From: Catellatospora coxensis
GTDB lineage: Bacteria > Actinomycetota > Actinomycetes > Mycobacteriales > Micromonosporaceae
Reading direction: 5' to 3'
NCBI RefSeq assembly: GCF_016862635.1
Contig: NZ_BONI01000048.1
Span: 1-64,000, forward strand
Length of the DNA: 64,000 nucleotides
Below, piece by piece: positions 1-64,000 of this stretch. The number at the start of each line of letters is the position of its first letter. Position 1 is the first letter of the stretch. Under the pieces are notes generated by a model. That model had not been told where the DNA came from and ran no database searches. It worked only from the letters and a program-made list of their open reading frames with translations. A program made the translations under genes and the position numbers.

Positions 1-1014
1 GACGCCGTGGCTCATCTCGTGGCCGGCCACGTCGAGGGAGACCAGCGGGCGGCTGTTGCCCGAACCGTCGCCGTAGGTCATCTGCGCGCCGTCCCAGAAC
101 GCGTTGACGTACGCGTTGCCGTAGTGCACCCGCGACGGCACGCCGGTGCCGTTGCCGAAGATGCCGTTGCGGCCGTGCACGTTCTTGAAGTAGTCGAACG
201 TCGCCGCGGCGCCGAAGTGCGCGTCGACACCGGCCGACTGCCGGTTGGCGTTCGTGCCGTTGCCCCACGCGTTGTCCGCGTCGGTGAACGTGGTGCAGGT
301 CGACGTGCCGTTGTTCATGTCGCAGGTGCGGCCGTTGCCGTGCGACGGGTCGATCATCGAGTACGTCGAGCCCGACAGGGTCGTGTCGACGGTGACGGTG
401 CCGGAGTAGATGCTGGCGCCGGTGCCGTTGACCATCTTCACCTCGTCGAACGAGCCGAGGTGTGCGCCGGTCAGCGCGTCGGTGATGACGTGCAGCTCCG
501 ACGGGGTCTGCTGGTCGGGGCGCATGCCGGTGACGACGGTCTCCCAGGCCAGCCGGCCCTTGCCGCTGCTGGCGTCGACGAACAGCTCGGGGGAGCCGAC
601 GGTGGCGACGGTGCCGGAGAACCGGCCGCGGGCGGCCTGCGCGGCCTTGGCGGCGGTGACCTTCGGGGTGGTGGACAGGGTCAGCGGGGCCTCCAGACCG
701 ACCGACGATCCCTTGTAGACGCCGTTGGGGGCGGTGTGCACGACGAAGTCGCCGCCGTACACCCGCAGGCCGTGGAACGTGCGGGCGTAGCGCACGTGGG
801 TGCCGCTGCCGTCGCTGACGGTGCGGTCGATGCGGTACGCGTCGCCGCCGGCGGCGCGTACGTCCGCCGGGTGCTCGGCGAGCGCGCGTTCGGCGGCCGC
901 GAGGCCGACGGGCGACGAGGGGCCGCTGGGCGCGGCACTGCCGGAGGTTGCCGACACCGACAGCATGGCGCCCACGAGTAGGGCGACACTGCCGGTCGCG
1001 AGGGTTCTTTTCAC
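1..1014 (-). CDS. Secreted M4-family (thermolysin-like) zinc metallopeptidase, C-terminus cut by window edge
   Basis: This is an extracellular endopeptidase; 338 codons are visible. A GTG start at 1014 follows a GGAGGACT ribosome site. A basic and hydrophobic signal peptide (VKRTLATGSVALLVGAML) runs to an Ala-rich cleavage region near residue 28. The middle region resembles the FTP/PepSY propeptide of M4 proteases (YARTFHGLRVYGGDFVVH). The catalytic domain follows, with VHYGNAYVNAFWDG and the zinc motif HEMSH at the extreme end (bases 4-18). The remaining ligand Glu and the catalytic His lie outside the window. As is known for the family, the propeptide is probably removed by autocatalysis after secretion. 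The identification rests on HExxH plus the propeptide and is secure; the substrate is unknown. Confidence 0.93.
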   Translation of the reverse strand, partial: MKRTLATGSVALLVGAMLSVSATSGSAAPSGPSSPVGLAAAERALAEHPADVRAAGGDAYRIDRTVSDGSGTHVRYARTFHGLRVYGGDFVVHTAPNGVYKGSSVGLEAPLTLSTTPKVTAAKAAQAARGRFSGTVATVGSPELFVDASSGKGRLAWETVVTGMRPDQQTPSELHVITDALTGAHLGSFDEVKMVNGTGASIYSGTVTVDTTLSGSTYSMIDPSHGNGRTCDMNNGTSTCTTFTDADNAWGNGTNANRQSAGVDAHFGAAATFDYFKNVHGRNGIFGNGTGVPSRVHYGNAYVNAFWDGAQMTYGDGSGNSRPLVSLDVAGHEMSHGV

Positions 1015-1250
1015 GAGTCCTCCCCGACTCAGTGGAGTGTGACGGTAGTCACTGAAAGCCATATATATAGAAGTCGGGAGAACTTTGGAAGTCCTTCACA
1101 TCCTTATCTGTCGATGAAAGATGTTTCGTGAACGCCGGTCTGGGCGGCCGGTAAGGGGCGCTGTCTCGGAATCGCGTGATCGACTCGGGGCGACGGGTGG
1201 ATCGCGTGTCCGGTAGGTGACAGCGGGGGAGTGACGTCGCAAGATTGTAG

Positions 1251-1276
1251 AGAAAGCTTTCTAAAGCTATCTTTAG
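1251..1276. promoter_or_regulatory. Double dyad upstream of ArsR-type regulator (candidate operator)
   Basis: A perfect 12-bp palindrome AGAAAGCTTTCT (1251-1262) overlaps a second inverted repeat CTAAAG-N4-CTTTAG (1261-1276). The second repeat ends 3 nt before the GTG start of the regulator at 1280. It is AT-rich in an otherwise GC-rich region. The position suggests an autoregulatory operator. It also leaves no room for a normal ribosome site, so the message may be leaderless. Confidence 0.45.
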
Positions 1277-1279
1277 CAT

Positions 1280-1852
1280 GTGACCGAACCCGTGGTGGAC
1301 CTCACCGACCCCGTCGCCATGCGCGCGTACGCCCACCCGCTGCGCATCTCCCTGGTCGGCCTGCTGCGGCGGGAGGGTCCGATGACCGCCACCCAGGCCG
1401 CGAACCGGCTGGGCGAGAACGTGCCCAACTGCTCCTTCCACCTGCGCCAGCTCGCCAAGTACGGCCTGGTCGAGCGGGCCGAGGGGGCCGACGCCCGGGA
1501 GAGGCCGTGGCGGGCCACCGCCCTGATGACCCGGTGGGGCCGCGAGTCCGACGACGCCGAGACCCGCGCCGCCGTCGACCAGCTCGACGCGGTGATCATC
1601 CGCCGCTTCTACGAACGGGCCATGACCTGGCTGGCGGGCCGCGCCGACGACCCGCCGGAGTGGCGCGCCGTCACGGGCCCCGGCGACGACCTGGCCTACC
1701 TCACCGCCGAGGAACTCGCTGAGCTGTCCCAGCGCATCGACGCCCTCTTCGAGGCGTACCGGCCCCGCCGGACCGACCCGTCCCTGCGGCCGCCGGGCGC
1801 GCGGACGGTCCACGTCAGCTACTACGTGACCACCATCGACCAGCAGCCCTGA
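1280..1852 (+). CDS. ArsR-family winged-helix transcriptional regulator
   Basis: This 190-aa protein probably represses the exporter gene that follows. An N-terminal winged helix (residues about 10-75) shows the ArsR/HTH_20 pattern: ALRISLVGLLR-type first helices (here PLRISLVGLLRREG), then TATQAANRLGENVPNCSFHL and RQLAKYGLVERAEG. The C-terminal half is helical and charged and probably senses a ligand; its ligand cannot be read. The GTG start lies directly after the dyad at 1251-1276 without a clear Shine-Dalgarno. It is followed after 20 nt by an MFS exporter with a GGAGG site, so the two form an operon typical of ArsR-like regulators that control drug exporters. Confidence 0.85.
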   Translation: MTEPVVDLTDPVAMRAYAHPLRISLVGLLRREGPMTATQAANRLGENVPNCSFHLRQLAKYGLVERAEGADARERPWRATALMTRWGRESDDAETRAAVDQLDAVIIRRFYERAMTWLAGRADDPPEWRAVTGPGDDLAYLTAEELAELSQRIDALFEAYRPRRTDPSLRPPGARTVHVSYYVTTIDQQP

Positions 1853-1872
1853 CCCCGGAGGCGCACACCCCC

Positions 1873-3120
1873 ATGACCGCCACCGCCACCCCCGCCACCC
1901 GCCGCTGGCTGCCCCCGCTGCTGCGGCAGACCCCGTTCCGGCGCTACTGGACCGGCCAGAGCGTCTCCCTGCTCGGCGACCAGATCACCGAACTGGCGCT
2001 GCCGCTGTTCGCGGTGCTCGTCGCGCAGGCCGGCCCTGCCGAGATGGGTTACCTGACCGCTGCCGCGCTCGCCCCGAACCTGCTGTTCTCGCTGCTGTTC
2101 GGCGGCTGGGCCGACCGCCGGCCGTACAAGCGGACCATCATGGTCGCCGCCGACGTCGCCCGCGCGGTCGCGCTGCTCGCCGTGCCGGTGCTGTACCTGC
2201 TCGACGCGCTCACCATGACCCAGCTCTACCTGGTCGCGTTCACCGTCGGCACGTTCAGCGTGCTGTTCGAGGTGTGCCGCACCACTCTGTTCGTCTCGCT
2301 GGTGCCGCGCGAGGACTTCCTGCCCGCCAACGCGCTGCTCAACGGCTCGCGGGCGTTCTCGTCGGTGGCCGGGGCGAGCCTCGGCGGCCTGCTGGTGCGC
2401 CTGGTCGGCGCGCCGTTCGCGCTGCTGCTCGACGCAGTGTCGTTCCTGTTCTCCGCGGTGATGATCGCCCGGGTGGAGGTCACCGAGCCGACGCCGAGCC
2501 CCCGGCGCGGCCTCGGGCTGCGCGAAGGCCTGTCCTTCATCGCCCGCCACCCGGTCATGCGGGCGGCCGTGAGCGCCAGCAGCACCCTCAACCTGTTCAA
2601 CTTCATGTACCTCGCGCTGGTCATCCTGTACGTCACCACCGAACTGCACATCACCCCCGACGTGCTGGGCCTCGGGCTGGGCCTGGCGGCCGTCGGCGCG
2701 CTGATCGGCGCGGCCGTCGCGCGGCCGGTGGCCGAGCGCTTCGGCGTCGGACCGCTGTACGTCTTCGGCTACCTGCTGTTCCCAGCCCCGCTGATCCTGA
2801 TCCCGCTGGCCCAGGGACCGCACTGGCTGGTGCTGACGATGGTGTTCTGCGCCGAGTTCCTCTCCGGCCTCGGCGTGATGCTGCTGGACACCGCGGGCGG
2901 CTCGCTGCAGGCCAGCGTCATCCCCGACGAGCTGCGGGCCAGGGTGACGGGCGCGCACCGCACCATCAACTACGGCATCCGCCCGATCGGCGCGGTCATC
3001 GGCGGCGCGCTGGGCACCGCCCTGGGCGTACGCGAGACGCTGTGGATCGCCACCGTCGGCGCGCTCCTGGGCGTGCTCTGGCTGCTGGCCTCACCCATCC
3101 CGCGGATGAGACGCCTCTGA
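1873..3120 (+). CDS. MFS exporter (MFS_3/EntS-like)
   Basis: This 415-aa protein has about 12 hydrophobic segments. The first follows RYWTGQSVSLLGDQITELAL, a start characteristic of the MFS_3 group of exporters. The loop between helices 2 and 3 carries GGWADRRPYKRTIM, the MFS motif-A position. The ribosome site GGAGG lies 10 nt upstream of the ATG. The gene is in an operon with the ArsR-type regulator, which suggests inducible drug or metabolite efflux. The substrate cannot be inferred. The protein is full length with no anomaly. Confidence 0.88.
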   Translation: MTATATPATRRWLPPLLRQTPFRRYWTGQSVSLLGDQITELALPLFAVLVAQAGPAEMGYLTAAALAPNLLFSLLFGGWADRRPYKRTIMVAADVARAVALLAVPVLYLLDALTMTQLYLVAFTVGTFSVLFEVCRTTLFVSLVPREDFLPANALLNGSRAFSSVAGASLGGLLVRLVGAPFALLLDAVSFLFSAVMIARVEVTEPTPSPRRGLGLREGLSFIARHPVMRAAVSASSTLNLFNFMYLALVILYVTTELHITPDVLGLGLGLAAVGALIGAAVARPVAERFGVGPLYVFGYLLFPAPLILIPLAQGPHWLVLTMVFCAEFLSGLGVMLLDTAGGSLQASVIPDELRARVTGAHRTINYGIRPIGAVIGGALGTALGVRETLWIATVGALLGVLWLLASPIPRMRRL

Positions 3121-3225
3121 GCCGGTGCTCGCCCACTGGGATGGATATTGTCATGTGGGAATCGATCGATCTAATCTTGGACGCGTCCGGGCAACGACAT
3201 CAGGCTTCACCCTGAGGAGACCTTC

Positions 3226-3657
3226 ATGTCCTCTGCCCGATTCGCCGCCGTGACCCTGGCCCTGTTCCGGGTCGTGCTCGGCCTGCTGTTCGCGTTCCAC
3301 GGCGCGGCATCCCTGTTCGGCGTGTTCGGCGGCAACCGCGGCTCCGGCCACGCCGTCGAGTTCGCCGCCTGGCCCGGCTGGTGGGCGGCCCTCATCCAGC
3401 TCGCCGGCGGCATCCTCGTGATCACCGGCCTGGCGACCCGCCCCGCGGCCCTGCTCTGCTCCGGCTCCATGGCGTACGCCTACTTCGTCGTACACCAGAC
3501 CCAGAGCCTGCTCCCACTGAACAACGGCGGCGAAGCGGCCGCCCTGTTCTGCTGGTCCTTTTTCATCATCGCGGTCCTCGGCCCCGGCGCCTTCTCCCTC
3601 GACGCCCTCCTGCGCCGCCGCGACCCCGCCCAACCCGCCCCCCTCGCCACCGCCTGA
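3226..3657 (+). CDS. DoxX family integral membrane protein
   Basis: This small (143 aa) protein has four membrane segments and the DoxX fold pattern: RVVLGLLFAFHGAASLFGVF near the N-terminus, then GWWAALIQLAGGILVITGLA. DoxX proteins are linked to thiol stress and quinone-type redox functions in other bacteria; the role here is unknown. A GAGGAGACC ribosome site precedes the ATG. The gene is monocistronic, with a perfect hairpin 10 nt after its stop. Confidence 0.82.
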   Translation: MSSARFAAVTLALFRVVLGLLFAFHGAASLFGVFGGNRGSGHAVEFAAWPGWWAALIQLAGGILVITGLATRPAALLCSGSMAYAYFVVHQTQSLLPLNNGGEAAALFCWSFFIIAVLGPGAFSLDALLRRRDPAQPAPLATA

Positions 3658-3667
3658 CCCAAGCGAA

Positions 3668-3714
3668 AAGAAGGGCACCTTCACAACGCTCCGCGTTGTG
3701 AAGGTGCCCTTCTT
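3668..3714. terminator. Family A hairpin, perfect 22-bp arms (convergent gene end)
   Basis: This is a perfect inverted repeat with 22-bp arms (3668-3689 and 3693-3714) and a TCC loop. The core is GGGCACCTTC / GAAGGTGCCC with an inner ACAACGC/GCGTTGT stem. It lies between the convergent DoxX and MFS genes and can terminate both. Nearly the same element occurs at 55274-55321, and related ones at 10713, 13542, 53109 and 61885. Confidence 0.85.
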
Positions 3715-3751
3715 AACCTCATCCCGCCCTGACCAGCCAGTTCCTGGCCGG

Positions 3752-4978
3752 TCAGGCGAGGGCGGGCTCCGGTGCCGCGGCTTGCGTCCGAGCCCGCCGC
3801 GCCCAGCGCACGGTGGCCGGCACCGCTGCTCCGCTGGCCGCGAAGACCAGGCCGAACAGCAGCCAGCCGGGCCAGCCCCAGCCGACGACGACAGTGGCCA
3901 GCAGGGCGGGCGCGACCACGCCCGCCAGCGCGAACCCGGTGCCGTACAGGCCCTGGTACTGGCCCTGGGCGTGGTCCGGCGCGAGGCTGAACGAGATGCC
4001 CCACGAGCCCGCGGCCTGGCGCAGCTCGCCGAGCACGTGCACGAGCGCCGCCGCGACCAGGGCGGCGGTGGCGACCCAGGCGGTCTGCCCGGCCGCGAGA
4101 CTGTAGAGCAGGCACGCGCCGAGCAGCAGCACCCCGGACGTCCGCTGCGCGACGGCGGCCCCTTCGGCGGTGGCGGTGCCCCGGCTGGCGCGGATCTGGA
4201 ACAGCACCACGACGGTGGCGTTCAGCAGGCCCAGCATGGCGACGACCCAGGCCGGCGCATTGGTGCGCTCGACGACCCAGAGCGGCACGGCCACGTTGAG
4301 CATGCCGTAGTGGATGCACAGCACGCCGTTGAGCGCCGCGAGCGCGAGGTACGGCCGGTCCCGCAGCACGATCAGCGCCGGACCGGACGCGCGCCGGGGC
4401 TGCGGCTCGACCTTGGGCACCCGCATGACCAGCGAGGACGCCAGCGTCGCCAGGCAGGCGCAGAGCACGAGCACGGCGACGTACGCGGGCCTGGTGTCGT
4501 ACTTCAGCGCCACTCCGGCGAACAGCGCGCCGACGCCCCAGCCCACGTTCGTGACCGCCCGCAGCATGGCGCGGGTGCGCACCCGGTCCTCGGCCGGGAT
4601 CGACCCGGCGATGAGCGCCCCGTTGGCCGCGCCGAAACCCGCCTCCAGCAGCTGCACCCCGGCGGCGACGACGACGAAGCCGGTGAAACCCTGCACGGCC
4701 AGGTAGCCCAACATGAGCGCCGCCCGCGCCAGCCCGAAGCCGACCATCACCCGGCGCGGGCCGACCCGGTCGGCCAGATGCCCGGCGGGCACCCCGGCGA
4801 GCAGGCCGACCACGGCGGCGACGGTCAGCCCGAGGCCCACCTGCCCGGCGGACAGTCCCACCGAGCGGGTGAAGAAGATGACGCTGATCGTGATGAACAG
4901 ACCGCGTGACGTCGAACCGGCGAGGGTGCTGAAGACCAGGGCACGGGTGGCCGGGTGGGCGGGCAGCAGGTTGATCAT
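3752..4978 (-). CDS. MFS transporter
   Basis: A 12-segment transporter of about 408 aa. The ATG at 4978 (MINLLPAHPATRALVFSTLA) is preferred; a GTG at 4990 would add four residues. The protein carries a GHLADRVGPRRVMVGFG motif A after helix 2 and a central charged loop (MRVPKVEPQPRRASG) between the two six-helix halves. It lies alone between two hairpins. The pattern fits drug or metabolite efflux permeases of actinomycetes. No regulator is adjacent and the substrate is unknown. Confidence 0.85.
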   Translation of the reverse strand: MINLLPAHPATRALVFSTLAGSTSRGLFITISVIFFTRSVGLSAGQVGLGLTVAAVVGLLAGVPAGHLADRVGPRRVMVGFGLARAALMLGYLAVQGFTGFVVVAAGVQLLEAGFGAANGALIAGSIPAEDRVRTRAMLRAVTNVGWGVGALFAGVALKYDTRPAYVAVLVLCACLATLASSLVMRVPKVEPQPRRASGPALIVLRDRPYLALAALNGVLCIHYGMLNVAVPLWVVERTNAPAWVVAMLGLLNATVVVLFQIRASRGTATAEGAAVAQRTSGVLLLGACLLYSLAAGQTAWVATAALVAAALVHVLGELRQAAGSWGISFSLAPDHAQGQYQGLYGTGFALAGVVAPALLATVVVGWGWPGWLLFGLVFAASGAAVPATVRWARRARTQAAAPEPALA

Positions 4979-5080
4979 CCGGGAGAGCACGCTGGGCAGG
5001 CTAACCCGGATGCCCGGCCCGCACGCACCGGTTTTCCGTGCTCCTCGTCACGCGGGGGAGTGCGCCTGCGGTCGAACGAA

Positions 5081-5141
5081 GATCGCCGTTCCCGGCCGGA
5101 ACCCGCGGTGGCACCCGAGGTTCTGACCGGAAACGGCGATC
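5081..5141. terminator. Nested hairpin after xylA
   Basis: The outer arms are 17 bp with two mismatches (5081-5097, GATCGCCGTTCCCGGCC, against 5125-5141). An inner stem runs AACCCGCGGT-GGC-ACCCGAGGTT. The element lies about 50 bp beyond the xylA stop codon and is positioned as its terminator. It also separates xylA from the MFS gene on the same strand. Confidence 0.65.
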
Positions 5142-5189
5142 ACGGACGGGCCGCCGCCGCAGACGGTGGCGGCGGCGGCCCGTGGCGCG

Positions 5190-6374
5190 TCAGCGCGCGC
5201 CGAGCAGGTGCTCCAGGGCGAGCTGGTTGAGCTGGACGAACGCGCCGCCCTTGGCGGCCTGGGCGTCGACGTCGAAGTCCTCGAACGACGACCGGTCGGC
5301 GAGCAGGTCGCTGTAGGTCTCGCCTGCGCCCAGGGTCGGCACGCCCAGCTCGTCGTAGCGGGCGGCGGCACGGGCCTCGGCGACCCGCGGGTCGGCCCGG
5401 AACGCCGCGGCGCGCTCCTTGAGCAGCAGGTACGTGCGCATGTTCGCGGCCGCCGACGCCCACACCCCGTCGAGGTCCTCGGTGCGGGAGGGCTTGTAGT
5501 CGAAGTGGCGCGGGCCGGTGTACGCCCGGCCGCCGTCGGCCGCCCCGAACTCCAGCAGGTCGACCAGGAAGAACGCGTTGACGATGTCGCCGTGGCCGAA
5601 CACCAGGTCCTGGTCGTACTTGATGCCGCGCTGGCCGTTGAGGTCGATGTGGAACAGCTTGCCGTGCCACAGCGCCTGCGCGATGCCGTGCAGGAAGTTC
5701 AGGCCCGCCATCTGCTCGTGCCCGACCTCGGGGTTGAGGCCGACCATGTCGCGGTGCTCCAGGCTGTCGATGAACGCGATCGCGTGGCCGATCGTCGGCA
5801 GCAGGATGTCGCCGCGGGGCTCGTTCGGCTTGGGCTCCAGCGCGAACTTCAGCCCGTAGCCCCGGTCGATGCTGTACTGCGCGAGCATGTCCAGGCCCTC
5901 GCGGTAGCGCTCCAGCGCGGTGCGCACGTCCTTGGAGCCGTCGTACTCGGTGCCCTCGCGGCCGCCCCACAGCACGTAGGTCTGCGCGCCCAGTTCGGCG
6001 GCCAGGTCCATGTTGCGCATGACCTTGCGCAGCGCGTACCGGCGCACGGCGCGGTCGTTGCTGGTGAAGCCGCCGTCCTTGAAGACCGGGTGGGTGAACA
6101 GGTTGGTGGTGGCCATCGGCACGACCAGGCCGGTCTCGGCGAGCGCGGCCTGGAAGCGCTTGATGATGCGCTCGCGCTCGCTGTCGTCGGAGCCGAACGG
6201 GATCAGGTCGTCGTCGTGGAACGTCACGCCGTACGCGCCCAGCTCGGCGAGGCGGTGCACGGACTCGACCGGGTCGATCGCCTCGCGGGTGGCGTCGCCG
6301 AACGGGTCGCGCCCCTGCCATCCCACGGTCCACAGGCCGAACGTGAACTTGTCGGCCGGAGTCGGCTGCGTCAT
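5190..6374 (-). CDS. xylA: Xylose isomerase
   Basis: This enzyme interconverts D-xylose and D-xylulose (and glucose/fructose) in the cytoplasm. The length of 394 aa is the usual size of the short actinobacterial class. Visible family motifs are [18 protein letters not shown] at the N-terminus, [12 protein letters not shown] with the catalytic His, [12 protein letters not shown] with metal-binding Glu, [20 protein letters not shown], and [17 protein letters not shown] with metal ligands. The ATG at 6374 follows an AGGGAGA ribosome site. It is divergent from the ROK regulator over a 64-bp region carrying a dyad, as in Streptomyces xylA/xylR arrangements. No xylulokinase gene lies in the window. 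Confidence 0.97.
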
Positions 6375-6397
6375 GTCATCTCCCTGAAATCTTGTTT

Positions 6398-6412
6398 GTT
6401 CAGCCATTGAAC
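6398..6412. promoter_or_regulatory. Candidate XylR operator between xylA and xylR
   Basis: The inverted repeat GTTCA-N5-TGAAC lies in the AT-rich 64-bp gap between the two divergent start codons. It could control both genes at once. Its placement matches the known repression of xyl genes by ROK-family XylR proteins; binding is inferred. Confidence 0.5.
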
Positions 6413-6438
6413 TTATAGGGTGTGGCATTGTCAAGACC

Positions 6439-7653
6439 ATGCCGCCCCGCCCGCCGCGCCGAGACGATCCGGTGCGCCAGCGCAGCCTGCGCGACCACAA
6501 CCTCGCGCTGGTCCTGCGCCATGTCACCGCCGCGAACCGGCCGCCGTCCCGGGCCGAGATCGCGGCGGCCAGCGGGCTGACCAGAGCCACCGTCTCCACC
6601 ATCGTCGACGAGCTGATCGCCGGCGGGCTGGTCGCCGAACTGGAGCCCGTGTCGCGCTCCGGCGTCGGCCGCCCCGGCACCGGCATCGTGCCCGCGGGCA
6701 CCGGCCCGGCCGGGCTCGGCATGGAGGTCAACGTCGACTACCTGGCCGTGTGCGCGGTGGACCTGACGGGAGCCGTACGCCATCGGCAGGTGCGGCGGCT
6801 CGACCAGCGCGAGCACCGCCCGGCGCAGACCTGGCAGGCGCTCGCCGAGCTGGCCGACCAGGCGGTGGGCGCGGTCACCGCCCTGGGCCTGACCCCCGCG
6901 GGCGGCGTGATCGCGGTCCCGGGCCTGGTCGAGGGCGACACCATCCGGATCGCCCCGAACCTCGGCTGGCAGCAGGTCGCCCTGCCCCGGCCCGCCGACC
7001 TGGGCGGACTGCGCGACCTGCCGCTCGACGTCGCCAACGAGGCCACCCTCGCCGCGCTGGGCGAGCGGCACGCCACCGGGCTGCGCAGCTTCCTCTACGT
7101 CTCCGGCGAGATCGGCATCGGCGGCGGCATCGTGCTCGACGGCGAGCTCTTCGGCGGCTCGCACGGCTGGGCGGGGGAGATCGGCCACGTCACCATCGAC
7201 CCGCAGGGCCCCGACTGCCACTGCGGCTCCCGGGGCTGCCTGGAGCAGTACGCGGGCGAGGAGGCCATCCGGGCCGCCGCCGGGCTGCCCGCCGGCGCGG
7301 CCGTGCTCGCCGACCTGGTCGGCGGTGCCCGCGCGGGCCGGGGGCCGGTGCTGGACGCCCTCGACCACGCCGGTACGGCGCTCGGCGTGGCGCTGTCCGG
7401 GGCGGTGAACCTGCTCGACATCGGCACCGTCGTGCTCGGCGGGCACTACGCCGAGCTGATCGACTGGCTGCGCCCGGCCATCGAGCGCGAACTGTCCCGG
7501 CGCGTGATCACCGCGCGCTGGTCCCCGGCGAAGGTGCGCGCGTCGGCCCTGGGCTCGGATGCCGCCCTGGTCGGCGCGGCGCGCGCGGTCACCCAGGCCA
7601 TCCTCGACGACCCGGCCCGCTTCCTGGCGACCCGCGCGGCGCCCGCCGCCTAG
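6439..7653 (+). CDS. xylR: ROK-family transcriptional regulator, XylR-like
   Basis: This 404-aa repressor probably senses xylose. An N-terminal winged helix (residues about 15-80: [20 protein letters not shown], then [19 protein letters not shown]) is followed by a ROK sugar-kinase fold. The fold includes [19 protein letters not shown] and the zinc-type motif [17 protein letters not shown] of ROK proteins. The ATG at 6439 has no obvious ribosome site; a GTG at 6472 just before RQRSLRDHN is an alternative start. The divergent orientation to xylA is the main basis for the XylR name. It could respond to another sugar. Confidence 0.88.
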
Positions 7654-7711
7654 GCCCCGGTCACGGCTGCCTGCCCGTCCGTGGTGGCGGCGGCACGCGC
7701 GCCGGAACGGT

Positions 7712-8392
7712 TCAGTAGCCGAGTCCCGCGGACCACTCGCCCCGGCCGCCGGGGGTGAGATCGAGGACGTGCCACACCGGGCACAGCAGATCGATGCCCC
7801 GCTCGTCGAGGTCGTCGGACATCCGCGGATGGGCCGAGTAGACGTGCCGCACCGAACCGTCGCCGTCGCGGGTGAACACCGACACGGTCGAGTCCTGCTC
7901 CCCGTCGGCGTCCTCGCTGCCCAGGTCGTACTTGAAGCTGCTCGCCCCGGCGCTGAGCAGGCGCAGACCGGTCCATCCCCGCGACCGGGCATGCGCCCGC
8001 AGCGCGGGTGGATCCGCCGCCGCGACGACCGCGAAGTCCACGGTCTGCGCCACGTGCCGGGCGACGCCGTTGAGCCCGTCGAGCCACATCGTGCACATGG
8101 GGCACGGCTGCGTCTGCCGCTTGCCGTACATCATCTGGTAGACGACCAGGTCCCGGTCTGGCGCGGTGAACAGCTCGCTCAGCCGGACGGTCGTCACCGG
8201 CTCGTCACCGGCGGCCAGGTCCACTGGGCCGGTCAGGAATTCGTAGTCGTCCACGACCGGGCCCGGTGGCAGCCGTCGGCGCAGCTCGGCCACCTGCTCC
8301 CGGTGTCGCATCAGCTCGATCTCGGCCAGCCGCAGCCGCTCCCGGGCCTGCACGTAGTCGGCCGACTCCGCGGCGAGATTCGTCTGGCGCAT
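7712..8392 (-). CDS. DUF899 family thioredoxin-like protein
   Basis: A 226-aa cytoplasmic protein with the DUF899 signature. The N-terminus RERLRLAEIELMRHREQVA and VDDYEFLTGP is followed by a thioredoxin-like region with YGKRQTQPCPMCTMWLDGLN, where CPMC occupies the dithiol position. Family members are annotated as predicted dithiol-disulfide oxidoreductases; activity is not established here. The ATG at 8392 has GGAGG at good spacing, whereas the in-frame ATG at 8398 abuts it. The gene is monocistronic and divergent from the DUF4126 gene. Confidence 0.8.
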   Translation of the reverse strand: MRQTNLAAESADYVQARERLRLAEIELMRHREQVAELRRRLPPGPVVDDYEFLTGPVDLAAGDEPVTTVRLSELFTAPDRDLVVYQMMYGKRQTQPCPMCTMWLDGLNGVARHVAQTVDFAVVAAADPPALRAHARSRGWTGLRLLSAGASSFKYDLGSEDADGEQDSTVSVFTRDGDGSVRHVYSAHPRMSDDLDERGIDLLCPVWHVLDLTPGGRGEWSAGLGY

Positions 8393-8577
8393 GATCATCC
8401 TCCACGGGCTGGCGGCCGCGGCCCCGATGACCGGCGACGGCGGACCGGCTGCGGTTCGGCGGGATGTCCGCCGCCCAACCTATCGCTGGTGCGCGGCCGA
8501 AACCGCCGAACGCCCGATCCGGCTCCGGGGTCGCCGACCAGGCCTCGGCGCGGCCGCGGCGGGCATAGCCTGTAACC

Positions 8578-9159
8578 ATGGGTGCGATCACGGTTCTGCG
8601 ACCGCTGGCGCTGGGCATGGCCACCGGGATGCGCTCGCAGCTCGGGCTGGCCGCACTCGCGGTGGCGATGAGCCGGGGCGGCAAGAAGGGCAGGAAGGGC
8701 CACGGTTTCGCCTCGATGGTGCAAGGCCAGGTGCTGTCCAGCCCGCTGGTCCGCAAGAGCCTGGTCGCCACGGCCGCCACCGAACTCGTCGCCGACAAGC
8801 TGCCCAGCACGCCCAGCCGCCTCAACCGGGGCTCGCTGGCGGCCAGGCTGGCCCTCGGCACCCTGGCCGGCGGGCTGCTGGGCTGGTCCGACGATCGCGG
8901 ATTCGGCCGCGCGGTGGCCGGTGCGGCGCTCGGCGCGGCGGGCGCGGGCCTGGGCGCGTTCGGCGGCTACCACCTGCGCGCGGCGCTCGACCAGCGGACC
9001 AACCTCCCCGACCGGTACTGGGCCGTCGCCGAGGACGTCACCGCCGTGGGTCTGGCCGCGTTCGCCGTCGCGGTCACCGACGACAGCGACACGCGGCAGA
9101 CCGAATCGCTCCCGGCCCGCCTACGCGACCCCGAGTACGCGGACGCGTCCTGGGCTTGA
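8578..9159 (+). CDS. DUF4126-like small membrane protein
   Basis: A 193-aa protein with several glycine- and alanine-rich hydrophobic stretches (VLRPLALGMATGMRSQLGLA at the start, then LALGTLAGGLLGWSDDRG and AGAALGAAGAGLGAFGGYHL). The start and the glycine-rich helices resemble DUF4126 membrane proteins of unknown function. No ribosome site precedes the ATG and a TAGCCT hexamer lies 7 nt upstream, so the message may be leaderless. No functional link to neighbours is visible. Confidence 0.65.
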   Translation: MGAITVLRPLALGMATGMRSQLGLAALAVAMSRGGKKGRKGHGFASMVQGQVLSSPLVRKSLVATAATELVADKLPSTPSRLNRGSLAARLALGTLAGGLLGWSDDRGFGRAVAGAALGAAGAGLGAFGGYHLRAALDQRTNLPDRYWAVAEDVTAVGLAAFAVAVTDDSDTRQTESLPARLRDPEYADASWA

Positions 9160-9353
9160 CCCGGCCTGACGCCTTGCCGTGGCACCGGAGCGCGGTGCCG
9201 ACAACGCGGCCGTCCCCGCGTCACGGGCCGCCGGCCGACCATTGTGCACACCCGCCGGAGCTCCCGTGGTACGCCGTCGGTGTCCACTTGGTGACCATGG
9301 GCGAGTTCGCGATCTCGATTCTGTTGTGTCCGGCAACAAAACGGTAACCGGCG

Positions 9354-9366
9354 TTGACAGGCCTGT
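9354..9366 (+). promoter_or_regulatory. Promoter/operator candidate of the sugar ABC operon
   Basis: A consensus -35 hexamer TTGACA (9354-9359) overlaps the perfect palindrome ACAGGCCTGT (9357-9366), about 70 nt upstream of the lipoprotein start. The -10 element is not clear. The overlap of a palindrome with the -35 box suggests repression. The rest of the 270-bp gap shows nothing else that I recognise. Confidence 0.4.
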
Positions 9367-9429
9367 GACGAGGGGGGAAGTCTGGGCTGGCGCGTGAGAC
9401 AACGATGTCAAGACTCAGATGGAGGAAGC

Positions 9430-10695
9430 ATGCGTCTTTCCAGGCGAGTGGCAGCCCTGGCCGTCGCTTTCGGAACGATGTTCGCGACCGTGGCCTGCAG
9501 CAGCACTGAAGAGCCCGGCGCCGGCAGCAAGAAGGTCGAGGTCTTCACCTGGTGGGCCGACGGCGGTGAGAAGGCCGGTCTCGACGGCCTGGTGGGTGTC
9601 TTCAAGACCGACTGCGCGGACTACGAGTTCGTCAACGGCGCGGTCGCCGGCGGCGCGGGCAGCAACGCCAAGCAGGTGCTGGCCTCGCGGCTGCAGCAGA
9701 ACGAGCCGCCGGACACGTTCCAGGCCCACGCGGGCGCGGAGCTGTCCGACTACATCAACGACGACCAGCTCGAGGACCTGTCGGCGCAGTACACCGAATG
9801 GGGTCTGGGCAACGCCTTCCCGAAGGGCCTGATCGAGAACCTGACGGTCGACGGCAAGATCTACTCGGTGCCGGCCAACATCCACCGCGCCAACGTGCTG
9901 TGGAGCAACAAGACGGTGCTGGCCAAGGCCGGCATCACCAAGGACGCCGACACCCTCGACGGCTTCTTCGCCGACCTGGACAAGCTCAAGGCCTCCGGGG
10001 TGGCCACGCCGCTGGCGCTGGGCAAGGACTGGACGCAGCAGATGCTGTTCGAGGCCCTGCTGATCTCCAAGCTCGGCCCGGAGAAGTTCAACGGGCTGTG
10101 GAACGGCGGCACCGACTGGAAGGGCGCCGACATCACCGCGGCGATCAACGACTACAAGAAGCTGCTGACGTACACGAACAAGGACCGCGACACCTTCGAC
10201 TGGACCGACGCCGAGAAGCTGCTCATGGACGGCAAGGCGGCGTACCAGCTGATGGGTGACTGGGAGGCGGCCGACCTCGACGCCAAGGGCTTCAAGGACT
10301 ACGGCTGGTCGGTGTTCCCGGGCAACGGCAACGTGTTCCAGTGGCTGGCCGACTCGTTCGTGCTGCCCAAGAACGTCAAGAACGCCGAGGGCACCAAGTG
10401 CTGGCTGAAGACGGTCGGCAGCGCCACCGGCCAGGCCGCGTTCAACCAGAAGAAGGGCTCGATCCCGGCCCGCACCGACGTCGGCACGGACGGCTTCCCG
10501 GCGTACCAGCAGGCCGCCATGGGCGACTGGAAGACCGCGACCCAGGTGCCCAGCTGCCCGCACGGGTCGGCGTGCGCGCAGGGCTGGCAGGGCGCGGTCG
10601 GCTCGGCGCAGGGCAAGTTTTCCGCCGACGGTGACGTCGCCGCGCTGCAGACGGCGCTCGCGGCCGCCGCGGCGGAGTTCGGCTCGAAGAAGTAG
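9430..10695 (+). CDS. Sugar ABC transporter substrate-binding lipoprotein (CUT1 family)
   Basis: This 421-aa extracytoplasmic binding protein captures a sugar for the two permeases that follow. Lipoprotein signal: MRLSRRVAALAVAF, lipobox TVAC with Cys at about residue 22. The mature start KVEVFTWWADGGEKAGLDGL resembles the glucose/mannose-binding subgroup of extracellular solute-binding family 1. The ATG at 9430 follows GGAGGAAGC. A hairpin sits between this gene and the first permease, a common way to keep binding protein in excess. Substrate preference for glucose or mannose is an inference from overall resemblance. Confidence 0.92.
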   Translation: MRLSRRVAALAVAFGTMFATVACSSTEEPGAGSKKVEVFTWWADGGEKAGLDGLVGVFKTDCADYEFVNGAVAGGAGSNAKQVLASRLQQNEPPDTFQAHAGAELSDYINDDQLEDLSAQYTEWGLGNAFPKGLIENLTVDGKIYSVPANIHRANVLWSNKTVLAKAGITKDADTLDGFFADLDKLKASGVATPLALGKDWTQQMLFEALLISKLGPEKFNGLWNGGTDWKGADITAAINDYKKLLTYTNKDRDTFDWTDAEKLLMDGKAAYQLMGDWEAADLDAKGFKDYGWSVFPGNGNVFQWLADSFVLPKNVKNAEGTKCWLKTVGSATGQAAFNQKKGSIPARTDVGTDGFPAYQQAAMGDWKTATQVPSCPHGSACAQGWQGAVGSAQGKFSADGDVAALQTALAAAAAEFGSKK

Positions 10696-10712
10696 TCCGC
10701 CGCAAGGCCGAG

Positions 10713-10742
10713 AAGGGCGCCTTCCATAAGGAGGGCGCCCTT
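10713..10742. terminator. Family A variant hairpin inside the ABC operon (attenuator candidate)
   Basis: Arms AAGGGCGCC (10713-10721) and GGCGCCCTT (10734-10742) lie in the 66-nt gap between the binding-protein and permease genes. It resembles family A with GCG replacing CAC. An intra-operon stem-loop here would be expected to reduce read-through or stabilise the upstream message. Confidence 0.65.
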
Positions 10743-10761
10743 CCTTACCGAGGAGGTCGCG

Positions 10762-11658
10762 TTGCGCCACCGGAGGCGGACCTGGATACCCGGGCTGCTG
10801 CTCATCTCACCGTCGCTGATCCTGCTGGCCGTGTTCGTGTACGGCCTGATCGGCTGGACGGTCAACCTGTCCCTGCAGGACCGCCACAACGCCCGCCCCG
10901 CCAAGGGCTACGTCGGGCTCGACAACTACACCAAGCTGTTCACCAGCGACATCAACGACCGCTTCGCCCACTCGCTGCAGAACCTGGTCGTCTTCACGCT
11001 GGTGTTCATGGTCGGCACGATCGTGCTCGGCCTGGTCTGGGCGCTGCTGCTGGAGCGCCGCGCCAAGGCCGAGGGCTTCTGGCGCACCGTCTACCTGTTC
11101 CCGATGGCGGTGTCGTTCGTCGCCTCCGGCGTGGTCTGGCGCTGGCTGATGAACACCGGGCAGGGTGACGACGCGGGCGGCATCAACGCGATCTTCCACG
11201 GGCTCGGGCTGGGCTTCCTGGAGAGCCCGTGGTGGACCGACCCCGACTGGGGCATGGCCGCGATGGCGATCCCGGCGATCTGGCAGCTGTCCGGATACGT
11301 GATGGCGCTGTTCCTGGCCGGGTTCCGCGGCATCCCCGAGGAGCTGCGCGAGGCCGCCGTCGTGGACGGGGCCACCACCTTCCAGCTGTACCGGCAGGTG
11401 CTGTTTCCGCAGCTGACGCCGACCATCCTGTCGGCGCTGATCATCACCGGGCACATGTCGATGAAGATGTTCGACCTGATCATGTCGGTGTCCGGGGCGC
11501 AGTGGCTGACCGAGGTGCCGGCCGTGTACGTCTGGCAGACCCTGCTGACCCGCGACTACGCCAAGGCCGCCGCGATCTCGGTGTTCCTGCTGCTGATCGT
11601 CGCCGTGGTGGTCGTGCCGTACCTGATCCACGTCAACCGCTCGGAGAAGCGCTCATGA
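10762..11658 (+). CDS. Sugar ABC transporter permease (MalF-like)
   Basis: A 298-aa inner-membrane permease with six predicted segments. The cytoplasmic EAA loop reads EELREAAVVDGATTFQLYRQ, the coupling site for the ATPase. Start: TTG at 10762, chosen because an AGGAGG site lies 5 nt upstream and no better start exists. It ends in a 4-nt ATGA overlap with the next permease. It acts with the lipoprotein at 9430 and the MalG-like subunit. Confidence 0.92.
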   Translation: MRHRRRTWIPGLLLISPSLILLAVFVYGLIGWTVNLSLQDRHNARPAKGYVGLDNYTKLFTSDINDRFAHSLQNLVVFTLVFMVGTIVLGLVWALLLERRAKAEGFWRTVYLFPMAVSFVASGVVWRWLMNTGQGDDAGGINAIFHGLGLGFLESPWWTDPDWGMAAMAIPAIWQLSGYVMALFLAGFRGIPEELREAAVVDGATTFQLYRQVLFPQLTPTILSALIITGHMSMKMFDLIMSVSGAQWLTEVPAVYVWQTLLTRDYAKAAAISVFLLLIVAVVVVPYLIHVNRSEKRS

Positions 11659-12548
11659 GCACCGAGACCGTCGCCGCCCCGCCCGCCGCCGCGCCGCCGC
11701 GTCCGGCGCCCGCGCCGCACCGGGGCCTGCCGAAGCCGGTGGCCCGCGCCCTGCGGTACGGGCTGCTGATCCTGTTCGTGCTGATCGTGCTCATGCCGCT
11801 GTACGTGCTGCTCGTGACGAGCTTCAAGTCCGGCCGCGAGATCGGCGTCAACGGGCAGTGGAACCTGCCCGAGACGTGGACCTTCACGTCCTGGGAGAAG
11901 GCGTGGACCTCGCTGGGCCCCTCGTTCGGGCGCACGTTCCAGCTGGCGGTCCCGGTCGCGCTGATCTCGTCGCTGATCGGCGCGGCGAACGGCTTCGTGC
12001 TGTCGCGCTGGCGCTTCCCCGGGGCGGACGTGGTGTTCACGCTGATCCTGTTCGGCATGTTCATCCCGTACCAGGCGGTCATGATCCCGCTGCGCGAGGT
12101 CGTGCTGTGGCTGGGCATCGCGCCGGGCATCCCGACGCTGATCTTCGTGCACACGGTGTACGGCATCCCGATCTGCACGCTGATCTTCCGCAACTACTAC
12201 GCGACGATCATCCCGGAGGAGCTGATCGAGGCCGGGCAGATGGACGGGGCCGGGCTGCTGCGCACGTTCCGGTCGCTGATCCTGCCGGTGTCGCTGCCGG
12301 GCTTCGTGGTGACCGTCATCTGGCAGTTCACCTCGTCCTGGAACGACTACCTGTTCGCGATCTTCCTGTCGAACACCCGCAACGGGCCGATCACCATCGC
12401 GCTCAACGCGCTGGCCGGGGCCCAGTCGCCCGACTACGCGGCGGCGATGGCCGGTGCGCTGATCACCTCGCTGCCGACGCTGCTGGTGTACGTCCTGCTC
12501 GGCCGCTGGTTCATCGGCGGCATGATGGCGGGCTCGGTCAAGAGCTGA
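11655..12548 (+). CDS. Sugar ABC transporter permease (MalG-like)
   Basis: A 297-aa partner permease. It has an Ala/Pro-rich cytoplasmic N-terminus (APPAAAPPRPAPAPHRGLPK), six membrane segments and the EAA loop PEELIEAGQMDGAGLLRTFR. The ATG at 11655 overlaps the preceding stop, so it is translationally coupled. No ATP-binding subunit follows. CUT1 systems of actinomycetes commonly share a single MsiK/MsmX-type ATPase encoded elsewhere, and that is expected here. The operon closes with a perfect 16-bp hairpin. Confidence 0.92.
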   Translation: MSTETVAAPPAAAPPRPAPAPHRGLPKPVARALRYGLLILFVLIVLMPLYVLLVTSFKSGREIGVNGQWNLPETWTFTSWEKAWTSLGPSFGRTFQLAVPVALISSLIGAANGFVLSRWRFPGADVVFTLILFGMFIPYQAVMIPLREVVLWLGIAPGIPTLIFVHTVYGIPICTLIFRNYYATIIPEELIEAGQMDGAGLLRTFRSLILPVSLPGFVVTVIWQFTSSWNDYLFAIFLSNTRNGPITIALNALAGAQSPDYAAAMAGALITSLPTLLVYVLLGRWFIGGMMAGSVKS

Positions 12549-12551
12549 ACC

Positions 12552-12588
12552 CCGGATGCGGGACGCCCGAGCGGCGTCCCGCATCCGG
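12552..12588. terminator. Bidirectional terminator hairpin
   Basis: Perfect 16-bp arms (12552-12567 and 12573-12588, CCGGATGCGGGACGCC and its complement) around a 5-nt loop lie between the convergent permease and VOC genes. There is no T-run, which is usual in GC-rich actinomycetes. Confidence 0.8.
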
Positions 12589-12597
12589 CGCGGGACA

Positions 12598-13008
12598 CTA
12601 GCCGCGCCGGGGCCAGACGGGGCCCTGCTCGGTCCAGCTGACACCCCTGTTGCGGCAGAGGCAGAACGGGTGGCCGACGGGGTCGGTGTAGACGCGGAAG
12701 CCGTAGCCGTCGGGGCCGGCGTGGTCCCGCTGCAGGGTCGCGCCGAGGGCCAGGACGCGGCGCTGCTCGGCCTCGATGTCGTCGACCTCGAAGTCGAGGT
12801 GGAACTGCTTGGGGTGCTCGCTGTCGGGCCACTGCGGGGCGCGGTAGTCCGCCACCCGGGTGAAGGCCAGTTCGAGCTCGCCGAACCGGATGCCGGCCCA
12901 GTGCTCGTCACTGCCCTCCTTGACCGGGAGCCCCGTCACCTCGGCGTAGAAGGCGGCCAGCTTCATCGTGTCCGGGCAGTCGATGATGAAGTCGGTTAGT
13001 CGTAGCAT
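12598..13008 (-). CDS. VOC/glyoxalase-fold protein
   Basis: A 136-aa protein of the vicinal-oxygen-chelate superfamily. It starts MLRLTDFIIDCPDTMKLAAF with the characteristic first beta-alpha-beta unit, then HLDFEVDDIEAEQRRVLALG and a C-terminal GYGFRVYTDPVGHPFCLC strand pair. It matches the glyoxalase-like subgroup common in actinomycetes, whose substrates are mostly unknown. The second VOC-like gene at 20871 belongs to the same broad group. The gene stands alone. Confidence 0.82.
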   Translation of the reverse strand: MLRLTDFIIDCPDTMKLAAFYAEVTGLPVKEGSDEHWAGIRFGELELAFTRVADYRAPQWPDSEHPKQFHLDFEVDDIEAEQRRVLALGATLQRDHAGPDGYGFRVYTDPVGHPFCLCRNRGVSWTEQGPVWPRRG

Positions 13009-13047
13009 CCCGTGATCTTGTCACAGGGCAGGATGAGCCGGGCAGGC

Positions 13048-13476
13048 CTAGTCGAGCAGCCAGACGAGCAGGGTCTGCGCCTGCGGGGTCAGCGACGCCG
13101 CGACGACGAGCACGGACAGCAGGGTGCTCGCCGCCAGCGCCCGCCAGATGCGGCGGTCGGCGCGCAGCCGGGCGGAGGCGAGCTGGACGGCCGCGTACAG
13201 CGCGGTGAGCCCGGCGAGGATCGGCGCGATGCTCAGCACGAAGGTGATCGCGAGCCATGCCGCGCCCAGCGCGCCGGGCCAGATGTCGGCGTTGCCGGTG
13301 GCCTCGTCGCCCTGGTGCGGCAGGTAGAGCCGCCCTGCCAGCTGCGCCGCCCGGCCGAGCGCCACGGCGACGGCCAGGAAGTACGCGGCGGCGAGCACGA
13401 ACTGGACCCGGGCCGCGACGCGGCCGGACAGGCTAGCCGTGCCGCTGGCGGCGGCGGCATCGAGTTCGCTCGACAT
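13048..13476 (-). CDS. Hypothetical four-helix membrane protein
   Basis: A 142-aa protein with an Ala/Ser-rich N-terminus and four hydrophobic segments: VQFVLAAAYFLAVAVAL, LGAAWLAITFVLSIAPILAG, LTALYAAVQLA and ALAASTLLSVLVVAASL. No domain is recognised. The spacing suggests a co-directional but separate unit from the VOC gene, 40 nt downstream. Function unknown. Confidence 0.7.
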   Translation of the reverse strand: MSSELDAAAASGTASLSGRVAARVQFVLAAAYFLAVAVALGRAAQLAGRLYLPHQGDEATGNADIWPGALGAAWLAITFVLSIAPILAGLTALYAAVQLASARLRADRRIWRALAASTLLSVLVVAASLTPQAQTLLVWLLD

Positions 13477-13541
13477 GGCCGCAGTCTACCGACCACCCCG
13501 CCTGTCTGCTGTCCCGCAGCCGGCGCCGGGCGTCGCGTTAA

Positions 13542-13588
13542 GAAGGTGCCCTTGCGCCACGTATTCCGATGTGAAGGTGCCCTTCCTT
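13542..13588. repeat. Family A half-elements in direct orientation
   Basis: GAAGGTGCCCTT occurs twice in the same direction (13542-13553 and 13573-13584), separated by 19 bp, in the gap between two divergent genes. Other family A copies are inverted repeats. This one cannot form the long hairpin and looks like a rearranged or degenerate member. Confidence 0.6.
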
Positions 13589-13632
13589 CGGTGGGTGTAA
13601 GGGGTGGAGGGCGGTGCGGTACTGTCTGCGGC

Positions 13633-15039
13633 ATGGCGGAGCAGCGATTCCACACCGGTAGCCACGACCTGCCCGTGTCGGCGGCACTCGACGAGTTCAT
13701 GCGCACGGGCTGGCTCGACTCGGAGCAGCACGACCTGCCGCGGGCCGAGGTCGCGGCGTGGACGCCGGCTCGGCGGGCGCGGCTGCACCAGGCGTTCCCG
13801 GGGCACCGGATCGTGGTGCCGGCGGGCTCGTTCAAGGCGCGGTCCAACGACCAGGACTACCGGTTCCGGGCGCACTCGGCGTACGTGTGGCTGACCGGGG
13901 ACCAGTCCAGCGACGGGGTCGTGGTCGTGGAGCCGGACGGGGAGAGCGCGCTGTACCTGCGGCCGCGGTCGGCGCGCGACAACGGCGAGTTCTTCCGGGA
14001 CCGCCGCTACGGGGAGCTGTGGGCCGGACGCCGGCCGACGCTGGGGGAGAGCACCCGGGCGCTGGGCGTGACCACCCGGCACCGCGACGAGCTGGCCGCC
14101 GCGCTCAAGCCGGACACCCCGACGCTGGTGCTGCGCGGCCTGGACGCCGAGGTCGACGCGGCGGTCGCGCCGGTCGACGGCGACGCCGAGCTGAAAGCCG
14201 TGCTGGCCGAGCTGCGGCTGGTCAAGGACGCGTGGGAGATCGCCCAGCTGGAGGAGGCCGTCGCGATCACCACCCGCGGCTTCGCGGACGTCGTGCGCGC
14301 CCTGCCGCAGGCCAAGGCCACCTCCGAGCGGCTGCTGGAGGGCGTGTTCTGGCAGCGCGCCCGGCTGGAGGGCAACGAGGTCGGCTACCACTCGATCGTC
14401 GCCGCCGGGGCGCACGCCGCCACGCTGCACTGGATCGACAACGACGGCCCGGTCCGCGACGGCGACCTGCTGCTGCTCGACGCGGGCGTGGAGACGCGCT
14501 CGCTGTACACCGCCGACATCACCCGGGTGCTGCCGATCTCGGGGCACTTCACGCCGCTGCAGCGCGACCTGTACGAGCTGTGCCGCAAGGCCAACGACGC
14601 CGCGCTCGCCGCGCTGGTGCCGGGTGCGGCGTACCGCGACTTCCACCGCGCCGCGATGCGCGTCTACGCGTACGGCCTCGCCGACCTGGGCATCCTGCCG
14701 GTCTCCGCGGAGCAGGCCCTGGACGAGGACAGCGGCTTGTACCGGCGCTGGACCCTGTGCGGCTCGGGGCACATGCTCGGCCTGGACGTGCACGACTGCG
14801 CCGCCGCGCGGGCCGACCACTACCTCGACGGGACGCTGACCCCGGGGCACGTGCTCACCGTGGAGCCGGGCATCTACTTCCAGCCCGACGACGGGCTGAT
14901 CCCGGCCGAGCTGCGCGGCATGGGCTTCCGGATCGAGGAGGACCTGCTGATCACCGAGACCGGCTACCGGATGCTGTCCGACGGCCTGCCGCGTACGGCG
15001 TCCGACGTGGAGTCCTGGATGCACCGGCTGGCTTCTTAA
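13633..15039 (+). CDS. Xaa-Pro aminopeptidase (M24 family, AMP_N type)
   Basis: This enzyme removes N-terminal residues preceding proline; 468 aa. The N-terminal AMP_N domain (about 30-190: FPGHRIVVPAGSFKARSNDQ, then FRAHSAYVWLTGDQ) is followed by the pita-bread catalytic domain. Metal ligands visible are Asp in LLLLDAGVETRSLYTADITR (two Asp), His in CGSGHMLGLDVHD, Glu in TVEPGIYF and Glu in RIEEDLLIT, so all five are present. The ATG at 13633 is in good coding context but lacks a close ribosome site. Monocistronic; cytoplasmic. Confidence 0.92.
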   Translation: MAEQRFHTGSHDLPVSAALDEFMRTGWLDSEQHDLPRAEVAAWTPARRARLHQAFPGHRIVVPAGSFKARSNDQDYRFRAHSAYVWLTGDQSSDGVVVVEPDGESALYLRPRSARDNGEFFRDRRYGELWAGRRPTLGESTRALGVTTRHRDELAAALKPDTPTLVLRGLDAEVDAAVAPVDGDAELKAVLAELRLVKDAWEIAQLEEAVAITTRGFADVVRALPQAKATSERLLEGVFWQRARLEGNEVGYHSIVAAGAHAATLHWIDNDGPVRDGDLLLLDAGVETRSLYTADITRVLPISGHFTPLQRDLYELCRKANDAALAALVPGAAYRDFHRAAMRVYAYGLADLGILPVSAEQALDEDSGLYRRWTLCGSGHMLGLDVHDCAAARADHYLDGTLTPGHVLTVEPGIYFQPDDGLIPAELRGMGFRIEEDLLITETGYRMLSDGLPRTASDVESWMHRLAS

Positions 15040-15073
15040 CATTTCGTTCACGGGTCGGCAATGGACTGACGTG

Positions 15074-15154
15074 GTCAGCATGCTGACTGCGTAGCGGGGC
15101 TGCCGCGGGGGACCGTGGAGACCGCGCCGTCACACGGCGTGACTCCCGGTCCCC
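15074..15154 (+). promoter_or_regulatory. Structured leader of HAF-repeat gene 1
   Basis: The perfect palindrome GTCAGCATGCTGAC (15074-15087) is followed by a nested stem: outer GGGGACCG (15108-15115) with CGGTCCCC (15147-15154), inner CGCCGT-CAC-ACGGCG (15125-15139). The palindrome centre lies 91 nt before the GTG start. The same layout with partly different bases precedes the two sister genes. Confidence 0.6.
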
Positions 15155-15171
15155 GACGAAAGCGAGCGCCT

Positions 15172-16170
15172 GTGAAGACCGTACGACGTCTGTTGTCCGT
15201 ATCGGTGGCTGCCGCCACCGCGCTGGTGGTGGCGCTGCCCGCCGCGCCGGCCTCGGCCGACGGCGGGCTGCACGCCGTCGACCTCGGCACCCTGACCGGC
15301 ACGTGCTGCAGCCAGGCGATCGCGATCAACGACCACGGCGTGGTGGTCGGCGAGAGCCAGGTCGGCACCGGCGAGAACCCGCCGAGCCGCGCCTTCCGCT
15401 GGAAGGACGGGGTCATGACCGACCTCGGCACGCTGGGCGGCCCGACCTCGGCGGCCACCGCGATCAACAACAACGGCTGGATCGTCGGCTACAGCACGCT
15501 GGCCGACGGCGTCACCACGCATGCGTTCCTGTGGCGGCCCGGTCTGGGCATGATCGACTTGGCTCCGTCGACCGTGACCAGCCTGGCGTCCGGCGTCAAC
15601 GACAGCGGCATGGTCGTCGGGCGGTACGTCACCGGTGGCGAGCTGCGCGGCTTCCGCTGGGTCAACGGGGTGTTCAGCGACCTGAACACGCCGGACGGAT
15701 CCGGCTTCGACGCCAACGCCGTCAACAAGCACGGCAAGATCGCCGGCACCCACGTCAGCCAGCCCGCCACCTGGAAGAACGGCATCACCGTGCTGTCCGG
15801 GCTGGTCGGTGAGGGCATGGCGATCAACGACAGCGGCGACGTGACCGGCCATTACAGCCTGTCCGCGGCCGGGGTGTTCCTGTGGCGGGCCGACGGCACG
15901 GTCCTGGCGCAGACGCTGCCGCCGAACACCGCCGTCGCGCGCGCCACCGGCATCAACGAGAGCCGGCACACGGTGGGCTACCGGATGACCCCGAGCGGCA
16001 ACTTCCGGGCCGTGTACTGGTCGGAGTTCGGCACGCCGAACCTGCTGCCGGGGCTCGTGCCGGGCGGGCAGTCGATGGCGTGGGGCATGAACCGGCTCGG
16101 CCAGACCGTCGGCCTGGCCCGCCTGAACACCACCGGCAGCGAATACCACGCGGTGCTCTGGACCCGCTGA
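15172..16170 (+). CDS. Secreted HAF-repeat protein, paralogue 1
   Basis: A 332-aa exported protein. GTG start at 15172 with signal peptide VKTVRRLLSVSVAAATALVV to an Ala-x-Ala site near ASADGG. The mature part is a chain of about seven HAF-type repeats (for example MTDLGTLGGPTSAATAINNN followed by GWIVGY), each ending in a Gly-rich turn. A conserved vicinal cysteine pair (TGTCCSQAIAINDHG) begins the first repeat. Such repeats are predicted to form beta-propeller-like extracellular domains; no enzymatic residues are evident. It is the first of three tandem paralogues, each with its own leader and terminator. An upstream in-frame ATG at 15115 would place the leader hairpin inside the gene and is less likely. 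Confidence 0.82.
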   Translation: MKTVRRLLSVSVAAATALVVALPAAPASADGGLHAVDLGTLTGTCCSQAIAINDHGVVVGESQVGTGENPPSRAFRWKDGVMTDLGTLGGPTSAATAINNNGWIVGYSTLADGVTTHAFLWRPGLGMIDLAPSTVTSLASGVNDSGMVVGRYVTGGELRGFRWVNGVFSDLNTPDGSGFDANAVNKHGKIAGTHVSQPATWKNGITVLSGLVGEGMAINDSGDVTGHYSLSAAGVFLWRADGTVLAQTLPPNTAVARATGINESRHTVGYRMTPSGNFRAVYWSEFGTPNLLPGLVPGGQSMAWGMNRLGQTVGLARLNTTGSEYHAVLWTR

Positions 16171-16175
16171 CACCA

Positions 16176-16221
16176 GCGCGGACGGCCCGCCGAGCGGGAA
16201 GGCTCGCCGGGCCGTCCGCGC
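16176..16221 (+). terminator. Terminator hairpin after HAF gene 1
   Basis: Perfect 14-bp arms (16176-16189 and 16208-16221, GCGCGGACGGCCCG and its complement) with an inner CGAGC/GCTCG stem start five bases after the stop codon. Confidence 0.75.
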
Positions 16222-16306
16222 GTCCGGGTCTGCCCGGCGCAGGAATCCTCCATCGGGCGGCCTGGTGCTTAACATTTCTGTCACATGTCGGCAATGGACC
16301 GTCGTG

Positions 16307-16376
16307 GTCAGCATGCTGACTGCGCGAAAGGCGTCCGGCAGGGGACTGTGGGGGTTCACGCCGTCACACGGCGTGA
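16307..16376 (+). promoter_or_regulatory. Structured leader of HAF-repeat gene 2
   Basis: The identical 14-bp palindrome GTCAGCATGCTGAC (16307-16320) is followed by a perfect 9-bp stem TCACGCCGT-CAC-ACGGCGTGA (16356-16376). The palindrome centre is about 94 nt before the ATG. The segment just before the start (GAGAAAGCGAGCGCCT) is nearly identical to that of gene 1. Confidence 0.6.
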
Positions 16377-16407
16377 TCTTACGTCCGATCCGAGAAAGCG
16401 AGCGCCT

Positions 16408-17409
16408 ATGAGAACAGTCCGAAGGCTGCTGTCCGTGTCCGCCGCGGTCGTTCTGGCGGCGGTGACCCTGACGGCCGCCCCGGCGGCCGCGGCCGGCCCG
16501 CACATCGTCGTGCTGGGCACCCTGACCGGCAGCTGCTGCAGCCAGGCGTTCGCCATCAACGACCACGGCGTCGTGGTCGGGCAGAGCCAGGTCGGCACCC
16601 AGGAGAACCCGCCCGAGCGGGCGGTCCGCTGGCAGAACGGCGTGATCACCGACCTCGGCACGCTGGGCGGGTCCCGGGCGGTGGCGCTCGCGATCAACAA
16701 CAACGGCTGGATCGCCGGTTACAGCGAGCTGGCCGGCGGCGCGGTCCACGCGTTCCTGTGGCGGCCCGGCCTCGGCATGACCGACCTCGGCACGCTGGGC
16801 GGCGACAGCGTCGCCACCGGCGTCAACGACGGCGGTGTCGTGGTCGGCCGGTCCGTCGTCAACGGCCAGCTGCACGGCTTCCGCTGGGCGAACGGCGTGA
16901 TGTCGAAGATCGTCACGCCTACCGGCGAGGGTTTCGACCCGGCCGGGATCAACAAGAACGGCAAGATCGGCGGCTCTCTCAACGGGGAGTACTCCGGTCA
17001 GCCGGCCTGGTGGAAGAACGGCCAGACGGTCGCGTCCGGGCTGGTCGGCCACGCCGGCGCGATCAACGACAGCGGCGACGTGGCGGGCACGTACTGGGAT
17101 GGGACCCAGGGCGCGTTCGTGTGGCGTGCCGACGGCACCGTGCTGAACCTGACGATGCCCGCCGGGGCGAAGTTCGCCGAGGCGGCCGGGATCAACCTCA
17201 GCCGGCACGCGGTCGGCCGCCGCACCACCGAGGACGGGCACGTCCGCGCGGTGTACTGGTCGGAGCTCGGCACGCCGCGCCTGCTGCCCGGACTCGTGCC
17301 GGGCGGGCAGTCCTCGGCGTTCGGGGTGAACCGGCTCGGCCAGACCGTCGGCCAGGCCAACCTCGGCGCCACGGGCGGCGGGTACACCGCGGTTCTCTGG
17401 ACCCGCTGA
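16408..17409 (+). CDS. Secreted HAF-repeat protein, paralogue 2
   Basis: A 333-aa sister of the preceding protein, highly similar over its whole length. Signal peptide MRTVRRLLSVSAAVVLAAVT to an AAAAGP cleavage region, then the same TGSCCSQAFAINDHGVVVGQ first repeat with the cysteine pair, and about seven HAF repeats (TDLGTLGGSRAVALAINNNG is typical). It ends GGGYTAVLWTR, matching EYHAVLWTR of paralogue 1. The similarity of both coding and leader DNA points to recent tandem duplication. Role unknown; an extracellular structural or binding protein is likely. Confidence 0.83.
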   Translation: MRTVRRLLSVSAAVVLAAVTLTAAPAAAAGPHIVVLGTLTGSCCSQAFAINDHGVVVGQSQVGTQENPPERAVRWQNGVITDLGTLGGSRAVALAINNNGWIAGYSELAGGAVHAFLWRPGLGMTDLGTLGGDSVATGVNDGGVVVGRSVVNGQLHGFRWANGVMSKIVTPTGEGFDPAGINKNGKIGGSLNGEYSGQPAWWKNGQTVASGLVGHAGAINDSGDVAGTYWDGTQGAFVWRADGTVLNLTMPAGAKFAEAAGINLSRHAVGRRTTEDGHVRAVYWSELGTPRLLPGLVPGGQSSAFGVNRLGQTVGQANLGATGGGYTAVLWTR

Positions 17410-17422
17410 ACGCCGCGCGTCA

Positions 17423-17469
17423 GCCGGGCGTCCGGGCCCGCCGCCACGGCGGCCGTCCGGGCGCCCGGC
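17423..17469 (+). terminator. Imperfect terminator hairpin after HAF gene 2
   Basis: Outer GCCGGGCG (17423-17430) pairs with CGCCCGGC (17462-17469), and a GCCGCC/GGCGGC stem lies inside. It begins 13 bases after the stop. Confidence 0.6.
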
Positions 17470-17524
17470 CCCTGTCATCAACCGAAAGGCCGAGCTGCCT
17501 GTCGACAATGGATGGTGGGCCCGG

Positions 17525-17599
17525 TCGGCAATCCGATTGCGCGGTAGACGGATCGGAGGAGACTTCGTGGATCAGGCCCCACGGGGGGCGTGAGTCTCC
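17525..17599 (+). promoter_or_regulatory. Structured leader of HAF-repeat gene 3
   Basis: The dyad TCGG-CAAT-CCGA (17525-17536) takes the place of the 14-bp palindrome seen in the sister genes, again centred about 94 nt before the start. It is followed by GGAGAC (17558-17563) pairing with GTCTCC (17594-17599) and an inner CGTGG/CCACG stem (17566-17583). The bases differ from the sisters while the pairing is kept. Confidence 0.5.
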
Positions 17600-17624
17600 G
17601 TCCGACTCGAGAAAGCGACAGCCT

Positions 17625-18641
17625 GTGCGTAGACCTCCACTTCGCGTGCTCATCGCGACCCTGTCCGTGCTCGCCGCCGGCGCGGTGGCCCTGCCCGCCT
17701 CGCCCGCCGCCGCCGCGACGCCGCGGGTCGTCGACCTCGGCACGCTCGGCGGCGCCTGCTGCAGCACCGCGACCGCCGTCAACGACAACGGCGTGGTCGT
17801 CGGCTACAGCGGCGCGCCGAGCCAGACCGCCCCGATGCGCGCGTTCCGCTGGAAGAACGGCGTCATGACCGACATCGGCAGCCTGGGGGGCACGCGCACC
17901 TACCCGGCCGACATCAACAACAACGGCTGGATCGTCGGCTTCGGCACGCTGGCCGACAACGTCACGATGCACGCGTTCCTGTGGCGGCCCGGGGTGGGCA
18001 TGACCGACCTCGGCGCGCTGGACAACAACTACAGCTCCGCCACCAGCGTCAACGACAGCGGCGTGGTGGTCGGCCGGGCGATCGTCGACGACACCTCGAC
18101 GAGCTTCCGCTGGGCGAACGGCGTGATGACCGAGCTCGACCACGACGCCGCCGGCTATGGCCTGGATTTCGACGCCATGGACGTCAACAACGGCGGCGTC
18201 GTCGCCGGTGATCTCGGCGACGGGATCGCCAGGCTGGTCAACGGCGTGTCGACGCCGATGCCGACGCCGCCGGGCAACGGCTCGTACACCGAGGGGATGA
18301 ACAACGCGGGCGACATCGCCGGCCAGTACTACGGGATGAGCGAAGCCTCCTTCGTGTGGAAGGCCGACGGGACCATGGTGGCACTCGGCGTGCCGGCCGG
18401 GGCCACCTCCGCGTACCCGTCCGGCATCAACGACGACGGTGACACCGTGGGCACGAGCCTGACCACCGGCAGCCCGGACCGGGCCGTGTACTGGTCCGAG
18501 ACCGGCGTGCCGCACCGGCTGCCGAGCCTGGTCACCGGCGCGGGCGCGCGGGCGCACGGGGTAAACAAGTTCGGCGTGACGGTCGGCACCGCCCAGGTGT
18601 CGGTCGGCGGCGACTGGCACGCGGTGATCTGGACCAGCTGA
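17625..18641 (+). CDS. Secreted HAF-repeat protein, paralogue 3 (divergent)
   Basis: A 338-aa third family member, less similar than the first two. GTG start (VRRPPLRVLIATLSVLAAGA signal peptide) at 17625 after GAAAGCGACAGCCT. The cysteine pair is kept (LGGACCSTATAVNDNGVVVG), as are the repeat units (MTDIGSLGGTRTYPADINNN). The C-terminal GDWHAVIWTS aligns with the sister ends. Upstream reading frame stays open, but the leader stem and signal peptide fix the start. Function unknown. Confidence 0.82.
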   Translation: MRRPPLRVLIATLSVLAAGAVALPASPAAAATPRVVDLGTLGGACCSTATAVNDNGVVVGYSGAPSQTAPMRAFRWKNGVMTDIGSLGGTRTYPADINNNGWIVGFGTLADNVTMHAFLWRPGVGMTDLGALDNNYSSATSVNDSGVVVGRAIVDDTSTSFRWANGVMTELDHDAAGYGLDFDAMDVNNGGVVAGDLGDGIARLVNGVSTPMPTPPGNGSYTEGMNNAGDIAGQYYGMSEASFVWKADGTMVALGVPAGATSAYPSGINDDGDTVGTSLTTGSPDRAVYWSETGVPHRLPSLVTGAGARAHGVNKFGVTVGTAQVSVGGDWHAVIWTS

Positions 18642-18649
18642 CACCGCGC

Positions 18650-18693
18650 GCAGGGCCCGGCCAGGCGACACCGCACGCCTGGCCGGGCCCTGC
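18650..18693 (+). terminator. Perfect 18-bp terminator hairpin closing the HAF cluster
   Basis: Arms 18650-18667 and 18676-18693 (GCAGGGCCCGGCCAGGCG and its complement) enclose an 8-nt loop. Confidence 0.8.
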
Positions 18694-18748
18694 GGCAGCA
18701 CGGAAACGGCGCGGCGCGGCCGGACCCGCTCGACTAGGCTCGCCGTTC

Positions 18749-19612
18749 GTGACCGTGGTGTTCTGCTCCGATCCGCTCACCCCGACCCGCGTCGACGCGC
18801 ACTTCGCCGCCCAGGCGCGCGCCGTGCGTGACACCGGCGCCGCCGTCGCCCTGCTCGACCATGACGCTCTGCTGTCCGGCGACCCGGCCACCGCCGTCCG
18901 CCGCGTGCCGCGCGACCTCGGCGACGTCTGGTACCGCGGCTGGATGATCCCGGCCGACCGCTACACCGAACTGGCCGACGCGCTCGCCGGGCGCGGCGTC
19001 ACCCTGCGGGTGCCCCCGGCCGCCTACCGTGCGGCACACGAGCTGCCCGGCTGGTACGCCGCCCTGGCGCAGGTCACCCCGGACAGCGTGTGGACGCCGT
19101 GGCAGCCGGGGAAGCAGCCGACCGTGGACCAGGTCGCCGAGCTCGTCGCCCCGCTGGGCGGCGGACCCGCGATCGTCAAGGACTACGTGAAGTCGCGCAA
19201 GCACGAGTGGGCCGAGGCCTGCTTCATCCCCGATCTTGCCGACGTCGCGCAGGCGCACCAGGTCGTGGCCCGCATGGTCGAGCTGCAGGAGGAGTCCCTG
19301 CAGGGCGGCATCGTGGTACGCCGGTTCGAGCGCTTCGCGCGGCAGGACGGCCGCACCGCCGAGGCCCGGGTCTGGTGGGTGCACGGCGAACCGGTGCTGA
19401 TCGGCCCGCACCCGGACACGCCGGGCCTGTCCTGCGACCCCGACCTGACGGCGATCGCCCCGCTGGTGGCCGCGTTCGGGCACCCGTTCGTCACCACCGA
19501 CGTCGCGTTGCGTGACGACGGGACCTGGCGCGTGGTCGAACTCGGCGACGGTCAGGTGAGCGATCTGCCGACCGGCGTCGATCCGTCGGCCGTCCTCGAC
19601 CATCTGACCTGA
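18749..19612 (+). CDS. ATP-grasp domain protein (R2K/DUF4343-like)
   Basis: A 287-aa protein with an ATP-grasp fold. Key stretches are GPAIVKDYVKSRKHEWAEAC (nucleotide-binding Lys pair), LQGGIVVRRFERF, AEARVWWVHGEPVLIGPHPD and the C-terminal acidic metal region TWRVVELGDGQVSDLPTGVD. This order fits the R2K clade of ATP-grasp proteins, which join a carboxylate to an amine or thiol and are often linked to peptide or stress-related modification; the substrate here cannot be inferred. Monocistronic, convergent with the LacI gene. Confidence 0.78.
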   Translation: MTVVFCSDPLTPTRVDAHFAAQARAVRDTGAAVALLDHDALLSGDPATAVRRVPRDLGDVWYRGWMIPADRYTELADALAGRGVTLRVPPAAYRAAHELPGWYAALAQVTPDSVWTPWQPGKQPTVDQVAELVAPLGGGPAIVKDYVKSRKHEWAEACFIPDLADVAQAHQVVARMVELQEESLQGGIVVRRFERFARQDGRTAEARVWWVHGEPVLIGPHPDTPGLSCDPDLTAIAPLVAAFGHPFVTTDVALRDDGTWRVVELGDGQVSDLPTGVDPSAVLDHLT

Positions 19613-19623
19613 GTATCAGCAGG

Positions 19624-20724
19624 TCACAGCTCCGGTACCGGTTCCGTGGCCAGTGCGGAGGTCCGGAAGGCGGGCAGCTCCGCGGTGCGGGCCGCACGCC
19701 GGTTGCGCTGGCCCGGGATGCGTCCCACCGGCGGCGTGCTACCCCGGATGACCAGGGAGGTCTCGAACACCTCCGGCTCGTCGGAGCCGGGCTCGCCGCG
19801 CAGGCGATCGATGAGCGAGCGCGCCGCGGCCCCGCCCATCTCCTCCCACGGCACCCGCACCGTGGTCAGCGCCGGCACGGTGTACGCGGCGGGCGGGACG
19901 TCGCCGAAACCGACCACGGCGACCTCGCCGGGCACCTGCCGCCCGGCCTCCTGCAGCGCCCGCAGCGCGCCCGCGGCCATCGCGTCGCCGTGCGCGAACA
20001 GGCCGTCGAAGAACAACCGCGCACGTAGCAGCCGCTGCACCGCGTCGTAGCCGCCCTGCTCGGTCCCGTCGGCCTCGGTCACGTGGCTGGCCCGCAGCAC
20101 CGCGCCGGTGCCGGTCAGCAGGTCGGCGAAGCCGTCGGCGCAGGCGGCCCCGGTGGGCTCCTCGGCGGGTCCTGTGATCATGGCGAGGCGCAGCCGGCCC
20201 GCGGCCAGCAGCAGTTCCGCCGCGCGGCGTCCGCCGTCGGCGTAGTCCGCGCCGACCGACGGCAGCGGCGCCCGCGCGCCGACGGTGTCCACCACGACCA
20301 CCGGCAGGCCCTGCCGGTGCAGGTCACGCAGGTGGTCCAGGGCCGCGCCGGGGTCGACGGCGAGCACGCCGTCCACCGCGTGGCCGCGTACGCTCGCCGC
20401 GAACCGCTCCAGTGCCGGGCCGCCGCCCGCGGCCGAGTGCAGCAACAGCCCGTAACCGGACGGCTCCACGACGTCGGCGACGCCCTGCAGCAGCTCCGGC
20501 ATCCACGCCGTACGCAGCGTCGGGGCGAGCACCCCGACCGTCCGGGTACGCCCGCGGGCCAGGTCGACGGCGCGGGAACTGGGCACGTACCCGGTCTCGG
20601 CCATGATCTCCTCGATGCGGGCCTGGGTGGCCCCGTCGACGTCGGGCCGGCCGTTGAGCACCCGCGACACCGTCGCCTTGCTCACTCCGGCCAGCCGGGC
20701 GACGTCGGCGATCGTCACGCGCAT
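19624..20724 (-). CDS. LacI-family transcriptional regulator
   Basis: A 366-aa sugar-responsive repressor. The N-terminal helix-turn-helix and hinge (RVTIADVARLAGVSKATVSR, VLNGRPDVDG) are followed by a periplasmic-binding-type sensor (TRTVGVLAPTLRTAWMPELL, VAVVGFGDVPPAAYTVPALT, TTVRVPWEEMG). The ATG at 20724 has GGAGG upstream; the longer frame to 20787 runs across the operator-like sequence and is rejected. No adjacent sugar gene is present. It could act on itself and on a distant locus. Confidence 0.9.
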   Translation of the reverse strand: MRVTIADVARLAGVSKATVSRVLNGRPDVDGATQARIEEIMAETGYVPSSRAVDLARGRTRTVGVLAPTLRTAWMPELLQGVADVVEPSGYGLLLHSAAGGGPALERFAASVRGHAVDGVLAVDPGAALDHLRDLHRQGLPVVVVDTVGARAPLPSVGADYADGGRRAAELLLAAGRLRLAMITGPAEEPTGAACADGFADLLTGTGAVLRASHVTEADGTEQGGYDAVQRLLRARLFFDGLFAHGDAMAAGALRALQEAGRQVPGEVAVVGFGDVPPAAYTVPALTTVRVPWEEMGGAAARSLIDRLRGEPGSDEPEVFETSLVIRGSTPPVGRIPGQRNRRAARTAELPAFRTSALATEPVPEL

Positions 20725-20753
20725 GTGGACCTCCGAGAAACCACGCCGTCTCG

Positions 20754-20767
20754 CGGTACCGGTACCG
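20754..20767. promoter_or_regulatory. Candidate LacI auto-operator
   Basis: The perfect 14-bp palindrome CGGTACCGGTACCG lies 30 bp upstream of the LacI start. LacI-family operators are typically palindromes of this size with a central CG; here the centre is CCGG. Binding is inferred from position. Confidence 0.5.
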
Positions 20768-20870
20768 GACCGGTGGCGGCTACACACGGTAAGCGGCCGC
20801 GAGGCGACGCTGTCAAGACCGCTCGGTTATCCGGTCGGCGGGAACCGCCTACCCGGCTAGGGTGGCCGCC

Positions 20871-21233
20871 ATGCCGTACATCTCCTCCGTCGTCATCCAC
20901 TGCCGCGACCCGTACCTCATGGCGCCCTTCTGGAGCCTGGTCACCGGCCTGCCCGTCGTCGACGAGGACGCGGTGAAACTCGCCGAGCGCGGCCTGGCGG
21001 AGGGCGAGTCGGTGCTGCTGCACGACCCGTCGGGCACCGAGCCGGACGTGTGGATCGCGCAGGCGGTCGACCTGCTCCCGGTCGGGCGCATCCACCTCGA
21101 CATCGTGGCCGACGACGAGGAGCGGGCCGCGATCCTCGCCGCCGGCGCGACGCTGCTCCGCGAGCAGGAGGACCTCACCGTGTACGCCGACCCGGAGGGC
21201 AACGAGTTCTGCCTGCTCCGCGAGCGCCACTGA
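20871..21233 (+). CDS. Glyoxalase-like (VOC) domain protein
   Basis: A 120-aa VOC-type protein: ISSVVIHCRDPYLMAPFWSL with the FW motif of the glyoxalase-like group, then VGRIHLDIVADDEERAAILA and a C-terminal YADPEGNEFCLLRE strand pair. Resembles a single glyoxalase_6 domain. ATG at 20871 chosen; no strong ribosome site. The substrate is unknown. It is divergent from the LacI gene across a 146-bp gap. Confidence 0.78.
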   Translation: MPYISSVVIHCRDPYLMAPFWSLVTGLPVVDEDAVKLAERGLAEGESVLLHDPSGTEPDVWIAQAVDLLPVGRIHLDIVADDEERAAILAAGATLLREQEDLTVYADPEGNEFCLLRERH

Positions 21234-21291
21234 GCCGCGCGCCGCACCGATCCCGGCGACCGGGGCGCAGCGCCCCGACTACGATGATCAC

Positions 21292-22344
21292 ATGCGCGCA
21301 ACGGTGATCTACGGTCCGCACGACGTGCGGGTCGAGGACGTGCCCGATCCGGTCCTGGTGCACCCCACCGACGCGGTGGTCCGGGTGACGCACGCCTGCG
21401 TCTGCGGCAGCGACCTGTGGGCTTACCAGGGCGTCGCCAAGCGCGAGCCGGGCCAGCGCATCGGGCACGAGTTCCTCGGCGTCGTCGAGTCGGCCGGCGC
21501 GGACGTCACCGGCGTCAAGCCCGGCGACACGGTGGTGGCCCCGTTCGTGTGGTCCGACGGAACCTGCGAGTTCTGCCGGGAGGGCCTGCACACCTCCTGC
21601 CCGGTCGGCGGCTTCTGGGGACAGCCCGGCTCCGACGGCGGCCAGGGCGAGGCGGTGCGCGTCCCGTACGCCGACGGCACCCTGGTCAAGCTGCCGTCCG
21701 GGCTCGGCGACGCCGACCTCGTCAAGATCCTCGCGCTGTCCGATGTGATGTCCACCGGCCACCACGCCGCGCTCGCCGCCGGGGTGCGCAAGGGCGGCAC
21801 GGTCGCCGTCGTCGGCGACGGCGCGGTCGGCCTGTGCGGGGTGCTCGCCGCGCACCGCCTCGGCGCGGAGCGCATCATCGCGCTGGGCCGCCACGACGCG
21901 CGCACCGCGCTGGCCAGGCGGTTCGGCGCGACGGACGTGGTGCCCGAGCGCGGGGACGAGGCCGTCGCCGTGGTGCGGGAGCTGACCGGCGGCCAGGGCG
22001 CGCACGCGGTCATCGAGGCCGTCGGCACCGAGCAGTCGATGCGCACCGCGATCGGTGTGGCCCGCGACGGCGGCGCGGTCGGTTTCGTCGGGGTGCCGCA
22101 CGGCGGCTCGGCCGGGGTCGACATCGGCGACATGTTCGGCCGCAACGTCGCGCTGCGCGGCGGGGTCGCGCCCGCGCGGGCGTACATTCCGGAGCTGCTG
22201 GCAGACGTGCTGGCCGGGACGCTGGACCCGGCGCCGGTCTTCGACGTCTCGGTGGATCTGGACGGGGTGCCCGGCGGATATGCCGCGATGAATGATCGGA
22301 AAGCGCTGAAAGTGCTGGTGCGCCCGGACGGCGGGGCGGTGTAG
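21292..22344 (+). CDS. Zinc-dependent medium-chain dehydrogenase
   Basis: A 350-aa oxidoreductase. Catalytic zinc site: CVCGSDLWAYQG with Cys, and GQRIGHEFLGVVE with His-Glu. A structural-zinc lobe contains GTCEFCREGLHTSC with three of the four usual cysteines. The nucleotide site is GTVAVVGDGAVGLCGVLAAH. It interconverts an alcohol and an aldehyde or ketone with NAD(P); the substrate is not determinable. An Lrp-type regulator starts 10 nt after its stop, suggesting co-transcription. Confidence 0.9.
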   Translation: MRATVIYGPHDVRVEDVPDPVLVHPTDAVVRVTHACVCGSDLWAYQGVAKREPGQRIGHEFLGVVESAGADVTGVKPGDTVVAPFVWSDGTCEFCREGLHTSCPVGGFWGQPGSDGGQGEAVRVPYADGTLVKLPSGLGDADLVKILALSDVMSTGHHAALAAGVRKGGTVAVVGDGAVGLCGVLAAHRLGAERIIALGRHDARTALARRFGATDVVPERGDEAVAVVRELTGGQGAHAVIEAVGTEQSMRTAIGVARDGGAVGFVGVPHGGSAGVDIGDMFGRNVALRGGVAPARAYIPELLADVLAGTLDPAPVFDVSVDLDGVPGGYAAMNDRKALKVLVRPDGGAV

Positions 22345-22354
22345 CTTGAGCGCC

Positions 22355-22807
22355 GTGGAAGAGACCGACCAGGCCATCGTTTCGGCCCTGACCGCTGACG
22401 GGCGCATGTCGTACACGGACCTGGCCGAGAAGGTCGGGCTGTCCGTGTCCGCCGTCCACCAGCGGGTACGCAGGCTGGAGCAGCGCGGCGTGATCACCGG
22501 GTACGGCGCGCGGGTGGACTACAACGCGATCGGGCTGCCGCTGACGGCGTTCGTGGCGATCCGCCCGTTCGACCCGGCGCAGCCCGACGACGCCCCCGAG
22601 CGCCTGGCGCACCTGTCGGAGATCGAGTCGTGCTTCTCGGTGGCCGGCGAGGACTTCTACATCCTGCTGGTACGCGTCGCGTCACCGGTGGACCTGGAGC
22701 GCCTGTTGCAGGAGATCCGCACGTCGGCGAACGTGACCACGCGCACGACCGTGGTGCTGTCCACCCCGTTCGAGCAGCGCGCCCCCCGCATCCACCTGGC
22801 CGACTGA
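22355..22807 (+). CDS. Lrp/AsnC-family transcriptional regulator
   Basis: A 150-aa regulator. The N-terminal winged helix (TDQAIVSALTADGRMSYTDL, AEKVGLSVSAVHQRVRRLEQ) is followed by a RAM ligand-binding domain (VAGEDFYILLVRVASPVDLE). The family responds to amino acids or small metabolites. The GTG at 22355 starts the conserved N-terminus; a TTG at 22346 is possible. It is coupled to the dehydrogenase upstream and may regulate it. Confidence 0.9.
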   Translation: MEETDQAIVSALTADGRMSYTDLAEKVGLSVSAVHQRVRRLEQRGVITGYGARVDYNAIGLPLTAFVAIRPFDPAQPDDAPERLAHLSEIESCFSVAGEDFYILLVRVASPVDLERLLQEIRTSANVTTRTTVVLSTPFEQRAPRIHLAD

Positions 22808-22850
22808 GCCACGCCCACTGCCGGCCCGCACGCGCAGCGGCCCTTCCGAG

Positions 22851-23462
22851 TCACCAGGGGCAGCAGGGCAGCGGCGCGGGCAGGAACAGGGCGGTGAGCC
22901 CGATCGCGGCCAGTCCGGTCGACGCGGTGGCGACCCCGGCCACGAGCCCGGTCACCGCGGCCCGCCGGCGCGGCGGCATCCGGCGCACGTGCCGGACCCC
23001 GGCCGCCACGGCGCAGGCCAGGGCGATCCCCCCGGCCAGCAGCACCGGCACTCCCCAGCGGTCGTGGACGTCGTACCCCCGGAACAGCAGCGGCCGGGCG
23101 GCCATCAGCAGCAGGCCGGTCAGCGGCGCGAGCGCGGCGCAGGCCTGCGCCCATACCAGCCAGGCCCGCTCGGCCCCCACGCCGTAGCCGCCCTGGTGGG
23201 TCAGCTGCACCGACAGCATGCCCAGGCCGGCCGGGAGCAGCGCCGCCGCGGCGATGTGCCACAGCCAGTACCGCACGATCGTGTCCGGGTCCGAGCGCAG
23301 CACCACCCCCACGGCCGTCCACCCGATCGCCGCGAAGATCATGGCACCGCCGACCGCGGCCACACCCCCGAAGGCAGGGTGTACCAGCCGCCGTGCCGTG
23401 GTGGTCAGCCAGGTGAGCGCGACCAGGTGCGGTTCCGTCGTGGTCGTCGCCGGTTCGGCCAT
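22851..23462 (-). CDS. Hypothetical membrane protein next to flavin module
   Basis: A 203-aa protein with five hydrophobic segments, for example FGGVAAVGGAMIFAAIGWTA, WHIAAAALLPAGLGMLSVQL, LVWAQACAALAPLTGLLLMA and a C-terminal helix ending in CCPW. Histidines lie near membrane boundaries (WLWHIAAA, QLTHQGGYG) and could bind haem, but no motif proves this. The ATG at 23462 follows GGTGGTGA. It lies 76 nt downstream of apbE on the same strand and may be the last member of the reductase operon. Unrecognised family. Confidence 0.65.
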   Translation of the reverse strand: MAEPATTTTEPHLVALTWLTTTARRLVHPAFGGVAAVGGAMIFAAIGWTAVGVVLRSDPDTIVRYWLWHIAAAALLPAGLGMLSVQLTHQGGYGVGAERAWLVWAQACAALAPLTGLLLMAARPLLFRGYDVHDRWGVPVLLAGGIALACAVAAGVRHVRRMPPRRRAAVTGLVAGVATASTGLAAIGLTALFLPAPLPCCPW

Positions 23463-23538
23463 GTCACCACCGCTTCGCTCCCGACCGCCGGTTGCGGTCA
23501 CCCTGGTGGAGTCTGTCCAACGTGGTGTTAGCGGACCG

Positions 23539-24306
23539 TTAGCGTTCGCCGGGGAACCCGACCGTCATCCGGACCAGCCCGTCCCGGCCGATCAGCAGCC
23601 CTTCGTAACCGGTGCCCGCCAGCAGGTCCAACCCGGAGACCCCCTTCGCGGCGACCGCGGTGGCGTACACATCGGCCCAGCACAGTGACGGTCCGACGAC
23701 GGTCACGGCCACCACCTCGCCTGTCGGCGTCCCGAGGTACGGGTCGACGATGTGCGCGCCCCGCCGGGCGGTGCCCGAGGTGGCCGCCGCACCCGCCGCC
23801 AGGGTCACCATCTCGACCAGCCGCGACGGGTCCAGCGGGTCCTCCACTCCTACCCGCCACGGCGGATGGCCGGGCGCCGCCGACACGACCACGTCGCCTC
23901 CGGCGTTGAGACAGAAGTCGTGCCGCAACAGTTCCGCCGCCCGCTCCACCGCCCAGCCCTTGACCAGCCCCGACGGGTCCCACCGGCGCGCACCGTCCGG
24001 GCCGGGCAGCCAGGTGTCGAACCAGCCGCCGGTGCGCTCGCGGGCCTCGCCGCACCACGCCGAGACCTCCGCCACCCACGGATGCGCGTCCGCCACCGCC
24101 AGCTCGCCGCGGTTGATCCGGCCCACGTCACTGCCGGCCCGGTACGTGCTGAACACCGCGTCGGCCTCGCGCAGCAGCGCGAACACGGCGTCGACGGTGC
24201 GCCCTACCGGTGCCGAGTCCAGGCCGGGGCCGCGCAGGTGGAGGCTGATCGGCATACCCATGATCTGCTCGACCCAGGCTCGGCGCGGCGGTGCGAGAGT
24301 GCTCAC
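23539..24306 (-). CDS. apbE: FAD:protein FMN transferase ApbE
   Basis: A 255-aa flavin transferase that attaches FMN through a phosphoester to a Thr or Ser of a partner protein. Motifs: QIMGMPISLHLRGPG at the start, SGLVKGWAVERAAELL, LNAGGDVVVS, and the C-terminal VGPSLCWADVYATAVAAKG with the magnesium-binding Asp. The GTG start overlaps the stop of the FMN-binding protein gene by 4 nt, so the two are coupled. The partner carries the acceptor motif, a clear enzyme-substrate pairing. Confidence 0.92.
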   Translation of the reverse strand: MSTLAPPRRAWVEQIMGMPISLHLRGPGLDSAPVGRTVDAVFALLREADAVFSTYRAGSDVGRINRGELAVADAHPWVAEVSAWCGEARERTGGWFDTWLPGPDGARRWDPSGLVKGWAVERAAELLRHDFCLNAGGDVVVSAAPGHPPWRVGVEDPLDPSRLVEMVTLAAGAAATSGTARRGAHIVDPYLGTPTGEVVAVTVVGPSLCWADVYATAVAAKGVSGLDLLAGTGYEGLLIGRDGLVRMTVGFPGER

Positions 24307-24722
24307 CGGGTGTGCGCCCGGTCGATCGCGGACTGCAGCGAGTCCAGGTACGCCCGGCTGGTGGCGGTCGCGCCGGTGACCGTGTCGACGTCGGCCGACT
24401 GAGCGGCGAGCACCCGCTCACGCAGCTGCGGCAGGGCGAACTCGTTCAGCACCAGCGAGTGCTCGTGCACCGTGTGCTTCTGCAGGATCACCACGTCGGT
24501 GATGCGCCCGCCCGCGAAGGCGACCCGCACCCGCACCGTGCCGTAGTCGGTGACCACCGCGTCGCCGTCGACGATCCGCTCGCCGGCGATCAGCCCCGGG
24601 GCGGGCGCCGTCGTCGCCCCGTCCGCCGAGCGCGGCACCGCCTCGCCGAGGCTGGTGCGGTAGCTGAACAGGCCGACCAGGCCCGCGACAGTCGCCAGCA
24701 CGAAGAAGGTGATCTTACGCAT
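24303..24722 (-). CDS. FMN-binding domain protein, ApbE substrate
   Basis: A 139-aa protein with one N-terminal membrane anchor (ITFFVLATVAGLVGLFSYRT) and an FMN_bind domain. The flavinylation motif is DTVTGATATSRAYLDSL at about residues 115-131, where the Thr of TGAT-A-T receives FMN by analogy with RnfG/NqrC. It would face outward and relay electrons from the membrane reductase. It starts 3 nt before the reductase stop on the minus strand, in the order reductase, this gene, apbE. Confidence 0.9.
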   Translation of the reverse strand: MRKITFFVLATVAGLVGLFSYRTSLGEAVPRSADGATTAPAPGLIAGERIVDGDAVVTDYGTVRVRVAFAGGRITDVVILQKHTVHEHSLVLNEFALPQLRERVLAAQSADVDTVTGATATSRAYLDSLQSAIDRAHTR

Positions 24723-24725
24723 CGC

Positions 24726-26111
24726 TCACCACCCGAACCGCTCGTCGTGGACCTGCCGCGCGGGCACCCCGGCGGCTCGCAGCGCGGCGCGGGCCGCGGC
24801 CATCCAGGGCGGGGGACCGCACAGGAAGACGTCGCGCCCGGCCAGCTCCGGGACCAGGTCGGCGAGCGCCTCGTGGTCGGTGTAGCGATCGGCCAGCTCG
24901 GCGGTCAGCCACGAGGCTCGCCCGGACGGCGGGGGACCGGGCAGGTAGATCACCTGTGCGCCGCGCTCGGCCGCGATGGCGTCGATCTCGTCGCGCAGCA
25001 CCAGCTCGTCGGCGCTGCGGGCGCGGTAGATCAGGGTCAGCTCGCTGTCGGCGTACCGCATGCCTTCGAGCAGGGCGCGCATCGGCGTGATGCCGATGCC
25101 CGCGGCCATCAGCAGCACCCGCTCGCCGCGGCAGCGGCCCTCGGTGAGCGTGCCGAACGGGCCTTCGATAAGCACCGCCGTGCCCGGCGCGGCCCCGGCC
25201 AGGCGTGCGCCGTCGTCGCCGGCGGCCCGAAAGGTGAACCGCAGCCGGTCCGCGCGCGGCGCCTCGGACAGCGAGAACGGGTGCGCCCGGCTCCAGCCGC
25301 GACCGGTGCGCAGCCGCCAGGTCAGGAACTGCCCGGGGCGGGCTCGCAGCCGGTCGAGCCGCCGTCCCGACAGGTACACCGAGTGCACGTCGGACGCCTC
25401 GTGGCGCACCTCGGCGACGGTGAGCCGGTGCCGGCGCGACAGCCACAGCGGTCGCCCGACCCGGAACACCAGCAGCGCGGCGGCACCCGCACCCCACAGC
25501 GTCCACCAGTACGCCGCGGCGGCGGGGGAGGTGACGAAGTGCGCGCCGTTCCACAGCTGGTGCGGCAGGGCCAGGCCCACCCCGAGGTAGGCGTACAGGT
25601 GCAGCAGGTGCCAGTTCTCGTAGCGCACCCGCCGCCGCGCCGCCCGCACCGACAGCGCCACGACCAGCACCAGCAGCACCGTGCCCGCCGCGGCGAGCAG
25701 CATGCCCGGGTAGCGCACGACCAGGTCGGCCAGCTGGGCGAGCACCCCGGTGCCGGTGGACGCGGCGTACCCGGCGACGACCAGCGCCACGTGTGCCGCC
25801 ATCAGCCAGAATGAGGTGAAGCCGAGCAGGCGGTGGATCCGGGCCAGCCGGTCCTGCCCCCAGGCGCGCTCCACCCAGGGCACCCGCGCCATCGCGAGCA
25901 CCTGCAGCAGGAGCAGGTCGGCGGCGACGAGCCCGGTGAGGCGGGCCGCGGTCACCAGTCCGGTGCCGTCGGCGTCCAGCCCGGCCGGACCGCCGGCGGA
26001 CACCCACAGGGCTGCCACCACCAGCACGGTGGCGCAGGCCAGGGCCCCGGTGACGGCGCGTCCGAGCGCTCCGTGGCGGGGCCGGGGGAGGGGGAATCGG
26101 TCAGGGGTCAC
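24726..26111 (-). CDS. Ferric-reductase-like transmembrane flavocytochrome
   Basis: About 461 aa. An N-terminal six-helix ferric-reductase-like membrane domain with histidines for haem (LGFTSFWLMAAHVALVV, ENWHLLHLYAYLGVGLALPH) is followed by a ferredoxin-reductase FAD/NAD module. FAD site: RPGQFLTWRLRTGRGWSRAH, PFSLSEAP. NAD site: LLMAAGIGITPMRALLEGMR and FLCGPPPWM. The GTG at 26111 (VTPDRFPLP) is preferred over the GTG at 26165, because 26130-26173 is a hairpin placed as terminator of the tautomerase gene upstream. It would pass electrons from NAD(P)H across the membrane to the FMN protein. Confidence 0.9.
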   Translation of the reverse strand: MTPDRFPLPRPRHGALGRAVTGALACATVLVVAALWVSAGGPAGLDADGTGLVTAARLTGLVAADLLLLQVLAMARVPWVERAWGQDRLARIHRLLGFTSFWLMAAHVALVVAGYAASTGTGVLAQLADLVVRYPGMLLAAAGTVLLVLVVALSVRAARRRVRYENWHLLHLYAYLGVGLALPHQLWNGAHFVTSPAAAAYWWTLWGAGAAALLVFRVGRPLWLSRRHRLTVAEVRHEASDVHSVYLSGRRLDRLRARPGQFLTWRLRTGRGWSRAHPFSLSEAPRADRLRFTFRAAGDDGARLAGAAPGTAVLIEGPFGTLTEGRCRGERVLLMAAGIGITPMRALLEGMRYADSELTLIYRARSADELVLRDEIDAIAAERGAQVIYLPGPPPSGRASWLTAELADRYTDHEALADLVPELAGRDVFLCGPPPWMAAARAALRAAGVPARQVHDERFGW

Positions 26112-26129
26112 GCCACGGCGAGTCGCGAA

Positions 26130-26173
26130 AGGGGCGCGCAGTTCCCGGGATGACCCGGAAACCACGCGCCCCT
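26130..26173. terminator. Two-level hairpin between tautomerase and reductase genes
   Basis: Outer perfect 9-bp arms AGGGGCGCG (26130-26138) and CGCGCCCCT (26165-26173). Inner arms GTTCCCGGG (26141-26149) and CCCGGAAAC (26154-26162) have one mismatch. It starts 12 bp after the tautomerase stop. From memory it resembles the GGGGCGCG/GAACTGCGCG intergenic repeat of streptomycetes. Confidence 0.7.
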
Positions 26174-26184
26174 GGCGACGCGAA

Positions 26185-26424
26185 CTACTGGCCGCCGTCC
26201 GCGCGCTGCTGCTCGCGGTACTGCGGGACGGGCAGGCCGCCGCGGCCCCAGTTCTCGAGCTCGACCTCGTCGATGACGACGAACGTCGAGTCCAGCGGTT
26301 TGTCCAGCACGTCCAGCAGCAGCTGGCTGACCCCGGCGATGAGCGCCGCCTTCTGCTCGGCGGTCGCCGCCGTCGTGCCGGGCGTGCTGCCCTCGCGGGT
26401 GATCTGGATGTTGACGATGGGCAT
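26185..26424 (-). CDS. Tautomerase (4-oxalocrotonate tautomerase family)
   Basis: A 79-aa protein of the tautomerase superfamily. After Met removal the N-terminal proline (MPIVNIQITREG) is the catalytic base. The rest fits the beta-alpha-beta unit (AEQKAALIAGVSQLLLDVLD, TFVVIDEVELENWGRGG). The active form is an oligomer. It lies 29 nt downstream of an SDR gene on the same strand and shares its promoter and TetR control. Confidence 0.88.
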   Translation of the reverse strand: MPIVNIQITREGSTPGTTAATAEQKAALIAGVSQLLLDVLDKPLDSTFVVIDEVELENWGRGGLPVPQYREQQRADGGQ

Positions 26425-26453
26425 GGTCGGTCCTCTCGGATGGTCGGGACGGG

Positions 26454-27170
26454 TCAGTGGCCGGCGTTCTGTCCGCCGTCGACGTGCAGGATCTCGCCGG
26501 TGACGAAGGGCGCGGACTCCAGGTACAGGACGGCGCCGACGATGTCGCTCGTCTCGCCCATCCGCCCCACGGGGTGCAGCCCGGCGTACGTCTCGTGGTA
26601 CTCGACCGGGTGCATCGGGGTCTTGATGATGCCCGGGGCGACCGCGTTGACCCGCACGCCGCGCGACGCGTACTCGATGGCCAGCGACTTGGTGGCCGAG
26701 TTGATGCCGCCCTTGGTCAGCGAGGCGAGCACCGACGGCACGTTCTTGTCGGCCTGATCCACCAGGGCGGTGGTGATGCTCACGATGTGCCCGCCGCCGA
26801 CGGCGAGCATGTGCGGCAGCACGCGCTGGGTGAGGTGGAAGAAGCCGGCGACGTTGATCCCGGTGACCTGCGCGAGGTCGTCGGCGGTGTAGTCGGTGAA
26901 CGGCTTGGCGATGAAGATGCCCGCGTTGTTGACCAGGGTGTCGATGCGCCCGAAGCGGTCCAGCGCGGCCCGGGTGGCCCGCTCGGCGGTGCCGGCGTCG
27001 GCGATGTCGCCCTGCACGGTCACGATGTCCGGATCGGCGGAGGCGGGGATGGTGCGGGAGGTGGCCACGACGCCGTAGCCGAGCTTGCGGTAGCCCTCCA
27101 CGAGGCCGGCGCCGATGCCCTGGGAGGCGCCGGTGATGATGGCGACCTTCTGCGTGTTCTCGAAGCTCAT
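26454..27170 (-). CDS. SDR-family protein with altered catalytic tyrosine
   Basis: A 238-aa Rossmann protein of the short-chain dehydrogenase family: IITGASQGIGAGLVEGYRKL, NNAGIF, and a C-terminal APGIIKTPMHP. The usual YxxxK active site reads AxxxK here (VLASLTKGGINSATK), so the catalytic Tyr is replaced by Ala; the Lys is kept. Similar variants exist among annotated SDRs. ATG at 27170 with AAAGGAACA. It forms an operon with the tautomerase and is divergent from a TetR gene across tandem operator-like repeats. Confidence 0.88.
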   Translation of the reverse strand: MSFENTQKVAIITGASQGIGAGLVEGYRKLGYGVVATSRTIPASADPDIVTVQGDIADAGTAERATRAALDRFGRIDTLVNNAGIFIAKPFTDYTADDLAQVTGINVAGFFHLTQRVLPHMLAVGGGHIVSITTALVDQADKNVPSVLASLTKGGINSATKSLAIEYASRGVRVNAVAPGIIKTPMHPVEYHETYAGLHPVGRMGETSDIVGAVLYLESAPFVTGEILHVDGGQNAGH

Positions 27171-27201
27171 GTGCCTGTTCCTTTGCTGTGTCGCGGCCAA
27201 C

Positions 27202-27239
27202 TAGACGACCGGTCTACTAAAAGCTAGACGACTGGTCGT
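27202..27239. promoter_or_regulatory. Tandem TetR operator candidates
   Basis: CTAGACGACYGGTC occurs twice (27201-27214 and 27224-27237), 23 bp apart. Each copy is a dyad: TAGAC-N5-GTCTA (27202-27216) and ACGAC-TG-GTCGT (27228-27239). They fill the 83-bp gap between the divergent SDR and TetR genes, where a local repressor should bind. Confidence 0.6.
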
Positions 27240-27253
27240 GTATCGTCAACGCC

Positions 27254-27874
27254 ATGGGCAGGACGAGTGACGCGCGGAACAAGATCCTCGAAGCGGCCAG
27301 GACGCTCATCGAGCAGCGTGGCTACTCCGCGCTGGGCGTCGCCGAGATCTGCGCCGTCGCCGGGGTGCCGAAGGGCAGCTTCTACCACTTCTTCGCGTCC
27401 AAGCAGGCGCTCGCGCTGACCGTCATCGACGAGCACTGGGCGGCGCAGCGGCAGCAGTGGAGCGAGCTGCTCGGCAGCGGGCGGCCCCCGCTGGAGCGGC
27501 TGCGCGACCTGTTCACGGCGACCGAGGACTTCCAGCGGGCCGGTCGCCGGCAGGCGGGCCTGGTCGTCGGCTGCCTGTTCGGCAACCTCGCCGCCGAGCT
27601 CAGCAACCAGGTCCCGGAGATCCGCGACCGGCTGCAGGAGATCTTCGAGGCCCAGATCGACATGATCGAGAAGGTGGTGGTCGAGGCCAAGGACGCCGGG
27701 CAGGCCGGCCCCGCCGTCGACACCCGCGACGCGGCGCGCTCCATCGTCGCCCAGATCGAGGGCCGGGTGCTGCTGGCCAAGCTGCTCGACGACCCTGGCC
27801 AGCTCGGCACCCTCTGGCAGAACAGCGTCGGCCTGCTGCAGACTCCGGTCGACGCGCTGCCCGCCCGAGGCTGA
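27254..27874 (+). CDS. TetR/AcrR-family transcriptional regulator
   Basis: A 206-aa repressor. The N-terminal HTH (RNKILEAARTLIEQRGYSAL, GVAEICAVAGVPKGSFYHFF) belongs to the AcuR/YcdC-like branch. The C-terminal helical domain (VVGCLFGNLAAELSNQVPEI) matches the TetR_C family with a conserved GCLxGNLAxE signature. It very likely controls itself and the divergent SDR-tautomerase pair through the tandem dyads. The inducer is unknown, possibly an electrophile or an alcohol. Confidence 0.92.
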   Translation: MGRTSDARNKILEAARTLIEQRGYSALGVAEICAVAGVPKGSFYHFFASKQALALTVIDEHWAAQRQQWSELLGSGRPPLERLRDLFTATEDFQRAGRRQAGLVVGCLFGNLAAELSNQVPEIRDRLQEIFEAQIDMIEKVVVEAKDAGQAGPAVDTRDAARSIVAQIEGRVLLAKLLDDPGQLGTLWQNSVGLLQTPVDALPARG

Positions 27875-27886
27875 CGCCGCCGGTGC

Positions 27887-28450
27887 TCAGCTGTTCCAGC
27901 GCAGCAGCACCGGCTGCTCGCGCTCGAAGCCGAGCACGCTGAGCGTGGCCGTCTCCAGCCGGAACAGCGCGCCGTCCTGCGCGGGCAGGCCCAGCCAGCG
28001 GGCGGTGAGCGCGCGCAGCAGGTGGCCGTGCCCGACGAGGGCGACGTCGCCGCTGGCCAGCATCGTCCGGGCGCGTTCGAGGACGCGGTCGCAGCGGGCG
28101 CCGACCTGCGCCGCGGTCTCCCCGCCGGGGCAGCCGTACTGCCACAGCGTCCACTCGGGACGCTCCTGGCGGATCTCCAGCGTGGTGCGGCCCTCGTACG
28201 CGCCGTAGTTCCACTCCAGCAGGTCGTCGTCGGTGGCCGTGATCTCCAGGCCGGCCAGCGCGGCGGTGCGCACGGCGCGCTGCAGCGGGCTGCACAGCAC
28301 CGCGGCGAACGCCCGCCCGGCCAGCCGCCCGGCGAGCCGGGTCGCCTGGCGTTCGCCCTCGGGGGTCAGCGACAGGTCGGTGAAGGAGGTGTGGCGGCCG
28401 GCCGCGCTCCACTCGGTCTGCCCGTGCCGGAGCAGCACGATCTCTCGCAT
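27887..28450 (-). CDS. Histidine phosphatase (phosphoglycerate-mutase-like)
   Basis: A 187-aa broad-specificity phosphatase. Start MREIVLLRHGQTEWSAAGRH contains the catalytic RHG. LLEWNYGAYEGRTTLEIRQE carries the acid residue and ALVGHGHLLRALTARWLGLP the second active-site His. ATG at 28450 follows GGGGAGGAT. Full length and intact, in contrast to the paralogue at 49178, which lacks the Arg of RHG. Substrate unknown. Convergent with the TetR gene. Confidence 0.9.
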   Translation of the reverse strand: MREIVLLRHGQTEWSAAGRHTSFTDLSLTPEGERQATRLAGRLAGRAFAAVLCSPLQRAVRTAALAGLEITATDDDLLEWNYGAYEGRTTLEIRQERPEWTLWQYGCPGGETAAQVGARCDRVLERARTMLASGDVALVGHGHLLRALTARWLGLPAQDGALFRLETATLSVLGFEREQPVLLRWNS

Positions 28451-28594
28451 GCCGATCCTCCCCGCTCGTGTTCCTGAGGACACGTTAGCGGTGGTCACCA
28501 CCCGGACGGGCGGTTTCGCCCCGTGAGTCTGCCGGGCAGAGGTCGATCTTGACGGTTTCGCCTGCGCGGGCTTCGGGGCTCACAGAATTGAGGT

Positions 28595-29455
28595 ATGACG
28601 GACGCGCCGCTCATGCCGCACTACGCGCGGGTCGACCAGAGCCCGCCGCAGATGCAGGCACGGCTCGTGGCATACCTCGACAAGGCGGCCGGCTACCGGG
28701 CGATCACCGAGATCCGGGCGCGGGCCGCCGAGACCATGCACGTCAAACCGGGGCACCACGTGCTCGACGGCGGATGCGGGCTGGGGGAGGAGGCGTGCGT
28801 GCTGGCGCTGCTGGTCGGGATGGACGGCCGGGTCGACGGCGTGGACAACTCGCGCAGCATGCTGTCGCTGGCCGCGCACCGCTACGAGCGCTGGCACCAG
28901 ACCCACCCCGACGCCGGCGACGTGCGCTTCGTCGCCGGGGACCTGACCAGGCTGGACTACCCGGCTGACGTGTTCGACGCGGTGCGGTGCGAGCGTACGC
29001 TGCAGCACCTGCCGCAGGCCGAGGCCGTGATCGCGGAGCTGATCCGGGTGACCCGGCCGCAGGGGCGGATCTGCCTGGTGGACACCGACTGGGAGTCGCT
29101 GGTCTTCGACGGGCTGCCCGCGGAGGTGCTCACGCCGATGATGTGGCGGCTGCGGCACCACAGCGTGATGTGCAACCCGTCGATGGGCCGCACGCTGCGC
29201 AACCGGCTGCGCCGGCTGGGGGTGTACGAGCTGGAATGCCACCCGATGACGATGTGCTTCACCGATCCGGCCGAGGCGCAGCACGTGGTGCCGTACTTCG
29301 ACCGTGACCTGCTGCTGCACATCGTGGGGGAGGAGGACGGCGACGCCACCGCGATGGTGGACCGCTGGCTGGACGCCGTGCGGGACGCCGACGCCCGGGA
29401 GGACTTCCTGGTGGCGCTGACGGTCTGGGTGGTCGCGGGCACGGTCCCGGCGTGA
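28595..29455 (+). CDS. SAM-dependent methyltransferase (class I)
   Basis: A 286-aa methyltransferase with motif I HVLDGGCGLGEEACVLALLV, motif II acidic VDGVDNSRSML, and FDAVRCERTLQHLPQAEAVI for motif IV. The arrangement resembles UbiE/ArsM-like methylases of small molecules. ATG at 28595. It is monocistronic and ends at a strong bidirectional hairpin before kamA. The substrate is not deducible. Confidence 0.87.
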   Translation: MTDAPLMPHYARVDQSPPQMQARLVAYLDKAAGYRAITEIRARAAETMHVKPGHHVLDGGCGLGEEACVLALLVGMDGRVDGVDNSRSMLSLAAHRYERWHQTHPDAGDVRFVAGDLTRLDYPADVFDAVRCERTLQHLPQAEAVIAELIRVTRPQGRICLVDTDWESLVFDGLPAEVLTPMMWRLRHHSVMCNPSMGRTLRNRLRRLGVYELECHPMTMCFTDPAEAQHVVPYFDRDLLLHIVGEEDGDATAMVDRWLDAVRDADAREDFLVALTVWVVAGTVPA

Positions 29456-29464
29456 AACGGCGAA

Positions 29465-29503
29465 GGCCCCGCCTTGAGCTGTGGGAACAGCTCGGGCGGG
29501 GCC
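29465..29503. terminator. Bidirectional terminator between methyltransferase and kamA
   Basis: Outer GGCCCCGCC (29465-29473) pairs with GGCGGGGCC (29495-29503); inner GAGCTGT (29476-29482) pairs with ACAGCTC (29487-29493). It lies between convergent genes. Confidence 0.8.
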
Positions 29504-29521
29504 CCGGTCGTGCGGGACGGG

Positions 29522-30886
29522 TCAGGCCTGGGCGGCGAGCTGCTCGTCGAGCTGCTTGCGCCACCACTTCTGGCCGGACTCGGGCAGGGTGTCGATCGGG
29601 TCGTAGTACGCGTAGCGCTGGGACAGCACGTCGACGTTCTGGTCGGCCTCGATCGAGGTGCGGTAGTTCTTGGTCCAGTACGAGATGCCGTTCTCGCGGT
29701 CGTACTCGGTGACCATGTGCACCCAGCGCTTGCCGACGAACGGCACGTCGCAGACGATGCGCGGGGTCGCGTAGCCGGGCAGGTAGCCCATGATGTCGTG
29801 CTGCAGCGCCTGGGCGTGGCCGACGGAGACGCGCCAGTGCTCGGCGTTGGGGATCATGTCGCACATGTAGAAGTAGTACGGCAGGATGTTCGCCTCGCCC
29901 TGCAGCGCGAAGCACAGGTCGAGCAGGTCGGGCGAGGTGGCGTTGACGCCGCGCATGAGCACGCCCTGGTTGCGCACGTCGCGCACGCCGACCTCGAGGG
30001 CCGTCTTCGCGGCCTTGGCCACGGTCGGGGTGATCGAGTTGGCGTGGTTGACGTGGGTGTGGATCGCCAGGTTCACGCCGCGCCGGCGGGCGGTGCGGGC
30101 GACCCGCTCCAGGCCCTCGACGACCTCGGGCTGCAGCCAGTGCTGGGGCAGGCCCATCAGGGCCTTGGTGGCCAGCCGGATGTCGCGGATGGTGTCGATC
30201 TCCAGGAGGCGCATCAGGTACGACTCGAGGTTCTTCCACGGGACGTTGGCCACGTCGCCGCCGGACACGACGACGTCGCGCACGCCCGGGTGGGCCTTGA
30301 GGTAGGCGATGTGCGCGTCGTAGCGGTCGACGGGCTTGAGGGTCAGCTTGAGCTTCTCGACCGCCGGGGTGGAGTTGCCGACCAGGTCCATGCGGGTGCA
30401 GTGGCCGCAGTACTGCGGGCAGGTGGACAGCAGCTCGGCGAGCACCTTGGTGGGGTAGCGGTGGGTGAGGCCCTCGGCGACCCACATGTCGTGCTCGTGC
30501 AGGCTGTCGCGGCTGGCGTGCGGGTGGCTGGCCCACTCGGTGAGGCGGTCGGAGGCGACCGGGATCATGTAGCGGCGCACCGGGTCGGCGTAGAACGCCT
30601 CGGTGGTCAGCTCCTCCCGCGCCATCGTGTTGATCATCTGCGGGGGGACCAGCATCGACATCGTGGCCAGAGCCTTCTGGTCGGCCTCGAGGTCGGCGTA
30701 GAAGCGCTCGTCGACGGTGTCGCCGAGCACGGCGCGCAGCTGCTTGATGTTCTTGATGCAGTTGACGCGCTGCCACTGCGCGGACTCCCACTGCGCAGGC
30801 GTGACATCGCGCCAGCCCGGGAACCGGGTCCAGTCCGGCTCGATCAGCTCTACGCGTCGGTACTCGTAGGGTTGCCCAGCGTTCAT
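29522..30886 (-). CDS. kamA: Lysine 2,3-aminomutase (radical SAM, PLP)
   Basis: This enzyme converts L-lysine to L-beta-lysine, the first step of lysine fermentation; 454 aa. The radical-SAM cluster motif is STCPQYCGHCTRMD with Cys at about 156, 160 and 163 (CX3CX2C). VVVSGGDVANVPWKN carries the SAM-binding region. Lys386 in VCDVPFVGKRWVH aligns by position with the PLP lysine of known KamA proteins. The start ATG at 30886 follows AAAGGAGAGG; the open frame reaching 30970 would run into the promoter. It is divergent from kdd, so the pathway genes are probably co-regulated. The same enzyme type also makes beta-lysine for antibiotics, but the neighbours favour catabolism. Confidence 0.93.
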   Translation of the reverse strand: MNAGQPYEYRRVELIEPDWTRFPGWRDVTPAQWESAQWQRVNCIKNIKQLRAVLGDTVDERFYADLEADQKALATMSMLVPPQMINTMAREELTTEAFYADPVRRYMIPVASDRLTEWASHPHASRDSLHEHDMWVAEGLTHRYPTKVLAELLSTCPQYCGHCTRMDLVGNSTPAVEKLKLTLKPVDRYDAHIAYLKAHPGVRDVVVSGGDVANVPWKNLESYLMRLLEIDTIRDIRLATKALMGLPQHWLQPEVVEGLERVARTARRRGVNLAIHTHVNHANSITPTVAKAAKTALEVGVRDVRNQGVLMRGVNATSPDLLDLCFALQGEANILPYYFYMCDMIPNAEHWRVSVGHAQALQHDIMGYLPGYATPRIVCDVPFVGKRWVHMVTEYDRENGISYWTKNYRTSIEADQNVDVLSQRYAYYDPIDTLPESGQKWWRKQLDEQLAAQA

Positions 30887-30963
30887 CGGTGGCCTCTCCT
30901 TTGCGGTCGCCGTTGACCATACTGGAAGTTCTCCGGCGTACCAACTAGTCTGCCGTAGAATTT

Positions 30964-31010
30964 CCCGCACGCATCAAATCTAACCGCAATTTTGGTTTTG
31001 ATCTCGCGGG
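30964..31010. promoter_or_regulatory. Long dyad in the kamA/kdd divergent promoter
   Basis: CCCGC (30964-30968) and ATCAAA (30973-30978) are mirrored by TTTGAT (30997-31002) and GCGGG (31006-31010), with AACC/GGTT inside. It is AT-rich and sits between the divergent genes, 29 bp before the kdd start. It could bind a regulator of the whole lysine cluster; none is encoded next to it. Confidence 0.5.
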
Positions 31011-31039
31011 TGGACTTCACTTTTTAGGAGAACCGGACA

Positions 31040-32104
31040 ATGACGTCACCGATCGGCCTGCACCGGGTCCTGGAACCGAGCGGGGTATTGCCCCAGGCGG
31101 CACTTCGCTTGGACAATTCGCCCGAGATCGGGGCAGACGAGGTGCGGATCGCCGTCGAGCGGCTCAACCTCGACGCGGCGAGCTTCCGCCAGCTGTCGAC
31201 CAAGCACGCGGGCGACGGCGCGGCGGTCCGCGGTGAGGTCCTGGAGATCATCGGTGCCCGGGGCAAGATGCAGAACCCGGTCACCGGCTCCGGCGGCATG
31301 CTGATCGGCACCGTGGAGGCCGTCGGCCCGCAGTCCCCGCTCGGCCTGAAGGTCGGCGACCGGGTCGCCACGCTGGTCTCGCTGACCCTCACCCCGCTGT
31401 CGATCAGCGACGGACTCAAGCACTGGGACGGCGGCAGCGAGCAGGTCCCCTGCGAGGGCCACGCGATCCTGTTCGCGCGCTCCATCGCCGCGGTGCTGCC
31501 CGCCGACCTGGACCCGGAGCTGGCCCTGGCCGTGATGGACGTGTGCGGCGCACCGGCGCTGACCGCCCGGGTGGTGGCGCAGTACGACGACCCGACCGTC
31601 GCCGTGATCGGCGGCGCGGGCAAGAGCGGCTCGCTGTCGCTGGCCGCCGCGAAGGCCGCGGGCGCGAGCCGGACCGTCGGCGTCGTCCCGGTCGAGCGCG
31701 AGCGCACGGCGCTGGAAGGCGCGGGCCTGGCCGACGCCGTCGCGCTCGCCGACGCCCGCAACCCGGTCGCGCTGGCCGAAGCGGTGACCGCCGCGCTCGG
31801 CGGGCGGGCCGCGGACGTGACCGTGGTCTGCGTGGACGTGCCCGGCTGCGAGCACGGGGCGATCCTGTCGACCGCCGACGGCGGCACGGTGATCTTCTTC
31901 TCGATGGCGACGAGTTTCGCGGCCGCGGCGCTCGGCGCGGAGGGCCTGGCCGCGGACGTGACGATGCTGGTCGGCAACGGGTATGTGCCGGGGCATGCGG
32001 CGTACGCGCTGGATCTGCTGCGGCAGGCGCCGGCGGTGCGGGCGATGTTCGAGTCCCGTCTGCACCACGAGGCCTCGCGTGCCGCGTCCGGCACGGCAGA
32101 CTGA
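31040..32104 (+). CDS. kdd: L-erythro-3,5-diaminohexanoate dehydrogenase
   Basis: A 354-aa NAD(P)-dependent enzyme that oxidatively deaminates 3,5-diaminohexanoate to 5-amino-3-oxohexanoate. The N-terminus reads PIGLHRVLEPSGVLPQAALR, with a Rossmann motif AVIGGAGKSGSLSLAAAKAA at about residue 190. The overall pattern and length match Kdd of lysine-fermenting bacteria. Ribosome site TAGGAGAACC. It is the first gene of a six-gene run whose later members are coupled by 4-14 nt overlaps. Confidence 0.9.
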   Translation: MTSPIGLHRVLEPSGVLPQAALRLDNSPEIGADEVRIAVERLNLDAASFRQLSTKHAGDGAAVRGEVLEIIGARGKMQNPVTGSGGMLIGTVEAVGPQSPLGLKVGDRVATLVSLTLTPLSISDGLKHWDGGSEQVPCEGHAILFARSIAAVLPADLDPELALAVMDVCGAPALTARVVAQYDDPTVAVIGGAGKSGSLSLAAAKAAGASRTVGVVPVERERTALEGAGLADAVALADARNPVALAEAVTAALGGRAADVTVVCVDVPGCEHGAILSTADGGTVIFFSMATSFAAAALGAEGLAADVTMLVGNGYVPGHAAYALDLLRQAPAVRAMFESRLHHEASRAASGTAD

Positions 32105-32108
32105 GCCC

Positions 32109-33653
32109 ATGCAGATCTCCGCCTTGCCGGCCGAGCGCACGACGCTCTGGCACAACGCCGTCGTCCGCAGCCCCGCCGATCCCGGCGCCACCGCGCTGCT
32201 GACCCGCGGCCAGCACATCGTCTGGCTCGGGCCGCTGGCCGACGCCCCCACCGCCGACCTGCGCGTCGACCTGGGCGGGGCCCTGGTCACGCCCGCGTTC
32301 GTCGACGCTCACGTGCACGCCACCGACACCGGCCTGGCCCTGGCCGGGCTGGACCTGTCGTCGGTGCGCGCCGCATCCGAGCTGCTCAAGGCTGTGGCCG
32401 AGTTCGCGTCCGGGCTGGGCCCGGAGGCCGTCGTGCTGGGGCACGGCTTCGACGAGAGCACGTGGGGCGCGGCGCAGACCCCGCCGACCGCCGCGGAGCT
32501 GGACCGGGCCGCCGGCGGCCGCAGCGTGTACCTGTCGCAGGCGTCGATCCACTCGGCGCTGGTGTCGTCGGATCTGCTGGCCCTGGCCGCCGACGCGCCG
32601 GGGTATGACGCGTCGGGCTGGGTGCGCCGCGACGCGCACCACGTGGTGCGGGCGGCGGCGTTCGGGCAGATCACCATCGTGCAGCGGCGGGACGCGCAGA
32701 TGCGGATGCTGCGCCATGCCGCGAGCCTGGGCATCGCCGCGGTGCACGAGTGCGGCGGGCCGGGCACGTCCAGCGAGGACGACTTCACCGAGCTGCTGCG
32801 CCTGTCGGGGCAGGGGCTGCCGGAGGTGTACGGGTTCTGGGGCGAGCTGCTGGGCGCGGCCAAGGCCCGGGAGCTGGGTGCGGTCGGCGCGGGCGGTGAC
32901 CTGTACGCCGACGGGGCGCTCGGCTCGCGGACCGCGCACCTGGGCGAGGACTACCTCGACGGCGAGCGCGGCTGCGGCCACGGCTACGTGACCGCCGAGC
33001 AGGTGCGCGATCACCTGCTCGACTGCCACCGGCACGGTATGCAGGGCGGCTTCCACGCCATCGGCGACGCGGCGATCTCGACGGTGGTGGCCGGGTTCGC
33101 GGCCGCCGACGAGGTCCTGGGCACCGACGCGCTGCGCGACGCCCGGCACCGCGTCGAGCACGCCGAGATCATGGACAAGCGGCTGATCGCCGCGTTCGTG
33201 GAGTACGGCATCGTCGCGTCGATGCAGCCCGCGTTCGACCGCCTGTGGGGTGGCGAGCACCAGATGTACGCCCAGCGGCTCGGGGTCGCCCGGAGTCTGG
33301 CGTCGAACCCGATGGGGCAGATGCACAACACGGGTGTGGCGCTGGCGTTCGGGTCGGACAGCCCGGTGACGCCGCTGGACCCGTGGGGCAGCGTCCGGGC
33401 GGCGATGCAGCACTTCAACACCCATCAGCGGATGAGCGCCAAGTCGGCGTTCGCGGCGCACACCCGGGGCGGCTGGCGGGCCGTGCACAAGGACGCCGAG
33501 GGCGTGCTCGTGCCCGGCGCACCGGCGACGTTCGCGGTGTGGCGCACCCCGGCCGGCCTGTCCGGCACCCTTCCCAGCCTTGAGCAGCACGACGAGCTGC
33601 CGGTCTGTGTCCGTACGGTACTGCGTGGAGAAACGATCTATGAGCAGCAATAA
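32109..33653 (+). CDS. Amidohydrolase (YtcJ/amidohydrolase-3 type) inside the lysine cluster
   Basis: A 514-aa metal-dependent hydrolase. VTPAFVDAHVHATDTGLALA carries the first HxH of the TIM barrel, GGFHAIGDAAISTVVAGFAA the third His, RHRVEHAEIMDKRLIAAF the fourth, and ALAFGSDSPVTPLDPWGSV the final Asp. This is the YtcJ-like amidohydrolase_3 family. It starts 4 nt after kdd and overlaps kamD by 14 nt, so it belongs to the pathway operon. It occupies the place where the cleavage enzyme Kce is often found. Its reaction is unknown; hydrolysis of a lactam or amide derived from a pathway intermediate is one possibility. Confidence 0.87.
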   Translation: MQISALPAERTTLWHNAVVRSPADPGATALLTRGQHIVWLGPLADAPTADLRVDLGGALVTPAFVDAHVHATDTGLALAGLDLSSVRAASELLKAVAEFASGLGPEAVVLGHGFDESTWGAAQTPPTAAELDRAAGGRSVYLSQASIHSALVSSDLLALAADAPGYDASGWVRRDAHHVVRAAAFGQITIVQRRDAQMRMLRHAASLGIAAVHECGGPGTSSEDDFTELLRLSGQGLPEVYGFWGELLGAAKARELGAVGAGGDLYADGALGSRTAHLGEDYLDGERGCGHGYVTAEQVRDHLLDCHRHGMQGGFHAIGDAAISTVVAGFAAADEVLGTDALRDARHRVEHAEIMDKRLIAAFVEYGIVASMQPAFDRLWGGEHQMYAQRLGVARSLASNPMGQMHNTGVALAFGSDSPVTPLDPWGSVRAAMQHFNTHQRMSAKSAFAAHTRGGWRAVHKDAEGVLVPGAPATFAVWRTPAGLSGTLPSLEQHDELPVCVRTVLRGETIYEQQ

Positions 33654-35226
33654 ACTCGGCCTCGACCCGGCGCTGGTGCACCGGGCGCGGGCGCTGGCGG
33701 CCAAGGCCGGGCGGCCCGTGGTGGACATGGCCCGCTCGCACACCACCGTGTCGGTGGAGCGGGCGGTGCTGCGGCTCGCCGGGGTCACCGGCGCCGACCC
33801 GGACGGCATCCCGTGGGTGAACCGGCTGGTCGACGCGGTGCGCAACGACGTCGGTCTGGGCCACGGGGTGGCGCTGCCGGTGTTCCACGCCCTCGCCGAG
33901 CACGGCCTGGAGCCGACCGCGGCGGAGCTGACGCTGCTGGCGCAGAAGGCCGCCGCCGGTTCGGTGCGCTTCGACCTGCCCAGCGGCAAGGCGGTCACCG
34001 CGGCGAAGAAGGCGTCGCGCCGCCAGGTCGCCGCGGGGATCAAGCAGATCGACCGCAACCGCGCCGACCGCGACAAGATGATCAAGCGGTACGGCGACCC
34101 GAAGCAGCGGCCGTGGATCTACCTGATCGTGGCGACCGGCGACATCTACGAGGACATCCCGCAGGCGCAGGCGGCGGCCCGCGCGGGCGCGGACGTCATC
34201 GCGGTGATCCGGTCCACGGGGCAGTCGCTGCTGGACTACGTGCCCGAGGGCGCGACCCGGGAGGGTTTCGCCGGCACGTACGCCACCCAGGAGAACTTCC
34301 GCCTGATGCGCGCGGCCCTGGACGAGTCCAGCAAGGAGCTGGGCCGCTACGTCCGCCTGACCAACTACGCGTCCGGCCTGTGCATGCCCGAGATCGCGAC
34401 CCTGGCCGGGCTGCAGCGGCTGGACATGATGCTCAACGACTCGATGTACGGCATCCTGTTCCGCGACATCAACCCGATCCGCACGTTCGTGGACCAGCGG
34501 TTCTCCCGCCAGATCCACGCCCGCGCCGGGATCATCATCAACACCGGTGAGGACAACTACCTCACCACCGCCGACGCGGTCGAGGCCGCGCACACCGTCA
34601 CCGTGTCGCAGCTGCTCAACGAGTACTTCGCGCACGAGGCGGGCCTCGCGGACTGGCAGCTGGGCCTCGGGCACGCGTTCGAGATCAACCCGGACCTGCC
34701 CGAGTCGTTCCGGCTCGAACTGGCCCACGCGCTGCTGGCGCGGGAGCTGTTCCCGGACGCGCCGCTCAAGTGGATGCCGCCGACCAAGCACATGACCGGC
34801 GACGTGTTCCGCGGCAACCTGCTCGACGGGTTCTTCAACCTGGTCGGCGCGCTGACCGGGCAGGGCATCCTGCTCGTCGGCATGATGACCGAGGCCGTCG
34901 TCACGCCGTGGCTGTCCGACCGCGACATCGCCCTGCAGAACGTGCGGTACGTGCTCGGCGCGGCCGGCAACCTGCACGAGGACTTCGTGCCCGCCCCGGA
35001 CGGGTTCATCCAGCGCCGCGCTCACCAGGTCCTCGACGAGGCCATCGACCTGCTCGAGAAGATCGAGGACGACACGCTGCTGAACGCGATCGCCGACGGC
35101 ACGTTCGGGATCATGAAGCGGCCCGCGGACCGGGGCAAGGGCCTGGACGGCGTCGCCAAGCACGACGACGGCTACTACAACCCGGCCACCGAGATCCTGG
35201 AGACCCCCGCCAAGGAGGAGCAGTGA
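33640..35226 (+). CDS. kamD: Lysine 5,6-aminomutase alpha subunit
   Basis: A 528-aa large subunit of the adenosylcobalamin- and PLP-dependent mutase that moves the terminal amino group of beta-lysine to give 3,5-diaminohexanoate. It starts LGLDPALVHRARALAAKAGR, followed by the catalytic barrel with DVIAVIRSTGQSLLDYVPEG, YVRLTNYASGLCMPEIATLA and WMPPTKHMTGDVFRGNLLDG, all typical of KamD. The ATG at 33640 lies inside the end of the amidohydrolase gene, with GGAG upstream. The stop overlaps the kamE GTG. Full length. Confidence 0.96.
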   Translation: MSSNKLGLDPALVHRARALAAKAGRPVVDMARSHTTVSVERAVLRLAGVTGADPDGIPWVNRLVDAVRNDVGLGHGVALPVFHALAEHGLEPTAAELTLLAQKAAAGSVRFDLPSGKAVTAAKKASRRQVAAGIKQIDRNRADRDKMIKRYGDPKQRPWIYLIVATGDIYEDIPQAQAAARAGADVIAVIRSTGQSLLDYVPEGATREGFAGTYATQENFRLMRAALDESSKELGRYVRLTNYASGLCMPEIATLAGLQRLDMMLNDSMYGILFRDINPIRTFVDQRFSRQIHARAGIIINTGEDNYLTTADAVEAAHTVTVSQLLNEYFAHEAGLADWQLGLGHAFEINPDLPESFRLELAHALLARELFPDAPLKWMPPTKHMTGDVFRGNLLDGFFNLVGALTGQGILLVGMMTEAVVTPWLSDRDIALQNVRYVLGAAGNLHEDFVPAPDGFIQRRAHQVLDEAIDLLEKIEDDTLLNAIADGTFGIMKRPADRGKGLDGVAKHDDGYYNPATEILETPAKEEQ

Positions 35227-35984
35227 AGACGGTCGTCCGCCCGTACGGCGACACCACCGGCGACGGCATGACCCAGGTGAGCTTCACCCTGCCGCTGCCC
35301 CACGACAAGAAGGCCGAAGGCGCGGCGCTGCAGCTCGCGGCGAAGATGGGCCTGGAGCCGGCGATGCTGGTGCACGCCAAGCAGATGGGCGACGGGTTCA
35401 CCTTCTTCGTGGTCTACGGCAGCGTCCGGCACCTGGTCGAGCTCGACAAGGTCCAGGTCGTCGAGCGCGACTTCCCGCTGCTGACCGCGAAAGAGGTCAA
35501 CACGGTCGTCAAGCAGAAGATGCGCCGCAAGCTGTCGGTGGTCGGGGCGTGCATCGGCACCGACGCGCACACCGTCGGCATCGACGCGATCCTCAACCTC
35601 AAGGGCATCGCCGGCGAGAAGGGCCTGGAGTACTACCGGGAGCTGAAGGTCGTCAACATGGGCGCGCAGATCACCGTGCCGGAGCTGGTGGCGGCCGCGA
35701 AGGCGGAGAAGGCCGACGCGGTGCTCGTCTCCCAGGTCGTCACGCAGCGCGACGCGCACCTGCACAACACCCGGGAGATGTCGGCGGCGTTCCGGGAGGC
35801 GCTGCCCGCCGACAAGCGGCCGCTGCTGATCGTCGGCGGGCCGCGCTTCGACGAGCTGATGACCGACGAACTCGGTGTCGACCGGATCTTCGGCCGCGGC
35901 ACCACCCCGCGCGAGGTGGCCAGCTACCTGGTCCACGCGCTGATCACCAACAAGGCCGAGCGGAAGAAGGCAGTCGCAGCATGA
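35223..35984 (+). CDS. kamE: Lysine 5,6-aminomutase beta subunit (B12/PLP)
   Basis: A 253-aa small subunit with a Rossmann cobalamin-binding domain. The base-off motif DxHxxG is present: DAHTVG with His116. Lys127, eleven residues later in HTVGIDAILNLK, matches the spacing of the PLP lysine known in Clostridium (Acetoanaerobium) KamE. LVSQVVTQRDAHLHNTREM completes the B12 site. The GTG at 35223 overlaps the kamD stop by 4 nt, and its own stop overlaps the next ATG by 4 nt, implying strict stoichiometric coupling. Confidence 0.96.
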   Translation: MKTVVRPYGDTTGDGMTQVSFTLPLPHDKKAEGAALQLAAKMGLEPAMLVHAKQMGDGFTFFVVYGSVRHLVELDKVQVVERDFPLLTAKEVNTVVKQKMRRKLSVVGACIGTDAHTVGIDAILNLKGIAGEKGLEYYRELKVVNMGAQITVPELVAAAKAEKADAVLVSQVVTQRDAHLHNTREMSAAFREALPADKRPLLIVGGPRFDELMTDELGVDRIFGRGTTPREVASYLVHALITNKAERKKAVAA

Positions 35985-36361
35985 GTGTGGGCTACACCGT
36001 CACCCACCGGAAGTATGTGCCCTACAGCCACGCGCACTACGCGGGCAACCTCGTCGACGGGGCGTACGCCCTGGCGGCGTTCGGGGACGTCGCGACCGAG
36101 GTGTGCATCCAGCTCGACGGCGACGAGGGCCTGTTCGCGTCGTACTCCGACGTGCAGTTCAAGGCCCCGATGCGGGCCGGGGACGTGCTGGAGGTCGTCG
36201 CGACCGTGGCCCGGATGGGCACCCGCAGCCGCACCATCGACTTCGAGGCGCGCGTCGTGTGCCGGGGCCGCCCGGACCGGTCGGAGTCGGCGGCCGAGGT
36301 CCTCGACCCGCCCGTCGTCGCCGTGACGGCGACCGGCACCGTGGTGGTCCCGCCCAAGTGA
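35981..36361 (+). CDS. kal: 3-aminobutyryl-CoA ammonia-lyase (hotdog fold)
   Basis: A 126-aa hotdog-fold protein that in lysine fermentation removes ammonia from 3-aminobutyryl-CoA to give crotonyl-CoA. Seen: KYVPYSHAHYAGNLVDGAYA with the active-site His/Asp pattern of Kal, then GLFASYSDVQFKAPMRAGDV and RTIDFEARVVCRGRPD. The ATG overlaps kamE and the stop overlaps the next GTG, so it is fully embedded in the operon. The name depends on context as well as sequence; hotdog thioesterases look similar. Confidence 0.85.
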   Translation: MSVGYTVTHRKYVPYSHAHYAGNLVDGAYALAAFGDVATEVCIQLDGDEGLFASYSDVQFKAPMRAGDVLEVVATVARMGTRSRTIDFEARVVCRGRPDRSESAAEVLDPPVVAVTATGTVVVPPK

Positions 36362-37692
36362 GCCTGCTGTGCTGTGTCGACGTCGGGTCGACGTTCACCA
36401 AGGCGGCCCTGGTCGACACCGGCAGCGGCGAACTCGTCGCGACCGGTTCGCACCGCACGACCGTCGGCACCGACGTCCTGCACGGCCTCGACGCGGCCGT
36501 GGCCGCGACCGGGCGGGACCCGGACGGGCTGCTGGTGTGCTCGTCGGCCGGCGGCGGGCTGCGGCTGGCCGTCGTCGGCTACGAGCGCCTGGTGACCGCG
36601 CAGGCCGGCCACCGGGTCGGGCTGTCGGCCGGGTCGCGGGTCGTGCACGTCGCCGCGGGACGCCTCGACCGGGCCGGGCTCGCCGAGCTGCGCGCCGCCC
36701 GGCCGGACGTGGTGCTGCTGGTCGGCGGGACCGACGGCGGCGACACCGAGACGATCACCCACAACGCGACCCGGCTCGCCAACGCCCGCTGGCGGGTGCC
36801 GACCGTGCTGGCCGGCAACGCCGACTGCCGCGAACAGCTCGCCGCGCTGCTGGCCGGGGCGGGGGTGCCGGTGGTGGCGGTCGACAACGTGCTGCCCGCG
36901 ATCGGGGTCCTCGACCCCGGTCCGGCCCGCGCCGCGATCCGGCGGGTGTTCCTGCAGCACGTCATCGGCGGCAAGAAGCTGTCCCGGGGGCCGCGGTTCG
37001 CGTCGCTGGTGAAGGCGGCGACCCCGGACGCGGTGCTGTCGGGCGTGGAGCTGCTAGCGGCCCGTGGCGCCGAGGATCTGCTGGTGGTCGACGTCGGCGG
37101 GGCGACGACCGATGTGTACTCGGTGCTGACCCCGGACGCCGAGCAGCTCGCCGGGGTACGCGACGAGGTCGCCGGGGTGCTGTGGGCGGCCCGTACCGTA
37201 GAGGGTGACCTGGGGATGCGCTGGTCCGCGCCCGGGGTGGTGGCCGCCGCGGCCCTGGAGAAGATCATCGGGCCGGACGAGGCGCAGGTGCTGGAGCTTG
37301 CCGCGGCCGCCCGCGCCGAGCATCCCGGATTCGTCGCCGACGACGGCACCGAGCGGGCCGTGGACCAGCGGCTGGCCGAACTCGCCGTCACCGTCGCGCT
37401 GCGGCGCCACGCGCGCGGGGAGGCCGTCGTGGCGGGCGGTCCGCGCCGCGGCGGGCGTAACCTGAGAGCCGTGCAGACCGTGATCGGGTCCGGTGGGGTG
37501 CTGCGGCACAGCCCGCCGCAGGTCGCCGCAGCGGTGCTCGGCGCGGGGCTGGGGGACACGGCCGGTGGCTGGGCGCTGCCTCGGGCGGCCCGCACCGCCG
37601 TCGACGTGTCCTACATTCTGGCCGCGGCAGGACTCCTGTCGGTGGAACATCCCGCCGCCGCCGCCGCCCTGCTCGCCGCTGAACTGGGCTGA
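36358..37692 (+). CDS. MutL/GlmL-like reactivase for the B12 mutase
   Basis: A 444-aa protein of the actin-like ATPase superfamily named glutamate mutase L. Phosphate 1: VSLLCCVDVGSTFTKAALVD. Second phosphate loop: LLVVDVGGATTDVYSVLTPD. Family members accompany adenosylcobalamin mutases and are thought to reactivate them by exchanging damaged cofactor. The GTG start overlaps the kal stop by 4 nt. Its likely client is KamDE. The C-terminus ends the operon; a promoter-like sequence follows 48 nt later. Confidence 0.88.
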   Translation: MSLLCCVDVGSTFTKAALVDTGSGELVATGSHRTTVGTDVLHGLDAAVAATGRDPDGLLVCSSAGGGLRLAVVGYERLVTAQAGHRVGLSAGSRVVHVAAGRLDRAGLAELRAARPDVVLLVGGTDGGDTETITHNATRLANARWRVPTVLAGNADCREQLAALLAGAGVPVVAVDNVLPAIGVLDPGPARAAIRRVFLQHVIGGKKLSRGPRFASLVKAATPDAVLSGVELLAARGAEDLLVVDVGGATTDVYSVLTPDAEQLAGVRDEVAGVLWAARTVEGDLGMRWSAPGVVAAAALEKIIGPDEAQVLELAAAARAEHPGFVADDGTERAVDQRLAELAVTVALRRHARGEAVVAGGPRRGGRNLRAVQTVIGSGGVLRHSPPQVAAAVLGAGLGDTAGGWALPRAARTAVDVSYILAAAGLLSVEHPAAAAALLAAELG

Positions 37693-37739
37693 TGCCCTGA
37701 ACTGCGGTGCTCGTCACGGTCGGTGACCACATCGTGAAA

Positions 37740-37768
37740 TTGACCGTGCGAGCCCGCGCCGGTACCGT
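37740..37768 (+). promoter_or_regulatory. Promoter-like sequence of the candidate ncRNA
   Basis: TTGACC (37740-37745), a 17-nt spacer and TACCGT (37763-37768) fit the TTGACn-N17-TAnnnT consensus of the principal sigma factor of actinomycetes. Transcription would begin near 37775, in a region with no open reading frame. Confidence 0.5.
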
Positions 37769-37774
37769 CGTGAG

Positions 37775-37973
37775 GTCCTCCACCGTGCCTGCCGCCGTTC
37801 CCCGGCGGGCGTCGCCGTCCGGCGACCGGGCACGGCAGGCGGCAGCACCGATCAGTAGAAAACGATCGGCCCCCGGTTCAGGCACCGGAAGCCGATCGGC
37901 CCGAAGGTCGGCTGGTGCCGCCGTAGGAGTTGGGAGTGCGGGGCGCGGTCTCTCCAGACCGCGCCCCGGCCTT
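37775..37973 (+). ncRNA. Candidate structured non-coding RNA, about 200 nt
   Basis: No protein gene fits here. Seen in order: GTGCCTGCCGCC (37785-37796), able to pair with GGCGGCAGCAC (37838-37848, one bulge) or through overlapping segments with GGCACGG (37829-37835), around an inner GTCGCC-GTCC-GGCGAC stem. Next comes CGATCGGC (37863-37870) paired with GCCGATCG (37891-37898) around CCGGT/ACCGG. Last is a perfect 13-bp stem (37939-37951 and 37956-37968) with a CTCC loop followed by GGCCTTTT, a textbook intrinsic terminator. Together with the promoter-like sequence this describes a discrete transcript. It does not match 4.5S RNA, tmRNA, RNase P RNA, 6C or cobalamin-riboswitch signatures that I know. 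It could also be the folded 3' end of the lysine operon. Confidence 0.45.
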
Positions 37974-38005
37974 TTCCCCCACCCCACCCCACCCCCCGAA
38001 GCTCA

Positions 38006-38080
38006 CGACGATCTTGCGTGAGCTGTGGGGGCGACACGCCCATATCGAACAAAACGGCAACCGTTCACGCAAGATCGTCG
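38006..38080. repeat. Family B long hairpin, copy 1
   Basis: Perfect 16-bp arms CGACGATCTTGCGTGA (38006-38021) and its complement (38065-38080) flank 43 bp containing CGACACGCCCATAT. A close relative lies at 48799-48883. It sits between the candidate ncRNA terminator and lnt. A C-rich run (37975-37997) precedes it and a G-rich run follows. No gene is visible in the remaining 37981-38208. Confidence 0.75.
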
Positions 38081-38208
38081 CGATCTTGGGGTGGGGGTGA
38101 GGGTCGGGGGGTGTCGGCGGGTGGGATGTGTAGCCTTGCAGCGGCACCCGGGCGGCGATCTTGGCGTGGGTGGTATGTGTGCGCGCGCGGCGGCGAAAGA
38201 TTGGTGAC

Positions 38209-39870
38209 GTGGTGACTGTGCAGACCCTCGCTCCGGTGGACGGCGGCCAGGCCGGCCCGGGTGGTGTGGCCGGTGGCGAAGCGGCCGGTGGGCGTGGGCC
38301 GTTGCGGCTGCCTGTCGCGCTGGTCGTGGCGGTGCTTGGCGGGGTGGCGCTGCTGGTGGCGTTCCCGCTTTACGGGCTGTGGTGGGCTGCTCCGGTCGGG
38401 GTGGCGCTGCTGGCCGTCGCGGTGAAGGGGCGGCGGCTGAGGAGCGGGTTCGGGCTCGGGCTGGTGGCCGGGGCGGTGTTCTTCGGGCCGTTGCTGGCGT
38501 GGACGAACATGCACGTCGGGTACACGCCGTGGATCCTGTTGACGCTGTTCCAGGCGACCTACCTGGGGCTGCTCGGGCTGGCGCTGGCATGGGTCAGCAC
38601 GCTTGCGGCGAAGCGGCCGTGGGTGTGGCCGGTGGGCATCGCGCTGTTGTGGGTCGCGCAGGAGGCGTTGCGGGATCGGGCGCCGTTCGGGGGGTTCCCG
38701 TGGGGGCGGCTCGCGTTCAGCCAGGCTGACGCGCCGACGCTGGCGCTGGCGGGGTACGGCGGTGCGCCGCTGGTGACGTTCGCCGTCGCGGCGGCCGGGG
38801 GGCTGCTGGCGTACGCCGTCGGGGAGATGGTCGTCGCACGGGCCTGGGCGCGCGGTGCGGCCGCGACCGGTGGGGCGCTCGCGGTCATGGTGGTCGGGCT
38901 GGTGCTGCCGGGCACGACCCCGGCCGGGCCGGTGGTGAGCGTCGCGGTCGTGCAGGGCAACGTGCCCCGCCTGGGCCTGGACTTCAACGCCCAGCGGCAG
39001 GCCGTGCTCAACAACCACGTCGCCGCGACCGTCGCGCTGGCCGAGCGGGTCCGCAACGGGCAGGCCAAGCAGCCCGACCTGGTCGTATGGCCGGAGAACG
39101 CCTCCGACATAGACCCGCTGCGCAACCCGAGCGCCGCCGGGGCGATCAACACCGCCGCGCAGGCGATCGGCGCGCCGATCCTGGTCGGGGCCGTGCTGTC
39201 CGGGCCGGGGGAGGGCGAGTCGCGCAACGCGGGCATCGTCTGGCCGACCGACCTCGCTCCGGGCGCGCAGCCGCAGCAGATGTACCTCAAGCAGCACCCG
39301 GTGCCGTTCGCCGAGTACCTGCCGCTGCGCCCCATCGTCGAACCGATCGCGCAGGCCATCACCAACCAGGCCAAGCTGCTGCGCACCGACTTCGTCGCCG
39401 GCACCGCGCCCGGCGTGCTCACCCTGGGCCCGGCGAAGGTCGGCGACGTGATCTGCTTCGAGGTCGCCTACGACGACGTCGTACGCGACACCGTCCGCGA
39501 GGGCGCGCAGCTGCTCGCCGTGCAGACCAACAACGCCACGTTCGACGAGTCCGAGGCGATGCAGCAGATGGCCATGGTGCGGCTGCGGGCGGTCGAGCAC
39601 GGCCGCGACAGCCTGATGGCCTCGACAGTCGGTGTGTCCGGATTTGTAACTGCCGACGGAAATGTGCATGATGCTACTGGTTTCAATACCGACGCGGTGA
39701 TCGTGCGCGACCTGCGCCTCGGCTCCGGCACCACGCCGGCGACGCGGCTCGGGGCGTGGCCGGAGTACCTGCTGACGGCGGCGGCACTCGCGCTGCTGGT
39801 CGCGGCGGGCGTGGCGCGCAGGCGCCGGACCGTGCCGGTGGAGGACACTGGACAGACGGCAACGGCGTAG
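38209..39870 (+). CDS. lnt: Apolipoprotein N-acyltransferase
   Basis: A 553-aa membrane enzyme that adds the third acyl chain to lipoproteins. The N-terminal part has about six helices ([36 protein letters not shown]). The C-terminal nitrilase domain shows the Glu-Lys-Cys triad: Glu in [13 protein letters not shown], Lys in [16 protein letters not shown] and Cys in [15 protein letters not shown]. Start uncertain: GTG 38209 or the adjacent GTG 38212; upstream frame is open to 38161. The gene abuts ppm1; in mycobacteria the two are fused or adjacent, tying lipoprotein acylation to mannosylation at the membrane. Confidence 0.92.
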
Positions 39871-39881
39871 TGGAGGCCCCG

Positions 39882-40667
39882 GTGAGCGGCAACGAGGCGG
39901 AGATCGGGTACCCCGGCGTGGGCCGGGTTCTGGTGATCATCCCGACGTACAACGAGTCGGAGAACGTGCGCCTCATCGTGCCCCGGGTGCGCCAGGCCAC
40001 GCCCGACGTGGACATCCTCATCGCCGACGACAACAGCCCCGACGGCACCGGCGCGATCGCCGACGAGATGGCCGCCGCCGACGACCACGTCAAGGTCCTG
40101 CACCGGCCCGGCAAGCAGGGGCTGGGCGCGGCGTACATCGCGGGCTTCGACTGGGCCCACGAGCACGGCTACGACGCCGTCGTCGAGATGGACGCCGACG
40201 GCTCGCACGCCCCGGAGGAGCTGCCCCGGCTGCTGGACGCGCTGCGCGGCGCGGACGCGGTCATCGGCTCGCGCTGGGTGCGCGGCGGCAAGGTGATCAA
40301 CTGGCCGGTGCGCCGGCTCATCCTGTCGCGCGGGGCGAACCTGTACACCCGCATCGTGATGGGCATGGGGGTCAAGGACGCCACCGGCGGCTACCGGGCC
40401 TACCGGCTGCCCGTCCTGCGCAAGATCGACGTGGAGACGGTGACCTCGCGCGGGTACAGCTTCCAGGTCGAGCTGACCCACCGCACCCACATGAACGGCT
40501 TCCGCATCGTGGAGGTGCCGATCACGTTCGCCGAGCGCGAGCACGGCGTGTCCAAGATGAGCGGCTCCATCATCAGGGAGGCGCTGTGGAAGGTCACGGT
40601 GTGGGGTGCGCAGTCCCGCCGCGACTCGGTGCGGCGTATGTTCAAGCCGAGTGACCGCTGGCCGTGA
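39882..40667 (+). CDS. ppm1: Polyprenol-monophosphomannose synthase
   Basis: A 261-aa GT2 glycosyltransferase that moves mannose from GDP-mannose to polyprenyl phosphate, the donor for protein O-mannosylation and lipoglycans. Motifs: [60 protein letters not shown] with the metal-binding DAD, and [20 protein letters not shown]. There is no C-terminal membrane domain, as in the actinobacterial soluble form. The GTG at 39882 has GGAGG upstream; the GTG at 39870 overlaps the lnt stop. Confidence 0.92.
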
Positions 40668-40701
40668 TCCCGTGCCGGCCGGACCGGCTGGAGGTGATCG
40701 G

Positions 40702-41220
40702 ATGCGCAAGCTGCGGTGGGTGCCGCTGGCAGTGCTGTGCCTGGGCGTGGTGGAGTTCGCCGTGTTCTGGGGCGTCAGCCGGGTGATCGGCTTGGGCGCG
40801 ACGCTGCTGCTGGCCGTCGGCCTGATGCTGCTCGGCGTGGTGCTGCTGCGCCGGGAGGGGCTGTCGGCGTGGCGGCGGCTGCGCGAGGCCAGGCTGGCCG
40901 GGCAGGCCCGCGGCGAGCAGGCCGTCGACGGCGTGGTGGGGCTGATCGCGGCCCTGCTGCTGGTCATCCCGGGACTGCTGACCGCCGCCGTCGGGTTGCT
41001 GCTGCTGATCCCGCCGGTGCGGCGGCTGGCCCGCGGGCGGGTGCGCGCCGCGACCGAGAAGCGGATCCCGGCCTCGGCCGCCAACAGCGTGTTCGGGCCG
41101 CGGAAGGTCCGGGTCAGCACCCCGCACGACCCGCACCACCAGTCGCGGGAGCGGCACCGGCCGCCCGGGGCGGGCACGTCCGGGCCGGGCGAGGTCATCG
41201 AGGGCGAGATCGTCGACTGA
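40702..41220 (+). CDS. fxsA: FxsA family membrane protein
   Basis: A 172-aa cytoplasmic-membrane protein. Helices: LRWVPLAVLCLGVVEFAVFW, IGLGATLLLAVGLMLLGVVL and DGVVGLIAALLLVIPGLLTA followed by GLLLLIPPVRRLARGRV, the FxsA signature of a long hairpin with PGLLTxxxGlxLLxPpvR. The C-terminus is a charged tail (RKVRVSTPHDPHHQSRERH). FxsA affects phage exclusion in E. coli; here it is a common companion of ppm1/lnt. ATG with GGAGGTGATC. Confidence 0.87.
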   Translation: MRKLRWVPLAVLCLGVVEFAVFWGVSRVIGLGATLLLAVGLMLLGVVLLRREGLSAWRRLREARLAGQARGEQAVDGVVGLIAALLLVIPGLLTAAVGLLLLIPPVRRLARGRVRAATEKRIPASAANSVFGPRKVRVSTPHDPHHQSRERHRPPGAGTSGPGEVIEGEIVD

Positions 41221-41224
41221 CATG

Positions 41225-41265
41225 CGAAAGGCGCCCACCCCGAGGTGCGGGGTGGGCGCCTTTCG
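41225..41265. terminator. Perfect 17-bp bidirectional terminator
   Basis: Arms 41225-41241 (CGAAAGGCGCCCACCCC) and 41249-41265 with a 7-nt loop, between convergent fxsA and rbpA. The pairing extends by three more bases past one mismatch. Confidence 0.85.
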
Positions 41266-41272
41266 TATGTGC

Positions 41273-41611
41273 TCAGCGGCCGCGTCTGGTGCGCACGTCG
41301 GCCAGGCGCTCGTTGAGGATGTCGTCAAGCTCGGTCATGGAACGCCGCTCCAGCAGCATGTCCCAGTGCGTACGCGCGGGCTTGACCTTCTTCTCCTCCG
41401 GTTCGGTGCCGTCGACGAGGCGCGCCACGCTCCCGTCGAACTTGCACTCCCAGGTGGCGGGCACTTCGGCTTCGACCGCGAACGGCACCTCGAAGCGGTG
41501 GCCCTGGGCGCACAGGAACTCACGCATCTGGCGCGGCGCGAGTTCGGTGTTGCGCTCGGACTCGTAGCTGACGGCCCCCAGGCGGCTTCCCCGCAGCATC
41601 CGATCGCCCAT
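41273..41611 (-). CDS. rbpA: RNA polymerase-binding protein RbpA
   Basis: A 112-aa actinobacterial transcription factor that binds RNA polymerase and the principal sigma factor and stabilises the open complex. Start MGDRMLRGSRLGAVSYESER with the conserved N-terminal tail and ResEreT-like segment, then the core domain with two Cys (EFLCAQGHRF, TWECKFDG), the basic linker region KPARTHWDMLLERRSMTELD and the sigma-interacting helix DDILNERLADVR. Monocistronic. A marker of actinobacteria. Confidence 0.96.
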   Translation of the reverse strand: MGDRMLRGSRLGAVSYESERNTELAPRQMREFLCAQGHRFEVPFAVEAEVPATWECKFDGSVARLVDGTEPEEKKVKPARTHWDMLLERRSMTELDDILNERLADVRTRRGR

Positions 41612-41796
41612 GTCAGCTCCTCAGCAGTCGTTTGGCTTCCGGGTGATGCAACGACCCGGGCGGCGCGACGATTCCCCGCCGTGACCCACGCCGCTGCCGC
41701 CGCCGATTCCGGAGAGCTCCTCATGTGTGCCCAGGCGGCGCGATATCGTCCGATTGGACCACTTTTGCGGGTTACATCACATCCGGGGGTAACGCG

Positions 41797-43287
41797 ATGG
41801 CCACCACGGCGGTGCCGGCCTCGGGCAAACCGGTCAAAACCTGGCTGGGGCACCCCGGTGGCCTGGTCGTGCTGTTCCTCACCGAGATGTGGGAGCGGTT
41901 CAGCTTCTACGGCATGCGGGCCATCCTCACCCTGTTCCTGGCCACCGAGCTGACCGACGGCGGCTTCGGCATGGACGACGTCGCCGCCGCCTCGCTGTAC
42001 TCCATCTACAACTCGATGGTGTACTTCATGGCCCTGCCCGGCGGCTGGATCGCCGACCGGGTCATGGGCACCCGCCGCAGCGTGCTGTGGGGCGGCATCA
42101 TCATCGCCCTGGGCCACTACTCGCTGGCGTTCTCCGCCCGGTCGATGTTCTACCTCGGCCTGGTGCTCATCGTGCTCGGCACCGGCCTGCTCAAGCCCAA
42201 CATCTCCGCCATGGTCGGCGAGCTGTACGACAAGCACCCGGAGATGCACGAGTCCCGCCGCGACGCCGGCTTCACGCTGTTCTACCTCGGCATCAACCTG
42301 GGCGCTTTCATCGCCCCGCTGCTGACCGGCATCTTCGCCGCCCGCAAGGACTGGCACGTGGCGTTCGGCATCGCTGCGGTCGGCATGACCATCGCCGTGA
42401 TCCAGTACGTGCTGGGCTACCGCCGGCTCGAAGGCGTCGGCCTCAAAGCGCACAAGCCCCTGCAGCACCACGAACGCGACAAGATCCTGAAGATCGCCGG
42501 GATCTGCCTGGCCGTCGTGGTCGTGCTGCTGGCGATCGATGTCGCCGCGGGCACCTTCAAGGCCGACCACGTCAAGAACGCGCTCACCATCCTGGCGCTG
42601 GTCGTGCCCGCCCTGTACTTCATCATGATGTTCCGCGACCGCACGCTGACCCACCAGGAGCGCTCCCGGGTCAGCGCCTACGTGTGGATCTTCATCGGGG
42701 CGGCGCTGTTCTGGATGATCTACGACCAGGCGGGCAGCCTGGTCAACCTGTTCACCAACGAGAAGGTCGACCGGCAGGTCGGCAGCTTCGAGATCCCCAC
42801 CGCCTGGTTCCAGTCCGTCAACCCCGTGCTGATCCTGCTGCTCGCGCCCGTGTTCGCCTGGATGTGGACCAGGCTCGACCGCCGCCAGCCCGGCACCCCG
42901 GTCAAGTTCTCCCTAGCGCTGCTCGGCATCGGCGTGTCGTTCCTGGTGATGGGCGCCGCCGGCGCGGCCGCCGCCCGCGGGCTGATCTCGCCGTGGTGGA
43001 TCGTGCTGGTGTACTTCATCCAGACCTGCGCCGAGCTGCTGCTGTCCCCGGTCGGGCTGTCGGTCACCACCAAACTCGCCCCGCTGCGCTACGCCAGCCA
43101 GGTGATGGGCCTGTGGTTCCTGGCCACCGCCGCCGGCAACGCCCTCAACACCTGGGTGACGCCGCTGAGCGGCAAGCTGTCCGACGCCGCGTACTACGGC
43201 AGCCTGGGCCTGCTGGCGATCATCGTGGGCGTCTGCTTCTGGTTCGGCGCCCGCCGGATCGGCGAACTGATGTCCGGCGTGCACTGA
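41797..43287 (+). CDS. POT-family proton-coupled peptide transporter
   Basis: A 496-aa transporter with about 14 helices that takes up di- and tripeptides with protons. The family motif ExxERFxYYG is seen in FLTEMWERFSFYGMRAILTL. The PTR2 signature GTGLLKPNISAMVGELYDKH and FTLFYLGINLGAFIAPLLTG follow. ATG at 41797 with a GGGGGT site. A TPR-like gene follows after 12 nt and is probably co-transcribed. Confidence 0.94.
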   Translation: MATTAVPASGKPVKTWLGHPGGLVVLFLTEMWERFSFYGMRAILTLFLATELTDGGFGMDDVAAASLYSIYNSMVYFMALPGGWIADRVMGTRRSVLWGGIIIALGHYSLAFSARSMFYLGLVLIVLGTGLLKPNISAMVGELYDKHPEMHESRRDAGFTLFYLGINLGAFIAPLLTGIFAARKDWHVAFGIAAVGMTIAVIQYVLGYRRLEGVGLKAHKPLQHHERDKILKIAGICLAVVVVLLAIDVAAGTFKADHVKNALTILALVVPALYFIMMFRDRTLTHQERSRVSAYVWIFIGAALFWMIYDQAGSLVNLFTNEKVDRQVGSFEIPTAWFQSVNPVLILLLAPVFAWMWTRLDRRQPGTPVKFSLALLGIGVSFLVMGAAGAAAARGLISPWWIVLVYFIQTCAELLLSPVGLSVTTKLAPLRYASQVMGLWFLATAAGNALNTWVTPLSGKLSDAAYYGSLGLLAIIVGVCFWFGARRIGELMSGVH

Positions 43288-43299
43288 GAGGCGACACCG

Positions 43300-44256
43300 A
43301 TGACGACCCTTGCCGACACCATCACCGTCGAGCAGCTGCGCGACGACGTCACGTCGCTGGCCGGGCGGTGCCTGTGCGACCCGGTGACCGAGCTGTTCGG
43401 GCCGCTGCTGGAGGTCCAGGAGCGCGTCTTCAACCGCCTGGAGAACGACCCCGAACCCGACCACGCGCACGAGCTGTACCTGCTCGCGGCGCTGGTGTCC
43501 GGGATGCTCGCCAAGGCCCACCACGACCTCGACCGCGAGCACCAGGCGATGTCGCTGGCCCGGATGGCGTACGTGTGCGCCGACAACATCGGCCACCCCG
43601 GGCTGCGGGCGTGGAGCCGGGGCCTGCAGAGCCTGCTGGCGTACTCGGCGGGCCGGCCGCAGGAGGCCGCCGCGTTCGCCGACTGCGGCGCGCGCATCGC
43701 CGACGGGCAGAACGGCTCGGTGACCTCGTGGCTGGCCTGCTCGCAGGCCCGCGCGCAGGCGCGGCTCGGCGCGGCCGAACCGGCCCGGCTGGCCCTGGTG
43801 CGCGCCGACGACATGCGTGAACACCACGTGCACGACGACCTCGACGCGATCGGCGGGATCTTCTGGTTCGCCCCGCCCCGCCAGCACCACTACGCCGCCG
43901 ACGCGTACGCGTGCCTGCCCGGCCAGTCCGAGCGCGCGGTGCACGAGGCCACCCGGTCGATCGCCCTGTACGCGGCCGCCGCGCCCGAGCAGCGCTCCTT
44001 CGGCGACGAGGCGGGCGCGCGCTGCGTGCTCGCGCTGACCCGGGTGTGGGCCGGCGACGCGGCGGCGGCCCGGGACACCCTCGGGCCGGTGCTGCGCCTG
44101 GACCTGCCCAGGCGTACCGCCGAGGTGATGGCGGGGGTGTCCCGGGTCGGCGACGCGCTGCGCGACTCCCGCTTCACCGACGTGCCCGAGGCCCGCGACC
44201 TGCGTGCCCAGATCGAGTGGTTCGCCCAGCGCCCCGCGTCCGCACTGGCGAGCTGA
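43300..44256 (+). CDS. TPR-like helical protein, regulator-derived, no DNA-binding domain
   Basis: A 318-aa all-helical cytoplasmic protein. The pattern of helix pairs (HELYLLAALVSGMLAKAHHD, QAMSLARMAYVCADNIGHPG, LRAWSRGLQSLLAYSAGRPQ, ARAQARLGAAEPARLALVRA) is that of the C-terminal TPR sensor of actinomycete XRE regulators, but no helix-turn-helix precedes it; the start has a GAGAGGCGAC ribosome site. It may be an adaptor or a peptide sensor. It follows the POT transporter by 12 nt, which could link it to peptide uptake. Family not recognised with certainty. Confidence 0.7.
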   Translation: MTTLADTITVEQLRDDVTSLAGRCLCDPVTELFGPLLEVQERVFNRLENDPEPDHAHELYLLAALVSGMLAKAHHDLDREHQAMSLARMAYVCADNIGHPGLRAWSRGLQSLLAYSAGRPQEAAAFADCGARIADGQNGSVTSWLACSQARAQARLGAAEPARLALVRADDMREHHVHDDLDAIGGIFWFAPPRQHHYAADAYACLPGQSERAVHEATRSIALYAAAAPEQRSFGDEAGARCVLALTRVWAGDAAAARDTLGPVLRLDLPRRTAEVMAGVSRVGDALRDSRFTDVPEARDLRAQIEWFAQRPASALAS

Positions 44257-44334
44257 CGACGTCCCGGTCGAGATCCGGCGCGGCTACGCGGTGGTCGGGC
44301 CGGACCGTCACGACACGGGCGCGCCGACCGGTTC

Positions 44335-45597
44335 TCAGGCGCCGTCGGGCAGTGCTGCGGCCATCCGGGTGACCGCGGCGTGGGCCTGGGCGACGATCTC
44401 CGCGTCGGTGCGGTCGTGATGGTGCAGGACGGCCGCGGCGTCGCCGGCGGCCAGCAGCGCGAGCACCGGCTGCCCGAGGCCGCCGGTCAGGTCGGCCCAC
44501 TCGCACCAGGTGGCGGCGTCCTCACCCCACCACAGGTAACCCCCAGGGGAGATCGGCCAGAACCGCTCCGGATACCGCAGCAGCACCTTCTCCGCCCGGC
44601 CGGTGCCGATCCGGGCCAGCGCCGTCCGGTGCCCGGCCGGCAGGTCCACGGCCAGGTCCGCGAGCACCGCCAGGGGCAGCGCGAGCACGGCCCGCTCGGC
44701 GCGCAGCGCGCCCCACGGACCGGACACGGTCACGCCGTCGCCGTCGTGGCGCACCTCGGTCACCGGGTGGTCGAGGGCGATGTCGAGCCCGGCCGCCAGC
44801 CGCGCCGGTACCACGCCCAGGCCACCGGGCAGCCAGCGGTCGCCCTCGCCGACCCCGGGCTCGCCGAACGTGCCCCGGGCCGAGGCCAGCCGCAGGTCCA
44901 GCCCGGATTCCAGGACCACCCCGGCCTCGACGGCGTACGCCAGCACGCGGCGCGCCGGCTCGTCGAGCGTGGCGGCGTGGGCGGCGATCACGTCGCCGAG
45001 CGGCCGGTCCGCGGTCCCGGTCAGCACGTGCGCGGCTGCCGCCAGCGCGTCCAGGGCCTCCGGCGCGCCGTGGACCGGCCCGGACGCCGACAGGGTCAGC
45101 GGGTTCGTGAAGTCCGTCGCGACGGTCGGCAGCCCCCACCCGCGGGCCAGGGCGGCCAGGCTGTTGCCGGCGTACTGCTGCAGCCACGCCGCGCCCAGGT
45201 CGGCGGCGACACCGCCCAGGTCCACCGTGTGCACCCGCCCGCCGACCCGCCCCCGGGCCTCCACCACCCGCACCCGGCGGCCGTGCCGGTGCAGCTCCCG
45301 GGCCGCGGCCAGGCCCGCGACGCCCGCGCCGACGACCGTGACCTGCTCGCCGGGACGGCCCGCGCCGAGCAGGTGCCCGGCGGCGGTCAGGCCCGACTCG
45401 TACGCGCCGTGCGCCATCGCCGGCCGGGCCGGGTGCACGCCCTCCCCGGCCAGCACGAGGCGGTCCGACACGGGCGCTGCCAACCGGGCCCGGTCCGCGC
45501 CGGTCCCGCCGACCAGCAGGCCCGTCCACGCGCCGCGCGACCACGGGTCGGCGCTCCAGCGCGACACCGCCCACGCGACCGGCCGGGGCGCGCGCAC
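44335..45597 (-). CDS. Circularly permuted flavin amine-oxidase-like protein
   Basis: A 420-aa FAD protein with its family motifs in swapped order. Residues 8-77 contain AVSRWSADPWSRGAW, LVLAGEGVHPARPAMAHGAY and ESGLTAAGHLL. In monoamine oxidases this block closes the FAD site at the C-terminus. An 8-residue linker leads to the dinucleotide motif VTVVGAGVAGLAAARELHRH (about 86-105) and VVEARGRVGGRVHT, normally the N-terminus. The chain ends at DAEIVAQAHAAVTRMAAALP, just where the missing block would follow in a normal protein. GTG at 45597, one base after the preceding stop (TGATGTG), so translation is coupled. Because both FAD-binding blocks are present and adjacent in the fold, activity is plausible. 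Substrate unknown. Confidence 0.85.
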   Translation of the reverse strand: MRAPRPVAWAVSRWSADPWSRGAWTGLLVGGTGADRARLAAPVSDRLVLAGEGVHPARPAMAHGAYESGLTAAGHLLGAGRPGEQVTVVGAGVAGLAAARELHRHGRRVRVVEARGRVGGRVHTVDLGGVAADLGAAWLQQYAGNSLAALARGWGLPTVATDFTNPLTLSASGPVHGAPEALDALAAAAHVLTGTADRPLGDVIAAHAATLDEPARRVLAYAVEAGVVLESGLDLRLASARGTFGEPGVGEGDRWLPGGLGVVPARLAAGLDIALDHPVTEVRHDGDGVTVSGPWGALRAERAVLALPLAVLADLAVDLPAGHRTALARIGTGRAEKVLLRYPERFWPISPGGYLWWGEDAATWCEWADLTGGLGQPVLALLAAGDAAAVLHHHDRTDAEIVAQAHAAVTRMAAALPDGA

Positions 45598-45598
45598 A

Positions 45599-46696
45599 TC
45601 AGCCCAGCGTCAGCCAGGTGATGCCGAGTTCCCGCAACCGGGCATGCTCGGCGGCCGACAGCGGTGTCCGCCCGGTGGCGCGGCGCAGCAGCCCGGCCCG
45701 GTCCACGCCCAGCTCCTCGGCTGCCCGCGGCGCGGCCAGCCCGAACAGCAGGCCTTCGACGACCCCGGCGGCCTGCGCGGTCAGCCACGGCGCGACGCCG
45801 AGCGCGTCGGCCAGGTCCAGGCCGTGCACGGCCAGTTCCACGACCCGGGTGACCTGGAAGTCGGTCAGCCGCATCGGGTCGCCGTGGCGGGTGGTGACCA
45901 GCCGCGACCCCTGCGTCCCGGCGACCCGGGCCACGACCTGCGCCGACATCTGCTCGAACCAGTCGATCAGCTCCGCCGGGGTGCGCTGCTCGGCGTACTC
46001 CTGCGCGATGTCGACCCGCTGCCGGTCGGTCGCGGGGCTGAACCGCTCGTCGGGGGAGTAGTAGCGGGCCGTGTCGACCGGCGGGCCCGCCGGCGCGGGC
46101 GCGTCGAGCATCGCCAGGGTCCGCGACAGCGCGATCGCGGCGTGCGCGAACTCGCCGCGTACCGTCCACGGCGGGCAGCACGTCGGCCGGTCCAGGTCCG
46201 CGACCGGGGCCGCGCGCAGCGCCGCGACCAGCGCGGCCGACTCGGCGGCGACCGCCGCGCCGACCGTGGCCTCGTCCGGGACCAGCGACACGACCCGGAA
46301 CCGCTCGGCGACAGCGACGGTGTCGTCGTCGACCGTGAAGTCCGGCCGCCCGAGGTAGTCGCGCAGCTGCTGCGAGTGCCAGAAGTTCTCATGCGCGGCC
46401 CGCCAGCCCGCGACGCTGGTGTAGCCCTCGCCCTCGTCGATCGCGTGGGCGAGGTCGATCTCGCCGAGCGGCACCTGCCGCACCTCGGTGACCTCCAGGA
46501 CCGCGACCGGCTGCCCGCCGGAGTCGATCAGCGCCGACCGGTGGCCGGGTAACGGCAGCGGCTCGCCGTCGAGCTCGTACCCGATGAGCAGCCCCGTCGT
46601 GGCGGTCTTGCTCCCGTCGAGCACGGCGGCGACGAGCTTGTCCCGCAGCGGCCCGGGGAAAGCCAGCTCGTAATCACTCAACGCGTCGTAGACCAC
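45599..46696 (-). CDS. ASCH domain fused to maleylpyruvate-isomerase-like (DinB-fold) domain
   Basis: A 365-aa two-domain protein. Residues 1-140 form an ASCH domain (FPGPLRDKLVAAVLDGSKTA, TGLLIGYELDGEPLPLPGHR, VAGWRAAHENFWHSQQL), a fold thought to bind RNA or nucleotides. Residues about 145-365 form a mycothiol-dependent maleylpyruvate isomerase N-terminal (DinB four-helix) domain (DRPTCCPPWTVRGEFAHAAI, TRVVELAVHGLDLADALGV). The fusion is unusual. Start GTG at 46696. Coupled to the permuted amine oxidase downstream. The role of the pair is unknown; thiol or nucleotide chemistry may be involved. Confidence 0.8.
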   Translation of the reverse strand: MVYDALSDYELAFPGPLRDKLVAAVLDGSKTATTGLLIGYELDGEPLPLPGHRSALIDSGGQPVAVLEVTEVRQVPLGEIDLAHAIDEGEGYTSVAGWRAAHENFWHSQQLRDYLGRPDFTVDDDTVAVAERFRVVSLVPDEATVGAAVAAESAALVAALRAAPVADLDRPTCCPPWTVRGEFAHAAIALSRTLAMLDAPAPAGPPVDTARYYSPDERFSPATDRQRVDIAQEYAEQRTPAELIDWFEQMSAQVVARVAGTQGSRLVTTRHGDPMRLTDFQVTRVVELAVHGLDLADALGVAPWLTAQAAGVVEGLLFGLAAPRAAEELGVDRAGLLRRATGRTPLSAAEHARLRELGITWLTLG

Positions 46697-46747
46697 GCCG
46701 TCAGCCTAGATCCACCGGCCCCCCCAGGTCTCGCCGCGCACCCCCGG

Positions 46748-47899
46748 TCAGCCGGGCTCGGCCGGGGTGAGCGGCGCGGCGAGCAGGGCCAGCGCGCCCG
46801 CCAGGGCGAACGCTGCGCCGTAACCGGCCGGGGCGATGAGCAGGCCGAGCGCGGCCGGGGTCAGGGCCGCACCGACGTTCTGGACCGTGTTCTGCGTGCC
46901 CAGGGCACGCCCCGCCCAGACCGGCCCGGCGTGCTCGGCGACCGCCGTGTACGACAGGCCGTTGCCGCTCATCGACACCGCGACCGCGAGCACCAGCAGC
47001 GGCGCGGTCAGCCCCGACCCGGCCTGCGTCGCCCCGGCGACCAGCAGCACCACGGCGGCGTTGACCACCGCCAGCTGCCGCATCGGCCGCAGCCTGCTGG
47101 CCACCGCGTCCGACCAGCGCCCGCACACCAGCCGCCCCGCGCCGCCGAGCAGGTAGGCCGCGGCGGCCGCCCGCCCCGCCGCGCTCTCCGACCAGCCGCG
47201 TTCACCCACCAGGTACGCCACGGCGAAGACGCTGGTCGTGAACTGCGGCACGACCAGCAGCAGGCTCGCCCCGTGAATGCGCCACAACCCCGCCGTCCGG
47301 TACGGCGACCCCGCCGCGGCCACCACCGCCGGCTCCGGCCGGGGCGGATCGACCACGAACACGCCCACCGCGACCGCCGACACCAGGCAGACCGCCGCGC
47401 ACACCAGCAGCACCCCGCGCACCCCGTGCGCCTGCGCGACCAGCGGCGTGCCCAGCCCGGCCAGCGCGCCGGAGACCGGCAGCGCGGTCTGGCGCAGCCC
47501 CATCGCGAACCCGCGCCGCTGCGGCGGGAACCAGCCCAGCACCACCCGCCCGCTGGCCGCGTTGCCCGACGCGCACGCGGCTCCGGCCAGTGTCAGCGCC
47601 GCCCCGAGCGCCGCCAGGCCGGTCGCGTACGCCGCCAGGGTCAGCGTCAGCGTCGCGCAGGCCAGCCCGGCGGTCATGGTCAGGCGCTCGCCGTACCGGT
47701 CGGCGCACCAGCCCCAGGCGATCAGCGCCAGCACCATGCCCGCGCTCGGCGCGCCCAGCAGCAGCCCCACGTCGCCGAGCCCGTACCCCTGTGCGCGCAG
47801 CGCCGGCACCAGCAGGATCAGCGCACCGGTCGGCAGGTAGCAGGCCCCCTGGGCGAGCATGCCCAGCCCGAGCATCAGCCAGCGGTTCGGCGCCCCCAT
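46748..47899 (-). CDS. MFS transporter (CynX/NimT-like architecture)
   Basis: A 383-aa transporter with 12 hydrophobic segments, starting MGAPNRWLMLGLGMLAQGAC. Motif A region: AWGWCADRYGERLTMTAGLA. Helix 4/5 carries GNAASGRVVLGWFPPQRRGF with the MFS Arg. It resembles the oxalate/nitrate-like or CynX group of permeases, but specificity is not visible. It lies 51 nt upstream of the ASCH fusion gene on the same strand and may be co-transcribed. Confidence 0.85.
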   Translation of the reverse strand: MGAPNRWLMLGLGMLAQGACYLPTGALILLVPALRAQGYGLGDVGLLLGAPSAGMVLALIAWGWCADRYGERLTMTAGLACATLTLTLAAYATGLAALGAALTLAGAACASGNAASGRVVLGWFPPQRRGFAMGLRQTALPVSGALAGLGTPLVAQAHGVRGVLLVCAAVCLVSAVAVGVFVVDPPRPEPAVVAAAGSPYRTAGLWRIHGASLLLVVPQFTTSVFAVAYLVGERGWSESAAGRAAAAAYLLGGAGRLVCGRWSDAVASRLRPMRQLAVVNAAVVLLVAGATQAGSGLTAPLLVLAVAVSMSGNGLSYTAVAEHAGPVWAGRALGTQNTVQNVGAALTPAALGLLIAPAGYGAAFALAGALALLAAPLTPAEPG

Positions 47900-48036
47900 C
47901 GGCTGACGGTAGACGCCCGGCGGCCAGCTCCGATACGTGATCCTCGTCGCGGCGACCCGGTCGCGGATCGCAGGGTTATCGGCTTGACTCTGACGTAGCG
48001 GGAGACTCGAACCTGGTTCTCGGAAGGGAGAGAACC

Positions 48037-48795
48037 GTGGCTTACACCGTGGGCAAGGTCGCCGAACTCGCCGGAGTGACCGTCCGGACGCTGCACCACT
48101 ACGACGAGATCGGCCTGCTGTCGCCCAGCGAGCGCTCGTCCACCGGCTACCGCCGGTACGTCGACGCCGACCTGGAGCGGCTGCAGCAGATCCTGTACTA
48201 CCGGGAGCTGCAGTTCTCGCTGGAAGAGATCGCGGCCATCCTCGACGACCCGCAGTCCGACGCGACGGCGCACCTGCGCCGCCAGCACGAGCTGCTGACC
48301 GGGCGCATCAAGCGGCTGCAGGAGATGGTCACCGCGATCGAGTTCGCGATGGAGGCGAGCAAAGTGGGAGTCAACCTCACCCCTGAGGAGCGTTTCGAGG
48401 TCTTCGGGGACTTCAACCCCGACGACTACACCGAGGAGGTGGAGCAGCGCTGGGGCGGCACGGACGCCTACCGGGAGTCCACCCGCCGCACCGCCCGCTA
48501 CACCAAGGACGACTGGCTGCGTAACAAGCAGGAGAACGAGGACTGGGGCCGCCGCTTCACCGCCCTGATGGACTCCGGCACCCCCGCCGAGAGCCCCGAA
48601 GCGATGGACCTGGCCGAGGAGCACCGCCAACTCATCAGCCGCTGGTTCTACGAGTGCAACTACGAAATCCACACCGGCCTCGCCGACATGTACCTGGCCG
48701 ACGAGCGTTTCATGGCCACCTACGAGGCCATCAAACCCGGCATGACCCAGTACCTCCACGACGCGATCCACGCCAACGCCGTCGCCCGCGCGTGA
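48037..48795 (+). CDS. MerR-family regulator with TipAS ligand-binding domain
   Basis: A 252-aa TipAL-type regulator. N-terminal MerR winged helix (YTVGKVAELAGVTVRTLHHY, DEIGLLSPSERSSTGYRRY), a dimerisation coiled coil (LRRQHELLTGRIKRLQEMVT) and the C-terminal TipAS domain, which binds thiopeptides and similar compounds (FGDFNPDDYTEEVEQRWGGT, WFYECNYEIHTGLADMYLAD). Start GTG at 48037 after GGGAGAGAA. A TTGACT (47984-47989) followed by a GACTCTGACGTAGCGGGAGA quasi-dyad resembles a MerR-type promoter. No drug gene is adjacent. It may autoregulate. Confidence 0.92.
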   Translation: MAYTVGKVAELAGVTVRTLHHYDEIGLLSPSERSSTGYRRYVDADLERLQQILYYRELQFSLEEIAAILDDPQSDATAHLRRQHELLTGRIKRLQEMVTAIEFAMEASKVGVNLTPEERFEVFGDFNPDDYTEEVEQRWGGTDAYRESTRRTARYTKDDWLRNKQENEDWGRRFTALMDSGTPAESPEAMDLAEEHRQLISRWFYECNYEIHTGLADMYLADERFMATYEAIKPGMTQYLHDAIHANAVARA

Positions 48796-48798
48796 CAA

Positions 48799-48883
48799 GA
48801 TCACGACGATCTTGCGTGTACTGCGGGTACGACACGCGCCAATGGGGCGAACCCGCAACAGTTCACGCAAGATCGTCGTGATC
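48799..48883. repeat. Family B long hairpin, copy 2
   Basis: Perfect 20-bp arms (48799-48818, GATCACGACGATCTTGCGTG, and its complement 48864-48883). Inside, CTGCGGGT pairs with ACCCGCAACAG across a 2-nt bulge around CGACACGCGCCAAT. It begins three bases after the MerR stop and can serve as a terminator for MerR and DUF1918, which converge here. Confidence 0.8.
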
Positions 48884-48892
48884 TCGGGCAGG

Positions 48893-49081
48893 TCAGGTTG
48901 TGGTTTTGATGTGTGTGTCCGGGCCTGGGTAGAGGATTCCCTCGTGTTGGTCGTCTTCCCAGCGGACCGTGTACGGCGGGCTGCCGTCCTCGTGCGGCAC
49001 CGCGGTGATGACCCCGATCCTGCGGTGGTCCCCGACATGTGTGCCCTCGACGACGATCGTGTCGCCGACCTTTGCCTTCAT
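48893..49081 (-). CDS. DUF1918 small protein
   Basis: A 62-aa protein with the DUF1918 pattern: MKAKVGDTIVVEGTHVGDHR, RIGVITAVPHEDGSPPYTVR and WEDDQHEGILYPGPD. It is an SH3-like beta-barrel of unknown function, frequent in actinomycetes. ATG at 49081 has GAGGAGGTGGAGG upstream. It lies between a family B hairpin and a divergent phosphatase gene. Confidence 0.85.
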   Translation of the reverse strand: MKAKVGDTIVVEGTHVGDHRRIGVITAVPHEDGSPPYTVRWEDDQHEGILYPGPDTHIKTTT

Positions 49082-49177
49082 GGCCTCCACCTCCTCGTCC
49101 ATTGTCCGGACGAATCGGGGCCGGATGCACGTTTCGCGCAACCACGGCACGGGCCGGGCTGTGCCAGACTCCGGGCC

Positions 49178-49765
49178 ATGGCCGTATCGCTGGTGTACGA
49201 GACGCACTCGCCGACGCTGGACAACGAGGCGGGTTTCGCGACCGGCTGGCTGCCCGGCGAGCTGTCCCCGGCCGGCCTGGAAAGGGCGGCGGAGCTGGGC
49301 GAACGCCGCCGCGGGGAGCACCTGGACCTGGTCGTCAGCTCGGACCTGCGGCGGGCGGTGCAGACGGCGCGGATCGCGTTCGGGGGCAGCGGGGTCGAGC
49401 ACCGCACCGACGCGCGGCTGCGCGAGATCAACTACGGCGAGCTCAACGGTATGCCGGTGGCGCGGCTCGACGCGGAGCGGGCCCGCCGCGTCGACGCGCC
49501 GTTCCCGGGCGGGGAGTCCTACCGGCAGGTCGTGGAGCGCACCGCGGACCTGCTGGAGGAGCTGGCCGCCACCCACGACGGGCGGCGGGTGCTGCTGGTG
49601 GCGCACGCGGCCAACCGGTACGCCCTGGCCGTGCTGCTGGGCGGCGCGGACCTGGCCGAGCGGGTCGGCGCGCCGTTCACGTGGCAGCCGGGATGGGAGT
49701 ACACGCTGCCCGCGGGCTGGGTCAGGCCGGCGCCAGGACCCAGTGCAGCGGGCTCTGCTCGGTGA
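49178..49765 (+). CDS. Histidine-phosphatase-fold protein lacking the RHG arginine
   Basis: A 195-aa protein of the histidine phosphatase superfamily. The usual start RHGxT is replaced by YETHSPTLDNEAG, so the nucleophilic His is kept but the preceding Arg is Thr. The other features are present: VVSSDLRRAVQTARIAF, LREINYGELNGMPVARLDAE with the acid, and VLLVAHAANRYALAVLLGG with the second His. The ETHS form recurs in annotated actinomycete proteins; activity may differ from classical members. Its last 44 nt overlap the end of the convergent GNAT gene. Confidence 0.85.
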   Translation: MAVSLVYETHSPTLDNEAGFATGWLPGELSPAGLERAAELGERRRGEHLDLVVSSDLRRAVQTARIAFGGSGVEHRTDARLREINYGELNGMPVARLDAERARRVDAPFPGGESYRQVVERTADLLEELAATHDGRRVLLVAHAANRYALAVLLGGADLAERVGAPFTWQPGWEYTLPAGWVRPAPGPSAAGSAR

Positions 49766-50183
49766 AACCGGTCCGGCGCAGCACGTTCGCGCTTGGCTGG
49801 TTGTCGTATTCGAGGGTCGCGACGATCTGCCGCGCGCCGAGCCGGAACGCCAGCGCGACCAGCGCGGATGCGGCCTCGGCGGCGTAACCCTGGCCGCGCG
49901 CGGACTCGGCCAGGCCGTACCCGATCTCGACCGTGCCGGCCTCGTCGGGCGCGCCGTGGAAACCCACCCCGCCCACGACCAGGCCGCTCGCGCGGACCTC
50001 GATGGTGTACGGCACCCACGGCCCGGCGGGCGCGCCCGCCCGCAGATAGCCCCGGGCCGCGGACTGGTCGCCCTCGAACGGGAAGTCGTCGGCCCAGCGC
50101 TGCTCGCGCGGCGCGCCGTCGGCGATCCGCGCCGCCAGGATCGGGGTCAGTGGGCGCAGCAGCAGCCGCTCGGTCTCGATCAC
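49722..50183 (-). CDS. GNAT-family N-acetyltransferase (RimJ/RimL type)
   Basis: A 153-aa acetyl-CoA-dependent acetyltransferase. Start GTG at 50183 ([20 protein letters not shown]), typical of the RimJ-like group. [20 protein letters not shown] contains the acetyl-CoA loop and [20 protein letters not shown] the final strand-helix unit. Substrate unknown. Convergent overlap with the phosphatase gene is unusual but both frames are well supported. Confidence 0.87.
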
Positions 50184-50246
50184 AAGTCCAGCAGCGTACC
50201 GGCGCGGCGCACCCCCGTCTCGCCCACCGGGGACGAAACAGGCATC

Positions 50247-50780
50247 ATGCCTCACATGACGTGGACCGCGCCCCAGATCACCCGCACCGACGAGCCGTAC
50301 GCCGCCGACGAGCGCACCCTGCTGGACGGCATGCTCGACCGGCACCGCGCCACGCTGCTGCACAAGTGCGCCGGGCTCACCGGGCAGCAGCTCATGCGGG
50401 CGTCCGCGCCGCCGTCCACGCTGACCCTGCTCGGCCTGGTCCGGCACCTGGCCGACGTGGAGCGCACCTGGTTCCGCCGCCGGGTCCGCGGCGAAGCCGT
50501 CCCGGCGCTCTACGCCCACCCCGACGGCCGCCCCGGGGCCGCGTTCGACCTGGCCGACCCGGCCCGCGCCGAGGCCGACCTCGCCACGCTGGCCGCCGAG
50601 CAGCAGGCCTGCCGCGACGCCGTGGCCGGCGCGTCACTGGACGACACGTTCACCCACGAGCGCCTCCAGGAGCCGATGACCCTGCGCTGGGTGTACCTGC
50701 ACATGATCGAGGAGTACGCCCGCCACAACGGCCACGCCGACCTGATCCGCGAGGCCCTCGACGGCGTCACCGGCGAGTGA
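50247..50780 (+). CDS. DinB/DUF664 family protein
   Basis: A 177-aa four-helix-bundle protein of the DinB superfamily: [39 protein letters not shown] with the first metal His, and [20 protein letters not shown] with two further His ligands of the HxxxH type. Actinomycete DUF664 proteins are thought to be thiol-dependent transferases using mycothiol. ATG 50247 or 50256. Stands alone. Confidence 0.85.
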
Positions 50781-50836
50781 ACACGCCCGCTAGGCTCGGA
50801 AGCGACCGCCAGAAGACCAGCTCAGGAGCCGTCGTC

Positions 50837-51745
50837 GTGTCCAGCGCCCCACCCGCCGAGACCTGGCGTGAGCGCCTGCACGCCGACTGCTCGCGCTGCT
50901 TCGCGCTGTGCTGCGTCGCGCCCGCGTTCGCCCGGTCCAGCGACTTCGCGATCGACAAACCCGCCGGCACCGCCTGCCCGAACCTGCGCGCGGACTTCCG
51001 CTGCGGCATCCACACGCAGCTGCGGGAGCGCGGCTTCGCCGGGTGCACCGTGTTCGACTGCTTCGGGGCGGGCCAGCAGGTCGCCCAGGTGACCTTCGGC
51101 GGCCGCGACTGGCGTGCCGAACCCGCCACGGCCCGGGACATGTTCGCCTCGTTCACGGTCATGCGGCACCTGCACGAGCTGCTCTACCTGCTGCACGAGG
51201 CGGTGTCGCTGCACCCGGGCGGCCCGCTGGGCGCGGACCTGGCCCGGGTGCTGGCCCAGACCGAGCAGCTGACCGGCGGCACGCCCGCCGAGCTCGCGGC
51301 GATCGACGTTGACGCGCGCCGCCGCGAGGCCGCCGACCTGCTGCGCCAGGCCAGCGCGGCGGTCCGCGGGCGCGGCGGGCCGCTCGGACCCGACCGGTCC
51401 GGGGCCGACCTGATGGGCGCGGACCTGCGCGGAGCCGACCTGCGCCGGGGGAGCCTGCGCGGGACGTACCTGATCGGCGCCGACCTGCGCGGCGCGGACC
51501 TGCGCGGAGCCGATCTGCTGGGCGCGGACCTGCGCGGGGCCGACCTCCGCGGCGCGGACCTCACCGGCTGCCTGTACCTGCTCCAGTCGCAGCTCGACGC
51601 CGCCCGCGGCGACCTCGGCACGGTCCTGCCGCCGACACACACCCGCCCGGCCCACTGGCCCGCCACGCACACCGCCACCGGCGACGCCGGCAGCCGCGCC
51701 CGCCCATCGCGCCCGGCCCGCAACCGCCCCACTCGCCGCCGCTGA
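50837..51745 (+). CDS. Pentapeptide-repeat protein with an eight-cysteine N-terminal domain
   Basis: A 302-aa protein. Residues 15-80 hold eight cysteines (18, 21, 25, 26, 47, 56, 70, 75: [10 protein letters not shown], then TACPN, FRCG, AGC, FDC), a likely zinc or iron-sulfur site. A helical middle region ([20 protein letters not shown]) leads to about 11 pentapeptide repeats of the A(D)LxG type (about 187-245), which form a right-handed beta-helix. The tail is basic and proline-rich ([14 protein letters not shown]). GTG at 50837 with AGGAG. Similar cysteine-plus-pentapeptide proteins occur in actinomycetes; function unknown. Confidence 0.82.
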
Positions 51746-51954
51746 CCCCACCCGATGCCGGGTCACTCGGTGGCGCGGCCCGCGCGCCCGCGCCACCGAT
51801 CACACTCGCCGCAGCGACGGCCGGTGGCGCGTGGCCGCGCCGCTTCGCCCCCGCGACGGCGTTCGCCCAGGTCACCGATCTTGTGTTCACCGCCGGGCGA
51901 CGGCGGGGGCCGCGTGGCTGTTCCGGCGGGTCCGGTAGCCGCTACCCTCAGTGT

Positions 51955-52320
51955 GTGGACCGCCGCGATCGCCGCAGTGCCGCGCCCCCTAGCGCGCGGC
52001 CGGGCCGCCGTGCGCTGGTGGCCCCGGACCTGACCGCGCTGACCGGGCCGACGTCCGGTGTCGCGGTGCTGCCGCACCGGCTGTTCTGGCAGGCCGACCG
52101 CCGCGTCGAGCTGGACAACCCGCACCTGCTGCAGTGGATGTACGAGACGGTGCTGCGCGAGGCGGGCACCACCGAGGAGCTGCGGGCCTGGCTCGACGGG
52201 CCGACCCTGGTCCGGCTGTGGCCGCAGCTGTTCCTGCCGCGCGGGGTGCGCCAGGCCTGGGAGCAGCGCCACCCGGCGCTGCGCGCCGCCGACCGGCGGG
52301 CGATGACGGCCACCGGATGA
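51955..52320 (+). CDS. Small protein coupled to AbiEii-type nucleotidyltransferase
   Basis: A 121-aa cytoplasmic protein of unknown family. It has a basic N-terminus (DRRDRRSAAPPSARPGRR), then GPTSGVAVLPHRLFWQADRR and a helical half (LLQWMYETVLREAGTTEELR, LWPQLFLPRGVRQAWEQRHP). GTG at 51955. The stop overlaps the next ATG by 4 nt, so it is made together with the nucleotidyltransferase. That arrangement is typical of toxin-antitoxin pairs, but this is not the usual AbiEi-type winged-helix antitoxin. Confidence 0.7.
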   Translation: MDRRDRRSAAPPSARPGRRALVAPDLTALTGPTSGVAVLPHRLFWQADRRVELDNPHLLQWMYETVLREAGTTEELRAWLDGPTLVRLWPQLFLPRGVRQAWEQRHPALRAADRRAMTATG

Positions 52321-52973
52321 CGGTCGAGGAACTCCAGGTCGAGGTCGCGCGGATCGCGCTGGGTGTGGCGCAGGCGCACGGGTTCGCCCTCGGCGGCGGG
52401 CACGCGCTCAACCTGTACGGCATCGTGCACCGCGCGACCGAGGACGTCGACCTGTTCACCGACGTCGACGGCGGCGTGCGCGCGGCCGGCGCACTGGTCG
52501 CGCAGGCGCTGGCCGCGGCCGGGCTGGACGTCACCGCGTACGGCGACGACCTCGGCGAGGTGTTCGGCGGCCTCGACGACGAGCTGGTCGAGTTCCAGAT
52601 CACCCGCGCCGACGCGGTGATGCGGCTGACCCTGGCCCGCTTCGACCGCAACCGCGGCGCCGTCGTCATGGACATCGGCCCGGTGCTGCACGTCGAGGAC
52701 GTGCTCGGCGGCAAGGTCGCCGCGCTGGCGACCCGGGCCGAGCCCCGCGACTACATCGACGTGGCGGGCGCGCTGCGCGACTACCCCCGCGAGCAGCTCG
52801 TCGAGCTGGGCCTGCGCGCCGACCCGACCCTGTCCGACGAGGACTTCACCGCCGCCATGGACCGCCTGGACCGCCTGTCCGACGACGTCTGGCGGCAGCT
52901 GTACGGGCTGACCCCGCAGGCCTGCGCCACCGTGCGCGCCGCCTTCGCCGACTGGCCCCGCGACCGCGGCTGA
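52317..52973 (+). CDS. AbiEii/AbiGii-type nucleotidyltransferase
   Basis: A 218-aa protein of the DUF1814/AbiEii superfamily of minimal nucleotidyltransferases. GFALGGGHALNLYG gives the glycine-rich start and ATEDVDLFTDVDGG the catalytic DxD; VLHVEDVLGGKVAALATRAE and PRDYIDVAGALRDY give the conserved Lys and Arg-Asp region. AbiEii toxins transfer nucleotides to tRNA or other targets. Coupled to the 121-aa gene by an ATGA overlap. Toxin function is inferred; many relatives are untested. Confidence 0.85.
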   Translation: MTVEELQVEVARIALGVAQAHGFALGGGHALNLYGIVHRATEDVDLFTDVDGGVRAAGALVAQALAAAGLDVTAYGDDLGEVFGGLDDELVEFQITRADAVMRLTLARFDRNRGAVVMDIGPVLHVEDVLGGKVAALATRAEPRDYIDVAGALRDYPREQLVELGLRADPTLSDEDFTAAMDRLDRLSDDVWRQLYGLTPQACATVRAAFADWPRDRG

Positions 52974-53004
52974 CCGCGCGCCGGGTACACGCCCCGCCGA
53001 CCAG

Positions 53005-53094
53005 CGCCGCATCCACCTGGAGCAGATCTACCCCGAACTGGGCGCCGCCGTCTACGAAGCCTGGCAGTCCAAACCCGACCACCACCCCTACTGA
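53005..53094 (+). pseudogene. Possible coding fragment after the AbiEii-type gene
   Basis: One frame reads 29 protein-like codons (RRIHLEQIYPELGAAVYEAW, ending in DHHPY and a TGA at 53092-53094) with normal actinomycete codon bias, but no start codon or ribosome site. The frame is not that of the upstream gene. It may be the remnant C-terminus of a lost gene. Confidence 0.3.
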
Positions 53095-53108
53095 GCACGA
53101 AGCACGAA

Positions 53109-53154
53109 GGAAGGGCACCTTCCACACGGACGTCCGTGTAGAAGGTGCCCTTCC
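53109..53154. terminator. Family A hairpin
   Basis: Perfect 14-bp arms GGAAGGGCACCTTC (53109-53122) and GAAGGTGCCCTTCC (53141-53154) enclose a 16-bp palindrome ACACGGACGTCCGTGT (53124-53139), so nearly the whole element pairs. Located between convergent genes. Confidence 0.85.
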
Positions 53155-53179
53155 CATCCCCGCACCGGCGGGCGCCGGA

Positions 53180-53512
53180 TCAGTGCAGGGAGTCTGTGGT
53201 GCGGATGCGGGTGACCAGCTGTTCCAGGGCGGCGATCTCCTGGCGGAGGGCGGTGGCGCCCTGGCGGGTCAGCTTCAACCAGGTGCAGGGCTTGCGGCCC
53301 GCGTACCCCTTGCGGATCTCGACCAGTCCCGCGTCCTCCAGCACCCGCAGGTGCCGGCTGAGGTTGCCGTCGCTGAGCTGGAGCTGGTCGCGCAGCGCGG
53401 TGAACGAGCACTCGGCGGTCTCGGCGAGCACGGCCATGATGCCCAGCCGGAACCGCTGGTGGACGGTCTCGTCCAGCGCCAGCGCCGGGTGGACCGGCTC
53501 GCCGTCGGTCAC
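53180..53512 (-). CDS. MarR/ArsR-like winged-helix regulator
   Basis: A 110-aa regulator of the small transcriptional-regulator group (HTH_27): HQRFRLGIMAVLAETAECSF, TALRDQLQLSDGNLSRHLRV and LEDAGLVEIRKGYAGRKPCT. GTG at 53512 overlaps the stop of the membrane-protein gene by 4 nt. It probably represses its own operon through the ACTTTG/CAAAGT dyad at 54312. The pair (membrane protein plus this regulator) is common in actinomycetes. Confidence 0.88.
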   Translation of the reverse strand: MTDGEPVHPALALDETVHQRFRLGIMAVLAETAECSFTALRDQLQLSDGNLSRHLRVLEDAGLVEIRKGYAGRKPCTWLKLTRQGATALRQEIAALEQLVTRIRTTDSLH

Positions 53513-54282
53513 TTCATCGCTCCGCGGCTGCGTACGGCCCGCACCGTGGCGAAGACCAGCAGTGGCAGCGCCATCAGGATCAGCGTCGGACCGGGGCGGT
53601 TGAGCCCGAACAGGGTCAGCTGCCCGCCCAGCGCCGGACCCTCGAACCCGCCGAGCACCCATGCCTGCCAGCCTGCCAGCTGCCCGAGACCCTGCGAGCA
53701 CTGCCACCAGGTGATCGCGCCGACCCAGACGCCGGACAGCGCCACGGCCCGGCTGCGCTCGGCCCAGCCGAGCACCACGATCGCGAGCGCGATCGGCATC
53801 ACCGGCGTGAACAGCCCGAGCCTGACCTGCTCGACGATCGGCACGCCCGGATAGTTCTTCACCAGGTCGTGATCGGCGGGCAGGTCGGCCCGCATCGCCG
53901 CGAGCACCGCCAGCGCGAGCAGGGCGCCCAGGGCCGTGATCGCGAACCAGCGCCAGGGCACCCGGACGCCGACGCGGCGGGCGCGCCAGCGGTACCAGAC
54001 GCCGATCAGCGTGATGGTCAGCGGCGTGCCGATGAACCAGAACAGGTAGGACGCCTGCGCGCTGCGCTGCTCGTCGGGCAGCCCGGCCCAGCGGGAGGTG
54101 ACCGCCAGCTGGTCGACCTGGGCGAACGGCACCAGGTAGAGGCTGATGCTGGCGAGCAGCAGCACCGCCAGCGCCGCCACCGGGAACCATGCCCCGGCGT
54201 GGGCCTGCCTGCGTGCCTGCTCGCGAAGTCGGCGCACCTCGTCGAGCAGCTGCTCGGGTAACGCGGTTGCCGGTGTCGTCAT
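53509..54282 (-). CDS. Membrane protein co-expressed with a winged-helix regulator
   Basis: A 257-aa protein. A short coiled N-terminus (PEQLLDEVRRLREQARRQAH) precedes about six helices (FPVAALAVLLLASISLYLVP, WFAITALGALLALAVLAAMR, IALAIVVLGWAERSRAVALS). ATG at 54282 with GAGAGGAGT. Function unknown. It is the first gene of a two-gene unit; the regulator follows with a 4-nt overlap. Confidence 0.78.
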   Translation of the reverse strand: MTTPATALPEQLLDEVRRLREQARRQAHAGAWFPVAALAVLLLASISLYLVPFAQVDQLAVTSRWAGLPDEQRSAQASYLFWFIGTPLTITLIGVWYRWRARRVGVRVPWRWFAITALGALLALAVLAAMRADLPADHDLVKNYPGVPIVEQVRLGLFTPVMPIALAIVVLGWAERSRAVALSGVWVGAITWWQCSQGLGQLAGWQAWVLGGFEGPALGGQLTLFGLNRPGPTLILMALPLLVFATVRAVRSRGAMK

Positions 54283-54311
54283 CGACGGACTCCTCTCTAC
54301 GGTCGCCAAGG

Positions 54312-54328
54312 ACTTTGTAATGCAAAGT
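54312..54328. promoter_or_regulatory. Operator candidate ACTTTG-N5-CAAAGT
   Basis: A perfect 6-bp dyad with a 5-nt spacer (TAATG) lies 30 nt before the membrane-protein start. The AT-rich TACATT next to it may be part of the promoter. Similar TTTG/CAAA dyads precede other genes of this regulator type, from memory. Binding by the regulator at 53180 is inferred. Confidence 0.55.
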
Positions 54329-54445
54329 ACATTGGTTCCGCAAGGGGCGCAGCCCGTTTCCCGCCGGCCGTGCCCGTTCGGCGACGCGCCCGCCGGGTCG
54401 GGTAAACCGCGCGACCCGGCGACGGGCGGCCATTAGCCTCAGCCG

Positions 54446-55255
54446 GTGACCGACGATCTGCTGAACCGCCTGGAACGCTTCTACGACGCCGTGCCCCGCG
54501 ACCGGACCGCCGTGGAGCGGCACGGCGGCCTCGAACTGTTCCTGCGCCAGAACACGCCGTACCCGTTCTACGCCCGCCCGGTGCTGGGCGGACCTGCCCC
54601 GACCGCGGCCGACGTCGCCGCCGTACGCGCCCGCCAGCGCGAACTCGACGTGCCCGAGTCGTTCGAGTGGGTCCACGAGACCACCCCCGGACTGCTGCCG
54701 CTCGCCGAGGCGGCCGGGCTGTCCGTGCTGCGCGCCCCGCTGCTCGTGCTCGACCCCGCCCGGCTGTCCGCCGACACCGGCCCGGCCCGCATCGTCGACG
54801 CGGACGCCCCGGAAGCCGCCGCCGACCTGGCCGCGATCAGCGCCGTCGCGCACATCGGGTTCGGCTCCCCGGGCACCGCCGTCGGCGACGGCGGGACGGC
54901 CGAGCGCGACGCCGCGCTGAACGTTCCCGACGGCGAGGCGCTCGCCCGGCAGCTCGCCGACATCCGCAGCGGCGTACGCGCCCACGCCGTCGCCGAGCTG
55001 CCCGGCCAGGGCGCGGCGGCCAGCGGCCTGTACCAGCGCGCGGGTGACGTCGCCGAGATCGTCGGGGTGGCCACGCTGCCCTCGGCGCGCCGCCGCGGCC
55101 TCGGCGGAGCCGTCACCGCGCTGCTCGCCCGCCACGCCCTGGACCAGGGCACGGGGCTGGTGTTCCTGTCCGCGGCCTCGGCGGACGTGGCCCGGGTGTA
55201 CGAGCGCCAGGGCTTCGTCCGCGTCGCCACCGCCTGCATCGCCGATCCCGCCTGA
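54446..55255 (+). CDS. GNAT-family N-acetyltransferase (two-domain)
   Basis: A 269-aa protein. The N-terminal half (TDDLLNRLERFYDAVPRDRT, PYPFYARPVLGGPAPTAADV) resembles a degenerate acetyltransferase domain. The C-terminal half is a classical GNAT: DVAEIVGVATLPSARRRGLG, GAVTALLARHALDQGTG and RVYERQGFVRVATACI. GTG at 54446. Substrate unknown. Followed by a family A terminator. Confidence 0.87.
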   Translation: MTDDLLNRLERFYDAVPRDRTAVERHGGLELFLRQNTPYPFYARPVLGGPAPTAADVAAVRARQRELDVPESFEWVHETTPGLLPLAEAAGLSVLRAPLLVLDPARLSADTGPARIVDADAPEAAADLAAISAVAHIGFGSPGTAVGDGGTAERDAALNVPDGEALARQLADIRSGVRAHAVAELPGQGAAASGLYQRAGDVAEIVGVATLPSARRRGLGGAVTALLARHALDQGTGLVFLSAASADVARVYERQGFVRVATACIADPA

Positions 55256-55273
55256 TCAGCGCGCCGCGAAGAT

Positions 55274-55321
55274 AGGAAGGGCACCTTCACAACGCTATGC
55301 GTTGTAGAAGGTGCCCTTCCT
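55274..55321. terminator. Family A hairpin, near-identical to copy at 3668
   Basis: Left arm 55274-55295 (AGGAAGGGCACCTTC plus ACAACGC) pairs with 55299-55321 with one bulged A (55306) and a TAT loop. Between convergent GNAT and LysR genes. Confidence 0.85.
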
Positions 55322-55327
55322 TCGTCC

Positions 55328-56263
55328 TCAGATCGGTTCGACGCCGGTGGGCAGGCGCGACCAGGCGGATTCCTCGTGGACGTAGGCGAGCAGGACCTCG
55401 CGCAGGGCGCGGGCGGCGTGGGTGGGGGTGACGTCGCGGCGGTGGGCCAGGGCGACGGTGCGCTGCACGCCGGGCGGGGCCAGGGGAGTCGAGCGCAGGC
55501 GGGTGCGCCCGGACAGGACCAGCGACGGGACCAGGGCGACGCCGAGGCCGGCCTCGACGAAACCGAGCACGGCGTCCATCTCACCGCCCTCGATCGCGAA
55601 CGTGGGCGTGAACCCGGCCCGGCGGCAGGCCTCCAGGGTCGTGTCGCGCAGGTCGTACCCGGGGCGGAACATGACCAGGGGCTGCCCGTCGAGTTCGGCC
55701 AGGCTCAGCGCGCCGGCCTCGGTCGGCGGGGGCAGCGTGGCCGCCGACGCGACGACGAGGCTCTCCCGCAGGATCGGCTCGGCCCGCAGCGCCGGGTCGG
55801 TGCCCTGGTCGGGCAGCACGATCAGGGCGAGGTCCAGGCCGCCGCGGGCGAGCTTGCCGACCAGGTCCTGCGAGCCGCCTTCTTCGAGCATGAGGCGTAC
55901 GCCCGGGTAGCCCTCCTGGTATCGCCGCAGCACCGGGGCGACCAGGCTGGTGCACAGGCTGGGCGTGGCGCCCAGGCGCAACCGCCCGCGCCGCACCCCG
56001 ATCAGCTCCTGGACCTCCAGCCGCGCCGTCTCGACGTCGGCGAGGATGCGCCGGGCCCGTGGCAGCAGCGCCTCCCCGGCCGGGGTGAGCATGATGTTGC
56101 CCCGCGAGCGGGTGAACAGCGGCGCGCCCAGCTCGGTCTCCAGCACGTGGATCTGCTTGCTCAGCGACGGCTGGGTCACCCCGGCCTGCTCGGCCGCCTG
56201 GGTGAAGTGCCTGGTGTCGGCGACCGCGACGAAGTACTTGAGCTGCTGCAGCTGCATGCTCAT
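55328..56263 (-). CDS. LysR-family transcriptional regulator
   Basis: A 311-aa regulator. N-terminal HTH: MQLQQLKYFVAVADTRHFTQ, AAEQAGVTQPSLSKQIHVLE. C-terminal effector domain: RGRLRLGATPSLCTSLVAPV and FAIEGGEMDAVLGFVEAGLG. ATG at 56263 or 56257. It is divergent from the sdhCAB operon, an arrangement also seen in other actinomycetes, and may sense a carbon metabolite. The 255-bp gap holds no clear T-N11-A box that I can fix with confidence. Confidence 0.93.
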   Translation of the reverse strand: MSMQLQQLKYFVAVADTRHFTQAAEQAGVTQPSLSKQIHVLETELGAPLFTRSRGNIMLTPAGEALLPRARRILADVETARLEVQELIGVRRGRLRLGATPSLCTSLVAPVLRRYQEGYPGVRLMLEEGGSQDLVGKLARGGLDLALIVLPDQGTDPALRAEPILRESLVVASAATLPPPTEAGALSLAELDGQPLVMFRPGYDLRDTTLEACRRAGFTPTFAIEGGEMDAVLGFVEAGLGVALVPSLVLSGRTRLRSTPLAPPGVQRTVALAHRRDVTPTHAARALREVLLAYVHEESAWSRLPTGVEPI

Positions 56264-56518
56264 AGGCTAGGGCTATCGGAATCGCTTCGGCCATGCCCCC
56301 GGCTGCCGGAAAGGTCCGTTTGCGCAGGCAGTGAGGTTGGCCACGTGCTGAGGGATGTGTCACAGGGTGTCCAGTGGGTGGGACCACGTCCGCGCTGCTG
56401 AAGGTGATCTTTCAGCACGCGTTCAGGTGTGCAGGAGGTTTCCAGATAGTCACCGGCTATGGACACAGCGGCTCCCATGCATTGGACGCCTGATCCACTT
56501 CGTCCTAGCCTCCGAGGC

Positions 56519-57216
56519 GTGGCAGTAGCGAATCAGGCCCTCACCCGACCTGGACTTTTCCGTTCATCGGTCGGCCTCAAGGTCATCATGGCGATCTCGG
56601 GCACGGCCCTCGTGCTGTTCCTGATCTTGCACATGATCGGCAATCTCAAGATCTTCTTCGGCGCCGAGGCGTTCGACCACTACGCGCACTGGCTGCGCGA
56701 GATCGGCGCACCGCTGCTGCCGTACTCGGGCTTCCTGTGGATCCAGCGGGTCGGCCTGCTGATCGCGCTGGGCCTGCACATCTGGTCGGCGGCGGTGCTG
56801 ACGATCCGCGCCCGCAAGGCCCGCCCGGTCAAGTACGCCCACCGCAAGCCGGTCCAGGGCAGCTACGCCGCACGCACCATGCGCTGGGGCGGGGTGATCG
56901 TCTTCTTCTTCGTGGTCTACCACATCCTGGACCTGACCACCCGGACGTTCAACCCGGTCGCCGACACCGCCCAGGCCAACGCCGCCGTCGTGCAGGGCTT
57001 CGCCCCCGAGCGCTGGTACGTCACCGCCTTCTACGTCCTGGCCGTGGTCACCCTCGGGTTCCACCTGCGCCACGGCATCTGGAGCGGGCTGCAGACCCTC
57101 GGCGTCAGCAACGCCCGCCGCGAGCGCGTCCTCAAGGGCACCGCGTTCGCCGTCGCCTTCGTCACCTGCGCGGGCTTCCTCGCCGTTCCGTTCGCCGTAC
57201 TCACAGGGTTGGTGAA

Positions 57217-57220
<4 letters not shown>
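56519..57220 (+). CDS. sdhC: Succinate dehydrogenase cytochrome b subunit
   Basis: A 233-aa five-helix membrane anchor of the B-type succinate:quinone oxidoreductase. Helices start [20 protein letters not shown]. Haem-ligand histidines lie in [35 protein letters not shown] and [14 protein letters not shown], enough for two haems. GTG at 56519 is preferred; the frame is open to an ATG at 56459. The stop overlaps the sdhA ATG by 4 nt. No sdhD exists, as expected of this type. Confidence 0.92.
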
Positions 57221-59153
<1,933 letters not shown>

Positions 59154-59157
<4 letters not shown>

Positions 59158-59915
59158 CCGAGAAGCTGATGAGCCTGAAGCTGCGCATCTGGCGGCAGGC
59201 CGACGCGCGGGACAAGGGCAGCATGGTGACGTACCAGCTGCAGAACGTCTCCCCGGACATGTCGTTCCTGGAGATGCTCGACGTGCTCAACGAGCGCCTC
59301 ACGCTCGACGGCGAGGACCCGGTCGCCTTCGACCACGACTGCCGCGAGGGCATCTGCGGCATGTGCAGCCTGGTCATCAACGGCGTGCCGCACGGCCCGG
59401 AGAAGGCGACCACGACCTGCCAGCTGCACATGCGGCACTTCACCGACGGCGAGACGATCGACATCGAGCCGTGGCGGGCCGCCGCGTTCCCGGTCGTGAA
59501 GGACCTGGTCGTGGACCGCCGCGCCTTCGACAAGATCATCCAGGCGGGCGGGTACATCTCCGCGCCGACCGGCTCCGCGCCGGACGCGCACGCCACCCCG
59601 GTGCCCAAGGCCGACGCCGACCTCGCCTTCGAGGCCGCGACCTGCATCGGCTGCGGCGCGTGCGTTGCGGCGTGCCCGAACGGCTCCGGCATGCTGTTCA
59701 CCGCCGCGAAGATCACCCACCTGGGCCTGCTGCCGCAGGGCCAGCCCGAGCGCGACACCCGCGTCATCGACATGATCAACGCGCACGACGAGGCCGGCTT
59801 CGGCGGCTGCACCAACACCGGCGAATGCACCTCGGTCTGCCCCAAGGGCATCCCCCTGGAGACCATCGCCCGCCTCAACAAGGACTACCGCCAGGCGCTG
59901 CGCGCCTCCAGCTGA
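59154..59915 (+). CDS. sdhB: Succinate dehydrogenase iron-sulfur subunit
   Basis: A 253-aa electron-transfer subunit. The 2Fe-2S site is [16 protein letters not shown] with a fourth Cys in TTTCQLHM. The 4Fe-4S site is [18 protein letters not shown]. The 3Fe-4S region is [21 protein letters not shown] at 59154 overlaps the sdhA stop by 4 nt; ATG at 59169 is an alternative. It closes the operon, followed by a perfect 20-bp terminator stem. Confidence 0.96.
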
Positions 59916-59953
59916 GTCCCCGCCGTCCCCGCCGCAGACGGGGGCGGTCTGAA

Positions 59954-59998
59954 CGGCCCGCAGCCGCCGAGTCGCCGAGACTCGGCGGCTGCGGGCCG
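59954..59998 (+). terminator. Perfect 20-bp terminator of sdhCAB
   Basis: Arms 59954-59973 (CGGCCCGCAGCCGCCGAGTC) and 59979-59998 with a 5-nt loop, 38 nt after the sdhB stop. Confidence 0.85.
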
Positions 59999-60052
59999 CT
60001 CGCGTCCCGGCCGGGTTGCCGGCCCGGGTGATGATCGTGCAGACTCCGCCGG

Positions 60053-60817
60053 GTGAACCCGATCTCGGTCTGGCCCCGGCCCCAGCACCAGCTCACATCA
60101 CGCAAGGCGACGGTGGCGCTGGTCGCCTTCTCCGCGGATCCGCTGACGCCGGACGCGCCGCTGGACGCCCGCCGGTTCGGCATGCCCGCGCACCCGTCGG
60201 TGCAGGGGCTCGACGTCCGTTCCCACGCCCGCGAAGACGACCCGGACTGGTTCGACAGCTGGCACACCGGTGCGCTGGCCGCCATCGCCGCACGCGACCT
60301 GCCCGATCCCGCCGCGCTGCGAGCCGCCCGGCACTGCCACATGGCGCAGCTCGAGGTCGACGATCCCGCCGACCTCGGTCACCTGCAGGTCGCCTGGGCG
60401 GTCGCCGGGTGGTTCGTCAGCCAGGGCTCGCTCGCGGTCCTGGACGCCCACGCCCACCGGTGGCACCCCGCAGCCGCCGTGGCGGCGCTGGCCCCGGACC
60501 GCCCGTTCGCGCTCGCCGCCGAGGCGGGAGTCATCGTCGAGACCGGCGAGGGACCCGGCCTGGCCGTGCACACCCGAGGCCTGGCCAAGTTCGCCCGCCC
60601 GGACCTGATCGGCATGCCCGAGCCCGGCCGGCGCGACCTGATGGCACAGGCGCTGTGGCGGCTGGCCCGGCTGTCCGCCGACGGCGCGGACATCCCGGTC
60701 GGCCAGCGTATGCGCTTCGACGAGCAGCATGCCTTCACCACGGTGGCCTACCAGCCCGACGTCAACGCGCCGCAGGTGAACCTGAACAACGACGGCCTGC
60801 TCATCGTCCCGGCGTGA
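60053..60817 (+). CDS. Hypothetical protein
   Basis: A 254-aa soluble protein without recognised domain. Seen: VALVAFSADPLTPDAPLDAR near the start, ARHCHMAQLEVDDPADLGHL, LGHLQVAWAVAGWFVSQGSL and HTRGLAKFARPDLIGMPEPG. The layout (a value about a third in, then a WxxVxxx-like helix, then a HTRGLxKFxRPDL segment) suggests one compact domain similar to DUF4261-type proteins, but this is weak. GTG at 60053; no ribosome site. Stands alone. Confidence 0.65.
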   Translation: MNPISVWPRPQHQLTSRKATVALVAFSADPLTPDAPLDARRFGMPAHPSVQGLDVRSHAREDDPDWFDSWHTGALAAIAARDLPDPAALRAARHCHMAQLEVDDPADLGHLQVAWAVAGWFVSQGSLAVLDAHAHRWHPAAAVAALAPDRPFALAAEAGVIVETGEGPGLAVHTRGLAKFARPDLIGMPEPGRRDLMAQALWRLARLSADGADIPVGQRMRFDEQHAFTTVAYQPDVNAPQVNLNNDGLLIVPA

Positions 60818-60857
60818 GGCCCGCGCCCGCACGCCGCGCCGGGCCGCCTGATCCGGG

Positions 60858-61814
60858 TCACAGCACGTTCGGGACCAGCAGTTCCTCCAGCCAACCCGGC
60901 ACGGCGGGTCCGTATTTCGCGAGCGCGTCGGCGTCCGCGCCGTCAAGGGAGCGCTGCCAGGACAGGGCGCGGCTGACCTTGGCGGTCTGGACCGCAGACT
61001 CGATCTCGGCGGCCAGTTCGGCACGGGTGCCGTAGCCGGTCCACGGCTCCAGGTACGCGTCGCGCAGCCGGGCCAGCACCGGATCGCCGGGCTTGAGGTC
61101 GTAGCGGTCCGCGGCGATCCGCAACGCGATCAGCAGCACGGCGAACGGGTGCGCCACCGACGCGTCACCCCAGTCGAAGAACCGGTACCCGTCACCGACC
61201 AGCACGTTCGCGTCGTGCAGGTCGTCGTGCTGCACCGTGACCGGCAGCGCGCTCGCCGCGACCCGCTCGCACAGCAGCCGGTACGCCGGCTCGTACGCCC
61301 GCAGTCGCGCCAGCTGCTCCGGGGGCAGTGCTCCGGCGACGGCCGGGTCGTCGAGCAGGGCCGCGAAGTGGCCGGGCAGCCGCGCCGCGGTCATGTCCGG
61401 CACGCCCAGCGCGATCATCTCGCCCGCGCGCGGTGCCAGGTCGCGTTGCAGCTCGGCGTGCCTGGCCAGCAGGTCCTCCCAGTGCGCCGGGTCGTCGGCG
61501 GCGACCTCGCGCAGCGTCCGTCCCCCGTCGGGCAGCAGCGACCAGCCGCGCTCGCCGTCGATCGCGATCGGTTCCAGGACCCGCCCCGGGGCCCAGCGGC
61601 CGAGCGCGTCGAGCAGCCGGGCCTCGTACGTCGAGCAGTGCCCGTTGGCCTTGAACCACACCACGGTGTCGCCGACGGGCACCTTCGCCAGCACCGACCA
61701 CGGCCGCACCCGGGTCTGCTCGACCGGCCCGGCCGCCGTCAGCCCGGCCCCGGCGAGGGCGTCGTCGATCCAGGCCAGGGCCTGCGTCCAGTCGGGGGTC
61801 ACCGTGTTGTCCAT
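60858..61814 (-). CDS. Aminoglycoside-phosphotransferase-family kinase
   Basis: A 318-aa protein with the kinase-like APH fold. Catalytic loop VTVQHDDLHDANVLVGDGYR (HxDxxxxN-type, Asp as base) and metal loop RFFDWGDASVAHPFAVLLIA. The N-lobe contains DTVVWFKANGHCSTYEARLL with the ATP-binding Lys. ATG at 61814. The family includes kinases of small metabolites; drug resistance cannot be assumed. Substrate unknown. Confidence 0.87.
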   Translation of the reverse strand: MDNTVTPDWTQALAWIDDALAGAGLTAAGPVEQTRVRPWSVLAKVPVGDTVVWFKANGHCSTYEARLLDALGRWAPGRVLEPIAIDGERGWSLLPDGGRTLREVAADDPAHWEDLLARHAELQRDLAPRAGEMIALGVPDMTAARLPGHFAALLDDPAVAGALPPEQLARLRAYEPAYRLLCERVAASALPVTVQHDDLHDANVLVGDGYRFFDWGDASVAHPFAVLLIALRIAADRYDLKPGDPVLARLRDAYLEPWTGYGTRAELAAEIESAVQTAKVSRALSWQRSLDGADADALAKYGPAVPGWLEELLVPNVL

Positions 61815-61884
61815 GCGGGGCAGGCTACCGGCGCGGTCGGCCGACCCGCGCCCGATTTCCGCTGGCACACCCCACTGCACGGAA

Positions 61885-61932
61885 AGGAAGGGCACCTTAT
61901 ACAACACATAGCGATGTGAAGGTGCCCTTCCT
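61885..61932. terminator. Family A hairpin, partly decayed loop
   Basis: Perfect 14-bp arms AGGAAGGGCACCTT (61885-61898) and AAGGTGCCCTTCCT (61919-61932). The inner stem has decayed to ATACAACACATAGCGATGTG. It follows the end of the membrane-protein gene at 61945. Confidence 0.8.
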
Positions 61933-61944
61933 CTCCGTCGTGCG

Positions 61945-62394
61945 TCAGACGGCGACGATGAGCAGGGCCGAGACGAGCAGGGCGAGCAGGTGCAGGGCCT
62001 GGTCGGCGGCGTACATGCCGCAGACGGGGGTGGTCAGCTCGGCGAAGTTGGGGGAGCCGGTGGCGCGGAGCAGGGCCCGGACCGGCCAGCGGCGGTCCAG
62101 CAGCGCGTGGGTGGCCACGGAGAACGCCAGGCCCGCGGCGATGCCCCAGCCCGACAGCGGCAGCCGCAGCACCGCGGTGGTGCCGGCCAGCAGCACGGCC
62201 ATGGTCACGTGGTATCCGGCCAGGTGCCCCGCCATCGCCGCCCAGCCCCGCCGGCCGGGTGCGGCCTTGCCCTCCGCCTGCCGGTCGGTCTGCGCGACGT
62301 GGTCGCCGAGCTGGTGCCCGACATACAGCACGAGGAGCACCACGGCGAAGGTGGCCGCGCGGGCCACCACCATCGGGTCGGCAACGGTGGACAT
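61945..62394 (-). CDS. DUF3307-like membrane protein
   Basis: A 149-aa protein with about four helices: AATFAVVLLVLYVGHQLGDH with an early HQxGDH motif, HLAGYHVTMAVLLAGTTAVL, AAGLAFSVATHALLDRRWPV with a THALLD motif, and LHLLALLVSALLIVAV. The HxxxD and HxxxD pairs recall DUF3307 proteins, which are of unknown function. ATG 62394 or 62403. Confidence 0.75.
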   Translation of the reverse strand: MSTVADPMVVARAATFAVVLLVLYVGHQLGDHVAQTDRQAEGKAAPGRRGWAAMAGHLAGYHVTMAVLLAGTTAVLRLPLSGWGIAAGLAFSVATHALLDRRWPVRALLRATGSPNFAELTTPVCGMYAADQALHLLALLVSALLIVAV

Positions 62395-62553
62395 GCCCTC
62401 CATGGTGGCTCGCGAAGGCGCGTCCTGCTGCGATCCAGCCGACAGTTTCGATGTGTGCTGCGCTACGGCGTGAGCGTGGAATGTGGCCTGGAACTCCTCC
62501 GGCGGGCTGGGTAGGGTGGCGGGTTCAGTTGACACCGACCACGGGGAGTCCAC

Positions 62554-63270
62554 ATGTCGTACGCCGCGCTCGTCCGGCCCGCGATCGACCGCGTCTACAT
62601 CGGAATGCGCCAGGCCGCCCGCGACCGGCTCCGGGAGCTGGTCGCCCGGACCGGGCTGCAGCCGGGGTTCAACGGCAGCTTCTACTTCGGCCTGCTGGCC
62701 CGGCCGATGCCCGCCGAAGCGTTCGCGGCGGCGACCACCTACAGCGGCTCGGACATGACCGGGGAACTGGAGCAGGGCATCATGGCCGTCGACGACGCCG
62801 GCACCTGGTCGCTGACCGAGCCGGGCCGGGTCCTCACGCTGGAGCTGCAGCAGGTGATAGCCGACGCCGCCCAGGAGCGGTGGGGCCAGACCTACGGCGG
62901 CGCGCTGCCGGGCGAGGCGGTGCTCCCGCGACTGGCGGAGCTGCTCGCTGTGCTGCTCAAGGCTGGTGAGGCCACCGGCGGTCCGGCGTTCCGGGCCGCG
63001 ACGCCGGTGTACGAGCCGGCCGGTGCGTCGTACGCGCTGCAGGTCAGCACCCGGATGGGGGCGCTGCGCCACCACCGCGGCGACGCGCACCGGGCCGCCT
63101 GGGCCGCTGCCGGGCTGACCCTGGAGCAGCTGCGTGCCCTGTCACCCGGCGACCCGCTGCGGGCGTCGATCGAGCTGGACACGAACCGCCGCGACGAGCC
63201 CGTCTACGACGCCCTGACCGAGGCCGAACGCTGGGAGCTGCTCGGCCTGCTGGCCGCCCTGCCGAACTGA
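62554..63270 (+). CDS. Hypothetical protein (SCO6745-like?)
   Basis: A 238-aa soluble protein. Helical start ALVRPAIDRVYIGMRQAARD; internal TGLQPGFNGSFYFGLLARPM, LTEPGRVLTLELQQVIADAA resembling a winged-helix segment, and C-terminal MGALRHHRGDAHRAAWAAAG followed by LTLEQL. That RHHRGDAHRxAW segment recalls a family of actinomycete proteins of unknown function (SCO6745-like), from memory only. ATG at 62554 after GGGGAG. Ends at a perfect hairpin. Confidence 0.65.
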   Translation: MSYAALVRPAIDRVYIGMRQAARDRLRELVARTGLQPGFNGSFYFGLLARPMPAEAFAAATTYSGSDMTGELEQGIMAVDDAGTWSLTEPGRVLTLELQQVIADAAQERWGQTYGGALPGEAVLPRLAELLAVLLKAGEATGGPAFRAATPVYEPAGASYALQVSTRMGALRHHRGDAHRAAWAAAGLTLEQLRALSPGDPLRASIELDTNRRDEPVYDALTEAERWELLGLLAALPN

Positions 63271-63276
63271 ACCGGC

Positions 63277-63309
63277 GGGCCCGGGCCGCTTCCCCTGCGG
63301 CCCGGGCCC
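63277..63309. terminator. Perfect 13-bp bidirectional terminator
   Basis: GGGCCCGGGCCGC (63277-63289) pairs with 63297-63309 around a 7-nt loop, between convergent genes; the stop codons lie 6 and 8 bases away. Confidence 0.8.
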
Positions 63310-63317
63310 ACCGCGCC

Positions 63318-63872
63318 CTACAGGCCCAGACTCTCCAGCACCGTCGCGCCGGGCAGGCCGGCCAGCACCTTGCCCGGCACGATGATCTTCCCGCGCCGGT
63401 TGCCGGACCCGATCACCACGTACGCCGCGTCCGCCACGGCGGCGTCCACCAGCACCGGCCAGCCGTCGGGCAGGCCGATCGGGGTGATGCCGCCGTACTG
63501 CATCCCGGTCAGCGACACGGCCTCGTCCATCGGAGCGAACGACGCCTTACGCGCCCCGAGGTGCTTGCGGACCAGGCCGTTGACGTCGGCGCGGGTGCTG
63601 GCCAGCACCATGCACGCGGCGTAGGTCACGTCCTGGCCGCGCTTGGCGGCCACCACCACACAGTTGGCGGACAGCTCCGGGGCGACGTCGTACGCCTGCC
63701 CGAAGTTGCCGGTGTCGGCCAGCTCCGGGTCGGTGTCGACGACCAGCACCGACTCGACCGGCTCGGCGCCGGTCCAGCCGGCCAGGGCCTCGGCCACCGG
63801 CGCGGCGACGAGGTCGGCGCGGTCCACGGCGGGCCAGGCCGCCTCGAAGTTCCCGATCGGTGCAGCAGACAT
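63318..63872 (-). CDS. YbaK/EbsC-family aminoacyl-tRNA deacylase-like protein
   Basis: A 184-aa protein of the prolyl-tRNA editing (YbaK) superfamily. It shows SANCVVVAAKRGQDVTYAAC with the conserved Lys, TRADVNGLVRKHLGARKASF and GGITPIGLPDGWPVLVDAAV, where the GxxxPxGL loop forms the active site. It probably hydrolyses mischarged aminoacyl-tRNA. ATG at 63872. Divergent from the HIT gene at 43 bp. Confidence 0.88.
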   Translation of the reverse strand: MSAAPIGNFEAAWPAVDRADLVAAPVAEALAGWTGAEPVESVLVVDTDPELADTGNFGQAYDVAPELSANCVVVAAKRGQDVTYAACMVLASTRADVNGLVRKHLGARKASFAPMDEAVSLTGMQYGGITPIGLPDGWPVLVDAAVADAAYVVIGSGNRRGKIIVPGKVLAGLPGATVLESLGL

Positions 63873-63914
63873 GCGACCGATGCTACCCAGCGAGCGGATA
63901 GGCTCGGCGTTGCC

Positions 63915-64000
63915 ATGGAGGGGTGTCTGTTCTGCGAGATCGCGGCCGGGGCGCGGCCGGCCTGGCTGGTGCACGCCGACGACACGGTCGTGGCGTTCCT
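63915..64000 (+). CDS. HIT-family protein, N-terminal fragment at window edge
   Basis: An open frame from ATG 63915 to the window end encodes MEGCLFCEIAAGARPAWLVH and ADDTVVAFL, the typical beginning of HIT (histidine triad) nucleotide hydrolases with the CxFCxI zinc pair. The triad itself lies beyond the window. Confidence 0.85.
   Translation, partial: MEGCLFCEIAAGARPAWLVHADDTVVAF

Follow-up and report, generated by a model that had tools for sequence, protein, structure and literature searches.

The window analysed here, a stretch of 64,000 nucleotides from Catellatospora coxensis, carries a gene whose product is very probably a genuine, naturally circularly permuted flavin-containing amine oxidoreductase (PF01593), complete and predicted to be functional. 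This protein, hereafter the window protein, holds all the segments of the normal-order profile once but in rotated order, model positions 345-420 coming before positions 2-343. A true circular permutation had been claimed by an earlier sequence-only reading of this DNA, and the rotated profile match, 47 permuted relatives, a near-constant cut, purifying selection and a single confident fold all bear this out. Flavin amine oxidases include the monoamine oxidases, the polyamine oxidases and LSD1.

Order of the segments in the window protein

The gene lies on the reverse strand at 44335..45597, as do all its parts given below, and its open frame of 420 amino acids begins with GTG. A stop codon stands in frame four codons 5' of this start, so that nothing precedes the block with which the protein begins. 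This block, residues 2-77 (45367..45594), corresponds by profile to model positions 345-420, aligns to the C-termini of LSD1 and LSD2 and is normally the C-terminal FAD/active-site segment of flavin amine oxidases. Its sequence includes SRWSADPWSRGAW...LAGEG...HGAYESG, with SRWSADPW at residues 12-19, LAGEG at 49-53 and HGAYESG at 63-69. A new linker, residues 78-84 (45346..45366), delimited by the cut-point analysis of 62 open reading frames, leads from the old C-end to the old N-end. The core, residues 85-414 or model 2-343 (read from 45345 to 44356, span 44356..45345), comprises by profile the Rossmann FAD domain, the substrate domain and the last helix; the nucleotide-binding motif GxGxxG (here GAGVAG) was placed at residues 90-95 (45313..45330) by motif position and conservation. 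Six residues follow the core, which leaves no space for a block at the C-terminus. The sequence-only reading had put the block at the N-terminal side and GxGxxG at 90-95, and the motifs were located there; that the C-terminus ends short of the block was likewise correct.

Three profiles, covering the block, the core and the entire protein (421 positions for the last), were derived from 15 normal-order relatives. The block profile matches residues 11-77 (E 4.3e-20), and no second block match was found elsewhere in the window protein. The whole profile matches it in two places, residues 2-77 with model 345-420 (iE 4.6e-21) and residues 85-414 with model 2-343 (iE 4.1e-67); the cut falls cleanly between model 343 and 345, and model 2-420 is covered in two rotated pieces with nothing missing or doubled. 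When rotated in silico at residue 81, the protein gives one continuous match over model 2-420 of 284 bits, against 273 bits in two pieces for the native order. Control rotations at residues 200 and 300 score 276 and 260 bits, still in two pieces each, and it is therefore continuity, not score, that marks the permutation.

The Pfam profile Amino_oxidase (PF01593) matches the window protein above its gathering score (E 3.3e-47) in three stretches and is matched by 26 of the 26 members of set A3. Two to three stretches are also needed in four permuted relatives, the best of them ending at profile 361-378 of 443, and the normal-order relative L008 gives a single stretch, 1-443; order-sensitive profiles score rotated proteins as split matches. 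With phmmer against the PDB, query 3-74 aligns to LSD2 residues 700-771, and query 74-155 and 255-359 to LSD2 327-409 and 528-637, i.e., in rotated order, and LSD1 behaves alike. The order typical of the superfamily, Rossmann unit first and block last, is not that of the window protein: the C-terminal segment is present, but at the N-terminus. As judged from these alignments, it is a topological variant of the PF01593 superfamily, not an ordinary member.

The gene upstream (45599..46696, reverse strand) encodes a protein in which an ASCH domain is fused to a mycothiol-dependent maleylpyruvate isomerase N domain. The stop codon of this gene ends at 45599 and the permuted gene starts at 45597, leaving a gap of 1 nt. 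The permuted gene had been described as intact and translationally coupled to this neighbour; the open frame upholds the first statement, and the 1-nt gap suggests a possible coupling.

Recurrence and conservation of the rotated order

A search of 41 genomes gave colinear full-length matches in at least 6 of 11 genomes of the genus (its own included), in at least one of 14 genomes of other genera of the family and, among the matches listed, in none of 16 genomes beyond the family. In a scan of a genome collection based on peptide patterns from the window protein's own clade, other permuted clades being unsampled, 28 of 29 loci were permuted (L032 and L033 being one strain); they came from Catellatospora, Actinoplanes, Winogradskya, Kineosporia, Catenuloplanes, Nucisporomicrobium, Symbioplanes and a MAG. 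By our count among the matches listed, at least 26 of 394 genomes of the class have one match that runs from position 11 or less to 351 or more; 22 of them were confirmed by profile, the other four being G176, G206, G419 and G242. The phylum search gave matches in 8 of 296 genomes (our count), of which seven were confirmed, including three beyond the class (G513, G602 and G561), and the remaining one, G578, matched in two pieces. Genome G105 shows a match spanning 10 to 417 with an internal stop, yet its locus L103 is of normal order by profile, so that a wide span alone is no proof of permutation. The genome search for the same order proposed by the sequence-only reading was positive within and beyond the class, and its view of an intact gene, not an artefact of two fragments, agrees with the open frame and with this recurrence.

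Classification by profile of 94 open reading frames gave 63 permuted, 31 in normal order and none with two blocks; no two-block intermediate was found among these. The 94 include repeat fetches of the same places (the window, for example, three times), and removal of duplicates left 48 permuted rows, i.e., the window protein and 47 distinct relatives. In Catellatospora tritici the permuted gene region is found on two scaffolds (L032 and L033; also L062) with the same 69% match, which reflects either a real duplication or an assembly duplicate. In Actinoplanes liguriensis (L052:4965-6470, forward strand) the block is without its SRW...GSW stretch, and the locus holds a run of unknown bases.

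Across 62 permuted open reading frames (L097, classed as permuted by profile, is absent from these rows), the block begins in most cases at model 340-353, the core usually stops at 335-349 and the linker counts 6-14 residues; nearly all of them are cut in the same loop. Exceptions are the damaged L052 and L055, and L007 and L050, the same gene, with a core match ending at 317; in L064, L066 and L068 the block starts at 331-337 and the computed core end is not meaningful. Pairwise dN/dS within Catellatospora (15 pairs) ranges from 0.03 to 0.59 for the block and from 0.24 to 0.52 for the core. Both are under purifying selection, although core values near 0.5 mean only moderate constraint. GxGxxG, the ribose-binding acid and GGR are motifs of the family: GxGxxG, Glu113, GGR and Gly51-Glu52 are conserved in all 48 permuted rows, and the nucleotide-binding motifs and Gly51-Glu52 in 15 of 15 normal rows. 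Lys337 is found in all 15 normal rows and in 41 of the 48 permuted ones, being replaced by Arg, Leu or Thr in the other seven, none of which belongs to clade A; some clade-C members have Thr or Leu at this position.

The clades also differ in export signals, as detected with loose regular expressions. A twin-arginine motif precedes the block in 10/10 rows of clade B, 7/7 of clade C, 1/2 of clade D and 1/29 of clade A, and a lipobox-like motif is found in 2/10, 7/7, 1/2 and 0/29 rows, respectively. Members of clade A, mostly devoid of a signal, are probably cytosolic; those of clade C (L072, L075, L079, L082, L085, L089 and L090) resemble Tat-exported lipoproteins by motif. Constructs of Tat-signal enzymes along with cytochromes c are described in a study of the superfamily (PMC12224317). 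The difference in export signals between clades also raises the question, as a matter of speculation, whether an N-terminus moved off the Rossmann strand aids cofactor loading before Tat export.

The neighbourhood of the permuted gene is not conserved across genera. Among 29 regions compared, the ASCH/maleylpyruvate isomerase N neighbour adjoins it in four, all from Catellatospora, and the neighbours in other genera include NMT1/THI5-like binding proteins (5 of 29 regions), a cutinase, a GH42 galactosidase, LacI regulators and CobW, each named from one representative. As the neighbourhood varies among genera, no pathway backs a substrate, and it was dropped as a functional clue. It is worth noting that the window also encodes, at 43300-44256 on the forward strand, an NsdA-family TPR-like regulator just under the NCBIfam cut-off (70 versus 75 bits). 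Spread by phage or plasmid was considered and rejected: the window protein has no phage match, two of its three matching plasmid records were examined (Haloarcula pelagica and Nostoc) and both are of normal order, as is a Synechocystis plasmid match found with L065.

Predicted fold, putative chemistry and origin

An AlphaFold model of the window protein was computed with 26 permuted sequences aligned; L052 (partial block and a run of N), L055 (a run of N), L033 (the second copy of the same strain) and L059 (normal order) were left out. The structure prediction called for by the sequence-only reading gave one compact fold with a pLDDT of 88.8 and a pTM of 0.89. By our arithmetic, the core alone (340/420) would have a ceiling of about 0.81, so that the block is confidently placed in the model. 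A sequential Foldseek search with this model found LSD2 first (E 3.8e-22; TM 0.69, normalised by query length), followed by polyamine oxidases and LSD1. The core modelled alone reached a pLDDT of 57.8 and a pTM of 0.43; this collapse fits an integral block but is only suggestive, the comparison being confounded by 10 aligned sequences against 26.

Using an offset of 171 that we derived from the alignment, W14, W24 (45526..45528, an aromatic position), E52, M61 and K337 (44587..44589) align with LSD1 Trp751, Tyr761, Glu801, Thr810 and Lys661. FAD-region residues of LSD1 named in a review include Trp751, Tyr761, Ala809 and Lys661 (PMC10821146), and a lysine next to flavin N5 is nearly universal in the superfamily, according to the superfamily study (PMC12224317). 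Homology to LSD1 Trp751, Tyr761, Glu801 and Thr810, together with the confidence of the model, suggests that residues 1-80 touch FAD. The old C-terminus would have been joined to the old N-terminus via the seven-residue linker, and new ends would have opened in the loop that connects the substrate domain's last helix to the strand preceding the [ST]xW block; a likely route may be duplication or fusion, then loss of the outer parts. The FAD-binding parts, block and Rossmann unit, would then stand together at the front with the substrate domain after them. FAD would bind in the two-part nucleotide pocket, an amine, the putative substrate class, would be oxidised by hydride transfer to FAD beside Lys337, and the reduced FAD may be reoxidised by O2 or another acceptor.

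That an assembly error, a frameshift or pseudogene fragments produced this order is barely conceivable: no support for it was found in our analyses, and it was ruled out by the same order in assemblies of many species, by open frames and by purifying selection on the gene. The rotated order, which recurs in many related soil bacteria, appears to be a stable form under selection and not a sequencing error. Another possibility is a permuted flavoprotein whose reaction is not amine oxidation but another C-N or C-C oxidation, or which has a non-enzymatic role. This reading would fit a gene neighbourhood without pathway context and the active site of clade A, in which Trp24 (found in no other of the 63 rows) and Met61 are present in 29 of 29 rows, the same positions being mostly Tyr/Phe and Thr or Cys elsewhere. 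We nevertheless hold it unlikely, given the invariance of Lys337 in all 26 A3 proteins and given that amine oxidases and histone demethylases are the best matches among solved structures; the residues specific to clade A suggest a distinct substrate scope.

As for the origin, normal order is found in one plasmid gene each of a haloarchaeon, Synechocystis and Nostoc and, by motif, in a monoamine-oxidase-like outgroup. This argues for normal order as the ancestral state. The rotated chain was most likely derived within Actinomycetota. The first tree was built without duplicates and gapped loci (L001, L031, L032, L033, L050, L052, L055, L061 and L062) and loci in which both segments could not be mapped, with eight normal-order rows added; for the second, L059, L042, L064, L077 and L013 were removed and 11 rows added, L094, L095, L102 and L103 being absent. 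The best trees place the permuted rows in several groups with four changes of order, and a single change was obtained in 0 of 200 bootstrap trees in either build, as would be expected had the permutation arisen several times independently at the same loop. This remains doubtful to us, since one permuted clade is not rejected by the AU test (p 0.094 for the first tree and 0.223 for the second), the well-supported branches of both trees force only one change and the cut is nearly identical in all clades. We are just as hesitant about the loop as a permutation hot spot, where several independent events in Actinomycetota would have given parallel cytosolic, Tat-exported and lipoprotein families. 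Alternatively, the order could come from a segment swap, in which an ancestor lost the block at its C-terminus and acquired another, donated by a different amine oxidase, at its N-terminus. Between clades, the agreement of block with core identities is only weak to moderate (Spearman 0.27 for 1,460 pairs; Mantel r 0.56 with p 0.012 on clade means), and Actinoplanes couchii has a distant normal-order paralogue directly upstream of the permuted gene (L035:3373-4920, forward strand), but we find such a swap quite improbable: it need not give a cut as clean as that of the window protein, and over all pairs block and core identities correlate with a Pearson coefficient of 0.93, a value dominated by within-clade pairs. 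Tandem-duplication remnants beside permuted genes were also looked for and rejected: among 94 loci with a block match (106 searched), a second block piece was present only in L035, where it is the normal-order paralogue, and in L103, a normal-order locus.

Comparison with known systems

This conserved and selected permuted lineage offers a natural experiment on the origin of rearrangements, with both orders in one phylum and even in one genome (G008), and it would show that a discontinuous FAD domain can become contiguous. Among the literature matches listed, in a search mostly outside subscription journals, we found no report of natural permutation in the flavin amine-oxidase superfamily. A survey of partial domains counts 54 instances as circular permutations and has no occurrence of "amine oxidase" (PMC4432964), nor does "permut" occur in the main text of the superfamily study (PMC12224317).

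The best sequence and fold matches of the window protein are LSD1 and LSD2 (PDB 4gu0, 7xe3 and 9dbp), with which it shares the FAD motifs, the lysine and the [ST]RWxxDPW block; in these the alignments place the block at the C-terminus, unlike in the window protein, and their substrate is a histone, which would not be expected here. LSD proteins further carry extra SWIRM/tower parts. Polyamine/spermine oxidases and monoamine oxidases (PDB 1b37, 7oxl and 1gos), all of normal order, belong to the same superfamily by profile, the polyamine oxidase by fold as well. Among the 60 of 169 PDB matches listed, no best stretch crosses the junction, all start at profile 78 or later and none is a permuted solved relative. 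The normal-order actinobacterial relatives L008, L060, L074 and L091 have 32-37% core identity with the window protein but keep the Rossmann unit first and the block last. By eye, L074 has a Tat-like N-terminus, and L060 (L060:1484-3493, reverse strand), which is G008's paralogue of normal order, carries at its C-terminus a long extension resembling a cyclic-nucleotide-binding domain. Outside the superfamily, naturally permuted DNA/RNA methyltransferases (PMC1282579) are a case in which a Rossmann-like cofactor site is preserved through natural permutation, although they use SAM, not FAD, and belong to an unrelated family. The LucY (MurB) permutants (PMC4408115) are an FAD protein reorganised by circular permutation, but engineered and of a different family.
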